This document shows, piece after piece, positions 1 to 48,745 of a DNA stretch of 48,745 nucleotides (position 1 is its first letter; the number at the start of each line of letters is the position of its first letter). The stretch comes from an uncultured Methanosarcinales archaeon. Lineage in GTDB: Archaea > Halobacteriota > Methanosarcinia > Methanotrichales > Methanotrichaceae. The notes under the pieces are model-generated. The model made no database searches and was not told the DNA's origin. It saw only the letters and a list, made by a program, of their open reading frames with translations. The stretch lies in contig CAIQHB010000035.1 of NCBI GenBank assembly GCA_903871465.1, positions 1 to 48,745 of the forward strand. Reading direction: 5' to 3'. A program made the translations under genes and the position numbers.

Positions 1-103
1 ATACCATATGATAACGGATTTTATAAGCACAATGATTTGCCTTTTTTACCTCAATCATTGCATGCAGAATATGCAACTTTCCTTAAGACGGTTTCCTGTC
101 CAT

Positions 104-123
104 CCCCGCAGCAAGCTGCGGGG
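104..123. repeat. Perfect GC-rich hairpin at the break of a beta-helix gene
   Basis: A 9-bp inverted repeat (CCCCGCAGC / GCTGCGGGG) around AA, immediately followed by an A/T-rich run. The open beta-helix frame begins just to its right, and to its left a stop (84-86) closes that frame. Short palindromes of this kind occur as REP-like elements or at the ends of IS200/IS605-type elements, so this may mark an insertion or deletion junction. No second copy of the hairpin was seen in the window, so its mobile nature is inferred. Confidence 0.5.
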
Positions 124-125
124 TA

Positions 126-566
126 TTCTTTAAAAATAAAATCCACGACTGCAAAGGTAATGGAATTAAGGTTCACACAAAAGGTCAGGGCCTGATTGAA
201 GACAACCAGATTTATGGAAACGTTTTTTCGGGTGTTGAAATTGGAACCGGTTGCAACCCTACACTTAGGGGCAACAAAATCTACGATGGCAAAAGGGCAG
301 GAATTCTCGTTTACGAGGACGGTCTGGGTGTAATCGAAGAAAACGAGATCTATGGCAACGCGGGTTCGGGTGTATTGATTACGAGCGGTGGAAATCCAAC
401 TATTAAAGATAATCACATAAATAAAAATTTGTATAATGCCATAAGGATAGATAAATCAGGTGCAGGAACTATTGAGGATAATGACCTTCGTGAAAATAAG
501 AGTGGCGTGTGGGACATATCTGAAGATAGCAAGTCCTTGGTCAAACGTGCCAGAAATCTTGAATAA
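126..566 (+). pseudogene. 3' fragment of a right-handed beta-helix surface protein
   Basis: The frame is open from position 87 and reads as about 140 residues of repeating NosD/PbH1-like units. Turns such as EDNQIYGN, RGNKIYDG, EENEIYGN, KDNHINKN and EDNDLREN recur every 22-23 residues, the signature of a parallel beta-helix. There is no signal peptide or plausible start: the only in-frame ATG (375) lies in mid-repeat, and a stop at 84-86 plus the hairpin at 104-123 interrupt the upstream part. An intact protein of this type would be secreted and might bind or cleave carbohydrate. This copy has lost its 5' half. A distant start with a frameshift cannot be excluded. Confidence 0.6.
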
Positions 567-659
567 GAACAAAAAAATCTTGAAATGCTATATCATTACC
601 CCTTAATGCAAAATAGCGAGATCTACAGCATCGTTCTTCATAGGTACAGATTCCTGAAA

Positions 660-1595
660 TCACTTCCCTATCCTGTGCTCGTACCCCTTCGCCTCTATCC
701 GTCTCCTCTCGCCTCCCTTCTCCATCCAGATCCCCTCTTCCACCACTTCCCCGATCACCGTCAGTCCGCAAGCCCTCCGGGCTGCCTCCAGCCCATCCGG
801 TTTCACTGTGAAGACCAGCTCGAAGTCCCCGCCCGCGCTCATCACCAATTCCAGTGCCTTTTCCTGCCCCACCATCTCCACGAGGCCCGGAGCTATGGGC
901 AACGCTTCCTCCTGCACCACGAACCCCACCCGGCTCACCTCCGACAGATCCGAAAGCGAGAGCCCGAGGCCGTCGCTGTTATCCATCATGGCAGTGACGG
1001 CGCGGCTCTTCGCCAGCGCCCGGCCCTCCTTCAGTCGGGGCTCGGGCTCCAGCAGACTTGTTATGAACTCGCTCTCCACTCCCTGCTGCCAGGCCCACAG
1101 CCCTCCGCCCGCGCCGCCTAAAACACCAGTCGTGCAGAGCAGGTCGCCCACGCGCGCGCCCCTGCGCCTGAGCACGAGCTCCTTCTCCACGAACCCCAGG
1201 GCCGTGCCGGTGATGGTCAGCTCCTGATGCGAGTCGGTGTCGCCGCCCAAGATACGCGTGCCGTAAAAGGCAGCGCAGTCCGCAAAGCCGCTGAAGAGCT
1301 CATCGATAAAATAGAGATCCGCTTCCGGCGGCAGGCCTGCGGCGATGAGGACGCCCGCGGGCTCCGCGCCCATGGCTGCGATGTCGCTCAAGTTCACTGC
1401 CACCGCCATCCAGCCCATCTGCCAGGGATTCATGATGCCGGGAAAGTCGGTCTTCTGGTGCAGCATGTCAGTGGTGGCTACGAGATAGCGGTCCCCGGCA
1501 TCTATGACGGCGCAGTCGTCATTCTCCACACCGCCCAGAATCTCCGATATGCGCCGGATAAGATCGCGCTCCCCAATAGCATTTCCTTGAGTCAT
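660..1595 (-). CDS. thiL: Thiamine-monophosphate kinase
   Basis: ThiL phosphorylates thiamine monophosphate with ATP to give thiamine diphosphate, the last step of cofactor synthesis in the cytoplasm. The 311-residue product has the family length and motifs: NDDCAV near 25-30, NLSDIAAMGA at 68-77, GGDTDS at 117-122 and DNSDGL at 205-210, the acidic Mg-ATP-binding loops of the PurM-like fold. The ATG at 1595 is preceded by AAAGGTGGG, a good ribosome-binding site. The gene stands alone and is divergent from the secreted protein gene at 1667. About 90 nt separate its stop from the beta-helix fragment. Function is well supported by the motifs. Confidence 0.93.
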   Translation of the reverse strand: MTQGNAIGERDLIRRISEILGGVENDDCAVIDAGDRYLVATTDMLHQKTDFPGIMNPWQMGWMAVAVNLSDIAAMGAEPAGVLIAAGLPPEADLYFIDELFSGFADCAAFYGTRILGGDTDSHQELTITGTALGFVEKELVLRRRGARVGDLLCTTGVLGGAGGGLWAWQQGVESEFITSLLEPEPRLKEGRALAKSRAVTAMMDNSDGLGLSLSDLSEVSRVGFVVQEEALPIAPGLVEMVGQEKALELVMSAGGDFELVFTVKPDGLEAARRACGLTVIGEVVEEGIWMEKGGERRRIEAKGYEHRIGK

Positions 1596-1635
1596 TGATG
1601 CTCGCCCACCTTTCTTGCCGGTCGATCAGAAAGCA

Positions 1636-1645
1636 ATAAATTTTA
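1636..1645 (+). promoter_or_regulatory. TATA box of the NosD-like/chagasin gene
   Basis: AATAAATTTT lies about 25 nt upstream of the ATG at 1667. This places the transcript start at or a few bases before that codon, and favours a leaderless mRNA starting at 1667 over the GTG at 1655. Confidence 0.5.
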
Positions 1646-1666
1646 AGACGACTAGTGCATACTACC

Positions 1667-2611
1667 ATGCCCGATTACAAGAGATTATCTATTCCATTTC
1701 GGCTCGTCCTCCTGTGCGCCCTGGCGCTTCTCGCAGTTCTGCCGCTGTCGTCTGCGGCCGAGTTGCGCGTCTGCCCTGAGGGCTGCAGCCAGGCCGGCAT
1801 CCAGGCGGCAATGGGCGAAGCCCAGCCCGGAGATACGATAACTGTGGAGACGGGAACCTACCGCGACTCCCCCATAATTGGCACACCCGTAAACCTGCAC
1901 GGCCTGGATACGGGCAGTGGATTGCCCATCCTGGAGCCGGAAAAGGGGCGCGTAATTATGGCCGCCAATGGTGCCACCATGCAAGGTTTTGTTGTTGCGG
2001 GCCCGGCTTCCGGCGGAGCCGGTGACAACTGCACCCTGGAGGTCGTCCTTCCAGCATTCATCTTCCTCAATGATTTCAATAGCAGGAGCAGTGTCTGTGC
2101 CGAGGATACAGCAGACTGGAATTCGAGTGACGGGATAAATTATCAGTTCAAAAGCCGTGTGCTGCGCAGCCGCCTGGGAAACTACTGGGCCGACTATAAT
2201 GGAACAGACAAGAACCGCGATGGAATTGGCGACGAGCCAAAGATCCTGAACGATAAGAACATAGACTACTACCCGCTCATGCGACCCATTGATGAATACA
2301 TAATTCCGGATGAAAAGGAGACCAAAGTGCAGCTGATTCATGCCCGCGTAGGTGAGCCGTTTACCATCTCCATACCTGCCAATCCCACAACGGGATATAA
2401 TTGGACCGCAGACTACGATTACGTCCTGCTTGCCCAGGGAAAAGCCATATATGATATGTCCCCATCCAGGGCGCTGGGCTCAGGCGGCACATCCGTTTTT
2501 GTCTTCACGCCAATGAAACCCGGCAAGACGACCATCTACTTCGTCTACAAACGGTCCTGGGAGAACATTGTGGCAGATACGAGATCCTTCCTGGTGGATA
2601 TTTCCAAGTAA
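1667..2611 (+). CDS. Secreted NosD-like protein with C-terminal chagasin-like (I42) domain
   Basis: A signal peptide (hydrophobic LVLLCALALLAVLPL ending SSAAE) is followed by a short NosD/beta-helix-like region (AQPGDTITVETGTYRD, then NYWADYNGTDKNRDGIGDEP, typical of the ends of NosD-type repeats). The last ~95 residues look like the chagasin/amoebiasin protease-inhibitor fold: NPTTGYNW near 243-250 (GTG numbering), then GSGGTSVF and a late RSWE. Chagasins block papain-like cysteine proteases, so this may be an envelope inhibitor tethered to a carbohydrate-binding-type module. The NosD part is short (about 180 residues) and irregular, suggesting internal loss of repeats. A GTG at 1655 is the alternative start. 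The domain assignment is by motif only. Confidence 0.7.
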   Translation: MPDYKRLSIPFRLVLLCALALLAVLPLSSAAELRVCPEGCSQAGIQAAMGEAQPGDTITVETGTYRDSPIIGTPVNLHGLDTGSGLPILEPEKGRVIMAANGATMQGFVVAGPASGGAGDNCTLEVVLPAFIFLNDFNSRSSVCAEDTADWNSSDGINYQFKSRVLRSRLGNYWADYNGTDKNRDGIGDEPKILNDKNIDYYPLMRPIDEYIIPDEKETKVQLIHARVGEPFTISIPANPTTGYNWTADYDYVLLAQGKAIYDMSPSRALGSGGTSVFVFTPMKPGKTTIYFVYKRSWENIVADTRSFLVDISK

Positions 2612-2664
2612 AGGAGCCTATCCTTCAGGGGATCGAACCCAAGGTCAGCGGCTGAGCAATGAAG

Positions 2665-2674
2665 TATTTATATA
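2665..2674 (+). promoter_or_regulatory. TATA box of the aIF2-gamma operon
   Basis: TATTTATATA at 2665-2674 predicts a transcript start near 2695, leaving a leader of roughly 30 nt. That leader contains the strong AAGGAG (2710-2715) before the TTG start at 2724. This is probably the main promoter of the + strand operon ending at S27ae. Confidence 0.6.
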
Positions 2675-2723
2675 GTGATGACCATCAATTCCTGATCATT
2701 ACAATCCTTAAGGAGATTTCAAA

Positions 2724-4019
2724 TTGGCAAAATCCGATATCAAGTCTGAGGTTAAATCAGATTCAAAAACCGAGGCAGAAAAGCCTGCGCCCAAAAAACC
2801 AGAGGTCAATATCGGCATGGTTGGCCATGTCGATCACGGCAAAACCACTCTTGTTAAGTCACTATCCGGAGTCTGGACCGATCAACATAGCGAAGAGGTT
2901 AAAAGGGGCATCTCCATTCGCCTGGGCTATGCGGATGCAACCTTTAGAAAGTGCCCGAGCTGTCCGGCACCGGATGCTTATTCGGTAGAGGAGAAATGCC
3001 CTCACTGCGGCACTGAGACCGAGGTTCTGCGAACCGTTTCCTTCGTGGACTCGCCGGGCCACGAAACGCTCATGGCCACAATGCTCTGCGGAGCCGCCAT
3101 CATGGATGGTGCTGTTTTGGTCATCTCCGCCAATGAGCCCTGTCCCCAGCCGCAGACGAAAGAGCATCTTATGGCTCTCAACATCACAGGCATCAACAAA
3201 ATCGTGATAGTGCAAAACAAGATCGATCTCATGACCCGTGAAGAAGTAATGGAGCACTACCGGCAGATCAAGGACTTCATAAAAGGAACAGTAGCCGAGA
3301 ATGCGCCCATTGTGCCAATTTCGGCTCAGCAGAACCTGAATGTGGATATGGTCATACAGGCCGTCGAGGAAACCATACCGACGCCACCCAGGGACATGGA
3401 CAAGCCCCCCTTGCTAAAGGTTGCTCGCTCCTTCGACATCAATCGGCCAGGCGCGACTCCGGAAGCCCTCAAAGGCGGAGTTATAGGCGGATCCCTCAGC
3501 CAGGGAGTGCTACACGTGGGCGACAAGATAGAGATCTGCCCCGGCAGACTGGTGGAATATGAAGGCAGGAAACAGTGGGTCCCTATCCAGACCAAAGTGG
3601 TAACTCTCCTGGCTGGAAGTCACGTTCAGGATGAGATCACCCCCGGCGGCCTGATGGGCGTGGGCACACTACTCGATCCCATCATGACCAAAAGCGATGC
3701 ATTGGTGGGCCAGGTTGCAGGCGAACCCGGAAAACTTCCGCCCGCAAGAGGCACTTTTACCATGAATATGCAGTTGCTGGAAAGGGTCGTGGGAGTTACG
3801 GACGAATCCAATGTAGAGCCCATTCACTCCAGCGAGCCGCTGATGCTCAATGTCGGCACAGCCACAACCGTGGGAGTCGTCACCAGCGCTCGTGAGGGTG
3901 GCGTAGTCCAGGTGCAGCTCAAGAGACCCGTTTGCGCCGATATTGGAGACCGCGTGGCCGTAAGCAGGCGTATCGGTGCCAGGTGGCGTCTCATTGGTGT
4001 AGGCACCATAATCGAGTAG
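2724..4019 (+). CDS. eif2g: Translation initiation factor aIF2 subunit gamma
   Basis: The GTP-binding core of the aIF2 trimer, which delivers Met-tRNAi to the small ribosomal subunit. Visible motifs are the P-loop GHVDHGKTT (34-42), switch [12 protein letters not shown] (61-71), a zinc knuckle CPSC...CPHC (77-95), DSPGHE (109-114) and NKID (165-168), then two beta-barrel domains. The length of 431 includes a ~28-residue charged Lys/Glu/Pro extension before the G domain, somewhat longer than usual. The start is TTG, chosen because AAGGAG lies 8 nt upstream and the protein runs MAKSDIK from there. It heads an operon of translation and transcription genes, with the next ATG 1 nt after its stop. 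Confidence 0.96.
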
Positions 4020-4020
4020 C

Positions 4021-4431
4021 ATGAAGGAAATCCTCGACGAAGATAGTGTGAAGGTAATCATCGACACAAACGCATTGATGGTGCCAGAGCAGTTCGGTGT
4101 GGATATTTTTACCGAGCTAGCGCGCCTTGGATATGTGCGCTGTATAGTCCCGGCCCAGGTCATGGGGGAGCTTCGCTCTTTGGCCGTCAAGGCCGATAAA
4201 GGAAGGGATAAAATCGCGGCCCGTGTGGCTTTGGGGCTCACCGAACGCTGCAGTGTTGTTGGAGAAGACAATTTTGATGCCGATCAGGCAATCGAGGAGC
4301 TGGCCCTGAGAGAAGGCGCCGCCGTCTTCACGAATGACAAAGCTCTGAAGAAAAGGTTATTTAGTAAAGGCATCACCGTAATATACCTGCGCCAGAGACG
4401 GTATCTAGAGGCAACGAAGAAGGAGTATTGA
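4021..4431 (+). CDS. PIN-domain RNase, Fcf1/Utp23-like archaeal family
   Basis: A 136-residue PIN domain. The acidic residues expected to bind Mg are visible: D15 (IIDTNAL), E50 (VMGEL) and D107 (FTNDKAL). It sits between aIF2-gamma and RpoE1, a conserved euryarchaeal arrangement, and no antitoxin gene accompanies it. This argues for a housekeeping ribosome-biogenesis or RNA-processing nuclease rather than a VapC toxin. Its substrate is unknown. Its TGA overlaps the ATG of rpoE1 by one base, so the two are translationally coupled. Confidence 0.82.
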   Translation: MKEILDEDSVKVIIDTNALMVPEQFGVDIFTELARLGYVRCIVPAQVMGELRSLAVKADKGRDKIAARVALGLTERCSVVGEDNFDADQAIEELALREGAAVFTNDKALKKRLFSKGITVIYLRQRRYLEATKKEY

Positions 4432-5006
4432 TGTATAAGAAGATGAAGCTTAAGGGTGTGGCCAAGATAGAACCGGATCATCTGGGTGATCCCCTCGAGG
4501 CGGCAGTGGACAAGTCACTGCGCGACAAGTATGAGGCAGTAGTAGACAAGTCACTGGGAACAATAGTGGCCGTGCTCGGAGCGGATAATATTGGAGAAGG
4601 TCACATCCTTGCTGGGGACGGGTCCATTTACTACGAAGTCAACTTTGATGCCCTTGTCTTCAAGCCGGAGATGCAGGAGATCATCGAAGGCGAGGTCGTG
4701 GAGATAGTCAAATTCGGTGCTTTCCTCTCGTTAGGACCGTTCGATGGCCTTCTGCATGTCAGCCAGATCACCAATGAGTATATATCTCATGATGAAAAGA
4801 ACGCGCGGCTGGTCAGCAAAGAGTCGAACAAGTCCTTGGGAGAAGGGGACAAGGTTCGAGCCAGAGTCATAGCCGTAAGCCTGAATGAGAAAGAGCCTCG
4901 TGAGAGCAAGATCGGACTCACCATGAGGCAAACAGGTCTCGGAAAGCTGGAGTGGCTTGAAGCCAATAATAAAGCGGAAGTAGTTGTTGAGGCAGAGGCG
5001 AAATGA
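4431..5006 (+). CDS. rpoE1: DNA-directed RNA polymerase subunit Rpo7 (RpoE1)
   Basis: The Rpb7-like stalk subunit, which pairs with Rpo4 and binds emerging RNA. An N-terminal RNP-like half (about 1-80) is followed by an S1/OB domain (GEVVEIVKFGAFLSLGPFDG, then HVSQI). Typical archaeal proteins are 180-195 residues and this one is 191. GGAG at 4422-4425 sits 5 nt before the ATG at 4431, whereas a TTG at 4428 is too close, so 4431 is taken as the start. The N-terminal half contains two similar stretches (AAVDKSL and AVVDKSL, 16 residues apart), a small internal duplication. It overlaps spt4 by 4 nt. Confidence 0.94.
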   Translation: MYKKMKLKGVAKIEPDHLGDPLEAAVDKSLRDKYEAVVDKSLGTIVAVLGADNIGEGHILAGDGSIYYEVNFDALVFKPEMQEIIEGEVVEIVKFGAFLSLGPFDGLLHVSQITNEYISHDEKNARLVSKESNKSLGEGDKVRARVIAVSLNEKEPRESKIGLTMRQTGLGKLEWLEANNKAEVVVEAEAK

Positions 5007-5188
5007 CAGAGCAGGCATGCAGAGAGTGTCGCCGAATAGTTGAGGGGCAGGTCTGTCCCATCTGTAACTCAGCCTCGCTCAGTAAGGACTGGAGCGGATA
5101 CGTCGTGATCATCGATCCCAAAGAGTCGATCATCGCGCAGAAGCTGGAGATTACCCTTCCAGGAAGATACGCTTTGAAGGTGCGATAG
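5003..5188 (+). CDS. spt4: Transcription elongation factor Spt4 (RpoE2)
   Basis: A 61-residue zinc-ribbon protein that binds Spt5 and keeps RNA polymerase processive. Two CxxC pairs are visible (CREC near residue 6 and CPIC near 17). They are followed by the conserved core DWSGYVVIIDP and KLEITLPGRYALKVR. The gene overlaps rpoE1 by ATGA and is followed 1 nt later by the next gene, so all are one transcript. Confidence 0.93.
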   Translation: MTEQACRECRRIVEGQVCPICNSASLSKDWSGYVVIIDPKESIIAQKLEITLPGRYALKVR

Positions 5189-5189
5189 A

Positions 5190-5720
5190 TTGCGCCCCCT
5201 CCTTCTTCCAGAAAAGCTCCGATTTTTGCTGAAAGCTCCCTTGGGCAGGTTGTATAAGGGAGACGGCGTGGAATGCGCCATAGCAATGAAAAACGAGCTG
5301 ATCCGTGCCAAGAAGGTCGCAGCGATCGGCGATATGACGACATACTATCTTTTGAAGGCATCCATTGTGCCGGACCTGGCTGTTGTCGACAACAAAACCA
5401 AGAGGATGCCTGTTCCGGATCATATCGTGCAGAACCTGGATCACGATAGCTATAAGACGATTGAAGTAAAAAACCCTGCGGCAACTCTCACAAAGGAGCT
5501 TATAGACATAATCCGAGATTCTCTAAACAGCGATGATCGAGTCAAGATAATAGTAGATGGCGAAGAGGATTTGGCAACGCTTCCTGCCATACTCTATGCG
5601 CCTCTCGGCTCCGCCGTGGTCTATGGTCAGCCCAATGAGGGTAGCGTCTTGGTCGACGTTACACCTGAGATAAAGCTAAGAATTGATGAATTTATGAAAC
5701 AAATGACAGTGGAGGAATGA
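5190..5720 (+). CDS. GTP-dependent dephospho-CoA kinase (DUF359)
   Basis: DUF359 proteins phosphorylate dephospho-CoA with GTP, completing archaeal coenzyme A synthesis. Family features are seen in the 176-residue product: GDMTTYYLL near residue 48, VVDNKTKR soon after, KNPAATLTKEL, then DGEEDLATLPAI and GSAVVYGQPNEG. The start is TTG at 5190, just past the spt4 stop. GGTG around 5177 is a possible ribosome-binding site, and translation may be coupled to spt4. Its place between Spt4 and S24e is the usual euryarchaeal one. Confidence 0.88.
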   Translation: MRPLLLPEKLRFLLKAPLGRLYKGDGVECAIAMKNELIRAKKVAAIGDMTTYYLLKASIVPDLAVVDNKTKRMPVPDHIVQNLDHDSYKTIEVKNPAATLTKELIDIIRDSLNSDDRVKIIVDGEEDLATLPAILYAPLGSAVVYGQPNEGSVLVDVTPEIKLRIDEFMKQMTVEE

Positions 5721-5723
5721 AGT

Positions 5724-6029
5724 TTGGATATACAGGTTATAGAAGAAAAGAACAACCCCAACCTGAATCGGCGGGAGATTGTTTTCAAGGTTATTCATGA
5801 TGCGTCAACACCATCTAGAAAGAGCGTTGTGGAAAGATTGGCAGCAACTTTGAACTCGAAGAGCAGCCTAGTCTTCGTGGACAGCCTGAAGACGGAGTTT
5901 GGAAAGCGCGAAACCATTGGATATGCCAAGATCTACGAGACTGCAGAAAGGGCAAAGCAGGTGGAACGGGTTCATATCATAGAGCGAAACACATTCACCA
6001 AGCCCGAAGCCAAGCCGGAGGCAAGCTAA
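5724..6029 (+). CDS. rps24e: Small ribosomal subunit protein S24e
   Basis: A 101-residue archaeal/eukaryotic S24e with the family pattern [16 protein letters not shown] near the start and the central [18 protein letters not shown]. It uses a TTG start at 5724, supported by GGAGGA at 5711-5716. Its stop overlaps the ATG of S27ae (TAATG). It is part of the + strand information-processing operon. Confidence 0.95.
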
Positions 6030-6214
6030 TGGCTGCCGCAAAGAAGGCCAAGAAGGGCGTGGTGAATGGCGCAGCCAAATATTATGAAGTGAGCGGTGAC
6101 ACCATCAAGACCAAGAAATCGGTATGTCCGCGATGTGGAAATGGCGTATTCCTGGCGGAGCATGGCGACCGTCAGAGCTGCGGCAAGTGCGGTTACACAG
6201 AGTTCAAGAAGTAG
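6029..6214 (+). CDS. rps27ae: Small ribosomal subunit protein S27ae
   Basis: A 61-residue zinc-ribbon ribosomal protein. CPRC near residue 32 and CGKC near 51 form the zinc site in the usual S27ae spacing, ending GYTEF. It lacks the ubiquitin moiety fused in eukaryotes, as expected in archaea. It is the last gene of the operon. The ~100 nt after it hold the promoter of the stomatin gene. Confidence 0.95.
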
Positions 6215-6282
6215 TCTGTTGAAACCCCAGGTCTCTATCCTTGGACCTGATCTACTATTTTGAGAGGATATTTGCTAGTTAG

Positions 6283-6292
6283 CTATTTAAGA
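6283..6292 (+). promoter_or_regulatory. TATA box of the stomatin/NfeD operon
   Basis: CTATTTAAGA predicts a transcript start near 6312, 12 nt before the TTG start codon. GGTG at 6315-6318 is a weak ribosome-binding site in between. Confidence 0.45.
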
Positions 6293-6323
6293 TAAGAAGC
6301 CTAACTTAGCTATTGGTGTTTAT

Positions 6324-7178
6324 TTGGCTATATTTGATAATACCCTCATAGCTCTGCTGATTGTATTAGTAATATTGTCACAGGCTATAAAGATCGTTCG
6401 AGAGTATGAAAGAGTAGTCATATTTCGGTTGGGACGCTTCAGCGGAGTGAAGGGGCCCGGCATATTCTTAATAATTCCATTCATAGATCGAGTAATTCTG
6501 CTCGACCTGAGGGTCTTCACGATTGACGTGGCCAAGCAGGTGGTCATAACCAAGGATAACGTGAGCGTAGAAGTGGACGCGGTTATCTACTACCGGGTGG
6601 TCGATCCCTCTCGAGCCATCATCCAGGTGGAGAATTACAAGATGGCCACATCTTTGCTGGCGCAGACCACCTTGCGGGACGTGCTGGGCCAGATTGAACT
6701 GGATGATCTGCTCTCCAAGCGCGATGAATTGAACAAGAAGCTGCAGGAGATTCTGGACCATCATACCGATCCCTGGGGAATCAAGGTGACGGCCGTAACA
6801 CTAAGAGACGTCTCTCTACCCGAATCAATGAGAAGGGCGATTGCCAAGCAGGCGGAGTCGGAGAGGGAAAAGAGGTCACGCATCATTCTGGCGGACGGCG
6901 AGTTCCAGGCCTCCAAGACCATGACCGATGCCGCCCGGCTTTATGAAGAAGTTCCTGCGGCTTTGAAGCTGAGGGAGCTGCAGACTCTGGTAGATATTGC
7001 TAGGGAGAAGACGCTCATCGTCGTCACTCCCGCTGGAGACACAGGAACTGGTTCGATTGTAGGTTTGACGGCTGCTCTGAACCGTGAGCTTTCCGAAAGG
7101 GAATCGAACCGGAAGGATGAAGCGAAGCGAACGGCACTAAAAGAAGCGGATACTGAGGCCGAAAGATTTAGGAGATGA
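6324..7178 (+). CDS. Stomatin/SPFH-domain membrane protein
   Basis: One N-terminal membrane segment (ALLIVLVILSQAIKIV) is followed by a canonical SPFH domain (EYERVVIFRLGRF, then GPGIFLIIPFIDRV and DLRVFTIDV). A helical, charged stretch near 160-200 probably forms the oligomerising coiled coil. The length of 284 residues fits archaeal stomatins. Such proteins organise membrane microdomains and are processed or partnered by an NfeD/STOPP protease, which is encoded 7 nt downstream. The start is TTG (MAIFDNTLI); no ATG fits better. Confidence 0.9.
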   Translation: MAIFDNTLIALLIVLVILSQAIKIVREYERVVIFRLGRFSGVKGPGIFLIIPFIDRVILLDLRVFTIDVAKQVVITKDNVSVEVDAVIYYRVVDPSRAIIQVENYKMATSLLAQTTLRDVLGQIELDDLLSKRDELNKKLQEILDHHTDPWGIKVTAVTLRDVSLPESMRRAIAKQAESEREKRSRIILADGEFQASKTMTDAARLYEEVPAALKLRELQTLVDIAREKTLIVVTPAGDTGTGSIVGLTAALNRELSERESNRKDEAKRTALKEADTEAERFRR

Positions 7179-7185
7179 AGGGCAT

Positions 7186-8523
7186 ATGAAGGCAATCCGG
7201 TCACGCTCGGGGTCCAGGGCCAGAGGTGACCGAACTGGCCTTTTGATATTTCTAATTTTATTGCTCCTGGCATTTCCAGCAGGCTCGACCTCTGTCGGGG
7301 AGTCAAACCGTTCGATATTGGCGGTCGAGCTGCAGGGTGCCATAACGCCCGTCAGCGACGACATCATTCTTGCCGCCATCGGGGCCGCGGAGGCGGAAGA
7401 TTCCAGGGCGTTGATGATTATATTGAATACCCCGGGCGGCGGCCTGACAGAGACTACAGAGATCCTGAAGCAGATGGAAGAGACGAAGCTGCCTGTAATC
7501 GGTTATGTCTACCCCGAAGGCGGCTTCGCCTGGTCGGCGGGAACGATCATCCTGATCAGCTCCGATGTGGCAGCCATGGCTCCGCATACTATCATCGGCT
7601 CTGCCCAACCGGTACAGCTTTCGCCCACAGGCGGAACAGTGCCGATAAACGATAGCAAGACCCGCAATGCTATTGTAGCCCTGATAGAAGAGAAAGCGAG
7701 AATGCACGGGCGAAACGTTACCGCCGCCAGGGAGTTTGTGGTCTCCAATCTGAACCTGAACGCTGATGAGGCCAGGAATTATGGGGTGGTCGAGCACGTT
7801 GCGACTTCGCCCGAGGATCTGCTGCTCCAGGTCAACGGAAGCCAGGTGAAGAACACTACCTTGATCACAGCCGGGGCAAGGGTCGAGTACTTTGAGCCTC
7901 CCCTCAATTTGCAGCTCCAGTCGCTCCTCTCGGACCCCACGATTGCCGGATTGCTTATATTGATAGGCCTTTATGCCATAATATTCGGCCTCTCCAGCCC
8001 TGGGATCGGAGCTGAAGTCTTTGGAGTGACGGCCCTGGCTTTGGGACTGATCGGACAGGGCTTCAATGTGAATATCGGGGCCGTCTTTCTGCTCCTGCTG
8101 GGATTGGGCCTGATCCTGGCAGAACTTCACAGCCAAACCTTTGGAATCCTGGCCGCGGCCGGCCTGATATGCGTAATCGTAGGCAGCGTCCTAATCGTTC
8201 CCACCAGCTTTCCCGAGTGGTACGTTCCGGGCGGCTATCAGCAGTCCATGGCCTTTGCCCTCATTTTGCCCTCACTGATCCTGGGCTTGTTCCTGGCCAT
8301 AGCCCTTTACAAGGTGGCCCGGGCCAGATTCGCGCCAGAGCAAAACGACCGGTTTGCGGGTGAAGTCGCAGAGGCCATCGACAGGCTGGACCCGGGGGGC
8401 TATGTGCTTTTCCAGGGTGAGTATTGGCGGGCGAATTCTGTGGAGACGATAGAGAAAGGTGAGACCGTAGTAATCCTGGCAAAGGTTGGAACTCTGTTGC
8501 AGGTGAAGCGAAAACGGGATTAG
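7186..8523 (+). CDS. nfeD: NfeD/STOPP membrane serine protease (ClpP class)
   Basis: A 445-residue long-form NfeD: signal or anchor segment (about 18-33), ClpP/SppA-like protease domain (about 43-225), four or five membrane helices (about 245-380) and a C-terminal OB-fold (about 385-445). The catalytic dyad is visible as S117 in FAWSAGT and K158 in INDSKTR. Their 41-residue spacing equals that of Ser97/Lys138 in the characterised Pyrococcus 1510-N protease, which cleaves the C-terminal tail of its partner stomatin. Pairing with the upstream SPFH gene in one operon supports the same role in membrane protein quality control. Confidence 0.92.
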   Translation: MKAIRSRSGSRARGDRTGLLIFLILLLLAFPAGSTSVGESNRSILAVELQGAITPVSDDIILAAIGAAEAEDSRALMIILNTPGGGLTETTEILKQMEETKLPVIGYVYPEGGFAWSAGTIILISSDVAAMAPHTIIGSAQPVQLSPTGGTVPINDSKTRNAIVALIEEKARMHGRNVTAAREFVVSNLNLNADEARNYGVVEHVATSPEDLLLQVNGSQVKNTTLITAGARVEYFEPPLNLQLQSLLSDPTIAGLLILIGLYAIIFGLSSPGIGAEVFGVTALALGLIGQGFNVNIGAVFLLLLGLGLILAELHSQTFGILAAAGLICVIVGSVLIVPTSFPEWYVPGGYQQSMAFALILPSLILGLFLAIALYKVARARFAPEQNDRFAGEVAEAIDRLDPGGYVLFQGEYWRANSVETIEKGETVVILAKVGTLLQVKRKRD

Positions 8524-8908
8524 AGATCTGCTTAGGGGTTGACGAAAAATAGTTTACTTAATAATCTTTGATATTGTTAAGTTTATACGCGGTTCGATAG
8601 GATAATTCTATACAGGATATACTTTATGTAAGATAACTTTTAATCGTGCCATATTCTCATCCGAGATCTTCTTCCCAGTTTCATAGTCTCTTTCGCCTAA
8701 ACGAGCCTGCACTCTAAGTCCTTTCTTTGTCTTGGTAGCACTGTGTAGTCCTGAAATTATTTTGCACTCAGTCTGATTTTATGCTGTTTGAATTATTCAA
8801 TAATATTCAAGAGTACTGATAAGGATAACAAGGATATAGCTTTGCCGAAACGGCAAAAAAAATGCTCACGAGATTGTTCAAGGGGCTACCCTATTACCTT
8901 TAAAATAG
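8522..8908. other. AT-rich gap between nfeD and tRNA-Ser
   Basis: Apart from the transposase remnant at 8608-8778, this stretch shows no gene. It is AT-rich. A perfect small inverted repeat TTTGCCG aaa CGGCAAA (about 8841-8857) is followed by a run of A, and read on either strand it could act as a terminator for the long minus-strand operon or the tRNA. The ORF crossing 8788-9210 is antisense to the tRNA and is not believed. Confidence 0.4.
8608..8778 (-). pseudogene. C-terminal remnant of an ISAzo13-type (Rhodopirellula DDE) transposase
   Basis: On the minus strand a 56-codon open stretch, bounded upstream by an in-frame stop, reads like the extreme C-terminus of the Rhodopirellula/ISAzo13 transposase family: SATKTKKGLRVQARL, then ERDYETGKKISDENMARL. 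These correspond to the family pattern T-T-x-TGL-V-A-L-D-x-x-Y-x-x-G-K-I-x-D-E-x-M. The upstream catalytic DDE part is absent and no terminal repeats were found, so this is a scar of an old insertion between nfeD and the tRNA gene. The identification comes from recall of the family pattern. Confidence 0.55.
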
Positions 8909-9004
8909 CGCCGAGGGTGAGATTCGAACTCACGGGGCCCTTTCGAACCACGAGCTTTCAGGGATTCATTCCAGGCTCGCGCCATACCGCTAGACGACCT
9001 CGGC
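8909..9004 (-). tRNA. tRNA-Ser(GGA), apparently with a 12-nt intron
   Basis: The minus strand folds into a class II tRNA: acceptor GCCGAGG (9004-8998) with CCTCGGC (8916-8910), T arm GTGAG-TTCGAAT-CTCAC, discriminator G, and a long variable arm as expected for serine. The anticodon stem CGAGC/GCTCG closes a 19-nt loop. Removing 12 nt (8957-8968), at the canonical position after base 37, gives a normal 7-nt loop CTGGAAA with anticodon GGA at 8970-8972. It lies 30 nt past the cbf5 stop, so it may be co-transcribed with the ribosomal operon. The exact intron boundaries are uncertain by one or two bases. Confidence 0.8.
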
Positions 9005-9034
9005 ACATGTTTGATTTTCAGGTTTACCGCTTGA

Positions 9035-10225
9035 CTACTGTTTCCTCTGCATGGAGCCATCCCTTTCGGCCAGCTTCCACGCCATCGGATAGGTGCCCGG
9101 CTCCATTATTACCCTTTCGGTCGCAGCCACAATTCCCGTCTTGGAGGCCAGCATCTCATAGCTCGTCAGCTCCGCCCGGGCAATCGCCACAGCTTCTCCT
9201 TTCAAGGTAAATAGGGCAACGCCGTCGCCCTTATTTATATCCGTCTCCAGGCTGAGCAGCCCCGGTGCCGCCAGTGGCGCGCCGTGACAGATGGCATCCA
9301 CAGCATTGTCGGCTATGACCAGATGTGGCAGGTGCTTAAGAGCCGTCTCGACGGGCTGGATGACGCGCCGTAGCCCGCTCTCGTCGCCTGTCTCTTTGTA
9401 GGCTACAAAGGCGTCAATAAGCATATGCAACGTGACGAGCGTCTCGTCTTCCCGGAAGGGTCCGGCCTTGGTCCTGCGCAGCTCCTCCATGTTGGCACCG
9501 GTGCCAAGAGCAAGGCCAATATCGAAGCACAGCTTGCGAATGTAAGTGCCCGCCTGGCAGCCCACGCGCATGAGCACGTAAGGCCCGTCAACCTCCAGAA
9601 CTTCCAGGTAGTAGATGGTCCTGATGCGTAGCTCTTTTACCACGGACGACTTGAGAGGCGGCTTCTGGAAAATTGGTCCCGTAAACTCCTGGCAGACCTC
9701 AAGGATGCGCTTCCTGGGCTGCGGCTTATGAACATGCATGAGGCAGATGTACTCCTTTCCTGCCAGAAGAAGAGTATCCATCACACGCGTCGCATCTCCC
9801 AGGAGAACGGGCAAAATGCCCGTCACCTTGGGGTCAAGAGTGCCACTATGACCGGCTTTCTCGATCTCCAGAATCCTCTTCACCCACGCCGCCACCTCAT
9901 GGCTGGTCGGCCCCGAGGTCTTATCCAGATTGATGGCACCCAAACGAAGATGCGCCTCCAGGCTTCGCTGCAGGGGAGGCGTGCCATAGTTGGGATCCGT
10001 CTTGCCGTTTCGCTTCAGCAGGACTGACCTGACCCTGTCAGAGGGAAGTATAGTTGGGTGAACGGTCGGATTGGTTGGATTAGCTTTTTCGCCTACGGCT
10101 GCGGGTGATGACGGGGGAAATGATTTTGGAGTTGCAGTTGGCTGAGAAGAATTTCTTGCGCCGGATTTGTGCGATGAATCACGAGGACGATCCTCTCTAT
10201 TTTCCGCGCGATGAATCACGGGCAT
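9035..10225 (-). CDS. cbf5: tRNA/rRNA pseudouridine synthase Cbf5 (TruB family)
   Basis: The catalytic subunit of archaeal H/ACA ribonucleoprotein, also able to make pseudouridine 55 in tRNA. The TruB core carries the catalytic Asp131 in GHSGTLDPKVTG and the KTSGPTSHE motif. A PUA domain occupies roughly 305-385. From the ATG at 10225 the protein is 396 residues, against about 330-340 for typical archaeal Cbf5. The extra ~60 N-terminal residues are rich in Ser, Pro, Asn and Thr and look disordered, so a start further in (near residue 61, LPSDRVRS) is possible. The upstream start overlaps cmk by 10 nt, which suits coupling. Confidence 0.93.
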   Translation of the reverse strand: MPVIHRAENREDRPRDSSHKSGARNSSQPTATPKSFPPSSPAAVGEKANPTNPTVHPTILPSDRVRSVLLKRNGKTDPNYGTPPLQRSLEAHLRLGAINLDKTSGPTSHEVAAWVKRILEIEKAGHSGTLDPKVTGILPVLLGDATRVMDTLLLAGKEYICLMHVHKPQPRKRILEVCQEFTGPIFQKPPLKSSVVKELRIRTIYYLEVLEVDGPYVLMRVGCQAGTYIRKLCFDIGLALGTGANMEELRRTKAGPFREDETLVTLHMLIDAFVAYKETGDESGLRRVIQPVETALKHLPHLVIADNAVDAICHGAPLAAPGLLSLETDINKGDGVALFTLKGEAVAIARAELTSYEMLASKTGIVAATERVIMEPGTYPMAWKLAERDGSMQRKQ

Positions 10226-10740
10226 TGGCGGGCCCTCACTGCAGCCATCACGATTGCCAGCGTTCCGGCCTCATCAAACCTGCCCGTATCCACTACCAGA
10301 TCATAAGCCGAAAGATCATTGATATCAATATTGTAATACATCTTATACCGCCGGGCCTCGCTCTCCTCACGGATGCGCGTTTCCTGTATAGCATCATCCA
10401 GCAGTTTCGACTCGCGTTTTGAGATTCGCTCGGATCTCTTCCGCAGATCCGTCTTCAAGAGCACCTTCAGATCTGCTGTGAGGAGATGTCCGGACAGCCT
10501 TCCTTCGAAGACGCCCTGACCTTCTTTGGCCAGGGCTTTCTGGGCGTCGTCGATTAGATAGTCGATCTCTGGACCCTTCTCGGCCAGACGGTTCATCTCC
10601 TTAACAGAGATGTTCTTTTCACTAGCAATCTTCCGGAAGAGCTCCCCGGAATTGACCCACACAAGATCAAGCTGCAGCGCGAGAGCGCGGGCGAGGGTTG
10701 TGGTACCTGTGCCCGGCGAACCGCTTACGGTTATTATCAT
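10216..10740 (-). CDS. cmk: Cytidylate kinase, archaeal type
   Basis: Phosphorylates CMP/dCMP with ATP in pyrimidine nucleotide metabolism. The 174-residue product starts MIITVSGSPGTGTTT with the P-loop at about 7-15. It has the NMP-binding stretch (ELFRKIASEKNISVKEMNRLAEK) and the lid (KRESKLLDDAIQETRIREESEARRYK). It is part of the minus-strand operon: the ATG follows the EMC3-like gene by 2 nt, and the 3' end overlaps cbf5. Cmk next to Cbf5 is a common archaeal neighbourhood. Confidence 0.93.
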   Translation of the reverse strand: MIITVSGSPGTGTTTLARALALQLDLVWVNSGELFRKIASEKNISVKEMNRLAEKGPEIDYLIDDAQKALAKEGQGVFEGRLSGHLLTADLKVLLKTDLRKRSERISKRESKLLDDAIQETRIREESEARRYKMYYNIDINDLSAYDLVVDTGRFDEAGTLAIVMAAVRARQCP

Positions 10741-10742
10741 CT

Positions 10743-11363
10743 TCAGCTCATGCTCCCAATATTAAGAGCCTTGCGTACGATCTGCGATACTGGCAAGGAG
10801 CAAAGGAAGTACCAGTAGTACCAAAAAATGATCGGCCCGATCACTGGTTTGGTGATGTCGTGCGGTCCCCCCCAGAATGGAAAGGTCATTTGAAGGAGAG
10901 GGTGACCTGTCAATGGTATGTAATAATAGACCCACATTAAGAGAGGAATGGAGATAATGCCGATGTAAAGCATGGGTTTGAACTGCATCTGCATCATCTT
11001 ACCCTGTTCCGAGACCAGTCTCATCTGCTCACTTTGGAGGGCTTTAAGTCTGGCCTGATCTCCGGATAGCTGCGCTTCTTTCATATTTCTTTGCAGCGTC
11101 TTCATCTTCTCCTGTTGATTGCGCATGAACTCCCAGTCCATGGTGTACTTCTGAATCAGGCTGGCATACAGACCGGTGATGGCCGCCAGAATGAAGAGGA
11201 CGATGTGGAATTTATATCCCAGGATGCCTGGCAGCCAACCCAGGACATAATTCATCCCGTCGCCTAAATAGCTCCTGTACCCGGGGATCATTACTCCAAA
11301 AAAAAGGACAAAGCCCAGTACCATGGCCCCTTTGTCCAGAGACTTGGTCAAGTTCGCATTCAT
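10743..11363 (-). CDS. EMC3/TMCO1-family membrane insertase (DUF106)
   Basis: A 206-residue polytopic protein of the Oxa1 superfamily, with helices at about 14-32, 45-62, 128-146 and 175-195. A charged coiled-coil hairpin (about 75-120, RNQQEKMKTLQRNMKEAQLS) lies between helices 2 and 3, the defining architecture of archaeal DUF106/EMC3 proteins that help insert membrane proteins beside SecY. It overlaps secY by 4 nt, consistent with joint function at the translocon. In many euryarchaea an adenylate kinase gene lies between secY and this gene; here it is missing. Confidence 0.88.
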   Translation of the reverse strand: MNANLTKSLDKGAMVLGFVLFFGVMIPGYRSYLGDGMNYVLGWLPGILGYKFHIVLFILAAITGLYASLIQKYTMDWEFMRNQQEKMKTLQRNMKEAQLSGDQARLKALQSEQMRLVSEQGKMMQMQFKPMLYIGIISIPLLMWVYYYIPLTGHPLLQMTFPFWGGPHDITKPVIGPIIFWYYWYFLCSLPVSQIVRKALNIGSMS

Positions 11364-12973
11364 GCGGAAGCTCCGAAGAACTTCTGCATCATGGGGTACA
11401 TCTCTTGAATCTGCTCACTGGCTATCTGCTCATAAAGCCGATAGACTATGCTCACCGCCAGAAGTAGACCAGTACCGCCGGCTCCGCCCAAAGTTCCCAA
11501 GAGGCTGGCGATCAAAGTCAGTATGCCGATGATCACACCACCAATCACAGTCACTTTAGGGATATATCGCTCCATGAGCTTCTCGATAGAAGCCGGGTTC
11601 CTTCTGTATCCCGGTACCTGGAGTCCGGAGTTGTGGATCTTTTTGGCAACGCTCTTGGGTCCCATGCCTGTGGTCTCGATCCAGAATATGGCGAAGAGAA
11701 TGCCACCGATGATCAAGAAAGCCGAATCCGTCAAGACATGCAGCAAGATCTGGTAGCCGGCAATAGGCGAGAAGCCCAGCTCCGCCATTCCTGCAGTGGA
11801 CGAAGATACCATGCTCGGTATCCAGTCGCTCGGCCCGTGAAGGGGCGAGAAGTAGTACATCAAGCCTGAGACGGGCGTAGGCGACGATCCGCCCATGGCC
11901 ACGCCTGTGGCAGCATTATATCTTGCCTGGGAGACGAAGTTGCCAAGAAGGCTGGAGTAACCGGTGTACACGGTAGTCACTCCCTGACCCGTCACCGAAG
12001 CCGTAGTCACCACGCCTATTTTGGCTGCCAGCAATGCACCTACCATCTCGATATTGGCCTGAATGGCTCGCACCAGAATCATGGGAAGAACCGATGCGTA
12101 GACCAGTTTCACAGGGAACCGACCTCTGGCACCGCGCACGCGGCTGTGAGCCAAAGGTATCTCAATTCTCGTAGACTCCACCAAAACGACCAGCAAAATG
12201 ATCATTATAGTAGATATGAGAGCCAGGATTCCTCCCGTCACCAGGATGAACTTCAAGCCTTCTGATGTGAATATGGTATCAAAGCTGATGAGCTGCAGCC
12301 TGATGATGTCGATCCATTTGGGTATGATGCCCACAGGCAAGCCGGCATCGCCTGCTGCAGGATTAATGATGCCCGTGACTAACTGCTGGCTTATTCCTGC
12401 AACGATGAAGAGGCCCACACCTGAGCCCACACCCCATTTGGAGACGACCTCATCCATGTAGACGATTAATGATCCACCTACGAAGACCTGAATAAATATC
12501 AATAAAGATATCATGCCCAAGGAAAGGCCGAGAGTCTGGGCTAAACCCGCATCAGGCAGCAAATAGCCACCCAATACCTGTGGCAAAGCCTCAACCGCAA
12601 CCATCACAAATACCAGAGCCTTTTGAGTACCCTGATAGATGGCCTGATCGCGGGGATCGCTCAGATCGAGCTTGATGATATCCGCACCCACAAGGAGCTG
12701 AAGCACGATGGATGCCGTGACGATAGGACCGATGCCAAGAAGCATCATCGAGCCGAAGGACCCGGCAAAGAAGGCACGATACGCACTGAATATATCTATG
12801 GAAGCCTTGGAAAGCCCAAAGAGAGGTATATTGCCGAGTGTAAAGTAGAGGAGCAATATGGCCAGAGTCCAGCTTAGCTTTCTCTTAAAATGGACGTGCC
12901 CTGTGGGCCGCTCCACAGAAGGGAGCCGGCGCACAAAGGGCTCTATCGCATAAAAGAAACTATGCTGGTTCAT
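11360..12973 (-). CDS. secY: Preprotein translocase subunit SecY
   Basis: The central channel of the Sec translocon, with ten membrane helices across 537 residues. The N-terminal amphipathic stretch (PFVRRLPSVERPTGHVHFKRKLSW), the plug-region sequence near FGLSKAS, the periplasmic MYYFSPLHGP loop and the C-terminal YRLYEQI helix all fit archaeal SecY, though it is some 50 residues longer than usual because of expanded external loops. It is encoded between L15 and the EMC3-like gene, overlapping both by 4 nt, the classic end of the spc-type operon. Confidence 0.96.
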   Translation of the reverse strand: MNQHSFFYAIEPFVRRLPSVERPTGHVHFKRKLSWTLAILLLYFTLGNIPLFGLSKASIDIFSAYRAFFAGSFGSMMLLGIGPIVTASIVLQLLVGADIIKLDLSDPRDQAIYQGTQKALVFVMVAVEALPQVLGGYLLPDAGLAQTLGLSLGMISLLIFIQVFVGGSLIVYMDEVVSKWGVGSGVGLFIVAGISQQLVTGIINPAAGDAGLPVGIIPKWIDIIRLQLISFDTIFTSEGLKFILVTGGILALISTIMIILLVVLVESTRIEIPLAHSRVRGARGRFPVKLVYASVLPMILVRAIQANIEMVGALLAAKIGVVTTASVTGQGVTTVYTGYSSLLGNFVSQARYNAATGVAMGGSSPTPVSGLMYYFSPLHGPSDWIPSMVSSSTAGMAELGFSPIAGYQILLHVLTDSAFLIIGGILFAIFWIETTGMGPKSVAKKIHNSGLQVPGYRRNPASIEKLMERYIPKVTVIGGVIIGILTLIASLLGTLGGAGGTGLLLAVSIVYRLYEQIASEQIQEMYPMMQKFFGASA

Positions 12974-13347
12974 ACTGTTACTGCCTGACCACCAGCAGCC
13001 TCAATTTTGTTCCTGGCCAATGCCGTGAATCCAGCCGCGCTAACCTCTAGCTTCCGGGTTACTTTGCCGCGACCCAGGACCTTCATCTCACCGATCACAA
13101 CCTTGCCATCCGGGCCGGCCATCTGGTCCAATACGTCCACATTGACTACTTCGACCTCTTCGCAAAGAGGCTGCCGCACGAAACCATGCTTGCCCATCTG
13201 AGTTCCAAGAAGCATGGAACGCATGAAGTGGTGCTTGCACTTGCCGGAATCGCCACGACCTCCGCGAGATCCGCCTCCACGAGCGTTCTTATGTTTGCCA
13301 TGGTAGGTTCTGTGCCCTCTCTTTTCTTTAGTCTTTGGTCTAACCAT
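12970..13347 (-). CDS. rpl15: Large ribosomal subunit protein uL15
   Basis: 125 residues. It has the archaeal/eukaryotic L15 N-terminus (RGHRTYHGKHKNARGGGSRGGRG), a Gly/Arg/His-rich extension that threads into 23S rRNA, and a C-terminal globular part ending AAGGQAVTV. It is a little shorter than many archaeal L15 (about 140-150). It overlaps secY by 4 nt and starts 6 nt after L30. Confidence 0.95.
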   Translation of the reverse strand: MVRPKTKEKRGHRTYHGKHKNARGGGSRGGRGDSGKCKHHFMRSMLLGTQMGKHGFVRQPLCEEVEVVNVDVLDQMAGPDGKVVIGEMKVLGRGKVTRKLEVSAAGFTALARNKIEAAGGQAVTV

Positions 13348-13353
13348 TGCCTT

Positions 13354-13815
13354 CTACCTCATCCTCTTGATAAGATCCGTCAGATCCGAGCGGAATCCCA
13401 GATCTCCACCCTGTTGTGCGGTCTTCTTGGTGGTCCTTAAGCCCTTTCGAGCCGGGTGCAACCTGAAGATGGGCTTGATTTCCAGTTCATTCAGGCTGGT
13501 CGAGCCAGAGGTTATAGCGGACGCCAATTCCTGGAAGGAGGAATAAGATGTGTTCTCCTTCAGGTACTGCTCTGTCAAACGTCGGTTTGCGCTCAAACGT
13601 CCACGCTTCTCCAGGAGCAAAGCCAGCGTATCGTCATCGATCTTGCCCCAGGCGACATAATCCTTTACCATCTGGATCATGCCGCGATAATGGGGGTCTT
13701 CCTTGACCACGATGCAATGGTTGACCCTGTGAATATGGAGCATCGCCAGGGTGGCCTTGATCTCGGGCCTGACGTTAACCTCACCTCTCAATCTCACTAT
13801 GGCAAACATCTTCAA
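13354..13815 (-). CDS. rpl30: Large ribosomal subunit protein uL30
   Basis: 153 residues, the archaeal length. L30 core [21 protein letters not shown] at the start, then HRVNHCIVV and the C-terminal archaeal extension ending in [20 protein letters not shown]. It overlaps S5 by 4 nt. Confidence 0.95.
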
Positions 13816-14435
13816 GCCCTCACAGTTATGGTATTGATGAGCGCATTGTAGGTTGCCTTGGCGAAATTGATAGTGGTCCTGGTGGAGCCAGCCGTCCGGG
13901 TCCAGACATCCTTGATACCGGCCATTTCCATGACCTTCTTAGATGTATCCCCGGCAGCGATGCCTAGGCCCCGAGGCGCCGGTATAAGCACTACCCGCAC
14001 GCTTCCGGATTCGCCCACTACTTGATAAGGCACGGTGTGAGCCTGACCGCAGCCGCATTCCCAACTGCCGCAGCCTCGCTTCACCTTCATGATGTTCCTC
14101 TTGGCGTTATCGATGCCCTTTTTGATGGCTTTGCCAACCTGGACATCCTTTCCCTCGCCAAGACCTATGTAGCCGTCTCTGTTGCCTACAATTACCGTGG
14201 TTCTGAATTTGACTCTCCTTCCGGAGTCGGTCATCCTCTGAACCATGTTTATATCCAGAACCTCGTCCTCTAGCCCTGGGATGAGCGCATCTATCAGTCC
14301 GGCCTCTTTTATGGGCAGCCCTGACGCAATGGCCTCATCGAAAGTGGTTACTTGGCCCTCAAAAACGAGCTTGCCAAGTCTTGTCTTGGGGACCCACACT
14401 TCCTGGTAGAAATCGCGTTTCTTTCTCTGATCCAT
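13812..14435 (-). CDS. rps5: Small ribosomal subunit protein uS5
   Basis: 207 residues. A double-stranded-RNA-binding S5 N-domain is visible in [22 protein letters not shown], and the C-domain in [16 protein letters not shown]. Archaeal S5 has the insertion carrying [14 protein letters not shown], seen here. It shapes the mRNA entry site and decoding accuracy. It lies 4 nt after L18 and overlaps L30. Confidence 0.95.
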
Positions 14436-14439
14436 AGTC

Positions 14440-14955
14440 TCACCCCAATATCTTTTCCTTGGCAGCCTCGAATTGAGCCACGATATCTGATCCGGTGTAT
14501 TTCTTTATGTGCTCGCCTCGAATCCTCCCATCATCTGGGAAGATCTCGGAGCCGTGAGGCACATCTACACCTGCATCCACAACGCCTCTAATTGCAGCAT
14601 AGATCCTGTTGCCCTGGGTAGAGGCATGCAGGCCGATGTCTGCGATTCCCTCAACAATACCCAGGGCCAGCATCTTCTTGCCGAAAAGAAGACCTGTGAG
14701 ATATGCAGCGGGCAGGTTACCGAGGCTTGCCGTGAATCCGAAATTCTTTAGCTCCCGGGAATTAACCGTCAGGAGGGTCTTGTCTCCCTTCTGCTCCGCT
14801 ATAACCAGTTGCAGTGTGGTGCTGGCGTTGCTCTTCCTGACCACGACGCGGGGTTTCTTCGATAGTATCAGCTTATATCTGACGTGATAGTTGGTTCTGC
14901 CCTCTCTCCGCCTTCGGAAAGGCACTTTGTATCTAGGTCCTGTTGCCAAGTTCAC
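14440..14955 (-). CDS. rpl18: Large ribosomal subunit protein uL18
   Basis: 171 residues, binding 5S rRNA. The family sequence [19 protein letters not shown] appears near the N-terminus. The GTG at 14955 overlaps the L19e stop (GTGA); a TTG six bases further in is possible. It is followed 4 nt later by S5. Confidence 0.95.
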
Positions 14956-15422
14956 TCACCCCTGGCAAGGCCCTTGGCCTTGATAAAGGAGTTCATATGC
15001 GCAGTGCTTCTGTACTCGCCGCCTTTGGATTTGCGATAGAGCAAGCGGTAAGCATGCCGATCTATCTGGCCGCCTTCACGAAGCTCCCTGAGCTTCTTTC
15101 TAAGAGCGCGAATCTTGGTCATCCACTGCTCTTTGCGTGGACTCCGGGCGCCTTTGGCACCTCTTCGGTGTCCTGCCCCTTTGCAGTGACCATAAGCGCG
15201 CTTGGCGTTCCTGGCCCGAATTCTGCCCCGGCTGTTGCCCTTCTTGGGCTTGGCCTTGATATTTCCGTCCTTGATCTGAGAGCGGATATCCTCCCTGGTA
15301 ATGGCATCACTCAAATCGCCTGCCAACTCGGGATCGGGATTGATCCAAACACGGCTTTCGCCAATATTAAGCTCCGATGCCGCCAGCCTGCGCTGATTCG
15401 TGAAACCTGGCAATTCAGGCAC
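14952..15422 (-). CDS. rpl19e: Large ribosomal subunit protein eL19
   Basis: 156 residues. The L19e hallmark QRRLAASELNIGESRVWINP is at the N-terminus, followed by a long basic helix. The GTG at 15422 directly abuts GGGAGG, while a TTG at 15413 lies about 6 nt beyond that ribosome-binding site, so 15413 may be the true start. It overlaps L32e and L18. Confidence 0.94.
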   Translation of the reverse strand: MPELPGFTNQRRLAASELNIGESRVWINPDPELAGDLSDAITREDIRSQIKDGNIKAKPKKGNSRGRIRARNAKRAYGHCKGAGHRRGAKGARSPRKEQWMTKIRALRKKLRELREGGQIDRHAYRLLYRKSKGGEYRSTAHMNSFIKAKGLARGE

Positions 15423-15789
15423 CTCCCTTGGGGTTCAGTATCCTGAGGCCCATCTCGGACGCTTTGGCCTGGATATCCAGGCGCTTCTTCATTCCCACCC
15501 CGGACGCAATGCGCACAACGAAGCCCTGAGCCTTCATGAGCTCTGCCACGTTGTTGACCAGCACCTCAGGAAAGCCGCTGGGATGGAATCCACGAACTGC
15601 CTTGGGGCTTCCAAAGCCAGGTCTTACCAGCTTACCCTTAGCAGCCACCTGCTGCCGGAGCTTGTTGTGCAGACCCTGGGGCTTTCGCCAGCTGGTGGGC
15701 AGCCGCTTCTTTTTATGTGAATCATGGAAGTTGAACTCAGGTTTCTTTGCCTTCTGCCTGGTTCTAACTCTAAGCAACCTCTCTGCCAT
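15415..15789 (-). CDS. rpl32e: Large ribosomal subunit protein eL32
   Basis: 124 residues. KPEFNFHDSHKKKRLPTSWRKPQG near the start and VRPGFGSPKAVRGFHPSG in the middle are the L32e signature. It follows L6 by 7 nt and overlaps L19e by 8 nt. Confidence 0.95.
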   Translation of the reverse strand: MAERLLRVRTRQKAKKPEFNFHDSHKKKRLPTSWRKPQGLHNKLRQQVAAKGKLVRPGFGSPKAVRGFHPSGFPEVLVNNVAELMKAQGFVVRIASGVGMKKRLDIQAKASEMGLRILNPKGGA

Positions 15790-15796
15790 CCTAAAT

Positions 15797-16327
15797 TCAC
15801 CTCTTGCTCACCAGGTATATTCCGTCCTGGAATATCCTGATATCGAAACCATGCACCCTAGTCGCCTGCTCAATGTTGGCCATGGTTTGGCCAACGTGCT
15901 CCTTGTCGATGCCTGTAATCACTACTTCGTCTTTTCCGATCTCGACCTTGGTTCCTGATAGGATCCTGGCAGATCGAGACTTCCTTTCGCCAAGGAAGTT
16001 GTTTATGATGAGCTCGTCGGAAGCTGCCTTGAGCTGTATGGGAAAGTGGGAGTACACGACCTTCATCTTGTACTCATACCCTCTGGTTACGCCCGCAATC
16101 ATGTTGCTTATGTGCGAAGCCAAAGTTCCTACCATCGCTCGATGGTGCTTTCGATCGACCCTGGAATTCACGACCAGTTGAGTGTCCTCTGTGCGGATCT
16201 CTATCTCAGGATAACAGAGCGTTCGAGATACCTCGCCTTTCGGTCCCTTGACCGTGACGAGATTTCGGTCTACGGATACTGCTACTCCTTCTGGGATCTC
16301 TACCTGTCGTGCAATCTGTTTGACCAT
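15797..16327 (-). CDS. rpl6: Large ribosomal subunit protein uL6
   Basis: 176 residues, with two tandem L6 folds. GVAVSVDRNLVTVKGPKGEVSR marks the first and KVEIGKDEVVITGIDKEHVGQT the second. It binds near the sarcin-ricin loop. It starts 8 nt after the S8 stop. Confidence 0.95.
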   Translation of the reverse strand: MVKQIARQVEIPEGVAVSVDRNLVTVKGPKGEVSRTLCYPEIEIRTEDTQLVVNSRVDRKHHRAMVGTLASHISNMIAGVTRGYEYKMKVVYSHFPIQLKAASDELIINNFLGERKSRSARILSGTKVEIGKDEVVITGIDKEHVGQTMANIEQATRVHGFDIRIFQDGIYLVSKR

Positions 16328-16335
16328 GAGACCAC

Positions 16336-16734
16336 CTAATACACATACGCCAGTAGCTGGCCACCCAGGGACTGTGCCCTGGCATCAGAGTGGGCCATGA
16401 CTCCTTTATTGGTGCTCAATATAAGCACCCCAAAGTTCCTGGCGGGGAGGAATCGCTTCTCCCATTTCTCCATCTCTGAAGCCTTGGTAGAGAACCGCGG
16501 CTTGATAACGCCACAGCGGTTGATCCTTCCCAGGAGCTTCACTCTGAACATTCCCGACTTTCCGTCGTCAATAAATTCGAACTCGCCGATGTATCCTCTA
16601 TCCGCCATAACCTTCAAAGCCCTGCCTATGACCTTGGAGGCGGGATGGATGATACATTCAGGCTTGCCTACGCTCTCCGCATTTTTTATTACGGACAGGG
16701 CATCGGCCAGTGGATCCAATAACAATGCAACCAC
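16336..16734 (-). CDS. rps8: Small ribosomal subunit protein uS8
   Basis: 132 residues. [16 protein letters not shown] at the N-terminus and [27 protein letters not shown] at the C-terminus are diagnostic (the latter is the rRNA-binding end). It starts with GTG immediately after the S14 stop, so translation is probably coupled. Confidence 0.95.
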
Positions 16735-16887
16735 CTACGAATACTTTTCGAACCCCATTTCAGGGGCGATTTCTCGGAAGCACTGCCGGCACAGGTATAT
16801 CCCGTACTTTCTTACCAGACCGCTCTTGCGACTGCAACGCTTGCACTGGTTAGCTCCTCTTCCGAAGATCTTCTTGCCTTTCTTCAT
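16735..16887 (-). CDS. rps14: Small ribosomal subunit protein uS14 (zinc form)
   Basis: A 50-residue gene read directly from the minus strand, starting [18 protein letters not shown] and ending [10 protein letters not shown]. Two CxxC pairs (CKRC and CRQC) give the zinc-binding archaeal S14. The ATG overlaps the L5 stop by 4 nt and the stop abuts the S8 GTG, so it fills what would otherwise be a gap in the ribosomal operon. Confidence 0.96.
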
Positions 16888-17399
16888 GCTGCCTCCAAGA
16901 TCTCAACGCCGAACTTCTTTTGGACGAACTCCATGGTATCGTCCTTGCCCAACCTTTGCCTACCTGGAAGCTTCTTTTGTGCCACACGTCTCCGGGCTAT
17001 CCTGTATCCGGCCCTCTTCAGGGCCACGGATACGTCCATACCGAAGATGCCGATCTCCGGATCGTATCTCATGCCCGGAAAGTCTGTGTGCTCCTCAATG
17101 CCGAAAGAGAAGTTTCCCTGCCGATCGAACTGGCTCTTTTTAAGGCTGTTGCCAGCGGCTTTAAAGGCGAGGATGAGAAAATCCTCAGCAGCCTTTCCCC
17201 GCAGGGTTAGCTTTGCACCGATAGGTTCCTTCTTTTTGATGCCAAAGGTGGGCAGCGTCTTCTTAGCGATGGACCGGACTGGTTGCTGGTGGGTAATCGT
17301 CTTCATGATGGTTTCAGCGTTTACCAACCTCTGGCCGCTCTCTCCTACGCCCACATGCACGACAACCTTGTCTATACGGGGCTCAAGCATGACATTCAT
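16884..17399 (-). CDS. rpl5: Large ribosomal subunit protein uL5
   Basis: 171 residues. [16 protein letters not shown] and [16 protein letters not shown] near the N-terminus, and [20 protein letters not shown] in the middle, are the archaeal L5/L11e pattern. It binds 5S rRNA with L18. It overlaps S4e and S14 by 4 nt each. Confidence 0.95.
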
Positions 17400-18100
17400 C
17401 TAACTGCCCCCAACTTGATGACAGGCTGATCTATTCCGATCATGTAGACGTATTCTTCGATGGTCTCAAACTCCTTATCGCCCGAGATTATCACACGATT
17501 GGACTGAGAGCTCTTCACCTTTATGATCTCCTTGATCTTGCCCGTCTGCCCGGTATGCTTTCCACCGATGACCATGGCCAGGTTGCCGACCTTGAACTCG
17601 ATTCTTTCCTCGATATTCTTCTCGGGGATGGAGAGAACAAGGGAATCGCCAACTTTGAACTCGCCTTCCGCCAGCTTATTTGAGCCGTCGGAGAGGTTGA
17701 GCTGCAGCTTCTTGCCGTTGATGATGGTCTTGTTTTCAACCCTTGCCAGTTTCCGGGCTACTCCGGATTCAAGAAGGCTCAGATAGAACATTCCTTTCTC
17801 ATCTTTCAGCATTCTGTATTGCTTATCAAGAAGTGGAAGGGTTATGACATCAAATATGCCTATGGGCAGCTTGTAATCCGTCTGGGCCTTTCCATCCACC
17901 AGCACCTTGCCCTCGTAAAGAATCCTCTTTGCTTCGCGGGCGTTATCCACCAGCTTGAGCAGATCTCGGATTACTATGACGAGAGGCATGCTATCCGCAG
18001 AGGAATGAGGCCCGGGACTGGTCTTTGCGACCCAGACATGGGTCTTTCTGGCGATGGGCCAGCTCACAGGAACAGTTACTCTCTTCTGATGTCGGCTCAA
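17396..18100 (-). CDS. rps4e: Small ribosomal subunit protein eS4
   Basis: 234 residues, with the S4e N-terminus [22 protein letters not shown], an S4-like RNA-binding region ([21 protein letters not shown]) and a C-terminal KOW segment ([16 protein letters not shown]). It overlaps L24 and L5 by 4 nt. Confidence 0.95.
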
Positions 18101-18456
18101 ACAGATCGCCTCGCGAAGATCTTCTCCCTCTCAGCATCTTCAAGGTTTAGCTTGACGATCATGACGTTGGAGGGATGAATGGTTCTCGGCACTTCAGTTC
18201 CATCGGCGCGGTAGTTGCTCACGCCGGCCACTTTTATGGTGCACCTCTTGAGGTCGACATCCTCGACCGCTCCTTCGGTGCCGGCGTGATCTCCACGCAT
18301 AACCTTGACAGTATCGCCCTTGCGAAGCTGAGCATTGCGCTTCTTCAGCTCTTCACGGAGGGCCTTGCTCAAGGGTGCGTGCACGTACTTCTGACGCTTG
18401 TGCAGCGGCGCAGTATACCTTTCCTTCCGCTGCTTCCTTGGCTGTGTTGTAACCAT
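18097..18456 (-). CDS. rpl24: Large ribosomal subunit protein uL24
   Basis: 119 residues from the ATG at 18456 ([20 protein letters not shown] matches the usual archaeal start). A TTG at 18471 would add five atypical residues and overlap L14. A KOW motif follows ([20 protein letters not shown]). An assembly-initiator protein of the large subunit. Confidence 0.94.
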
Positions 18457-18463
18457 AAAATCA

Positions 18464-18862
18464 TCACACAATAATGGACGCCGCGGAAGCGATCTTGCTG
18501 AACCGCTCTGCTACCTCGCGGGCCACAGGTCCCTTAACCTCGGAGCCCTTGGGAACGCCCTCGTCATCTACTATAACGGCGGCATTATCCTCGAATTTCA
18601 CCCTGAGGCCGTCGGGCCTTCTGAACTCCTTCCTCTGGCGGATGATGACAGCTTTAAAGATCTGCTTTCTCATGTCGGGAGTCCCTTTTTTCACAGATAC
18701 GACTACTACGTCCCCGATTCCTGCGCAGGGCTGTCTATTTTTCACGCCGCGGTACTTCTTAACCGCGATAACGTGTAGCGTCCGCGCACCTGTATTGTCT
18801 ACACAATCCAGGTATGCGCCAGTGTTGATCGCCCTTGGGATCTTGGCCTTTTGTCCTTTCAT
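18464..18862 (-). CDS. rpl14: Large ribosomal subunit protein uL14
   Basis: 132 residues from the ATG at 18862 ([20 protein letters not shown]). A longer open frame to 18913 is rejected because GGAGG lies just before 18862 and homologues begin here. [13 protein letters not shown] and [18 protein letters not shown] are the L14 core. It overlaps S17 by 4 nt. Confidence 0.95.
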
Positions 18863-19179
18863 TTCAAGACCTCCACTACGACGTAGGATTTGGTCTTGGA
18901 AAGGGGCCGACACTCCGCTATCTTGACACGATCCCCGGCCTTGGCATCAATGCAAGGGGGATTGTGCGCATGGATCTTGGACTGCCTCTTCTCAAATCGT
19001 TCATACTTCGTTGCTTTCTTCTCGAACTTGCGCATGACTACCACGGTATTTTCCATCTTGTCGCTAACCACGGTGCAACTGAAGACCTGGCCGCGTACAG
19101 GTAGGGTACCATGGAAGGGACACTTCGGATCATTGCACTCCTTTTGCGGCGAGCTAACGTCCAGTCCGATATCCCTCAT
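18859..19179 (-). CDS. rps17: Small ribosomal subunit protein uS17
   Basis: 106 residues from the ATG at 19179, which overlaps the rnp1 stop by ATGA and has GAGGTG upstream. The GTG at 19188 is less likely. It carries the archaeal N-terminal [10 protein letters not shown] insertion and the S17 OB-fold ([21 protein letters not shown]). Confidence 0.94.
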
Positions 19180-19469
19180 AACTTCCACCTCGTTCTCTGC
19201 ATTCTCTTGCTTATTCTGTTCTCGGGCTGCGAGACCAAGATAGACCCCGCGACCCTCACTTTTTGTCCATTGGGTAATAAGAAGATCAGGCTTGTATTCT
19301 TTTTTGGAATGCGCACGACTTTGCGCTCCGTCTCCAAAAGGAATGTGTTCCTGGTCTCGTCCACAACCTGGGCCCTGAGCCCGACGATCCCCGGTTCACT
19401 GCTACACTCAACCAGGACATCAAGGCCGATCAACTCGTGCCTCGCCAGGCTCTCGGGGGTAAGGTTCAC
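19176..19469 (-). CDS. rnp1: RNase P protein component 1 (Rpp29/Pop4)
   Basis: A 97-residue Sm-like barrel subunit of archaeal RNase P, which trims the 5' leaders of tRNAs. The core [27 protein letters not shown] and [14 protein letters not shown] fit Rpp29. A GTG start overlaps the L29 stop (GTGA). Location between L29 and S17 is the standard archaeal place. The SUI1 gene that sits here in some archaea is absent. Confidence 0.93.
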
Positions 19470-19666
19470 TTCTTTCGCTCCGTTTGGACCGTCTTGATTC
19501 TGGCGACCGTTCTGCGCAGGTCTCTGATTCTCCCCGGCTTTTCCGGGGCGCCACCGGCAGTAACGATGCCTCTCTCGCGGATGAGCTCGCTTTCGAGCTT
19601 ACGTAGCTCCTCTGCAATCTCCTCCGCGTTCATGTTTCTGATCTCATCAATCTTGAAGATGGCCAT
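19466..19666 (-). CDS. rpl29: Large ribosomal subunit protein uL29
   Basis: 66 residues, two-helix coiled coil. [19 protein letters not shown] and [19 protein letters not shown] are the L29 helices. It sits beside the exit tunnel. It starts 6 nt after the S3 stop. Confidence 0.95.
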
Positions 19667-19672
19667 TTTGGA

Positions 19673-20497
19673 TCACACCTCCTTGGCGCAAGGCTCGCAA
19701 TCTGCCTTCTCCTCAGCGAGTGGCGCATCCTCTGCCACGCCCTCATCTAAGGGTGCTGGCTTGACCTCAGCCGCATTCGGCTCAGACTCCAGGAGCTGAT
19801 CCAGATCGCTCTTCTTCTCCTCCACAGGAGCAGCTGTTGCGGCTGGGGCTGGAGTGGGAATTGCAGCGGGTGCAGATGCTGGCGCAGGTGTTGGGGCCAC
19901 CGGTATTTTCACAATCTGGAAGTCGTCTGGAAGTCGCACGTCGGGCGGTATGATCCTCACCTGACAGCCTATGACTCCCAGCTTCTTGACAGCAACTGAG
20001 TAGCCTTTATCCACGAGATCGATGGCCGGCTTGCCGGAGTGCTTGATGTATCCCGAGATGAATTTCTCGGTTCTGGATCGGGGACCGGTCAACTTGCCGC
20101 TGATCACTATTTCGCATCCAAGAGCTCCTGCGTCCATCACTCTGCGCATCATCGACTGGCCAGCCTTTCGGAAGTACCAGCCGCGCTCCAGAGACGAAGC
20201 CAGGCGATTGGCGACAACTCTGCCGTTCAAGTCGCCCCGACCCACATCCTGCACATCTATCTGTGGGTTGTCCAGATGGAACTTGCGATCCAGGTCACGG
20301 GTTATCTTGCGGATCAATTTGCCGCCTTTTCCGATGACCATGCCCGGCTTTTCCGCATAGACAGTGATCTGGGTGCCCATGGGTGTCCGGTTCATGAGCA
20401 TGCCGCCATAACCCGCACGCTCCAACTCTTCAGCTAGATACTCATTGACGAGAGCTTTGGTGATGCCCTCCGCCACGAACTTCTTTTCAACGGACAT
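19673..20497 (-). CDS. rps3: Small ribosomal subunit protein uS3
   Basis: 274 residues from the ATG at 20497, which overlaps the L22 stop (TGATG). A longer frame to 20584 runs back into L22 and is rejected. It has a KH type II domain ([14 protein letters not shown] and [15 protein letters not shown] nearby) and the S3 C-domain. After about residue 190 comes a tail rich in Pro/Ala, then in Glu/Asp ([18 protein letters not shown]), absent from most S3 proteins and probably disordered. Confidence 0.95.
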
Positions 20498-20964
20498 CAG
20501 CTCTTCACCTCGGTCAAAACCATCTCCACAGAGACCGTCTCTGTGTTCTTGGGCGTGGCTCTTCCCATTGCGCGGGGCATCCATCCTCGAATGGTCCTGC
20601 CCTTCTTTGTACCAGCATGGAAGATCCTCATCTTATCGGACTCCATTCCCTTGTACTCGGCATTGGCAAGTGCATTATCCAGGACTATTAAGACTGCCTT
20701 GGCGGCTTTCTCAGGAAATCTGCCGGCATCCCATCCCACTGCGCCATGCCTGTGGGCCACATTTCTTCTGTAGCGTTTGAAGGGAATAGCCCTCTTTAAG
20801 GCTATTACGTCTTCGAGGTAGGCGCGGGCTAGGTTTGCCCGCATGCCTTTTAGCGTCCTGCAGATCTCGTGGGCGTGCTTTGGTGAGATGTGAAGCTCCA
20901 TCCCCATGGCCCTTGAAGAGCGTACTGCAGGCGTAAGCGAATAATTCAATCTGCCCAATCTCAC
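20497..20964 (-). CDS. rpl22: Large ribosomal subunit protein uL22
   Basis: 155 residues. [20 protein letters not shown] near the start and [20 protein letters not shown] in the middle are the archaeal L22 pattern; its hairpin lines the exit tunnel. The GTG at 20964 is used here, but a TTG at 20958 has better spacing from GAGGTG. It follows S19 by 3 nt. Confidence 0.94.
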
Positions 20965-20967
20965 ACC

Positions 20968-21378
20968 TCACTTCAGCGGCACATATTTGCTCGATCTGGT
21001 GGCGCCCACGCCTGCGGCTCCGTGTTGAACACGACCGCGCGTCATAGCGAACTCGCCGAAGAAGTGCCCGATCATCTCGGGCATGACCTCTACCTTCTCA
21101 AAGCTTTTGCCGTTGTAGATCTCGAGATTCTTGCCCACCATTTCCGGCAGAATTATCATGTTCCGGATGTGAGTTCGAACCGAGTCCTTGTTCTTCAGGT
21201 TCGCCAGGAGATTCTTATTCTCCTTGGCAAGACCTCTCTTGATACATCTGCGCTGCCGCGCTGGGAACAGCCCGGCAAGCTCATCTATGCTCAACTTGGC
21301 GAGGTCGGCCATCTTCCGGCCCCGATACAAGAATTCTTCCTTCCTCTTTGGAAGCTTGGACCCTACTTTTTTAGCCAA
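20968..21378 (-). CDS. rps19: Small ribosomal subunit protein uS19
   Basis: 136 residues. RTHIRNMIILPEMVGKNLEI and the MIGHFFGEFAMTR signature identify S19, with the archaeal N-terminal region FLYRGRKMADLAKLS. It starts 10 nt after L2. Confidence 0.95.
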   Translation of the reverse strand: MAKKVGSKLPKRKEEFLYRGRKMADLAKLSIDELAGLFPARQRRCIKRGLAKENKNLLANLKNKDSVRTHIRNMIILPEMVGKNLEIYNGKSFEKVEVMPEMIGHFFGEFAMTRGRVQHGAAGVGATRSSKYVPLK

Positions 21379-21388
21379 AACCTTTCAC

Positions 21389-22102
21389 CTAGCGCTTACC
21401 GGTCTTTCTTGCCGCAATTGAACCAACCTTTCGACCTGGGGGCGCATTCCTGCTGACCGTCTTTGGCCGGCCGGGATGCTGGCGTCCGCCGCCACCGAAT
21501 GGATGGTCTACCGCGTTCATAGCTACGCCTCTGACAATAGGCCACTTCTTGGCCTTGGATTGGAACTTGTAGAAGCTCTTTCCTGCCTTAACCAGAGGTT
21601 TGTCCAGTCGGCCGCCTCCAGCAACGACTCCTATTGTCGCCATGCACTTGGGGCTGAGCCATTTCATCTCCCCGCTGGGGAGCTGGACGACTGTCTTAGG
21701 CCCGTCGTGAGCCACGAGGATGGCGCAGACTCCCGAAGATCGGGCAAACTGGCCGCCGTGACCGGGCTGCGATTCAACATTGCAGATCGGTATGCCTTCT
21801 GGGATCTCCGCCAGAGGCAGAGTGTTTCCCGGCTCGATGGGAGCCGATATGCCGCAAGCAACTTCCTGGCCCACGTACATGCCCTCTGGAACCAGGATGT
21901 ATCTCATCTCACCGTTGTCTAAGGCCATGAGAGCAACCGGGGCGGTCCGGGCGGGGTCGCGCATTATCTCCTGAACCACGCCTTTAATCGTCTCTCCCTG
22001 GTCGACTTTGATGTGCTTGATATCTGCCCTGTACCTGTGAGAGGGTGCCCTGTATGTAGGACCTCCTGCGCCTCTATTTTGAGATATGATTCGATGTCCC
22101 AT
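21389..22102 (-). CDS. rpl2: Large ribosomal subunit protein uL2
   Basis: 237 residues, the archaeal length. It begins MGHRIISQNRGAGGPTYRAP and contains the peptidyl-transferase-proximal VRGVAMNAVDHPFGGG motif near the C-terminus. It starts 10 nt after L23. Confidence 0.96.
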   Translation of the reverse strand: MGHRIISQNRGAGGPTYRAPSHRYRADIKHIKVDQGETIKGVVQEIMRDPARTAPVALMALDNGEMRYILVPEGMYVGQEVACGISAPIEPGNTLPLAEIPEGIPICNVESQPGHGGQFARSSGVCAILVAHDGPKTVVQLPSGEMKWLSPKCMATIGVVAGGGRLDKPLVKAGKSFYKFQSKAKKWPIVRGVAMNAVDHPFGGGGRQHPGRPKTVSRNAPPGRKVGSIAARKTGKR

Positions 22103-22112
22103 ATTTCCCCAC

Positions 22113-22361
22113 CTACAGCAGTCCCAGCTTTGTGGCTAACTCGTTCGCACTGCCCTCTCCGGCCAGCTTCACAATGGCCTTCTTCGCTCCCCGGGAGGTT
22201 ATCATGGTCCTGACTACCAGGACATCTACGTCGTAGAGCTCCTCCAGGGCCTTCTTGATCTCCGGCTTGGTGGATCTTATGTTCACCAGAAACTCAATGG
22301 TATCATTGGAGTCGATCATGCTGGTGACTTTTTCTGTAACATAAGGACTTTTGATAATCAT
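22113..22361 (-). CDS. rpl23: Large ribosomal subunit protein uL23
   Basis: 82 residues. [14 protein letters not shown] at the N-terminus and [20 protein letters not shown] are the L23 core, the docking site for SRP at the exit tunnel. It overlaps L4 by 4 nt. Confidence 0.95.
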
Positions 22362-23131
22362 TGCTTTGCCTCCGCGGAGTTCTTGATGGCGAGCTTTTCC
22401 AGGGAAGATTCGGTCCAGACGGTAAGTCTGCCGGCCTTGGTTCCGGGAGCGAGCAATTCCGCGTTAAGCCTCTCGACGGTGACGAAGTCTACCCCGGGAA
22501 GATTACGAGCCGCCTTTCCCAGACCGCCGTCATTGCCAGCGACGATGAGAACGCTCTTTCTGCCCCTGAATTTCCTTCCCCGCAGTTTGCCCTTGCCGGC
22601 ACGAATATGTCTTCCATTCTTCGCCCGCATGACATCATCCCAAAGGCCTGCTGCCATCAGGAATTTTATGACATCAGAGGTCTTTTCCAGGGATTCGAGC
22701 TCATTCTTTGCAACGACGGGCAGCTCACGGGTGAACTTGTGGCCTCGAGCCTCGACAAGTCCCGCAGAGGCTGTTGCAGCTATGGCGGAGCGAATAGCTT
22801 TCCTCCTCTCCTTCTTGTTGACCTTCTCAGTGTTGTCCTTATTGGGCTGAGGGGCGTGAGACCTGCGGCCGCCTACGGCCATTGGTATGCCCGCTGCCTT
22901 TCGGCCGTTCTTCAATCTGGGAACTCTGGAGACGCCGTGTCCTGGACCCCAGGATTGGGCCGAGGTGTTCATGCCTGCATAGAAGTGAGGGCCATAAGGC
23001 TGGAGCCGGTTGGCTTGCGCGGCCAGTACTGTCCTCTTGATGATATCAGGCCGGTACTCCTCCTCGAAGACGGGAGGCAGTTCGACCTCGCCGCTTGCAT
23101 TTCCCGATAGATCAATGACGTTAATCTTCAT
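22358..23131 (-). CDS. rpl4: Large ribosomal subunit protein uL4
   Basis: 257 residues. The archaeal/eukaryotic L4 (L1e) pattern is seen: [20 protein letters not shown], the tunnel-loop region [13 protein letters not shown], and [20 protein letters not shown]. It follows L3 by 3 nt and overlaps L23. Confidence 0.96.
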
Positions 23132-23134
23132 TGC

Positions 23135-24139
23135 CTAGACCCCCTGCTTGGACTCTTGGCTGACATAGAGGAACTCGGGAGCTTTCACGAAGTTCTTTCC
23201 GGGTCTTATGGCGTGTCTGATCCTGACCAGCCTCTTGATGGGGCCGGGAACGCTTCCTTTGATCAGGACATATTCATTGCGAACCAAGCCGTAACCCGGG
23301 AATCCGCCTTCCGGAGTGATCTTTGTGCCATCTGTTCCGATGAACATGAGTCTCTTATTGAATTCAGTTCTCTGGTGGTAGCCCATCTGGCCCAGTTGCG
23401 GAACCCGCCAGCTGATATGCGACGGATGCCAGGGACCGAGGTTGCCCACATGCCGCAGTTTGCCAGTTCGAGCGTGCTTACGCTTGGCCATGGCGATTCC
23501 CCAGCGCCTGACTGGACCCTGGGTACCTTTGCCTTTGGTGACGGCAGAGGCATCCAGTAAATCACCCAGCTCGAAGACGCTGGAGACGGGGATCTGCTGG
23601 CCGAGCAGAGTTTGGGCAAAAGCGAGACGATCCAGCATGGACCCGCCGTTGATAGGCATCTCCATGATCTCTGGAACCTTCTTGGGAATTCCTGTTACGA
23701 GCGTGGGGTTGGTGTGCACCAGAACCCGGACATCCACAATGTCTTCGCCTATAGCCTTCAGTTCATCGGCAGAGCTTCCGTGGGTCTTCTTGGGAACCGT
23801 CAGAGCGCGAGCCAGATCAGCGCTCAGGTTCTCGGCCCAGGCCTCTCCGGCAGGCCGCAGCCCGCCGTTGTAGTTCTCATAGACGCGCACGGCCACCACG
23901 TTCATGGGGGGAACCTCAAGAACTGTAACGGGCATGCTGATCTCCATGCCTTCGGTGAGGCTGCGCGGTCGATCGTCGATCATCATGATGTGGGTCATGC
24001 CGGCCTTGTAACCGGCAAAGCCTGCCATCCTGGCCTTGTCCTCCTCGGGCCAGCTTCTGATTCTGGGGACCTCGCTCTTGGCCCTCTTTCTCGGGCTGTA
24101 GGCCAGCGAACCTCGTCTAGGTCGGTGTATTGTTGCCAT
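23135..24139 (-). CDS. rpl3: Large ribosomal subunit protein uL3
   Basis: 334 residues, archaeal type. RPRRGSLAYSPRKRAKSEVPR at the start, AGYKAGMTHIM, and the W-finger region VTKGKGTQGPVRRWGI identify L3. It is the first ribosomal gene of the operon, 5 nt after the SPOUT gene. Confidence 0.96.
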   Translation of the reverse strand: MATIHRPRRGSLAYSPRKRAKSEVPRIRSWPEEDKARMAGFAGYKAGMTHIMMIDDRPRSLTEGMEISMPVTVLEVPPMNVVAVRVYENYNGGLRPAGEAWAENLSADLARALTVPKKTHGSSADELKAIGEDIVDVRVLVHTNPTLVTGIPKKVPEIMEMPINGGSMLDRLAFAQTLLGQQIPVSSVFELGDLLDASAVTKGKGTQGPVRRWGIAMAKRKHARTGKLRHVGNLGPWHPSHISWRVPQLGQMGYHQRTEFNKRLMFIGTDGTKITPEGGFPGYGLVRNEYVLIKGSVPGPIKRLVRIRHAIRPGKNFVKAPEFLYVSQESKQGV

Positions 24140-24144
24140 CGATT

Positions 24145-25002
24145 TTAGTCCTCCAAGCGCACCAGGTTGAGCAGGGCTAGAGTCGCGAAAATCGCCTCTT
24201 CCACTCGAACCGTCTCCGTTCCCTGATGCGGAATGGTGTTGATCATTTCATACCTGTCCATTGATTCTTTGCTCAAGAAGGCATCCACGCCTCGCGCGGG
24301 CGAGCCGAATACTACCGCAAGATCGCGCTTCTGAACTGAGTGGCCCAATTTTGAGAGGAGTTCAGGCGTTAGGGCCTTTCCGTTCCGGGAAGTTAGAACC
24401 ACATGGCTGCCCTGCTCATGCTTTGCAGCTAAGTAGCCTTCCAGGCTCTCCACTATCTCGGTCTCGAACCCCCAGTAATGAGGGATCTCCTTCGGGTCCA
24501 CAGGCTCAGCGGCGAGCGGTTCATGCGAAAAGATTCTGACACTTAGGCGCTGCCCCACCGAGTATTTACCACCGGTACGAAGGGGAATAGGGCGATTGAT
24601 TCCGATTTCCACCCAGACGCCGCCATCAGATCCGACGCTTTCAACGACTGCTCCGACGCGAAACTCGCCAATCTTGAGCGATTCTGATTTTGAGTTTATG
24701 GGATGATGTGCAGTGCGTAAGGGCGGCAGCGTTCCCACATGGCGCAGCTCCTCCCGGCGCGGGATGAGCAATTTGCGCAGGTACTGCGGCGTTTCCATGT
24801 ACCGCAGGATCATGGCTATGAACCGGGAATCGTTGTATTCAGGATCTCTGTAGATCACGATGCGGTTCATGCGGAAGACTGCTGCTGCCCGTGCGATTTG
24901 GCCGACCTTGAGCGTGTTAACACGCGAATCCCTTCCCTCCATGGTGAGAGAGGACGGGATAAGGATGGCTCTCTCGCAGCAACCTATCATCAGATTTTCC
25001 AT
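24145..25002 (-). CDS. SPOUT-class RNA methyltransferase (DUF171/SPOUT1 family)
   Basis: 285 residues: N-terminal alpha/beta part (AILIPSSLT, LKVGQIARAAAVFRMNRIVIYRD), an inserted OB-fold (about 110-185) and the C-terminal trefoil knot with NTIPHQGTETVRVEEAI. Archaeal members head the S10 operon, and the eukaryotic homologue is SPOUT1/CENP-32, so an rRNA target is likely but unproven here. The TATA box at 25021-25030 predicts transcription starting about at the ATG (25002), a leaderless mRNA. A second ATG at 24990 is an alternative. It heads the whole 16-kb minus-strand operon. Confidence 0.88.
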   Translation of the reverse strand: MENLMIGCCERAILIPSSLTMEGRDSRVNTLKVGQIARAAAVFRMNRIVIYRDPEYNDSRFIAMILRYMETPQYLRKLLIPRREELRHVGTLPPLRTAHHPINSKSESLKIGEFRVGAVVESVGSDGGVWVEIGINRPIPLRTGGKYSVGQRLSVRIFSHEPLAAEPVDPKEIPHYWGFETEIVESLEGYLAAKHEQGSHVVLTSRNGKALTPELLSKLGHSVQKRDLAVVFGSPARGVDAFLSKESMDRYEMINTIPHQGTETVRVEEAIFATLALLNLVRLED

Positions 25003-25020
25003 CCTCTCAAGATAGTAGAG

Positions 25021-25030
25021 ATATAAAAAG
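25021..25030 (-). promoter_or_regulatory. TATA box of the ribosomal superoperon
   Basis: On the minus strand CTTTTTATAT is centred 24 nt upstream of the first ATG (25002). No other gap in the following 16 kb exceeds about 10 nt until the tRNA, so this may drive SPOUT, all ribosomal proteins, SecY, Cmk and Cbf5. Confidence 0.6.
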
Positions 25031-25154
25031 GTTTGGAGCAGAGAGCAAACGGTCAGAAATCATGCCTTTCCCAGAAAGCTTAAGTTCTGCCCTGCAAGCA
25101 CAACTCTTTTTACGAAGATCGTCTAAAACATTTTTGCTCTTAACATGAGGTTGG

Positions 25155-26036
25155 ATGGATATGAAGACAATTCTTTTATCTGCATTAGTGCTTATCTTGT
25201 TCTTCGCTTTGAATGGAGGATGCACCGCCCAAGAAGATAACGAAACACCTCTTGAAGCTCCATCGATGGATAGCGAAGGGGCATTTCCGCAGGGCGAAGC
25301 GGGGCTTGCCGCCTACGTCAATACCGGACAAAGTGTCGACCTTGATAAGTTGAAGACGATTTTCTCCAGTGTAGAGGAGGTTGGAGACAATTACATATTG
25401 GGTATTGTACAGATCCCCGATTGGGGAGGAAATATCGCTCTTCATCTCTATGCCGATACAGATGGATGGATTGTCTCATACCTCAAGAAAGATGAACCGG
25501 TTTCCATGGTGATGCAGTGGGGAACCAGCGATGCTGATAATCCAACCATCGGCGTCATAAAGTCAACCACACTTGAGGATGCTCTGTACAAGGCGGGCGA
25601 CGCAGCAGGAGTGGGCATTGTTGCCAACGGCATAAAGTATTACCATTTTGGATTTCCCAATGCCAATCGCATGATGATCATTGTTAAAGTCCAGGCCACT
25701 GACGGATCGAGCATACATCAGATAGAGATACCGGCGAACTATGTGCTATTTGATTCGGCGTACTATCATTATGCTTACTATTATAGCTGGTATACCAATT
25801 ATGGTAGTGATCATCATTGGACTGCATCCGCACTGAAGATTGATGGATCCGCCATTAGCAATGCAGCCACAGGAGATGCGGGCAATGGAGCTTACGGCTG
25901 GTGGAGAGGGATGGACAGGTACAAGAGCGCCATGACCCCTGGGACGCTGCATACAATAGAAATCTCTCACAGCGGGGGGGCCAATCAAGGATCCTCTGGC
26001 GTGGCTACCGTGCTTATCTACAGGGCTTACAAGTGA
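25155..26036 (+). CDS. Uncharacterised secreted lipoprotein candidate
   Basis: 293 residues. A signal sequence (LLSALVLILFFAL) ends in NGGC, a lipobox-like Cys near residue 23, then an acidic spacer, suggesting membrane anchoring. The rest is probably beta-rich. It contains YILGIVQIPDWGGNIALHLY, a Trp/Tyr/His-rich stretch (YYHYAYYYSWYTNYGSDHHW), and a C-terminal segment ending VATVLIYRAYK. I do not recognise the family. It lies 6 nt upstream of the fibronectin-type gene, so the two are probably one operon. The start could also be the ATG at 25161. Confidence 0.75.
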   Translation: MDMKTILLSALVLILFFALNGGCTAQEDNETPLEAPSMDSEGAFPQGEAGLAAYVNTGQSVDLDKLKTIFSSVEEVGDNYILGIVQIPDWGGNIALHLYADTDGWIVSYLKKDEPVSMVMQWGTSDADNPTIGVIKSTTLEDALYKAGDAAGVGIVANGIKYYHFGFPNANRMMIIVKVQATDGSSIHQIEIPANYVLFDSAYYHYAYYYSWYTNYGSDHHWTASALKIDGSAISNAATGDAGNGAYGWWRGMDRYKSAMTPGTLHTIEISHSGGANQGSSGVATVLIYRAYK

Positions 26037-26042
26037 TAGCAG

Positions 26043-26708
26043 ATGAACGGATTTCTCATCTTTTTTCTCCTCCTGTCTGCCCAGTTGTCCCTGACATCAG
26101 CAGAGATCAATGTGAGCGGCGCGGATATGACTTACAACGCGACACTAATACAATTAGACATTCAAACTCCACCCCAACCGGTCTCATCCATCTTCATATA
26201 CAACGACAACGGCGACGGCAATGCTACCTTGCAAGAAGTGCAGGTCCCAACCGTCCCAGTGGCCCTCAGCAGAATCTTTTCCTGGAACGAGGCATCAAAA
26301 AACGCCTGGCCGCTTGAGCCGGGCAGCATTCCTACGAAAAAGGAGCTTCTGAGAAAGATATTCGTGGTACATGAATTTACCGGATATCAGAAGGATCTAG
26401 CCTATCCTAAGGTTCTCCTAAATGACACCATTCCTCCCGTAATTACAGGTGCAGCAGTCGATAGCATCAAGTCAAGCGAAGCCAAGATCTACTGGACCAC
26501 AGATGAGTCTGCCACGAGCCTAGTGAAATATATGAGCGATCCAGACGGCATTGAGACAGACAAAAGAGATGCTCTGTTTACTACGAACCACTCCATCTCG
26601 CTGGATGGACTAATGCCAGGGACAATGTATTATTTCGCGGTGAACAGCACGGATAGAAGCGGGAATTCGGCAGAGAGTGACGCCTATGATTTTGAGACGT
26701 CGCATTGA
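26043..26708 (+). CDS. Secreted protein with C-terminal fibronectin type III domain
   Basis: 221 residues with a clear signal peptide (FLIFFLLLSAQLSLTSAE). The last ~85 residues form a Fn3 or purple-acid-phosphatase-N-like sandwich: PVITGAAVDSIKSSEAKIYW, TDESATSLVKY, SLDGLMPGTMYYFAVNSTD. The middle part (about 25-125) is not recognised. No catalytic residues are evident, so an adhesion or scaffold role at the envelope is inferred. It ends 38 nt from the convergent PKD-TPR gene. Confidence 0.75.
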   Translation: MNGFLIFFLLLSAQLSLTSAEINVSGADMTYNATLIQLDIQTPPQPVSSIFIYNDNGDGNATLQEVQVPTVPVALSRIFSWNEASKNAWPLEPGSIPTKKELLRKIFVVHEFTGYQKDLAYPKVLLNDTIPPVITGAAVDSIKSSEAKIYWTTDESATSLVKYMSDPDGIETDKRDALFTTNHSISLDGLMPGTMYYFAVNSTDRSGNSAESDAYDFETSH

Positions 26709-26745
26709 TGATCTTTTTTGTAGACAATGGCTCATGATCAAATGT

Positions 26746-29274
26746 TCAGCACGCTTCGATATCAGTATTCATCGAGGGATCAAGCTCCTCGGCTTTAGTG
26801 AAAGCGTCTGATGCGTCATCACAGCGATGAAGCATCTTTAGCGTTTTGCCCATATTGTACCAGATCTGTGCATAATCGATATTATGCAGTTCATATTTAG
26901 GAGTCAGCTCAATGGCCCTTGTAAACCAATCGAGCGCCGTATTATATTCGCCTTCAGCAAAGAAAGCTTTTCCTTTGCCAATCAACGGCCATGAACTACT
27001 CCGATCTAGCTCGAAGCTTATATCGAAAGCCTGAATTGCTTCATCGTACTTGCTTTGATTGAGAAGATCATTGCCTTTCTTAAGCCAGATCTTTGGATCT
27101 CGTGTTTTATTGAGACAAAAACGGGTATTATTAAAATCGTCACCTTCTTCACCATGCTTGCCGTCTTTTACTCGGACTGCTATTGTGTTATTCCCTGTTT
27201 CGGCAATTGATGTCTTCCATATCCAAGAAGAACTATTCGACCAACCGGTAACTGGTGTTTCGTTCAAGAAGAATCGATAAAGCAATTGATCGTCTTCAGG
27301 GTCCGATGCATTGGCAGTCCAGGTTATGATCGCTCCGGCCTCCTGCGGTCTGGGTTTATCTGGCAGCAAACTGATGATGTTCGGCTTATTATTCACCTCA
27401 ACTACGACCAGCTGGCTGAAAGAACTGGTGGCCCCCTTATCATCCTCAACGGTCAATGTAACGTTGTATTTATTGGGTTTGGTATAAGTATATTCAGCGA
27501 TATCCGAATAATACAAAATGGGGTCTGCTTGTCCCAACCCGAATTTCCATAAGTATCTTTGGATCTTGCCATCAGGATCGAAACTGGCCGACGCATCAAA
27601 GCTAACAGGCTCACCTTTTTTTGGTTCTTTTGGATCGAAAGAGAACATCGCTTCTGGCGGCCAATCTACATAGATCTTCCGGAAGGTGCTGTTTACTGCT
27701 CCATCATTATCTTTAAGAGTTAGCTTCACGGTCTCATTCCCGCCATTCTCATATCTATGAAGCGCGGTCTCATTATGATCAAGGGAACTATTATCTCCAA
27801 AGTCCCAGATATAACTGATGATTTTGCCATCGAGATCTTCACTGGAAGCGGCACTGAAATTAATGAATCTTTTAGCGCTCAAGCCTTTTTCATCAACAGA
27901 GATATGAGGTTTGGGCGGTTGATTTACCTTTAAAAGCATGCTTTTGAAACCTTTGGCTCCGTTCTGATCGATAACAGTAAGGTTGATCCAATGAGATCCT
28001 TTCTGTTCGTATTCCTGCTTAGGAGGGCTAACTTGGCTGAATGTGGCAGAATTGTTATCCATTTGCCAATTGTATACCAGGTTTTTTCCATCTTCCTCAT
28101 CGTAGCTAGCTGAAGCATCAAATTTTACCAGATCATCCACAACTGGATTTTGCGGAGTGATGGTGAAATTGGCCTGGGGCGGATTATTTACGGTTATATT
28201 TTGAGAAGTAAGGTTAGTAGCGCCCTCATCGTCTTCAACCTTCAGGATTACCGTACGAGAACCGCCTTTTGGATATATGTGCTTCACTTCAGGCTCGCCG
28301 AGCTTGCCCGTTTTCTTGCTATCCCCGAAATCCCATTCATAAGCAACAATTCGTCCCCCAATATCCTTGCTTTTTGAGGCATTGAAGGTTGTAATCTCTC
28401 CGGCATTGGGCACACCAGGCAATACTGCAAACTGTCCTACAGGCAGGTCGTTCATAGGCTTCAAGGGAACCCAAGGAATATCTTCACGTATGAGGATGGG
28501 GATTTGATTAGCAGCCTTAAAGAAAGGCCCTCCGGGATGTCTTGAGAGCTCTGTGCCAGTATTGGGATCCTTCCACCAGTCCAGGTTAAGCCAGACATCC
28601 CCGGTTTTCAGATCGGTGTGCGTATTGATTTCATTGACTTTGTATCTCTTCTTAAGCCAGCTGATCATCCTACCGACATCGCTCTCCGGGCCGCCGGCCG
28701 TTCCCATATAGACTTCGGTATAAGCATGTCCACCCACTGGGCCATAAGCCAGAATGATCCTGGAGGTGCACCCAATGGACTCGATCAGGGAAGCCTGCAG
28801 AATGGAGAAGTCATCGCAATCACCCTGGCCGGAGTATTTCCCATTGCCATACTCCAAGCTCTGGTTGGAGTATTGGAGCACCTCAATTCCCCTTATGTCG
28901 CGCTTATAGCTCCAGTTGCCAACCATGTATTCGTAAATAGAACCGATCTGGCCGATGGTTCCATCGCCTGGATAATCCAGGGTAAGGCTGCAACCTTTAT
29001 CGTAAACAGCACGATTGCCTACATTGAGTTTAAGGTTAATCTCTCTCGTCATCGCTTCAACGGTTGTTCCGGACTTCTGCAATTGATTTCTACCATCAGG
29101 GCTCACGCTGGCTATAGCAGAAGTGACTATATCTGTACCGTTGTACTGAGTGATATTTCCGCTCACCAGCAGTCGTCCCCCCGAATCGCTGAACGCATAG
29201 GCGACATCCCTTGCAGAAGCTGTGAGAGATAATACAGCAATAACTGCAAGTATCAGGGGGAGCGCTGTGGACAT
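26746..29274 (-). CDS. Secreted transglutaminase-like, PKD-repeat and TPR protein
   Basis: 842 residues. Signal peptide (about 1-21), then a transglutaminase/papain-like domain whose triad is visible: C153 in GDCDDFS, H183 in GGHAYTEVY, and D232 in LNLDWWKD. Four PKD-type beta-sandwich domains follow (YEWDFGD, NWQMDN, YIWDFGD, YLWKFG), then a related Ig-like domain. The C-terminal ~110 residues are TPR repeats (LLNQSKYDEAIQAFDISFEL, ALDWFTRAIELTPKYE). PKD arrays are typical of methanogen surface proteins. Cross-linking or proteolysis in the envelope is inferred. It has its own T/A-rich promoter around 29319-29330. Confidence 0.82.
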   Translation of the reverse strand: MSTALPLILAVIAVLSLTASARDVAYAFSDSGGRLLVSGNITQYNGTDIVTSAIASVSPDGRNQLQKSGTTVEAMTREINLKLNVGNRAVYDKGCSLTLDYPGDGTIGQIGSIYEYMVGNWSYKRDIRGIEVLQYSNQSLEYGNGKYSGQGDCDDFSILQASLIESIGCTSRIILAYGPVGGHAYTEVYMGTAGGPESDVGRMISWLKKRYKVNEINTHTDLKTGDVWLNLDWWKDPNTGTELSRHPGGPFFKAANQIPILIREDIPWVPLKPMNDLPVGQFAVLPGVPNAGEITTFNASKSKDIGGRIVAYEWDFGDSKKTGKLGEPEVKHIYPKGGSRTVILKVEDDEGATNLTSQNITVNNPPQANFTITPQNPVVDDLVKFDASASYDEEDGKNLVYNWQMDNNSATFSQVSPPKQEYEQKGSHWINLTVIDQNGAKGFKSMLLKVNQPPKPHISVDEKGLSAKRFINFSAASSEDLDGKIISYIWDFGDNSSLDHNETALHRYENGGNETVKLTLKDNDGAVNSTFRKIYVDWPPEAMFSFDPKEPKKGEPVSFDASASFDPDGKIQRYLWKFGLGQADPILYYSDIAEYTYTKPNKYNVTLTVEDDKGATSSFSQLVVVEVNNKPNIISLLPDKPRPQEAGAIITWTANASDPEDDQLLYRFFLNETPVTGWSNSSSWIWKTSIAETGNNTIAVRVKDGKHGEEGDDFNNTRFCLNKTRDPKIWLKKGNDLLNQSKYDEAIQAFDISFELDRSSSWPLIGKGKAFFAEGEYNTALDWFTRAIELTPKYELHNIDYAQIWYNMGKTLKMLHRCDDASDAFTKAEELDPSMNTDIEAC

Positions 29275-29329
29275 ACATAGACGGATAGGTTTTCAAACAT
29301 AAAGCAGTTTTGGAGTCAGGATAAAAATT

Positions 29330-30148
29330 TTAAAATATCGGGATGAATCTCCAGGTCCACAGCGGCGTCTCATTTTCCAAGGAGGGGTCCAATTTTATAG
29401 CCCGGCTAGCATTCTCTTGAACCAGAGAAAGAAGTGACATGTTGAGTGATAATGTACTTGCCCGATTCATCCATGCAACGGCCATATCCGGTTTCAGCTC
29501 TATTGCTTGATCATAGCAGCCCATAGATTGGTTATGTTTTCCTAACCAGTCGAAAGATACCCCTTTGTTGTTCCAAACCTCCGCAAGGTCTGAGTCGAGG
29601 CTCAAGGCCTTGTCAAAGCATTTTATTGACTCATCGAATCGGCATAAAGAGCCTAAAGTGATGCCTTTGCTATTCCATGCCGAGGTCATGTTTGGGTCAA
29701 GCCCCAACGCCTCATCGTATCTTTCCATTGCTAATTGATATTTAGCCGGAATTTTCCCTGAGCATCGATTATTTCCTGTAAGGGTTATCGGCGGCGTCCC
29801 GTATTTTTCTTCATAAGCCGTATAGAGGTTTCCATCCAATACCAGGAATCGAGCCCTTTTCTCTCCTTGTGGGCCCTTTGGATCGTTTAATACATCATCA
29901 CATAGATCTAGACCGTCTTCATATCTCTCGAGGCAGTAGAGTGCTCTGCCCTTTCCGTAACACGCATCCCAGTACTCGATATACTCCCCGCCTTCTGCAA
30001 TAGAAATATTGAAGGAGATCATTGCACATTCACAGGATTTGTTTTCCAGACACTTCTGGCCTTGCACATACCAGTAGGAGGCAAAGCTGTCCGTAAACAA
30101 TTGGGCCGAGGCTCCTCCAAGAAGCACAATAAAGATAGCAGCCAACAA
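29330..30148 (-). CDS. Secreted TPR-repeat protein
   Basis: 272 residues from a TTG at 30148: signal peptide, then TPR units such as AMERYDEALGLDPNMTSAWN, SIKCFDKALSLDSDLAEVWN and SMGCYDQAIELKPDMAVAWM. Four or five Cys lie in the N-terminal third. TPRs bind other proteins; the partner is unknown, but the neighbouring secreted protein also ends in TPRs. The start is uncertain: a perfect GAGGAGG at 30166-30172 is 17 nt from the TTG but 8 nt from an in-frame ATT (30157), which would give the better signal peptide MRLLLAAIFIVLLGGASA. Confidence 0.75.
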   Translation of the reverse strand: MLAAIFIVLLGGASAQLFTDSFASYWYVQGQKCLENKSCECAMISFNISIAEGGEYIEYWDACYGKGRALYCLERYEDGLDLCDDVLNDPKGPQGEKRARFLVLDGNLYTAYEEKYGTPPITLTGNNRCSGKIPAKYQLAMERYDEALGLDPNMTSAWNSKGITLGSLCRFDESIKCFDKALSLDSDLAEVWNNKGVSFDWLGKHNQSMGCYDQAIELKPDMAVAWMNRASTLSLNMSLLSLVQENASRAIKLDPSLENETPLWTWRFIPIF

Positions 30149-30248
30149 TAGCCTAATAGCTCCAGCCTCCTCAATCCATCATTTACGCTGATAAAATAAG
30201 AGGTTTTGGTTCCAGACAAATGATCCTTGATTACTTATCCTCAGATAA

Positions 30249-30256
30249 TTTTATTA
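30249..30256 (+). promoter_or_regulatory. TATA box of the pentapeptide-repeat gene
   Basis: TTTTATTA lies about 25 nt before the two candidate ATGs (30270 and 30282), predicting a transcript start near 30278. This makes the ATG at 30282 (MPRKLLICLF) slightly more likely to be used, without a leader. Confidence 0.4.
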
Positions 30257-30269
30257 ATTAGCGCGCCAT

Positions 30270-31928
30270 ATGTGGCTAACAATGCCTCGGAAGCTGTTGA
30301 TTTGTTTATTTATAATTTTAATGTTATATTTAGCTTCGGCAGAATCTCAGTCAGAAAGTCTCGTGCAAAAGGATAAGACGATCTATCATGCAAACGAAAT
30401 AATGGAGCAGATAAGGATCGGCCGAGATGTCTTTTGCAATGAGGCTACAATAATTGGAGATCTCAAATTAACCGGCTTAAATTTGTCCGCTCGAAATGCA
30501 TCTCGTAGAATAGTAAATTCTTCTATAAATATAATCAACTCCGATATTAAGGGTGATGTCGATTTTGGAAACGGATTATTTAGGAAACCACTTAAGTTTG
30601 ATGGAACAACATTCTCAGGGCCGACTGTAAATTTCATGAGATCCAAATTCGATGCAGATGTCAGCTTTTCAGGGGCAATTTTCCAATGCCCAGTCCATTT
30701 CGACGGAGCAAGCATAAATGGAAACATATATTTTACCAAGACTGACTGGTTAGAAAAAGCTAGTCTTGAGGATATTTCCTGTAATGGCGACGCCTCATTC
30801 CGAGATAATGATTTTCGGAAGGGATTGAATTTCAAATATGCGCACCTGAATGGTCCTGTGTCCTTTGAAGACAGCCGTTTCAATGGGGAAACATCCTTCA
30901 GCAATTCCATATTTGAGAAAGACGTAAGTTTCTTAGCGGTTCGCTTTGCTGACTTGATCGAACTTAAAGGAGTGAAATTCAACGGATCCGCTCGTTTCTC
31001 CAGATCACGGTTCATTGAGATCGCGGACTTCTCAGACACTCAATTTAGCAACGACACCGCATTCTTTTATGCCAATTTCGCAAATTCTGCAAAATTTTCT
31101 CGAGCAAAGTTCTGCGGAAAAACGGACTTCCGAAAATGCGGATTTGATGGGTTAGCCGATTTTTCTTCTGCGAGCTTCCTGGATGTTTCTCGGTTTGATG
31201 AGGCGCAATTCAACAAAGTTGTCAGATTCATTAATTCCAGTTTCACAAAGAATGTCTCATTTTTCGAAGCCTACTTTGATAGGGACGCCAGCTTTGAAGG
31301 TGCCCGACTTGCGTCAACACTTGACCTCACCAATGCTACATTCAGCAAGCTTGCGCTTCCCTGGGACACAATCAATGGACATATTGTGTACAACAAAGCA
31401 ACTCAGTTATCGTTAGTCAATAATTATAAAAATTTAGGTTGGACTCAGGACTACAGGAATAGCTATTATGACTATAGGGATAAAGAGAGAATCACAGAAC
31501 CATTTGGTTATGCAGGAATCTGGGATACAATCGACTGGATTTACTGGCGATACGGAACTAACAAGTTTCTTCCCATAGTATATATGTCTATATTTGGACT
31601 TATATCAGCGCTTATTTTTGCCTCTATTTATTACTGCCTGGTTCGTTTTAAATGGGGAAAAGTGATCAGAAAAAGTGGCAAATCCGGCTGCGAGAAATGT
31701 CCCTGGGCGAAAATATCGGGGGAGATCAAAAGCGAACTGTCCTATAAAGAGGCCCTGATATTTAGCAGGAGAATTCTCCTACTATTGAATAAACCAGACG
31801 ATATTGAGATAATACAAGCACATATTGACAAGATAATCTGGATTGAAAGAGTATTATTTGGATTTCTAGCTGCGAACTTTATGAATTATTTGCTTAATGA
31901 AGTGCAAATCCACCTTAAGCCGCCATAG
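30270..31928 (+). CDS. Pentapeptide-repeat membrane protein
   Basis: 552 residues. An N-terminal signal or anchor helix is followed by about 300 residues of phenylalanine-type pentapeptide repeats (units such as AHLNGPVSFEDSRFNGETSF and SRFIEIADFSDTQFSNDTAF). These form a right-handed quadrilateral beta-helix. Near residues 425-460 comes a membrane helix (FGLISALIFASIYYCLV), then a CEKCPW motif and a C-terminal cytoplasmic helical part with a further weakly hydrophobic stretch. Related pentapeptide/ion-channel proteins in bacteria couple such a helix to membrane segments. Function here is unknown. It is transcribed away from the TPR gene and ends tail-to-tail with the CHAT pseudogene. Confidence 0.75.
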   Translation: MWLTMPRKLLICLFIILMLYLASAESQSESLVQKDKTIYHANEIMEQIRIGRDVFCNEATIIGDLKLTGLNLSARNASRRIVNSSINIINSDIKGDVDFGNGLFRKPLKFDGTTFSGPTVNFMRSKFDADVSFSGAIFQCPVHFDGASINGNIYFTKTDWLEKASLEDISCNGDASFRDNDFRKGLNFKYAHLNGPVSFEDSRFNGETSFSNSIFEKDVSFLAVRFADLIELKGVKFNGSARFSRSRFIEIADFSDTQFSNDTAFFYANFANSAKFSRAKFCGKTDFRKCGFDGLADFSSASFLDVSRFDEAQFNKVVRFINSSFTKNVSFFEAYFDRDASFEGARLASTLDLTNATFSKLALPWDTINGHIVYNKATQLSLVNNYKNLGWTQDYRNSYYDYRDKERITEPFGYAGIWDTIDWIYWRYGTNKFLPIVYMSIFGLISALIFASIYYCLVRFKWGKVIRKSGKSGCEKCPWAKISGEIKSELSYKEALIFSRRILLLLNKPDDIEIIQAHIDKIIWIERVLFGFLAANFMNYLLNEVQIHLKPP

Positions 31929-31941
31929 GTGATGCTAGACT

Positions 31942-32911
31942 CTAAAGAAGGGCCCGATCCACCGGCGGGCCGTCTTTGAGCGTCCTATAGAATGTTCGGG
32001 CGAAGTTGGTGGCCAGGCTGTCGGCGATGGACGCAGCCCAGCCTACAGCCAATGGCACCCCGACGCCCACCAGGCTCTGGCAGATACCGCTCAAAACCTG
32101 CACGGGCGCCTTGCCACTGGCAGCCGCTTACAAAGACGCACTGCACGCCCGAGCCTGCCAGGAACTGGCGCAGCTCTCCAGCGGGGACGAGATCAGCCGT
32201 GCCATCTTCTTTCTCGAAGGCGAAGCGGCCCTGGCCCTCCTGGACTGCACCGTGGCCGTTCAGATGGACTATGTGAGGCCTGAACTCGCTCACCTTCGCC
32301 TTCAACTCCTCGAAGGTGCCCAGGTCACAAGAATCGAAGGCTACATCCTGACCATAAATGGCCCGAAAGAGGGCCTCCTCCTCTTTTTCGTAGTCCAGAG
32401 TGGCCAGATTCGAGGGAGAGCAGGCCATGAAGAGCAGGCGCAGAGGCCCGGGGCGCAGCTCTCCTGTGGAGGTGGCCATTTGCTTGCCAGTGGAAGGAAA
32501 ACGGCGGATTCTGAAGAGTGGATTGATGCCGAGAAAGTCGCCTTCGGGTGGAAGCAAGAGCTCCCAGGGGAGGTTGAGGATCTCGGGAATATCTGAGGCT
32601 ATGACCAGGAAACGGAGCGCGCCCACTGGAACTGCTGCCGTGATCTTCCCCCAGGATGGGGCCAGCCAGAGGTCGAAGAGCTGCTTTCCCAGGGCCCTCT
32701 GGGCATCAGCGTCCACTTCCGGCCTGCAGCCTTGCTCGAAGAGAGAGCCAAAGCTGCGGGAGAGCTCACGCACCGCCTGGGAATCCGGCAGAGAAAGGCT
32801 CTGGTTGCTGGTGAGTGGGGTTCCATTTAGAAGGATATGAAATAGATAAGTAGTGTTGGGACGCTCTCCAGCTTCCTTTATGGATAATGTGATGGTTGGA
32901 TCTTGGCCCAT
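31942..32911 (-). pseudogene. Frameshifted CHAT-domain protease
   Basis: A caspase-like CHAT peptidase. From the ATG at 32911 the N-terminal part (LFHILLNGTPL...) leads into the CHAT core with the catalytic His in HIVHLNGHGAV and Cys in CVFVSGCQ. Directly after that Cys-Gln the frame is wrong. In the next frame the expected continuation appears (APVQVLSGICQSLVGVGVPL, then GWAASIADSLATNFAR) and ends DGPPVDRALL-stop at 31942. A net 2-nt loss (or 1-nt gain) at about 32120-32128 explains this. The restored protein is still short, as CHAT proteins usually continue past this point, so the gene looks decayed rather than mis-sequenced, though an assembly error is possible. Confidence 0.8.
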
Positions 32912-33103
32912 AAGCTTGCCCCAGCTTTAAGATTTTACAGGTGACAATTCAGGATTACTAAATAAGGTTCACGATCTAATTAGCAATATGCAGTCCTGAA
33001 ACGCGCTTGAGCCTCAGAACGGGTCTCACACGTGGTGGATGAAAATCGAGATGCTTTGACATCATCGACTTGATTTTTATATGCGAAAAGACGTGGGCTC
33101 ATC
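32912..33103. other. AT-rich gap upstream of the CHAT gene
   Basis: No convincing gene. On the minus strand AAAATCTTAAAG just upstream of 32911 is a plausible promoter element for the CHAT gene. An ORF at 32980-33252 on the minus strand is Arg/Pro-rich through the GC-rich block and shows no family resemblance or coding-like codon use. Confidence 0.4.
33074..33083 (+). promoter_or_regulatory. TATA box facing the GC-rich non-coding block
   Basis: TTTTTATATG is preceded by AT-rich sequence and lies about 30 nt before the GC-rich block, predicting a + strand transcript start near 33104. No ORF follows, so a non-coding transcript is implied. Confidence 0.4.
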
Positions 33104-33412
33104 CATAAATTGACCCTGTCGATCAGTCTACAGCTTAACCACCGTCGCTTGGCCGGCCGCGGCCTTGAGCGGCGCCCCCGACCATAGCGCGGGAGGCCCG
33201 CAGGCCGACTCGCGGGGAACCCCGGAAGAATGTAAGAACGTTGTCTCTGCATGAATCAGATGGATCCAATCAGGAGTTAAATGATTTCTAATTTGTCACA
33301 AAATTGTCCCAAAAAATCATCCGGATTCCGCGCGGTTAGACGCGCTAGGGTGACGGGGCGCACTCCTGGCCGTGGCGGCCCCCCTAACCCCGCGGCCGCG
33401 GGGAACAATCTA
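33104..33412 (+). ncRNA. Candidate structured non-coding RNA (two GC-rich hairpin blocks)
   Basis: Two very GC-rich blocks (about 33143-33230 and 33335-33405) are separated by an AT-rich stretch. Hairpins are visible: GGCCGGCCGCGGCC, GCGGG-AGG-CCCGC (about 33198-33210), CGGGG-AACCCCG, and a perfect 16-bp palindrome CCCCGCGGCCGCGGGG at 33388-33403. A TATA box precedes them and no believable ORF covers them. I looked for RNase P and SRP RNA signatures and did not find them. This could be an unknown RNA or simply a decayed repetitive element. Confidence 0.3.
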
Positions 33413-33479
33413 TGAAACTCTGCTCTTTAACCTCATATATTCTTAGAAGGTCGAAGACAAAGTTACCCTGAGAAAACAG

Positions 33480-33488
33480 ATATAAAAG
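33480..33488 (+). promoter_or_regulatory. TATA box of the VapB gene
   Basis: ATATAAAAG is centred 26 nt upstream of the ATG at 33510, the spacing of a leaderless archaeal transcript. Confidence 0.6.
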
Positions 33489-33509
33489 CAAATACACGCA
33501 TTTTGATCT

Positions 33510-33731
33510 ATGTCCACCAAGACCATCACCATAACCGAAGAGGCTTATGAGCGGCTGAAGTCTCGTAAGGGCGAGAACCAAAGCTTCTCCGAGGTCATCA
33601 TGCAGAATTTCCCTGCCAAAAGAAAGCTCTCCGAGATCCTGGCGGAGATCGGTAAGGACAACGAGCTGGCGGATAGGATAGATGTGGCCTCCAAAGAGAT
33701 GCACCGATCCAAAATGCCTCCATTGCATTGA
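33510..33731 (+). CDS. vapB: VapB-type antitoxin (DUF217 family)
   Basis: A 73-residue small protein beginning [20 protein letters not shown], then [13 protein letters not shown]: the compact DNA-binding N-terminus and toxin-binding tail of the archaeal DUF217/VapB family. VapB normally represses its operon and neutralises a VapC PIN RNase encoded just downstream. Here only a stub of vapC follows (33737-33805), so this is an orphan antitoxin. It is transcribed from its own leaderless promoter. Confidence 0.82.
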
Positions 33732-33736
33732 GCCAT

Positions 33737-33805
33737 GAGGCGTCAATCGTATCTACCGACAGCTACTTCCAGCGCGTGCCAGGCTTGATTGTAATCTCTC
33801 CCTGA
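33737..33805 (+). pseudogene. C-terminal stub of a VapC PIN toxin
   Basis: Right after vapB, in another frame, 22 codons read EASIVSTDSYFQRVPGLIVI then SP-stop. This is the usual last strand of a VapC: an ASIVSTD stretch with the late conserved Asp, a short helix, and PGL-V-I at the C-terminus. The preceding ~110 residues with the active-site acids are missing, so a clean deletion removed most of the toxin and left antitoxin and stub 5 nt apart. Confidence 0.7.
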
Positions 33806-33860
33806 ACTCTGATGCAATCTCATTTTTGGCCATCCAAATCCCGGCGGGCATATCAAGTCT

Positions 33861-34721
33861 TTACAATGTCTTCTCCGTAGATTTATCATCAGTCGAATCG
33901 GATAAGACCGGTTCTGTTGCAGCGTTTTCTCCGTCGCCGTCCTGCACTTGGACGGGAGCGGTTTCAGCTGCATCCGACGGTCTCGGCCCTAAAGACCTGT
34001 AAATGGAGGCGAAGGTCAGCGCGTAGGCGGGGATCACAATTACCGCATCCAGCAATGCTACAGCCAAAAAGACGACGAAGATGCCCACGGGTATGAGTAC
34101 GGGCATCATGTCGAAAAATGACAGCAGACGCATCCCCTGCAGAAGTATTCCTAACGCACCTAAGATTACGAAAGGAGCGAGAACAAGGATAACCAAAAAG
34201 ATGTTGATGGCAATCAGCCCGCAGTAAAATTCAACGCCTAATACAAAAAGGCTCCTTTTTGAGCCTTTGGTGATCTCAGCAGATCGCTTCAATGCATCTA
34301 TGGGACCTAGTTTTTTATCTACCATCAACAGTCCGTAGAAGCTGTAGGTGAGAAGAATGTAAATCCCAGGCACGATCAGAAGAAAAAGGCCCACGTATAC
34401 CATAATCCAAAATAATAAGGATGCTGCAATATATTTTAAGAGAAACTCTCCCGGGCCGAAGAGAGCCTTACTATCCATTTGATGCCGGTCCAAAAAGTTG
34501 AAGCTGATCTTGAATAGGGCAAAAGCTATAGCCGAATTTATTATTATTGTAGCAATCTCCGACAATAATCCCGATCCAGTTATAGAGAGGACTACATAAT
34601 AAATAATAACGGAGATTATGGCCAATACAGTCATCAGAGGCAGAAAGAAACGCCAGTTAGCGAAGACCGCATCAAAGGCAACGCTAAGTGCTTTCTGGAA
34701 AGCAAACTTAGTCTGATTCAT
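33861..34721 (-). CDS. Polytopic membrane protein, YciC/DUF975-like
   Basis: 286 residues from the ATG at 34721 (MNQTKFAFQKALS). The open frame extends to 34853, but a TATA-like AAATATATTTA at 34746-34756 places transcription start near 34727, so the upstream 44 codons are probably untranslated. Six or so hydrophobic helices are visible, with the LLIVPGIYILLTYSFYGLLMVDK and IDALKRSAEITKGSK motifs seen in YciC/glycerophosphodiester-phosphodiesterase membrane-domain proteins. An acidic tail (about 250-286) ends STDDKSTEKTL. Function is unknown. Confidence 0.75.
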   Translation of the reverse strand: MNQTKFAFQKALSVAFDAVFANWRFFLPLMTVLAIISVIIYYVVLSITGSGLLSEIATIIINSAIAFALFKISFNFLDRHQMDSKALFGPGEFLLKYIAASLLFWIMVYVGLFLLIVPGIYILLTYSFYGLLMVDKKLGPIDALKRSAEITKGSKRSLFVLGVEFYCGLIAINIFLVILVLAPFVILGALGILLQGMRLLSFFDMMPVLIPVGIFVVFLAVALLDAVIVIPAYALTFASIYRSLGPRPSDAAETAPVQVQDGDGENAATEPVLSDSTDDKSTEKTL

Positions 34722-34745
34722 GCTTAACTGTATCATAATCATAGT

Positions 34746-34756
34746 AAATATATTTA
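34746..34756 (-). promoter_or_regulatory. TATA box of the membrane protein gene
   Basis: Read on the minus strand it is TAAATATATTT, roughly 25-30 nt before the ATG at 34721, deciding that start over the upstream ones. Confidence 0.45.
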
Positions 34757-34964
34757 ACGGTTTGTCTATCAACAAAAACAAAAATTTGATTCGATTACGA
34801 AATGTATCTGTCTGTGACTGGAAGATCCCTTTCCTGACACCCTCATAATTCAAATTCGGAATCTTCTCAAACCTGCACCCAAAGGTTTAAGCAAGTCGAA
34901 AATATGCAAGTTTGAATATGATTTCTGATGTTGCCAAATCCCACAACAAACGTTGCAAAACAAA

Positions 34965-35525
34965 TCAAAGCCTCGGCTCAAATGTCCTAGCATCCAGAGC
35001 GATCTTGTTCTGGCAATAGCTGCAGACAGTCTCCAGACATTTTCCCTTTTCCAGGGCAGAGTCGACCTCCTCCTGCGGCGTGAGATACTGAGTCATCTCC
35101 TCTCCGCATTGGGGGCAGGTTACCTTCAGCCACACCAGCCGGCTCAGGTCTCGAATGGTCTTGATCAAGAGGCCGATGGCGTCCCTGTAGTTCTCCTCCT
35201 TGAAAGCCAGTGGCCTCAGATGCTCGATCATAAAAGGCAGCCTTGCTCCATCTTCCAGCAGAGGGATGATCATCAGCTCCAGGCCCCGCGCCAGTCCGAT
35301 CTCCTGGCCCACTTCCGGGGACCGATAGCCCTCCCGGGTTAGGAGAGCCACCATTGCCTCCGAGTTTCGTATGCCAAAAGAGACCCTCTCGGCAAGAGCG
35401 ATAGCGGGAGACAAATTGCAGATTGCAGCGTAGCTCTCGAGACCCACCCGCCATAAAGCTCGGGAGAGCTGCAGGGCCATATCCTCATCTTCCGGCGCGT
35501 GAGATATGTAAACTCTAGAGATCAT
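34965..35525 (-). CDS. TIR-like domain protein with C-terminal zinc ribbon
   Basis: 186 residues. Residues 1-115 fit a TIR/TIR-2 fold: VYISHAPEDEDMALQLSRAL (strand A and helix A), the BB-loop region, EAMVALLTREGYRSPEVGQEIGLA, then LMIIPLLEDG. E75 in GQEIGLA sits where NADase TIR proteins carry the catalytic glutamate. Residues 135-172 have CPQC and CSYC (C137, C140, C168, C171), a zinc ribbon uncommon on TIR proteins. The ATG overlaps the stop of the upstream membrane protein by ATGA. A membrane-linked NAD-cleaving defence or signalling effector is possible; activity is inferred. Confidence 0.75.
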   Translation of the reverse strand: MISRVYISHAPEDEDMALQLSRALWRVGLESYAAICNLSPAIALAERVSFGIRNSEAMVALLTREGYRSPEVGQEIGLARGLELMIIPLLEDGARLPFMIEHLRPLAFKEENYRDAIGLLIKTIRDLSRLVWLKVTCPQCGEEMTQYLTPQEEVDSALEKGKCLETVCSYCQNKIALDARTFEPRL

Positions 35526-35911
35526 CGCTCCTGTAAGGTTTGCCTTCCTTCAAAAAGCTGACTCTGCCCCGTCTGCCCATCCGCCCAATGACCAACAGCC
35601 TTGCCCAAACGCGGATCGATCCCGAATTCTTCTGCCGGCCCGATTGAGCTTTGCCTGAAGGCCTCCAGGAAGATGTTCCAGATCGCCCAGAGGATGGACA
35701 GGGTGGCCATGAAGAACAAAATATCTAGCGTTTCCTGGGAGATATGCAAGGACAGAAGATTTGCCAGATCGTAGAAGATGTAAAGGATGAAAGTAAGCGC
35801 GATGCACCAGCCGTACATTTTCTTCTTGCCTACGACCAGCATTATGCCAAGTGCCACCACTACAAATTCCAGCAAGATGGAAATCGTCTGCAAAGCGTTC
35901 AATTTCTCCAA
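35522..35911 (-). CDS. Three-helix membrane protein paired with the TIR gene
   Basis: 129 residues. Hydrophobic segments lie at about 9-27 (SILLEFVVVALGIMLVV), 34-53 (WCIALTFILYIFYDLANLL) and 62-81 (LDILFFMATLSILWAIWNIF). A ~48-residue soluble C-terminus rich in Gln, Gly and charged residues follows. No family is recognised. Translational coupling to the TIR-like gene suggests the two proteins act together, this one as membrane anchor, sensor or pore. An A/T-rich promoter region precedes it at 35925-35955. Confidence 0.7.
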   Translation of the reverse strand: MEKLNALQTISILLEFVVVALGIMLVVGKKKMYGWCIALTFILYIFYDLANLLSLHISQETLDILFFMATLSILWAIWNIFLEAFRQSSIGPAEEFGIDPRLGKAVGHWADGQTGQSQLFEGRQTLQER

Positions 35912-36000
35912 CTCCCTCTCTTTTAAAACAATAGTAATAATTAATATAAGTTAGATATAAACGTTTGCCAGGGCATTGGCTAAATCGGAGTATAAACGGC

Positions 36001-36416
36001 CTATTTTCTTGAGATATGGCCGTGAGACTTAAGCAAATTTATGACTTCATCTCGATCCAGATCGCACCAATTTTGATAAGCATCAGCGACCGCAAAGCTG
36101 TAGCCTGTTCGTACATTAGGACAGCCGATCAGGTCTACAACAGCAGCAAGCAGCTCGATTGTGCCGGCAAAAGCGGTGGGGACGGCCGCGACTATCCGAG
36201 ATGGGGGCCGCCGCTGCACCATTCGAGCAGCAGTAATCATGGTGTAGCCGGAGGCCAGATCGTCGTCGACTATTATTACGGTCCTTCCGCGAACATCTGG
36301 CCAGGGACGGTCTCTCGAAAGATGCGGTTCCTCGCCCACAGCTCTTCATGCACCGGCAGTGCCAGCTCGTCGATCATGAAAAGAATGTCAAGAGCGACAA
36401 TCAGAATTGCATAGGT
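36001..36416 (-). pseudogene. Truncated, frameshifted phosphoribosyltransferase
   Basis: The 112-codon frame 36339-36001 contains the PRPP-binding loop VIIVDDDLASGYTM and the C-terminal half of a type I PRTase of the predicted COG1926-like kind (VVAAVPTAF, SFAVADAYQNWCDLDRDEV). The N-terminal hood and first strands are missing. A further piece, DELALPVHEELWARNRIFR, lies upstream in a different frame (from 36377) and joins the core only through a frameshift near 36315. Beyond it a stop at 36417 closes the frame. So the gene is both shifted and 5'-truncated, possibly by events that placed the hdr promoter here. Confidence 0.65.
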
Positions 36417-36444
36417 TTAAGTGATTTAAGGCGATCATACTATC

Positions 36445-36449
36445 AGGAG
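36445..36449 (+). promoter_or_regulatory. Ribosome-binding site of hdrA
   Basis: AGGAG ends 4 nt before the ATG at 36454. A weak TATA-like GGTTTAAGTG at 36414-36423 suggests a short leader for the whole hdr operon. Confidence 0.5.
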
Positions 36450-36453
36450 TCTC

Positions 36454-38919
36454 ATGCCTATTGGTGTTTACGTCTGTCACTGCGGCCTGAACATCGCCGG
36501 TGTCTTGAATATGGAGGAGCTGAAAGGCTTCGCGGAAAAGCTGCCCGATGTGGCAGTTGCCCGTGATCTGCAATTCTCCTGTTCCGATACCGGACAGGAG
36601 CAGATCCAGAAGGATATTGCAGAGCTCAAGCTCGACCGGATAGTTGTGGCTGCCTGCTCGCCGCGTCTGCACGAGCCCACCTTTCGCCGGGCCATAACCA
36701 AGGCCGGGCTTAACCCTTACATGCTGGAGATGGCCAATATCCGGGAGCAGTGCTCCTGGGTGCACATGGACCAGCCGGCTATGGCCACAGAAAAGGCCAA
36801 AGACCTGATAGCAATGGCTGTGGCCAAAGCCGCACTCTTGCGACCGCTGGAGCCCGAGAGCATACCGGTCAGCAAAGACGTACTGGTAATAGGAGGAGGC
36901 GTGGCCGGGATCGCAGCCGCATTGGATCTGGCGGACGCTGGTTTGCATGTTTACCTGGTAGAGCGGAGGCCTACCATCGGCGGATACATGGCGCTCCTAA
37001 CGGACGTCTTCCCCACCAACGACTGCTCCATCTGCGTACTGGGGCCCAAGATGTCCGAGGTCTTCAACCATCCTAATATTACTCTCTACACTTATGCCGA
37101 GGTTCTGGGAGTGGAAGGAAGCGTTGGCAACTTCAGCGTCTCAGGCGTTCGCCGTGCGCGCTATGTGGACCTGTTGCTCTGCAAAGGCTGCATCAACGAA
37201 TGCGCGGGCGTCTGTCCTGTGGAAGTGCCCAGCGAATACGACTTTGGCATCGGCAAGAGGAAGGCCATCTATGTGCCCTACCCCCAGGCCGTCCCCCTGG
37301 CGGCATGTGTCGATCCCAAGGCCTGCATCGGCTGCGCCCGCTGCGTGGAGGCGTGTCCCACAAAGGCCGTCAAGCTCGACCAGGAGCCGGAGGATTTCAA
37401 GATAAATGTGGGAGCAATAATAGTGGCCACGGGCTGGCAGCCCTTCGATGCCTCCCGAAAAGAGGAGTACGGCTTCGGAAGGTACATGGATGTGATCACC
37501 ACATTGCAGATGGAGAGGATGCTGAATGCCTCCGGTCCGACAAAGGGAGAAGTTGTACGCCCGAGCACGGGCCAGATCGCCCAATCCATAGCTTTCTTGC
37601 AGTGCGTAGGCTCGCGGGATGCAACCGTGGGCAACATTTACTGCTCTCGCATCTGCTGCATGGCCTCGCTCAAGAATGCGCAACTGGTTAAGGAGAAGTA
37701 CCCGGACACGGATATCACAATCTACTACATCGACATCAGGGCCTGCGGGGAAGGATACGAAGAATTTTATGTACGGGCGCAGAGGCTGGGCATAAACTTC
37801 GTCCGGGCCCGCATCTCTCGTATCGATCAAGTGGATGGCGAGATCTTTCTCGTCTATGAGGATACCCAGGCTAGCGTAATAAAACGGGTCAAACACGATA
37901 TGGCGGTCCTCTCTATCGGTCTCGAGCCCGACCAGAACGCAGACGTTCTGGGCAACCTGCTCGGACTATCCCGGCGGCCGGACAGGTTCTTTGAGATCGC
38001 CCATCCCAAGATGAGGCCGGTGGAAGCGCATATTGACGGCGTCTTCATCGCCGGCTGCGCCTCCGGCCCCAAAGAGATTCCCATCTCCATCGCTCAGGGG
38101 AGCGCGGCCGCAGCCAAAGCCATCAAGCTCTTGCATAAGGGAGTTCTGGAGCTGGAGCCTACCTCCGCCTATGTGGACCAAGATCTGTGCGTCAAGTGCA
38201 AGCTATGCGTCAATGTCTGTCCCAAGAAGGCCATAGCCGTAAAGAGCCCGGCTTATGTGGATGAGGCTGCCTGCAAAGGATGCGGCTCCTGCGCTGCTGC
38301 CTGTCCATTGGACGCCATCAACATGCGCCTCTTCTCAGATGAGCAGATCATGGCCCAGGTCACGGCAGCGACCGCGGTGAAAAGAGAGTTTCCCCTTATC
38401 GTCGCCTTTTTGTGCAACTGGTGCAGCTACGGAGCCGCGGACCTGGCTGGAACCTCACGCATCCAGTATCCCACCAATGCCCGCAACATCCGGGTGATGT
38501 GTTCGGCACGAGTGGACCCAAGCTTCGTCCTGGAAGCCTTGAGGAGGGGCGCAGATGGAGTCCTCATCGCCGGCTGCCGTCTGGGCGAATGCCATTATCA
38601 CAATGGGAACTACCAGGCCCTGCAAAGAGTGAATGTTCTGAAAGGCGTCCTGGAGAAGATAGGCCTTAATCCAGGTCGTGTTAAGATAGTCTGGTGTGCC
38701 GCGAGCGAGGGCGAGATCTTTGCCAAGGATCTGAGAGATTTCATCTTTGAGCTGAAGGCCATGGGTCCCATCGGAACGGAGCTGAAGAATAAAGATGATG
38801 AGCAGGGGAAAGTTGGGAAGAAAGAGATCGATGCCGGAACACGAGAAGAAGCAGGAACCGTGATAGAGGCAAAATCTGAAAATGTTGCCGGTACGACAGG
38901 AAGGGAACCCGTGCCATGA
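36454..38919 (+). CDS. hdrA: Heterodisulfide reductase subunit A fused to FlpD/MvhD
   Basis: 821 residues. HdrA carries FAD (GGGVAGIAAALDLADAGLHVY near 147) and several Fe-S clusters: N-terminal CHCG near residue 8, CKGCINECAGVCP, CIGCARCVEACP, CVKCKLCVNVCP and CKGCGSCAAACP. Residues about 640-770 are an MvhD/FlpD [2Fe-2S] domain (FLCNWCSYGAADLAG, VMCSARVDPSFVLEAL, GCRLGECHYHNGN), the part that normally receives electrons from a hydrogenase, formate dehydrogenase or F420H2 module. A Lys/Glu-rich tail follows. Such fusions occur in HdrA2-type complexes of Methanosarcina, where HdrABC couples ferredoxin, F420 and CoM-S-S-CoB. It heads a five-gene operon with ATGA overlaps. Confidence 0.93.
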   Translation: MPIGVYVCHCGLNIAGVLNMEELKGFAEKLPDVAVARDLQFSCSDTGQEQIQKDIAELKLDRIVVAACSPRLHEPTFRRAITKAGLNPYMLEMANIREQCSWVHMDQPAMATEKAKDLIAMAVAKAALLRPLEPESIPVSKDVLVIGGGVAGIAAALDLADAGLHVYLVERRPTIGGYMALLTDVFPTNDCSICVLGPKMSEVFNHPNITLYTYAEVLGVEGSVGNFSVSGVRRARYVDLLLCKGCINECAGVCPVEVPSEYDFGIGKRKAIYVPYPQAVPLAACVDPKACIGCARCVEACPTKAVKLDQEPEDFKINVGAIIVATGWQPFDASRKEEYGFGRYMDVITTLQMERMLNASGPTKGEVVRPSTGQIAQSIAFLQCVGSRDATVGNIYCSRICCMASLKNAQLVKEKYPDTDITIYYIDIRACGEGYEEFYVRAQRLGINFVRARISRIDQVDGEIFLVYEDTQASVIKRVKHDMAVLSIGLEPDQNADVLGNLLGLSRRPDRFFEIAHPKMRPVEAHIDGVFIAGCASGPKEIPISIAQGSAAAAKAIKLLHKGVLELEPTSAYVDQDLCVKCKLCVNVCPKKAIAVKSPAYVDEAACKGCGSCAAACPLDAINMRLFSDEQIMAQVTAATAVKREFPLIVAFLCNWCSYGAADLAGTSRIQYPTNARNIRVMCSARVDPSFVLEALRRGADGVLIAGCRLGECHYHNGNYQALQRVNVLKGVLEKIGLNPGRVKIVWCAASEGEIFAKDLRDFIFELKAMGPIGTELKNKDDEQGKVGKKEIDAGTREEAGTVIEAKSENVAGTTGREPVP

Positions 38920-39248
38920 TGGAGATTGAGAAAGATATGGAAGTGGAAGGCTCCCATATCCTGGCCAGGCAGAAGACCCCGGAGAGTGAGAAGATCCTGG
39001 ATTATGATTACAAGAAATGCGCTGGCTGCTCCATTTGTGTAGCGCTCTGTCCCAAAAAGGCCCTGCTGGAGGGACCACTGCAGGAGATTGCCAAAGGCCT
39101 GGACGCACCGCCCGTGCTGATTGATCTCGATGCTTGCGTCTTTTGCGGCATGTGCGTGAATTTCTGTCCACTGAAGGCTTTCCAGATGACTGTGCTTGAA
39201 AAGACGCCATTGCCTGAGGCGGCAAAGACTGCCGCAGCACAGGTATGA
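38916..39248 (+). CDS. Two-cluster 4Fe-4S ferredoxin of the hdr operon
   Basis: 110 residues with two CxxCxxCxxxCP motifs (CAGCSICVALCPKKAL near 31 and CVFCGMCVNFCPLKAF near 70). An N-terminal extension lacks clusters. It overlaps hdrA by ATGA and the next ferredoxin by 4 nt. It probably relays electrons between the HdrA/FlpD unit and the larger polyferredoxin or HdrCB. Confidence 0.85.
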   Translation: MMEIEKDMEVEGSHILARQKTPESEKILDYDYKKCAGCSICVALCPKKALLEGPLQEIAKGLDAPPVLIDLDACVFCGMCVNFCPLKAFQMTVLEKTPLPEAAKTAAAQV

Positions 39249-40405
39249 CCGAAGTGACTGAAGTGGCTGAAAAGACCAAAAGGCCCGAAGATTTCCGGAA
39301 GCGGGAAGAGTACCCGAGGCTCATAGCGGAGGCCGTGCCTAATGAACGGTGCCTGCCGTGCATGCTCTGTGAGCCTGTCTGCCCCACCAAGGCCATTAAG
39401 GTGACATTTAACAAGACCCGCGAGGACTATGGGCCGCTGCGCCCGGGAATAAAAGGCAAGATCTCCATAGATCAGGAGAAGTGCAACCTCTGCGGACGAT
39501 GCGCGAAATTTTGCAAAGCTTTCCTTCTGGTAGAAAAAGGAGAGAAAGAAAGAGAGAAAGACCCTCGCCGTCTGGTTCCCTACGAGCAACTGCTCATAGA
39601 TGAGGAGCTATGCGACTACTGCGGCCTGTGTGTTCCCCTTTGCCCGGAGGAGGCAATAAAGGTTGAGGGCGAACCCCTGGAGGTGTCGGCAGAGCCAGCG
39701 TTTGAAGGCAAAATAGAGATCGACAGGGATCTATGCATCGGCTGTGGAAGGTGTTCTCTGGTCTGCCCTTACCATGCTATAGACGTATTGAAGCCCTTCC
39801 AGGGAGAGATCAAGCTTGTGGAGAAGAACCTGGCAAGATGCGATCCACTGGGCTGCCAGGCCTGCTTCAATGTCTGTCCGGCCAAATGCTGGTATGTGGA
39901 CGAGCGAGGAAAAGCGGCTCCCGTTAAAGAACAGTGCATCTTTTGCGGAGCCTGCGAGAAGGCCTGTCCCGTCTCTGCCATTGAAGTTCAGAGGTCTGAA
40001 GTCAGGCATACGGCGATAAAGGGGACTCCCTGGGCAGAGGAGTGGAGAGAGGCTATATCCGCTATCAAGACAGGCGAGCGAAAACGGCCGGATGTAAGCG
40101 GGGCCATCGCTCCCCCGGATATCGAGCGGCCGCCTCAGCCCAAACCGGAGATCCCAAAAATCGATCCCGAGCTTTTCAAACTGGTCGACGAGGCACTGTT
40201 GCCTCTCCTGCCTCTGCTCAAAAAGCCGAAGGTCAGGCAGATCCTGGAGCATGAGACGCCCGATCTGGCAAGCTCGAAGATCGTGGAAAGGCTCCGTAAA
40301 GAGGAGACGAAGTTGGCGGCTGTGGAGAAAGCGGCTCTAGAGAAACCGGCTGCAACAGCTGCAGCAAATGCAACATTGGCAGATGAATCGGCAGAGGCAA
40401 AGTGA
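39245..40405 (+). CDS. Polyferredoxin with six 4Fe-4S motifs
   Basis: 386 residues. Cluster motifs in order: CLPCMLCEPVCP, CNLCGRCAKFCK (the final Pro replaced), CDYCGLCVPLCP, CIGCGRCSLVCP, an altered CDPLGCQACFNVCP, and CIFCGACEKACP. After about residue 250 the sequence is a cluster-free, Pro- and Ala-rich helical tail of ~130 residues (PKIDPELFKLVDEALLPLLP...). Polyferredoxins beside HdrA occur in Methanosarcinales; with the neighbouring two-cluster protein this gives eight ferredoxin-type clusters. It overlaps hdrC by GTGA. Confidence 0.87.
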   Translation: MTEVTEVAEKTKRPEDFRKREEYPRLIAEAVPNERCLPCMLCEPVCPTKAIKVTFNKTREDYGPLRPGIKGKISIDQEKCNLCGRCAKFCKAFLLVEKGEKEREKDPRRLVPYEQLLIDEELCDYCGLCVPLCPEEAIKVEGEPLEVSAEPAFEGKIEIDRDLCIGCGRCSLVCPYHAIDVLKPFQGEIKLVEKNLARCDPLGCQACFNVCPAKCWYVDERGKAAPVKEQCIFCGACEKACPVSAIEVQRSEVRHTAIKGTPWAEEWREAISAIKTGERKRPDVSGAIAPPDIERPPQPKPEIPKIDPELFKLVDEALLPLLPLLKKPKVRQILEHETPDLASSKIVERLRKEETKLAAVEKAALEKPAATAAANATLADESAEAK

Positions 40406-40932
40406 ATATGGCAAAGGATGAAGAGTTCAAGCACGAGGTTCTGCGGCTCGCCGGAGAGGAGGTCTTGACCTGCATTCAGTGTGGCACCTGCTCCGCCAGC
40501 TGTCCCACTGCCAATCTTATGAATCCCAGCATAAGGAAATTGATCAAGCTCTGTCTGGAGGGAAAGAAAGAGGAGGCCCTGCATAACGATACTCTAGGGC
40601 TCTGCACCTCCTGTCTTCTATGCACTGTTCGCTGTCCTCGGGGCATCCGGCCCAAAGCCGTCGTCTCGGCTCTGAAGGATCTGGCAGAGAGAGAGGGCGT
40701 CCCTGGCGTGGATCTGGCCTATGAGCAGCTCTTCTTGAAGCAGATCAGGGATTTCGGCCGGATTTCTGAGCTTCCCCTGACCGGCGAGTTCCTGCTAGTC
40801 TTTCCCCGGGGAATGGTGCAGTCCATGCAGATGGGTCTGGAGCTGGCACCCAAGGGCAAGATCAGCCTGGAGATGGAAAAGGTCCGGGGCCGGGATGAGG
40901 TCAAGAGAATCGTGGAGGAACTGGGAAGATGA
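40402..40932 (+). CDS. hdrC: Heterodisulfide reductase subunit C
   Basis: 176 residues with two 4Fe-4S motifs (CIQCGTCSASCPTANLMNPS near 20 and CTSCLLCTVRCPRGIRPKAV near 68), exactly the cytoplasmic HdrC pattern. It feeds electrons to the HdrB active site. A GTG at 40402 overlaps the polyferredoxin stop; an ATG two codons in is the alternative. It overlaps hdrB by 4 nt. Confidence 0.94.
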   Translation: MNMAKDEEFKHEVLRLAGEEVLTCIQCGTCSASCPTANLMNPSIRKLIKLCLEGKKEEALHNDTLGLCTSCLLCTVRCPRGIRPKAVVSALKDLAEREGVPGVDLAYEQLFLKQIRDFGRISELPLTGEFLLVFPRGMVQSMQMGLELAPKGKISLEMEKVRGRDEVKRIVEELGR

Positions 40933-41771
40933 AGCTGGCATACTATCCGGGCTGCGTCTCCCGGTCGACTGGAAAGGATATGGACGCCTCCACCCGGGCC
41001 GTCTGCAAAGCACTGGGAATCGAGCTGGTGGAGCTGGAAGACTGGAACTGCTGTGGAGCCACGCATGTTTCCAATGAGCTGGTCGCCACGGGTCTGGCCG
41101 CCCGCAACATGGCCCAGACGGACCTAGAAATCATGACCTCCTGCTCCATCTGCTACAGTAATTTGAGGAGCGCCGTTTTGAATCTGGAGGATCTCGAAAC
41201 CCGGAAAAAGGTGAACGCGGTCCTCGATAAGAAGTACAGCGGAGCCCGTGTCCGCCATGCTCTGGACGTCATCCTGGAGTGTCTTGCCGGGAACGATGAG
41301 AGGATAGCGGTGCCGCTCAAGGAGCTAAAGGTTGCGCCCTACTACGGCTGCCTGCTCACGCGCCCCGGGGGCATCTATAGCCCGGAGTTTCCCACCATCC
41401 TGGAAAAATTGATCAAGACCCTGCAGGCTGAACCAATCGATTTTCGGCTCAAGACCTTCTGCTGCGGCGGGCCCATATTCATGTCCCAGGAAGAGGCCGC
41501 GAATGACATCGCCTTTCGCATTCTCTCCGAAGCCAGGAAGGCCGGGGCGGAGGTTATCGTGACCGTCTGCCCTCTCTGCCAGCTCATGCTCGACGCCAAG
41601 CAAAAAGCTCTGGAGCAGAAGCACGGCACAAAAATCGAGATTCCTGTGCTCTATGTGACACAACTGGCGGGCATCGCCCTGGGCCTGGGGCCGGATGAGC
41701 TGGGGCTGAATATGAACGCGGTCTCGCCCATGGCCATGATGGAGAAGGTGTACGAGAGGATGACGGAATAA
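40929..41771 (+). CDS. hdrB: Heterodisulfide reductase subunit B
   Basis: 280 residues carrying the two CCG domains that hold the non-cubane Fe-S clusters reducing CoM-S-S-CoB: C9, CCG at 41-43 and C74/C76 region for the first; C141, CCG at 178-180 and C213/C216 region (TVCPLCQLM) for the second. It is a cytoplasmic type, lacking membrane helices, so it is not the HdrDE form. It is the last gene of the hdr operon. Confidence 0.95.
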   Translation: MKLAYYPGCVSRSTGKDMDASTRAVCKALGIELVELEDWNCCGATHVSNELVATGLAARNMAQTDLEIMTSCSICYSNLRSAVLNLEDLETRKKVNAVLDKKYSGARVRHALDVILECLAGNDERIAVPLKELKVAPYYGCLLTRPGGIYSPEFPTILEKLIKTLQAEPIDFRLKTFCCGGPIFMSQEEAANDIAFRILSEARKAGAEVIVTVCPLCQLMLDAKQKALEQKHGTKIEIPVLYVTQLAGIALGLGPDELGLNMNAVSPMAMMEKVYERMTE

Positions 41772-41805
41772 GTGAAATACGTGTGTCCACTGCATAAATT
41801 TGGCC

Positions 41806-42040
41806 CAAATCCTCTTCCGGCAAAGTCCTCATTCTGATCACTATAAGAATCGTAATCAAGTAGAACTGAGCGGTTGCTGTTATCGATCAATTAGTTTTAG
41901 TGCTATAGATTCTGAATGTGTAGAACGTGGAGCGCAACATATTCGGTGTTTGAGCCGAGAAGAGTCCTTATAATAATGTTTTGCGATTTAGTGGATATCG
42001 AAAAAAAGGGAATGGATTACAGGTTATACACACTAATCTG
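41806..42040. repeat. Flank repeat, copy A (downstream of the HEAT-subtilase gene)
   Basis: This stretch aligns by eye with 47693-47925. Shared words include AAATCCTCTTC, TTGCTG-TAT-GATCAATT, GGAGCGCAACAT, TTATAATAAT and ACAGGTTA/GCAGGTTA, with about 70% identity overall and small indels. Both copies lie on the 3' side of HEAT-coding sequence on the minus strand. The rest of 41772-42070 holds no gene that I can support; a short conserved minus-strand reading frame (from 41859) is discussed in the findings. Confidence 0.6.
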
Positions 42041-42070
42041 TGCCGGGGATCCTCCATTAAAGCCCTTCTG

Positions 42071-45000
42071 CTAACTCGTAGCGGGCGGCAACTTACCTGA
42101 CCCCTTAAGCCACTGAGCAATAGGGGTAGAGGTAGGTGCGGGAGTTGGAACTATTTCGGATACTTTATCACCGCCCCATTCCAACTCCTGCGGCCAAATT
42201 TCTCTCCTCTTCTGTCCCGTGAAGTGGTTGCCATCCGGCGAGAAGGTTATCTCTATATTCCCTTGCGTCCGGTTAGTGTCGCTGTCTATGAAGGTGCCTG
42301 TAAAGGTGTTGCCGCTGATAGTTCCGACTATGTCCATAGCGATCACGTGAGGGGCCTTGAGAGTTATGGAGCTTCCTGATTGGTTCAGTATATAGAGGAA
42401 CGACAGCCCACTTCCATCCATCATTTTGACGCCATTAATTATAGTCCAGGTCTGCCACTTGCCGCTCAAGCCCATTGAAGATTCAGCTAGCAGAGCTCTG
42501 TTGCAGCCGTTGGTATCAAGTCTCTTCACTACTACCGTGGCGCTGCCCTTTGTGGTCACATCCCAGTTTACAGCGCCCGCCAGAGCGAGGTGTATCTTTC
42601 GGTCGCTTCCAATAGCTCCCTCTCCTTGAAGCTCGATGGCCACGTCCGCACCTTTTTTAGTCTCGACGCTCAGGATCTTTGCCGTTACCTTCCAGTCATT
42701 TGGATATGCTGGATCGTTTTTAGCGACCAAATCAATTCGGGCCAATCCCAGAGCAGAATCTATGTCTGGGAATGGCGTTAAGTTCAGCTTCTTGCGTTGG
42801 TCATTTATTACCTTGAAAACTGCCTCATCAATCGCAAGGATGCGGCCGCCCAGTTTTGGAGGCGCAGGCACCTTCTTGCCATCAATATCAACACTTGTCC
42901 TGGCATTCTGCACCAGTATATCCTTGATCTGGCCAGCCGTCAATTGGGGATTCAGGGCGCGGATCAGTGCTGCTGCGGAGGTTACCTGGGGCGTGGCCAT
43001 GCTGGTGCCTCCCAAACTACTCTTTATACCGCCTTTATTGTCGAAGCCGCTTACTGATTCTTCACCGGGAGCAGCAAGGGTCACCTCGAAGTTATTGCTG
43101 GCCATGTTACTGTTTGCTGTGTTGGAGCCATCGTTCATGATGTTGCCCACCGTGATCATGTTGGGTATTTGAAGGCCTCCCGGAAATGTTCGGGCTCCAT
43201 CCGGCGATATTCTTTCATTTCCCGCTGAACAAACAAAGAGCACATCAGGATGATCGTTGGCCATCTTTTCAAAGAACTGTTTGGAGGCCGCCGCAAAATT
43301 GGGATCGGCTTCACGATTGCCCCATGAACAGCTTATGATTTTTGCTCCATCGTTTACGCTTTTATTGATTGCTAACAAATCGCCAAAGGTATAGGTCTTG
43401 CCGTTTGTCCACGCAATCTTCGTTGGATCATTTGGATCTGGCGCACTCTCTGAATTTTCTCCATAAGGAGGAGCATAGTTATTGATCATGGACGTTTCTA
43501 GCTTGTCCCCGAGCGGCTCAGATGCTATGCCGGTTATTCCACCATTATCGGGGTTTGCGGCAATGATATTCATAACGCTCGTGCCGTGACTACCTGATAC
43601 AGTATAATCAGCTATAAGTTTCCCATCGCTATCGTATATTTTTCCCAAAGAATTCTGCAGCTCGGAATTTTGCTCACTTGTATCTATCTTCACCTTGCCA
43701 TTGAACTCATCATTTCCTTTGTAAAGACCGTCATCTACTACGCCTACATGCACTTTCGATAGGGAAAGACCCGAGACTCTTATCAGATCCCAAGCCCGCT
43801 GGACACCTATCATCTCATAGTCTTTGCCGCGACCTCCTTCGGTATAGACTGGATCATCCAGGGGAGAGCACTGTATTCCTTGAACAGTTGCATCGAGGAC
43901 GGCTTGTTGGTTGGGGAAGGCCAGCTCCACGTCAGGATCCTGCTTGGCCTTGGCCACGGAGTCTATCAATTCAACCTCGGTCGTGCCAGAGGTCTCGATC
44001 TGGTAGAGGTTAATGTAGTTAAAGAACCCTACAACCTGGCCTCCCAGGTCGGATGCCAAGCGATCGGCATCTGTCCGGCCTTTTCCTTCCTTCAGCATTA
44101 CTACTACCTGGTTGGCTGGGACCATGCCCCACTCCGAGGTCTGGATGAGGGATGCGGAGCTCGGGATCGCAATCTGGTCGGGTCCAACCTGGTACGAACG
44201 GCTCTGACTTCCGCTTGTTTTGGTAAGGCCGGGTTTTGCTCCGGGCTCGATATGACCCTCGACTTTGCTAAATCCACAATTGCTTGAGTCCGAGTTCTGA
44301 GACCAAGTGGAAGGATCGGAATCCACTATGGTATACGTTCCGGGGGGCAAAATTTCTTCAGGATGAGCGATCCACATGGCATTGGGCACGCCGCCCTGGC
44401 CCGAGTTGGTCTCTACATTCCACGGCCCGTATATTGTGCCATCCTCTTTTTGCAGGCCTATAGTTCCTGCCTCTGTGGTGCCACTCCCATAATTCCAGTG
44501 ATAGTTCTCGATGGAGCTGATGTAATAGCTCCGGTCAATCGTAAAGCTCGGACTGCATGATGGAGAGGAGTCAACAGAACCCGCGTTTCCGTTGTAGAAA
44601 ATCTCAGCGTTTTCGAGTTGCTGGCCATCAAAATCGCCACCTTCGTTTGCAGGCGTTCCTTTTGGGGATGCTATTTTGTCTTGTGCATCACTTTGTTGCG
44701 GTTCTATTTTTTCCAAAGCCGCTGTGGCTTCCTCTCGAACGGTAGCATCATCATCATCATCTAGCGCCTGTTTCAACGGATCCTTTGCCAGATTATCGCC
44801 GATTTCTCCGAGGGAATAAGCAGCTCTCCATCTGACTTCACTGTCTTTGTCGCTTAGAGCTTGAATCAATGGGTTCACTGCGTCATGACTCTTGAGCTGT
44901 CCTAGACCAATTGCGGCATTGGCTCTGACACTAGAATCAGCATCATCATCAAGTGCTCGGATCAATGGTTCCACTGCCTTCGTTTCATTGATCGCCCCAA

Positions 45001-45418
45001 GGCTTGCTGCAGCTGTACTTCTGACAACCGCATCATCGTCATCTAGAGCTCGAATCAAGGGATCTATTGCTTTTCTGTCTTTGATCCATCCCAGGGCGCT
45101 CGCTGCGCCAGCTCGAACCTCAGAATCTTCATCGCTTAGCGCCAGAATCAATGGATCTACCGTTCTTGCATCTTTTAGAACAAATAGAGCCCTTGTAGCA
45201 TCTACCCGGACACCGGAATTACTGTCATTTAATGCTTCTATCAGTGGCCCTAAGGCCCTTGGATCTTGGAGATTTCCAAGAGCCAATGCAGCATCAGCTC
45301 TGACTGTATCGTTTTGGTCTGTGAGACCTATGATGAGGTTATCGACATCATCTGCAAAAGCTGGAATTGCTAATAAAATTATCAGTGAGAGAGCGCTTGC
45401 ATACGACAGTATTCCCAT
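42071..45418 (-). CDS. Secreted HEAT-repeat / subtilisin-like protease fusion
   Basis: 1115 residues. Signal peptide (about 1-22); seven HEAT/PBS-lyase-type repeats of 31 residues (about 24-240, units like DPRALGPLIEALNDSNSGVR); a beta-rich domain (about 275-395, YYISSIENYHWNYGSG and PPGTYTIVDSDPSTWSQNS); a propeptide-like region; and an S8 subtilase core with Asp in GVVDDGL (about 559), His in GSHGTSVMN (about 610), oxyanion Asn in CSAGN (about 729) and Ser in GTSMATP (about 803). A C-terminal beta region ends in a Pro/Thr linker. The triad is intact, so it is probably active outside the cell. GAGGTAG precedes the ATG. HEAT repeats N-terminal to a subtilase are unusual. Confidence 0.88.
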   Translation of the reverse strand: MGILSYASALSLIILLAIPAFADDVDNLIIGLTDQNDTVRADAALALGNLQDPRALGPLIEALNDSNSGVRVDATRALFVLKDARTVDPLILALSDEDSEVRAGAASALGWIKDRKAIDPLIRALDDDDAVVRSTAAASLGAINETKAVEPLIRALDDDADSSVRANAAIGLGQLKSHDAVNPLIQALSDKDSEVRWRAAYSLGEIGDNLAKDPLKQALDDDDDATVREEATAALEKIEPQQSDAQDKIASPKGTPANEGGDFDGQQLENAEIFYNGNAGSVDSSPSCSPSFTIDRSYYISSIENYHWNYGSGTTEAGTIGLQKEDGTIYGPWNVETNSGQGGVPNAMWIAHPEEILPPGTYTIVDSDPSTWSQNSDSSNCGFSKVEGHIEPGAKPGLTKTSGSQSRSYQVGPDQIAIPSSASLIQTSEWGMVPANQVVVMLKEGKGRTDADRLASDLGGQVVGFFNYINLYQIETSGTTEVELIDSVAKAKQDPDVELAFPNQQAVLDATVQGIQCSPLDDPVYTEGGRGKDYEMIGVQRAWDLIRVSGLSLSKVHVGVVDDGLYKGNDEFNGKVKIDTSEQNSELQNSLGKIYDSDGKLIADYTVSGSHGTSVMNIIAANPDNGGITGIASEPLGDKLETSMINNYAPPYGENSESAPDPNDPTKIAWTNGKTYTFGDLLAINKSVNDGAKIISCSWGNREADPNFAAASKQFFEKMANDHPDVLFVCSAGNERISPDGARTFPGGLQIPNMITVGNIMNDGSNTANSNMASNNFEVTLAAPGEESVSGFDNKGGIKSSLGGTSMATPQVTSAAALIRALNPQLTAGQIKDILVQNARTSVDIDGKKVPAPPKLGGRILAIDEAVFKVINDQRKKLNLTPFPDIDSALGLARIDLVAKNDPAYPNDWKVTAKILSVETKKGADVAIELQGEGAIGSDRKIHLALAGAVNWDVTTKGSATVVVKRLDTNGCNRALLAESSMGLSGKWQTWTIINGVKMMDGSGLSFLYILNQSGSSITLKAPHVIAMDIVGTISGNTFTGTFIDSDTNRTQGNIEITFSPDGNHFTGQKRREIWPQELEWGGDKVSEIVPTPAPTSTPIAQWLKGSGKLPPATS

Positions 45419-45450
45419 AATTCTACCTCGATCAAAGTATAATTCAAGCC

Positions 45451-45465
45451 AATAAAAAGATATTT
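45451..45465 (-). promoter_or_regulatory. TATA region of the HEAT-subtilase gene
   Basis: On the minus strand AAATATCTTTTTATT predicts a start near 45432. The short leader then contains GAGGTAG (45423-45429) before the ATG at 45418. Confidence 0.5.
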
Positions 45466-45480
45466 CGGTTAGCCATTTTT

Positions 45481-45612
45481 GTGGTCTTTCCCGAACCAGA
45501 CCTCCCGGTTCACGCCTGGCATTCGTACCTCAGTATTAGTAGTGTCTGACCTTGAGTGCGGTAAGCCTCCCACTCAGACCTCCCACGAGCGGGGTTCTCA
45601 TCCGCCGCACGC
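45481..45612 (-). mobile_element. Possible TnpB/IS605-type right-end (omega-RNA-like) remnant
   Basis: On the minus strand several stems follow one another: GAGTG...CACTC around GGAGGCTTACCG, and GGTCT...AGACC around GGTTCGGGAA, with GGGAGGTCTGAGTGGG upstream. This arrangement resembles the conserved 3' region seen after archaeal IS1341/tnpB genes. No tnpB coding sequence remains; the hydrolase gene occupies that side. The call rests on remembered sequence style and is weak. Confidence 0.28.
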
Positions 45613-45665
45613 AAACTTTGGTAGCAGAAAATTTTCATAGCGGATCTTACTAGTTAGGGACCAAA

Positions 45666-45691
45666 GCCGGATCAGCGAGCTGAGATCCGGC
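45666..45691. terminator. Hairpin downstream of the hydrolase gene
   Basis: A perfect 8-bp inverted repeat GCCGGATC / GATCCGGC with a 10-nt loop lies about 50 nt past the hydrolase stop. On the minus strand it is followed by TTTGG rather than a long T run, so it may be a terminator or a repeat-element hairpin. Confidence 0.35.
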
Positions 45692-45739
45692 CTCGTTTAC
45701 CAGTATTATGTACCCTGCATATGAACCTCGAAAAAAAAA

Positions 45740-46594
45740 TTATTTGCTCAAGGGCGACTCATCCATGCCGAGAAACGTGAGTGCGTTCTCCCCGTACTCG
45801 ACGGGTGCATATTGGGACCCGGCATGCGGGAGTCCCTTGAATCGCACGAGCCACGATCCGTTGATCTGCCCAGTCATTCGGACTGAAACCACCTCGGGAG
45901 TTGTATTGTCTGAGGTACCCACAACGAGCATAACATCCTTTCGGATACCGGAAAGACCGTTATATGTTCCATTCCACGCGAGGTCTGCCTGCGCCTCTTC
46001 GCGGATGCCGTGAGAATAGGTGGGATCGACATTAACCGCTTCAATGATCCCTAGCAGTCTTTTTGTCTCGGGAATCCGGATGCTGTATGACGCAGAATCC
46101 AGGACCAGTTTTCGTACGCGTTCCGGGTGATCGATGACTAGCTGCTGAGAGATCGAAGATCCCATGGAGACCCCATATACATGCATGCTGCCATAGCCGA
46201 GAGCAGTCATCAGCCCGGCAACATCATCTGCGTACTGGGCAATAGAGGGTGTCGCATTATTGTCACTGCTGTATCCCATCCCCCGGTGGTCATAAGTATA
46301 GACATGGTATTTCGTGGCAAGGATGCCAATGAAGGTCTGGTTCCATCCATTCATGGTGCCTCCGAATCCCGTGACCATCAAGAGCGGTTCACCGGATCCG
46401 AACTCACGATATCCTAGCGTAACCCCGTTGACATGTGCATACTGGACGGGTGTGTCGTTGAACGATACGGCCTGAGATCGATCAACTGTCTGACTTGCGG
46501 CCTGGACGATGCCGGAGATACCCATAAACCCCGCCGTTGCGAGGAGGCAGATTGTGACGGCAATTACCAGGGTATAAATCTGTGTCTTGCTCAT
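45740..46594 (-). CDS. Exported alpha/beta hydrolase
   Basis: 284 residues. An N-terminal helix (IYTLVIAVTICLLATAGFMG) acts as signal or anchor. The alpha/beta-hydrolase fold follows, with the oxyanion region VTGFGGTMNGW, nucleophile S143 in GVSMGSS, acid D229 in GTSDNTTP and H257 in GLPHAGSQ. The substrate is unknown; esterases, lipases and haloperoxidase-like enzymes share this pattern. It has its own promoter (TAATTATTTTA at 46657-46667, minus strand) and GAGGT before the ATG. It stands alone in a gene-poor region. Confidence 0.87.
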   Translation of the reverse strand: MSKTQIYTLVIAVTICLLATAGFMGISGIVQAASQTVDRSQAVSFNDTPVQYAHVNGVTLGYREFGSGEPLLMVTGFGGTMNGWNQTFIGILATKYHVYTYDHRGMGYSSDNNATPSIAQYADDVAGLMTALGYGSMHVYGVSMGSSISQQLVIDHPERVRKLVLDSASYSIRIPETKRLLGIIEAVNVDPTYSHGIREEAQADLAWNGTYNGLSGIRKDVMLVVGTSDNTTPEVVSVRMTGQINGSWLVRFKGLPHAGSQYAPVEYGENALTFLGMDESPLSK

Positions 46595-47166
46595 GGAAAA
46601 ACCTCATAGCCGATTAACCGTTAAGAAATCGGTTGTGACTCTATTGGGCCAACCCTTAAAATAATTAACTCCTGTTTGGGGGACCATAAATCCGCCTTTT
46701 TTTGACTGCCCGATTGGTTCACAGTTTATTCAAATATTATGCACAAAGTGTGTGGTGTTATCCATATTTGATTATACAACATTCAAGGCCATAAAAGACA
46801 CTACAGATATTATTATAAATACACATTTCGACCTCGTAACCCCCCGATGTTGCGCGCCGGATTCTGCCGGGATTGTTGAATTCAGCTGATTCTAGTTAAT
46901 CGACAACAGGCAATTGCCGTGAATTCATTCCATAGAATATGGACTGACCAGGTGGGAAGATGTGATTTTAGAGCCAGTTAGAAGCTGGCTGGGGAAATGG
47001 AGTGAATCCTGCAGCTTACACTCACCGCGCCGTCCTGCGATTAGAATCAGCCAACAAATCCCTGCGCGAAGTTATTATGCCAGTTGAATTCAGTGCGCCT
47101 TCATTCGGAGTGATTTCGTCCCATTGAACTGTCTTCAAGAACCGACCGGACCTCATTGTCGTGCTG
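46595..47166. other. Gene-poor stretch upstream of the hydrolase
   Basis: No gene could be supported. It contains the hydrolase promoter, an inverted repeat AACCG/CGGTT near 46616-46634, and a 6-bp hairpin AGCCAG-CTGGCT at 46972-46990 that is soon followed by GAGTG...CACTC. These may belong to a small structured RNA or be chance. The 46760-46830 part is strongly AT-rich. Confidence 0.35.
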
Positions 47167-47286
47167 CTATCTTAAAAGCAATTCCGCCAGGGGTCTGAGT
47201 CGATGGTGTAGTTCAATCGCTTCCTCAATCCAGGAACTCCTTTTCGATTTCAGTGAAGCATCATTTTCTATGAACCAGACTGGCTG
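47167..47286 (-). pseudogene. Short orphan coding fragment
   Basis: On the minus strand an open stretch reads VWFIENDASLKSKRSSW, then IEEAIELHHRLRPLAELLLR-stop. The helical, gene-like ending suggests the C-terminus of a lost protein. No start or family is recognised, and it overlaps the opposite-strand fragment beginning at 47274. Confidence 0.25.
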
Positions 47287-47456
47287 AGGCCCTCATCCCC
47301 AACGACGTGGGCTGCCTGGGGCTGGCCTTGCATGTGGACGTGCGCTCACGGGCGCGAGCGGCCAGGGGGCTGGCGGCCACAGTGCAGAGCAGGATGGAGG
47401 GAGCGAATCTGGCGCGAGAGATGGAGAATGGGATGAAGCTGTATTCGGCTGATTAG
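47274..47456 (+). pseudogene. GC-rich orphan C-terminal fragment
   Basis: Sixty codons open to a TAG at 47454, reading LAEALIPNDVGCLGLALHVD, then a basic/helical stretch ending EMENGMKLYSAD. The base composition is clearly richer in GC than the surroundings and the codon use resembles ordinary genes of this window. It lacks a start and is preceded by an in-frame stop at 47271, so it looks like a displaced gene end. The family is not recognised. Confidence 0.35.
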
Positions 47457-47692
47457 GAAAACCACGTTGAAGGCTTATGATCTGCCCTTTATGCCGGCAT
47501 CTCCTGGCATGAAAAGAGCTTCTTTACCATATGGGCTTCATTCTCGCGAAGCGGTAAGGACCATTTTCGGATGATGCATTTTACACGCACCAAATAATAT
47601 GATTAGGAAATGGGCCCCAGAAAATTTTTTTAAGGGCTCAGGCCAAGACCTGCAAGTTATGCATAGTCCCTTATGCAACCCATTCGGGTGGC
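47457..47692. other. Non-coding gap
   Basis: Nothing identifiable: AT-rich with short imperfect repeats (GCCGGCATCTCCTGGCAT near 47491). Two minus-strand ORFs that touch it have no family features. Confidence 0.4.
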
Positions 47693-47925
47693 CTAAATCC
47701 TCTTCTGCCAGAGTACCCATTCCAGCCACTATGAGAATGGAGATCAAGTAAAACTGAGTGGTTGCTGATATTGATCAATTGATCTTATTGCTATCGATTT
47801 CGACGATGCAGAACTTGGAGCGCAACATGAGGGAGATTGATGGTGAGAAGGTATTTATAATAATTTCATGTGGATTAAACGCTGTCGAAAAATTGAGGGA
47901 TGGCTTGCAGGTTACACATACTGCT
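47693..47925. repeat. Flank repeat, copy B (next to the HEAT remnant)
   Basis: A diverged copy of 41806-42040, in the same orientation. As with copy A, HEAT-coding sequence lies on its right (5' on the minus strand), so the two loci probably descend from one duplicated segment. Confidence 0.6.
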
Positions 47926-47966
47926 CAAGCTGGGATTAGCTATTATATCCCTTCGTCCACATGCGC

Positions 47967-48158
47967 TCATATAGGAGACGATCCCTGGCATTGTGCGCTA
48001 CTCTGTCGCCATCCTCGTTTTGTCAGAGCTTTTTTTGCTTCCGATCGGACATCCTCCTTTTCGTCCTTGAGAGCCTGGATTAAGGGTTCTACGGCTCGGG
48101 TATTGTTGATCTTTCCGAGGGCTGCGCTATTGGCCGCAAAGTTCCACTGATGCTCAAT
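47967..48158 (-). pseudogene. HEAT-repeat gene remnant
   Basis: On the minus strand the frame 48158-47967 reads NSAALGKINNTRAVEPLIQA, then LKDEKEDVRSEAKKALTK. This is one complete and one partial HEAT/PBS-lyase repeat very like those of the HEAT-subtilase gene (compare SLGAINETKAVEPLIRALDD). There is no start, and the part to the right is replaced by another gene whose last codons overlap it out of frame. Confidence 0.65.
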
Positions 48159-48745
48159 TCATGCGGATAATTCAACGCTATATGTTGATCGATATAGAAA
48201 TTGTAGCTCGACTCCTTGGAGACGTCTACGATCAAGTCAAATTTTATTTCGTCACTTCCCTGATCTAATTCTTTCGTTAGTTCTTTTACCTTTCCTGACG
48301 AGTTTTCAACCCAAACATCAACAGATGCACCCCTCCCCTTAGGGGATTTAGCCACGCCCGAAATCCTAAGCTGGTCTGCCTCAAGTACTCCTTCAAGCGA
48401 GCGGTGATTCGAGAGCTCGTTAATGGTATCAAGATTATCCGCTTCTACCTTTGTAATAGTGGCACCGGAAATCTCGTATTCGAGACTAAGATATGACTTT
48501 AATAATAATTTTCCTGAATTGCTTTGGGCTGTAATCCCGGGCTTCTTCTTCTCGGCAGGCTTCTGGTTATTAACTGGCGTAGCTACAGTTACATCCTTTG
48601 TGCAGGTCGTCGAACAGCCGTTGCTGTCGGTAACTGTGACGGATATCTGAGTTGTGCCTGCATCTCCGGCTGTCCAGGTGATCTCATTGGCTCCAGTTCC
48701 AGCCGTTATCGAGCCACCATTGATCGACCAATCATATGTTGCACC
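48089..48745 (-). CDS. Surface protein with PKD/Ig-like domain, 5' end outside the window
   Basis: The minus strand is open from the window edge for 218 codons. The first part (DWSINGGSITAGTGANEITW, SVTVTDSNGCSTTC) is a PKD- or Ig-like beta-sandwich. A KPAEKKKP linker and a second beta domain with an acidic pattern (TITKVEADNLDTINELSNHR, DVWVENSSGK, EIKFDLIVDVSKESSYNFYI) follow. The last ~18 residues are HEAT-remnant DNA read in the wrong frame, so the natural C-terminus was probably replaced by recombination near 48140-48160. A cell-surface role is inferred. Confidence 0.65.
   Translation of the reverse strand, partial: GATYDWSINGGSITAGTGANEITWTAGDAGTTQISVTVTDSNGCSTTCTKDVTVATPVNNQKPAEKKKPGITAQSNSGKLLLKSYLSLEYEISGATITKVEADNLDTINELSNHRSLEGVLEADQLRISGVAKSPKGRGASVDVWVENSSGKVKELTKELDQGSDEIKFDLIVDVSKESSYNFYIDQHIALNYPHELSISGTLRPIAQPSERSTIPEP

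Follow-up and report, generated by a model that had tools for sequence, protein, structure and literature searches.

What is an array of HEAT repeats doing at the front of a protease that appears to leave the cell, and are the two really parts of one protein? The question is raised by a gene on the minus strand of a contig (G000:C35) of 48,745 bases, analysed here in its entirety and called the window, from a draft genome of 3.13 Mb (G000) for which a Methanothrix MAG from Lake Pavin was the closest named relative that we found. The gene is a single open frame with an ATG start, lying between an exported abhydrolase-like frame and heterodisulfide-reductase-like frames (the reductase label being read from translations). 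As judged from its translation, it encodes an apparently intact subtilisin-type protease, predicted to be exported, with a putative binding scaffold of seven HEAT units as its front end. Its parts and surroundings are the following:

42071..45418, minus strand: HEAT-subtilase gene, 1115 aa, one open frame with an orthologue (P0002) at 93% identity
45419..45495, minus strand: upstream region kept in the orthologue, with a GAGGT ribosome-binding-like site (blastn against locus L048, 88% DNA identity over the piece)
45353..45418, minus strand: predicted signal peptide, residues 1-22, ending ...IPAFA/DD (hydropathy; kept in orthologues and in exported HEAT paralogues)
44696..45343, minus strand: seven HEAT/PBS units, residues 26-241 (Pfam, unit split, helix pairs of the model, PDB matches)
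44243..44614, minus strand: accessory domain, about residues 269-392, probably all-beta, without a Pfam family (alignment of 16 related stretches)
43910..44113, minus strand: fervidolysin-like prodomain, residues 436-503 (PF22148; also in a paralogue and in G009)
42896..43756, minus strand: peptidase S8 domain, residues 555-841, with Asp562, His611, Asn734 and Ser806 (PF00082; motifs)
42074..42778, minus strand: C-terminal extension, residues 881-1115 (pairwise alignment with an S-layer paralogue)
48012..48122, minus strand: remnant, end of another exported-type HEAT array (HEAT_2, 28.4 bits, in a 63-aa frame)

The signal peptide was judged by eye, from hydropathy and from its conservation in relatives, and both agree with the preliminary description of a secreted protein. 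Near the gene start, the search for RNA families gave only a chance-level match (E 0.037, below the gathering score).

In a draft genome of 81 contigs, an assembly artefact joining two genes has to be considered. However, the Lake Pavin MAG (G020; locus L048, JAPKXZ010000052.1) carries the same fusion, in a protein of 1082 aa that is 93% identical to that of the window and lacks alignment columns 39-69, exactly one 31-residue HEAT unit, as well as two single residues. By blastn the two genomes match at 42061-45495, in two pieces made up of the gene and 77 bases upstream; what else matches in the stretch compared consists of short copies of a dispersed element, and the flanking frames in L048, PAS histidine kinase-like and TPR-like according to their translations, are unlike those of the window. 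The probability of an assembly join is thus practically nil. A third orthologue, in G009, has a signal peptide, one HEAT unit (E 2.8e-7), the accessory domain, the prodomain and the S8 domain; in this copy a frameshift follows the catalytic Ser and the remainder continues in another frame. The HEAT and S8 parts are therefore not separate genes in all relatives, the outcome that would have spoken for a faulty join: the fusion recurs in two other genomes, with seven HEAT units in the window, six in L048 and one in G009.

The fusion is nevertheless rare in what we sampled. It occurs in three of the 26 genomes of the genus, whereas strong matches to the protease core (E below 1e-30) were found in seven of them: G000 (in two places), G020, G009, G001, G013, G017 and G015, the last two with short frames only. 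Some match to the core exists in 25 of the 26, in most of them limited to a free-standing S8 protein of about 630 aa. At the level of the class, a search of 199 genomes provided 50 S8 regions among the matches listed (49 picked for their long frames and one from the window's own genome), which together with the genus loci gave 93 S8 frames. HEAT repeats were present in three of these 93, all members of one orthologue group, as detected with a profile built from 10 units, to which the window protein itself may have contributed. If frames with 60-mers in common are merged, 72 remain; the window gene and its orthologue then count as one. No HEAT-S8 join was seen among the 30 matches listed of 134 plasmid records, none of which covers 80% of the query. 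The statement that HEAT repeats in an extracellular protease are uncommon can thus be kept, within this class-level sample, for the join to S8, but not for the export of HEAT repeats as such, which we find family-wide (see below).

The array itself, announced as seven HEAT/PBS repeats in the preliminary description, is recognised by Pfam (HEAT_2, 4.3e-47; HEAT_PBS, 2.2e-33), splits into seven units of about 29-32 residues each, and is modelled by AlphaFold2 as seven antiparallel helix pairs over residues 19-238, most ten-residue blocks having a pLDDT of 60-87. The full-length model (mean pLDDT 35.2) is reliable for this part alone. Such tandem helix pairs of about 31 residues are those of HEAT/PBS repeat proteins, and in the PDB the modelled array is matched best by the artificial HEAT proteins called alphaRep (Z 30.3, at 1.9 A over 219 residues). 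The repeat exists at the protein level: Tandem Repeats Finder detected no array in this region, because the DNA copies of the seven units are only 42-60% identical. A recent tandem expansion of units can be rejected on the same grounds, and the divergence of the copies indicates that the array is old, whole units having apparently been lost from it or gained since.

The rear of the protein is an S8 domain (PF00082, 4.6e-29, 102.1 bits against a curated cut-off of 21.8) with the triad Asp562, His611 and Ser806 and the oxyanion Asn734, each within its family motif. HMMER alignments to solved subtilases span the His, Asn and Ser motifs, and the PDB matches of the core include fervidolysin (1r6v, E 7.5e-6). 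The complete Asp-His-Asn-Ser set reported at first sight is therefore real. What had been overlooked is a PF22148 prodomain between the HEAT array and S8 (24.3 bits, cut-off 21), also present in G009 (26.4 bits) and in a paralogue of the same genome (25.9 bits); PF22148 adjoining S8 is the arrangement of fervidolysin-like subtilases. The prodomain of such subtilases serves to fold the enzyme and to inhibit it, and is later removed by cleavage.

This prodomain shapes our view of what the HEAT array may do. Once the protein has left the cell by its signal peptide, the prodomain (residues 436-503) would fold and block the S8 domain, as in its family, until the protease itself cuts it off near its C-terminal end, at about residues 503-520. 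Since the HEAT array and the accessory domain both precede the prodomain, they would depart together with it, and it is because of this expected removal that we read them as a targeting or holding pro-region: an exchangeable front that would bind the cell envelope or a partner protein and so position the zymogen at the place of its release. We give about an even chance to this reading of the protein as an exported fervidolysin-like zymogen. The "self-inhibiting" N-terminal part proposed earlier fits the prodomain better than the HEAT array. The proposal that the array selects substrates is weakened, as the prodomain separates HEAT from S8. For this the array would have to remain with the active protease, attached or in tight association, and removal of the intervening prodomain would part the two; moreover, homologues without HEAT retain the same core. 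On the other hand, HEAT arrays of the consensus type do bind proteins (alphaRep structures are known in complex with their targets), the number of units differs among orthologues, as that of a recognition surface might, and the array is the part on which purifying selection is seen when the two nearest orthologues are compared. It may also be that the front half is never cut off. With this in mind we consider a substrate selector of the mature enzyme rather unlikely, and a targeting or holding pro-region likelier.

The selective constraints on the gene are not uniform. Between the window and L048, dN/dS is 0.28 for the HEAT part (dS 0.126), and 1.10 for the accessory domain, 0.89 for the prodomain and about 1.0-1.1 for S8 (dS about 0.04), these last ratios resting on few substitutions, with 2-9 synonymous changes each. 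In this close pair the protease thus bears no sign of constraint and the HEAT part alone appears constrained. Over the longer distance to G009, the ratios of 0.27 (prodomain) and 0.33 (S8) suggest long-term purifying selection on both, and the accessory domain has reached saturation at silent sites and has diverged much further than S8. The two halves of the gene, front and rear, seem to have had different histories. One could then argue that the gene is drifting and that domain shuffling has brought along the HEAT front as a neutral passenger without a specific function. The ratios near 1 in the nearest pair, the G009 frameshift, the unit numbers of 7, 6 and 1 in the three orthologues, and the divergence of the accessory domain all go in this direction. 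Against it, frames of 1115 and 1082 codons have stayed open in two genomes with all catalytic residues present, the low ratios of the HEAT part and, over the longer distance, of the prodomain and S8 speak of constraint, and the model contains seven well-formed helix pairs. We find a mere passenger improbable.

The accessory domain is a conserved stretch of about 124 residues that occurs in many other Methanotrichaceae proteins; the loci that we collected contain 16 distinct related stretches, mostly in other kinds of proteins. Of the "beta-domain" described earlier, the conserved stretch is real and an all-beta fold is probable, the model having a pLDDT of 18-32 here. Searched against Pfam, the first member had no match and eight members together gave one weak match (E 0.11); a profile search of the PDB returned only E 0.15 and above, with transthyretin first, and no viral relatives were found. 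In a tree of this domain the copies of the window and G009 do not group with support, so that a single origin of the fusion and several origins look the same.

The targeting or holding reading draws on what replaces the HEAT array in other proteins with the same core. A paralogue in the same genome (G000:C49; L013:6269-11131) is a frame of 1621 residues in which five S-layer PF07752 stretches precede a prodomain and S8 core that is 58% identical to that of the window over 567 residues, with its catalytic motifs intact; about the first 100 residues of the C-terminal extension are also common to both by pairwise alignment. An S-layer protein continuous with a subtilase is a candidate S-layer enzyme in its own right. 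Pfam finds no S-layer domain in the window protein, unlike its paralogue. In G013 the core is preceded by Big_9 and cadherin-like domains, and in G001 by a short front. The front end of the core thus appears to be interchangeable between HEAT, S-layer and cadherin-like domains, and a swap with modules of surface attachment points in the same direction as the targeting or holding reading.

The contig of this paralogue also encodes (L013:572-2638) a fusion of about 13 HEAT units with a caspase-like peptidase. This may speak for another reading of the window protein, as an effector of intracellular conflict or defence, in which HEAT would sense a trigger and the peptidase execute the response; PADLOC models of HEAT-ARM_XIII and subtilase match here, in single-domain matches only. 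A survey of conflict systems (PMC7159879) names both HEAT repeats and S8 peptidases, in other settings, and PMC3482391 has toxin immunity as its subject. However, the window protein has a signal peptide and a prodomain typical of exported subtilases, and its neighbours, described above, read as an exported abhydrolase and heterodisulfide-reductase-like genes. We therefore hold a defence effector to be very unlikely.

The surroundings of the gene contain two recurrent sequences. One is a dispersed element (window 46790-46985, minus strand) whose core is conserved and whose end, CGAAA..TATTTATAAAA, is BRE/TATA-like. Copies exist elsewhere: a DNA search found it in 14 of the 26 genus genomes, with 8 matches in the own genome, and its core pattern occurs in 16 of 50 family genomes, with 9 in the own genome (the reversed control gave 0 in all 50). 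A script found a TATA-like match in 26 of 30 element loci. Because 12 of these 30 have no 90-aa frame within 600 bases downstream, and only 4 a strongly signal-like start, describing the element as a promoter of exported genes would be too simple. Downstream of one copy (L231, G020:C60), a 431-aa frame reads as a run of X (bases unread or withheld). The other is a short motif, AGTRYRYRTAACYTGCA, on the minus strand at 42018-42034, 47651-47667 and 47906-47922, part of a possible hairpin GTTGYATA..TATRYAAC, which is found on the downstream side of the element's TATA and in many cases ahead of the element too. The own genome contains it at 21 places (reversed control: 0), and it occurs in 20 of the 26 genus genomes; the stop of the HEAT-subtilase gene is followed by one copy after 37 bases. 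Element and motif may represent a small RNA or mobile DNA. Since a copy of one or the other lies within about 1.5 kb of the gene in all three genomes, they may have taken part in its moves. Elsewhere in the window, Rfam recognises an L4-Archaeoglobi ribosomal leader at 24536-24629, minus strand (54.3 bits against 34.5), in this Methanothrix-type genome.

Is the export of HEAT arrays peculiar to this gene? When a profile of the signal peptide with the first unit is run on 50 family genomes, 49 give matches, the majority of which are HEAT units alone. Counting places where the match starts at model position 12 or less and ends at 50 or more, we recognised by eye, among the matches listed, 55 signal plus HEAT places in 29 genomes. 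Five of them (one each in G060, G062, G063, G029 and G064) look cytosolic, as no strong hydrophobic stretch is present. Without these, the list comprises about 50 places, distributed over 24 of the 50 genomes; hydropathy was checked on part of them. Exported HEAT proteins thus appear to be common throughout the Methanotrichaceae, also without a protease. In the own genome HEAT_2 has 34 matches in ten gene places, five with a signal-like start (C35, C39, C37:143 kb, C7 and C70) and two that are short broken frames (C35:48012 and C54). The first of these two is the nearby remnant noticed earlier, confirmed by HEAT_2 about 2.6 kb from the gene start; an Ig-like frame at the contig end (48089-48745, minus strand) continues into it with a change of frame, which looks like the broken junction of two genes. 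The suggestion of a family expanding in this organism fares less well, given the age of the units and the broken frames.

A wider picture would then be that the exported HEAT arrays of Methanotrichaceae are a scaffold for extracellular recognition, a role not usually given to HEAT repeats, in which whole units are lost or gained in frame and the C-terminal payloads are exchangeable, the payload of one lineage being a protease zymogen that the array delivers, or sets free when it binds a partner or sheath protein. We offer it tentatively, as a possibility on the unlikely side. If true, HEAT repeats, thought to be intracellular scaffolds, would be standing exported binding modules in acetate-using methanogens, and a core alternating between HEAT, S-layer and cadherin-like fronts would serve these cells to remodel their own envelope or that of a partner.

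No paper was found by literature searches for HEAT repeats with subtilase, signal peptide and propeptide, or for secreted HEAT repeats in methanogens, and none of the Methanothrix papers that surfaced names HEAT repeats. The protease and the exported HEAT scaffold are both known kinds of parts; it is their joining that is rare. Fervidolysin (PDB 1r6v) and the PF22148 subtilases resemble the window protein in having an N-terminal prodomain immediately before S8 and a C-terminal extension, but fervidolysin is not known to have a HEAT array or accessory domain ahead of the prodomain. Exported HEAT proteins of the family (e.g. the 426-aa frame of G000:C39) share with it the signal peptide, the ADDVD start and about seven units, and differ in having other C-terminal parts and no protease. 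The artificial alphaRep binders, which have units of 31 residues and reach 45-50% identity in the best matches, are designed and carry no enzyme, whereas here the array is joined to a protease. The STABLE protease and the S-layer protein tetrabrachion are separate proteins. STABLE, an archaeal cell-surface subtilase of Staphylothermus marinus, is described in PMC5744192 as bound to the stalk of tetrabrachion; this S-layer link resembles our S-layer paralogue, and the window protein instead has a HEAT array covalently in front.
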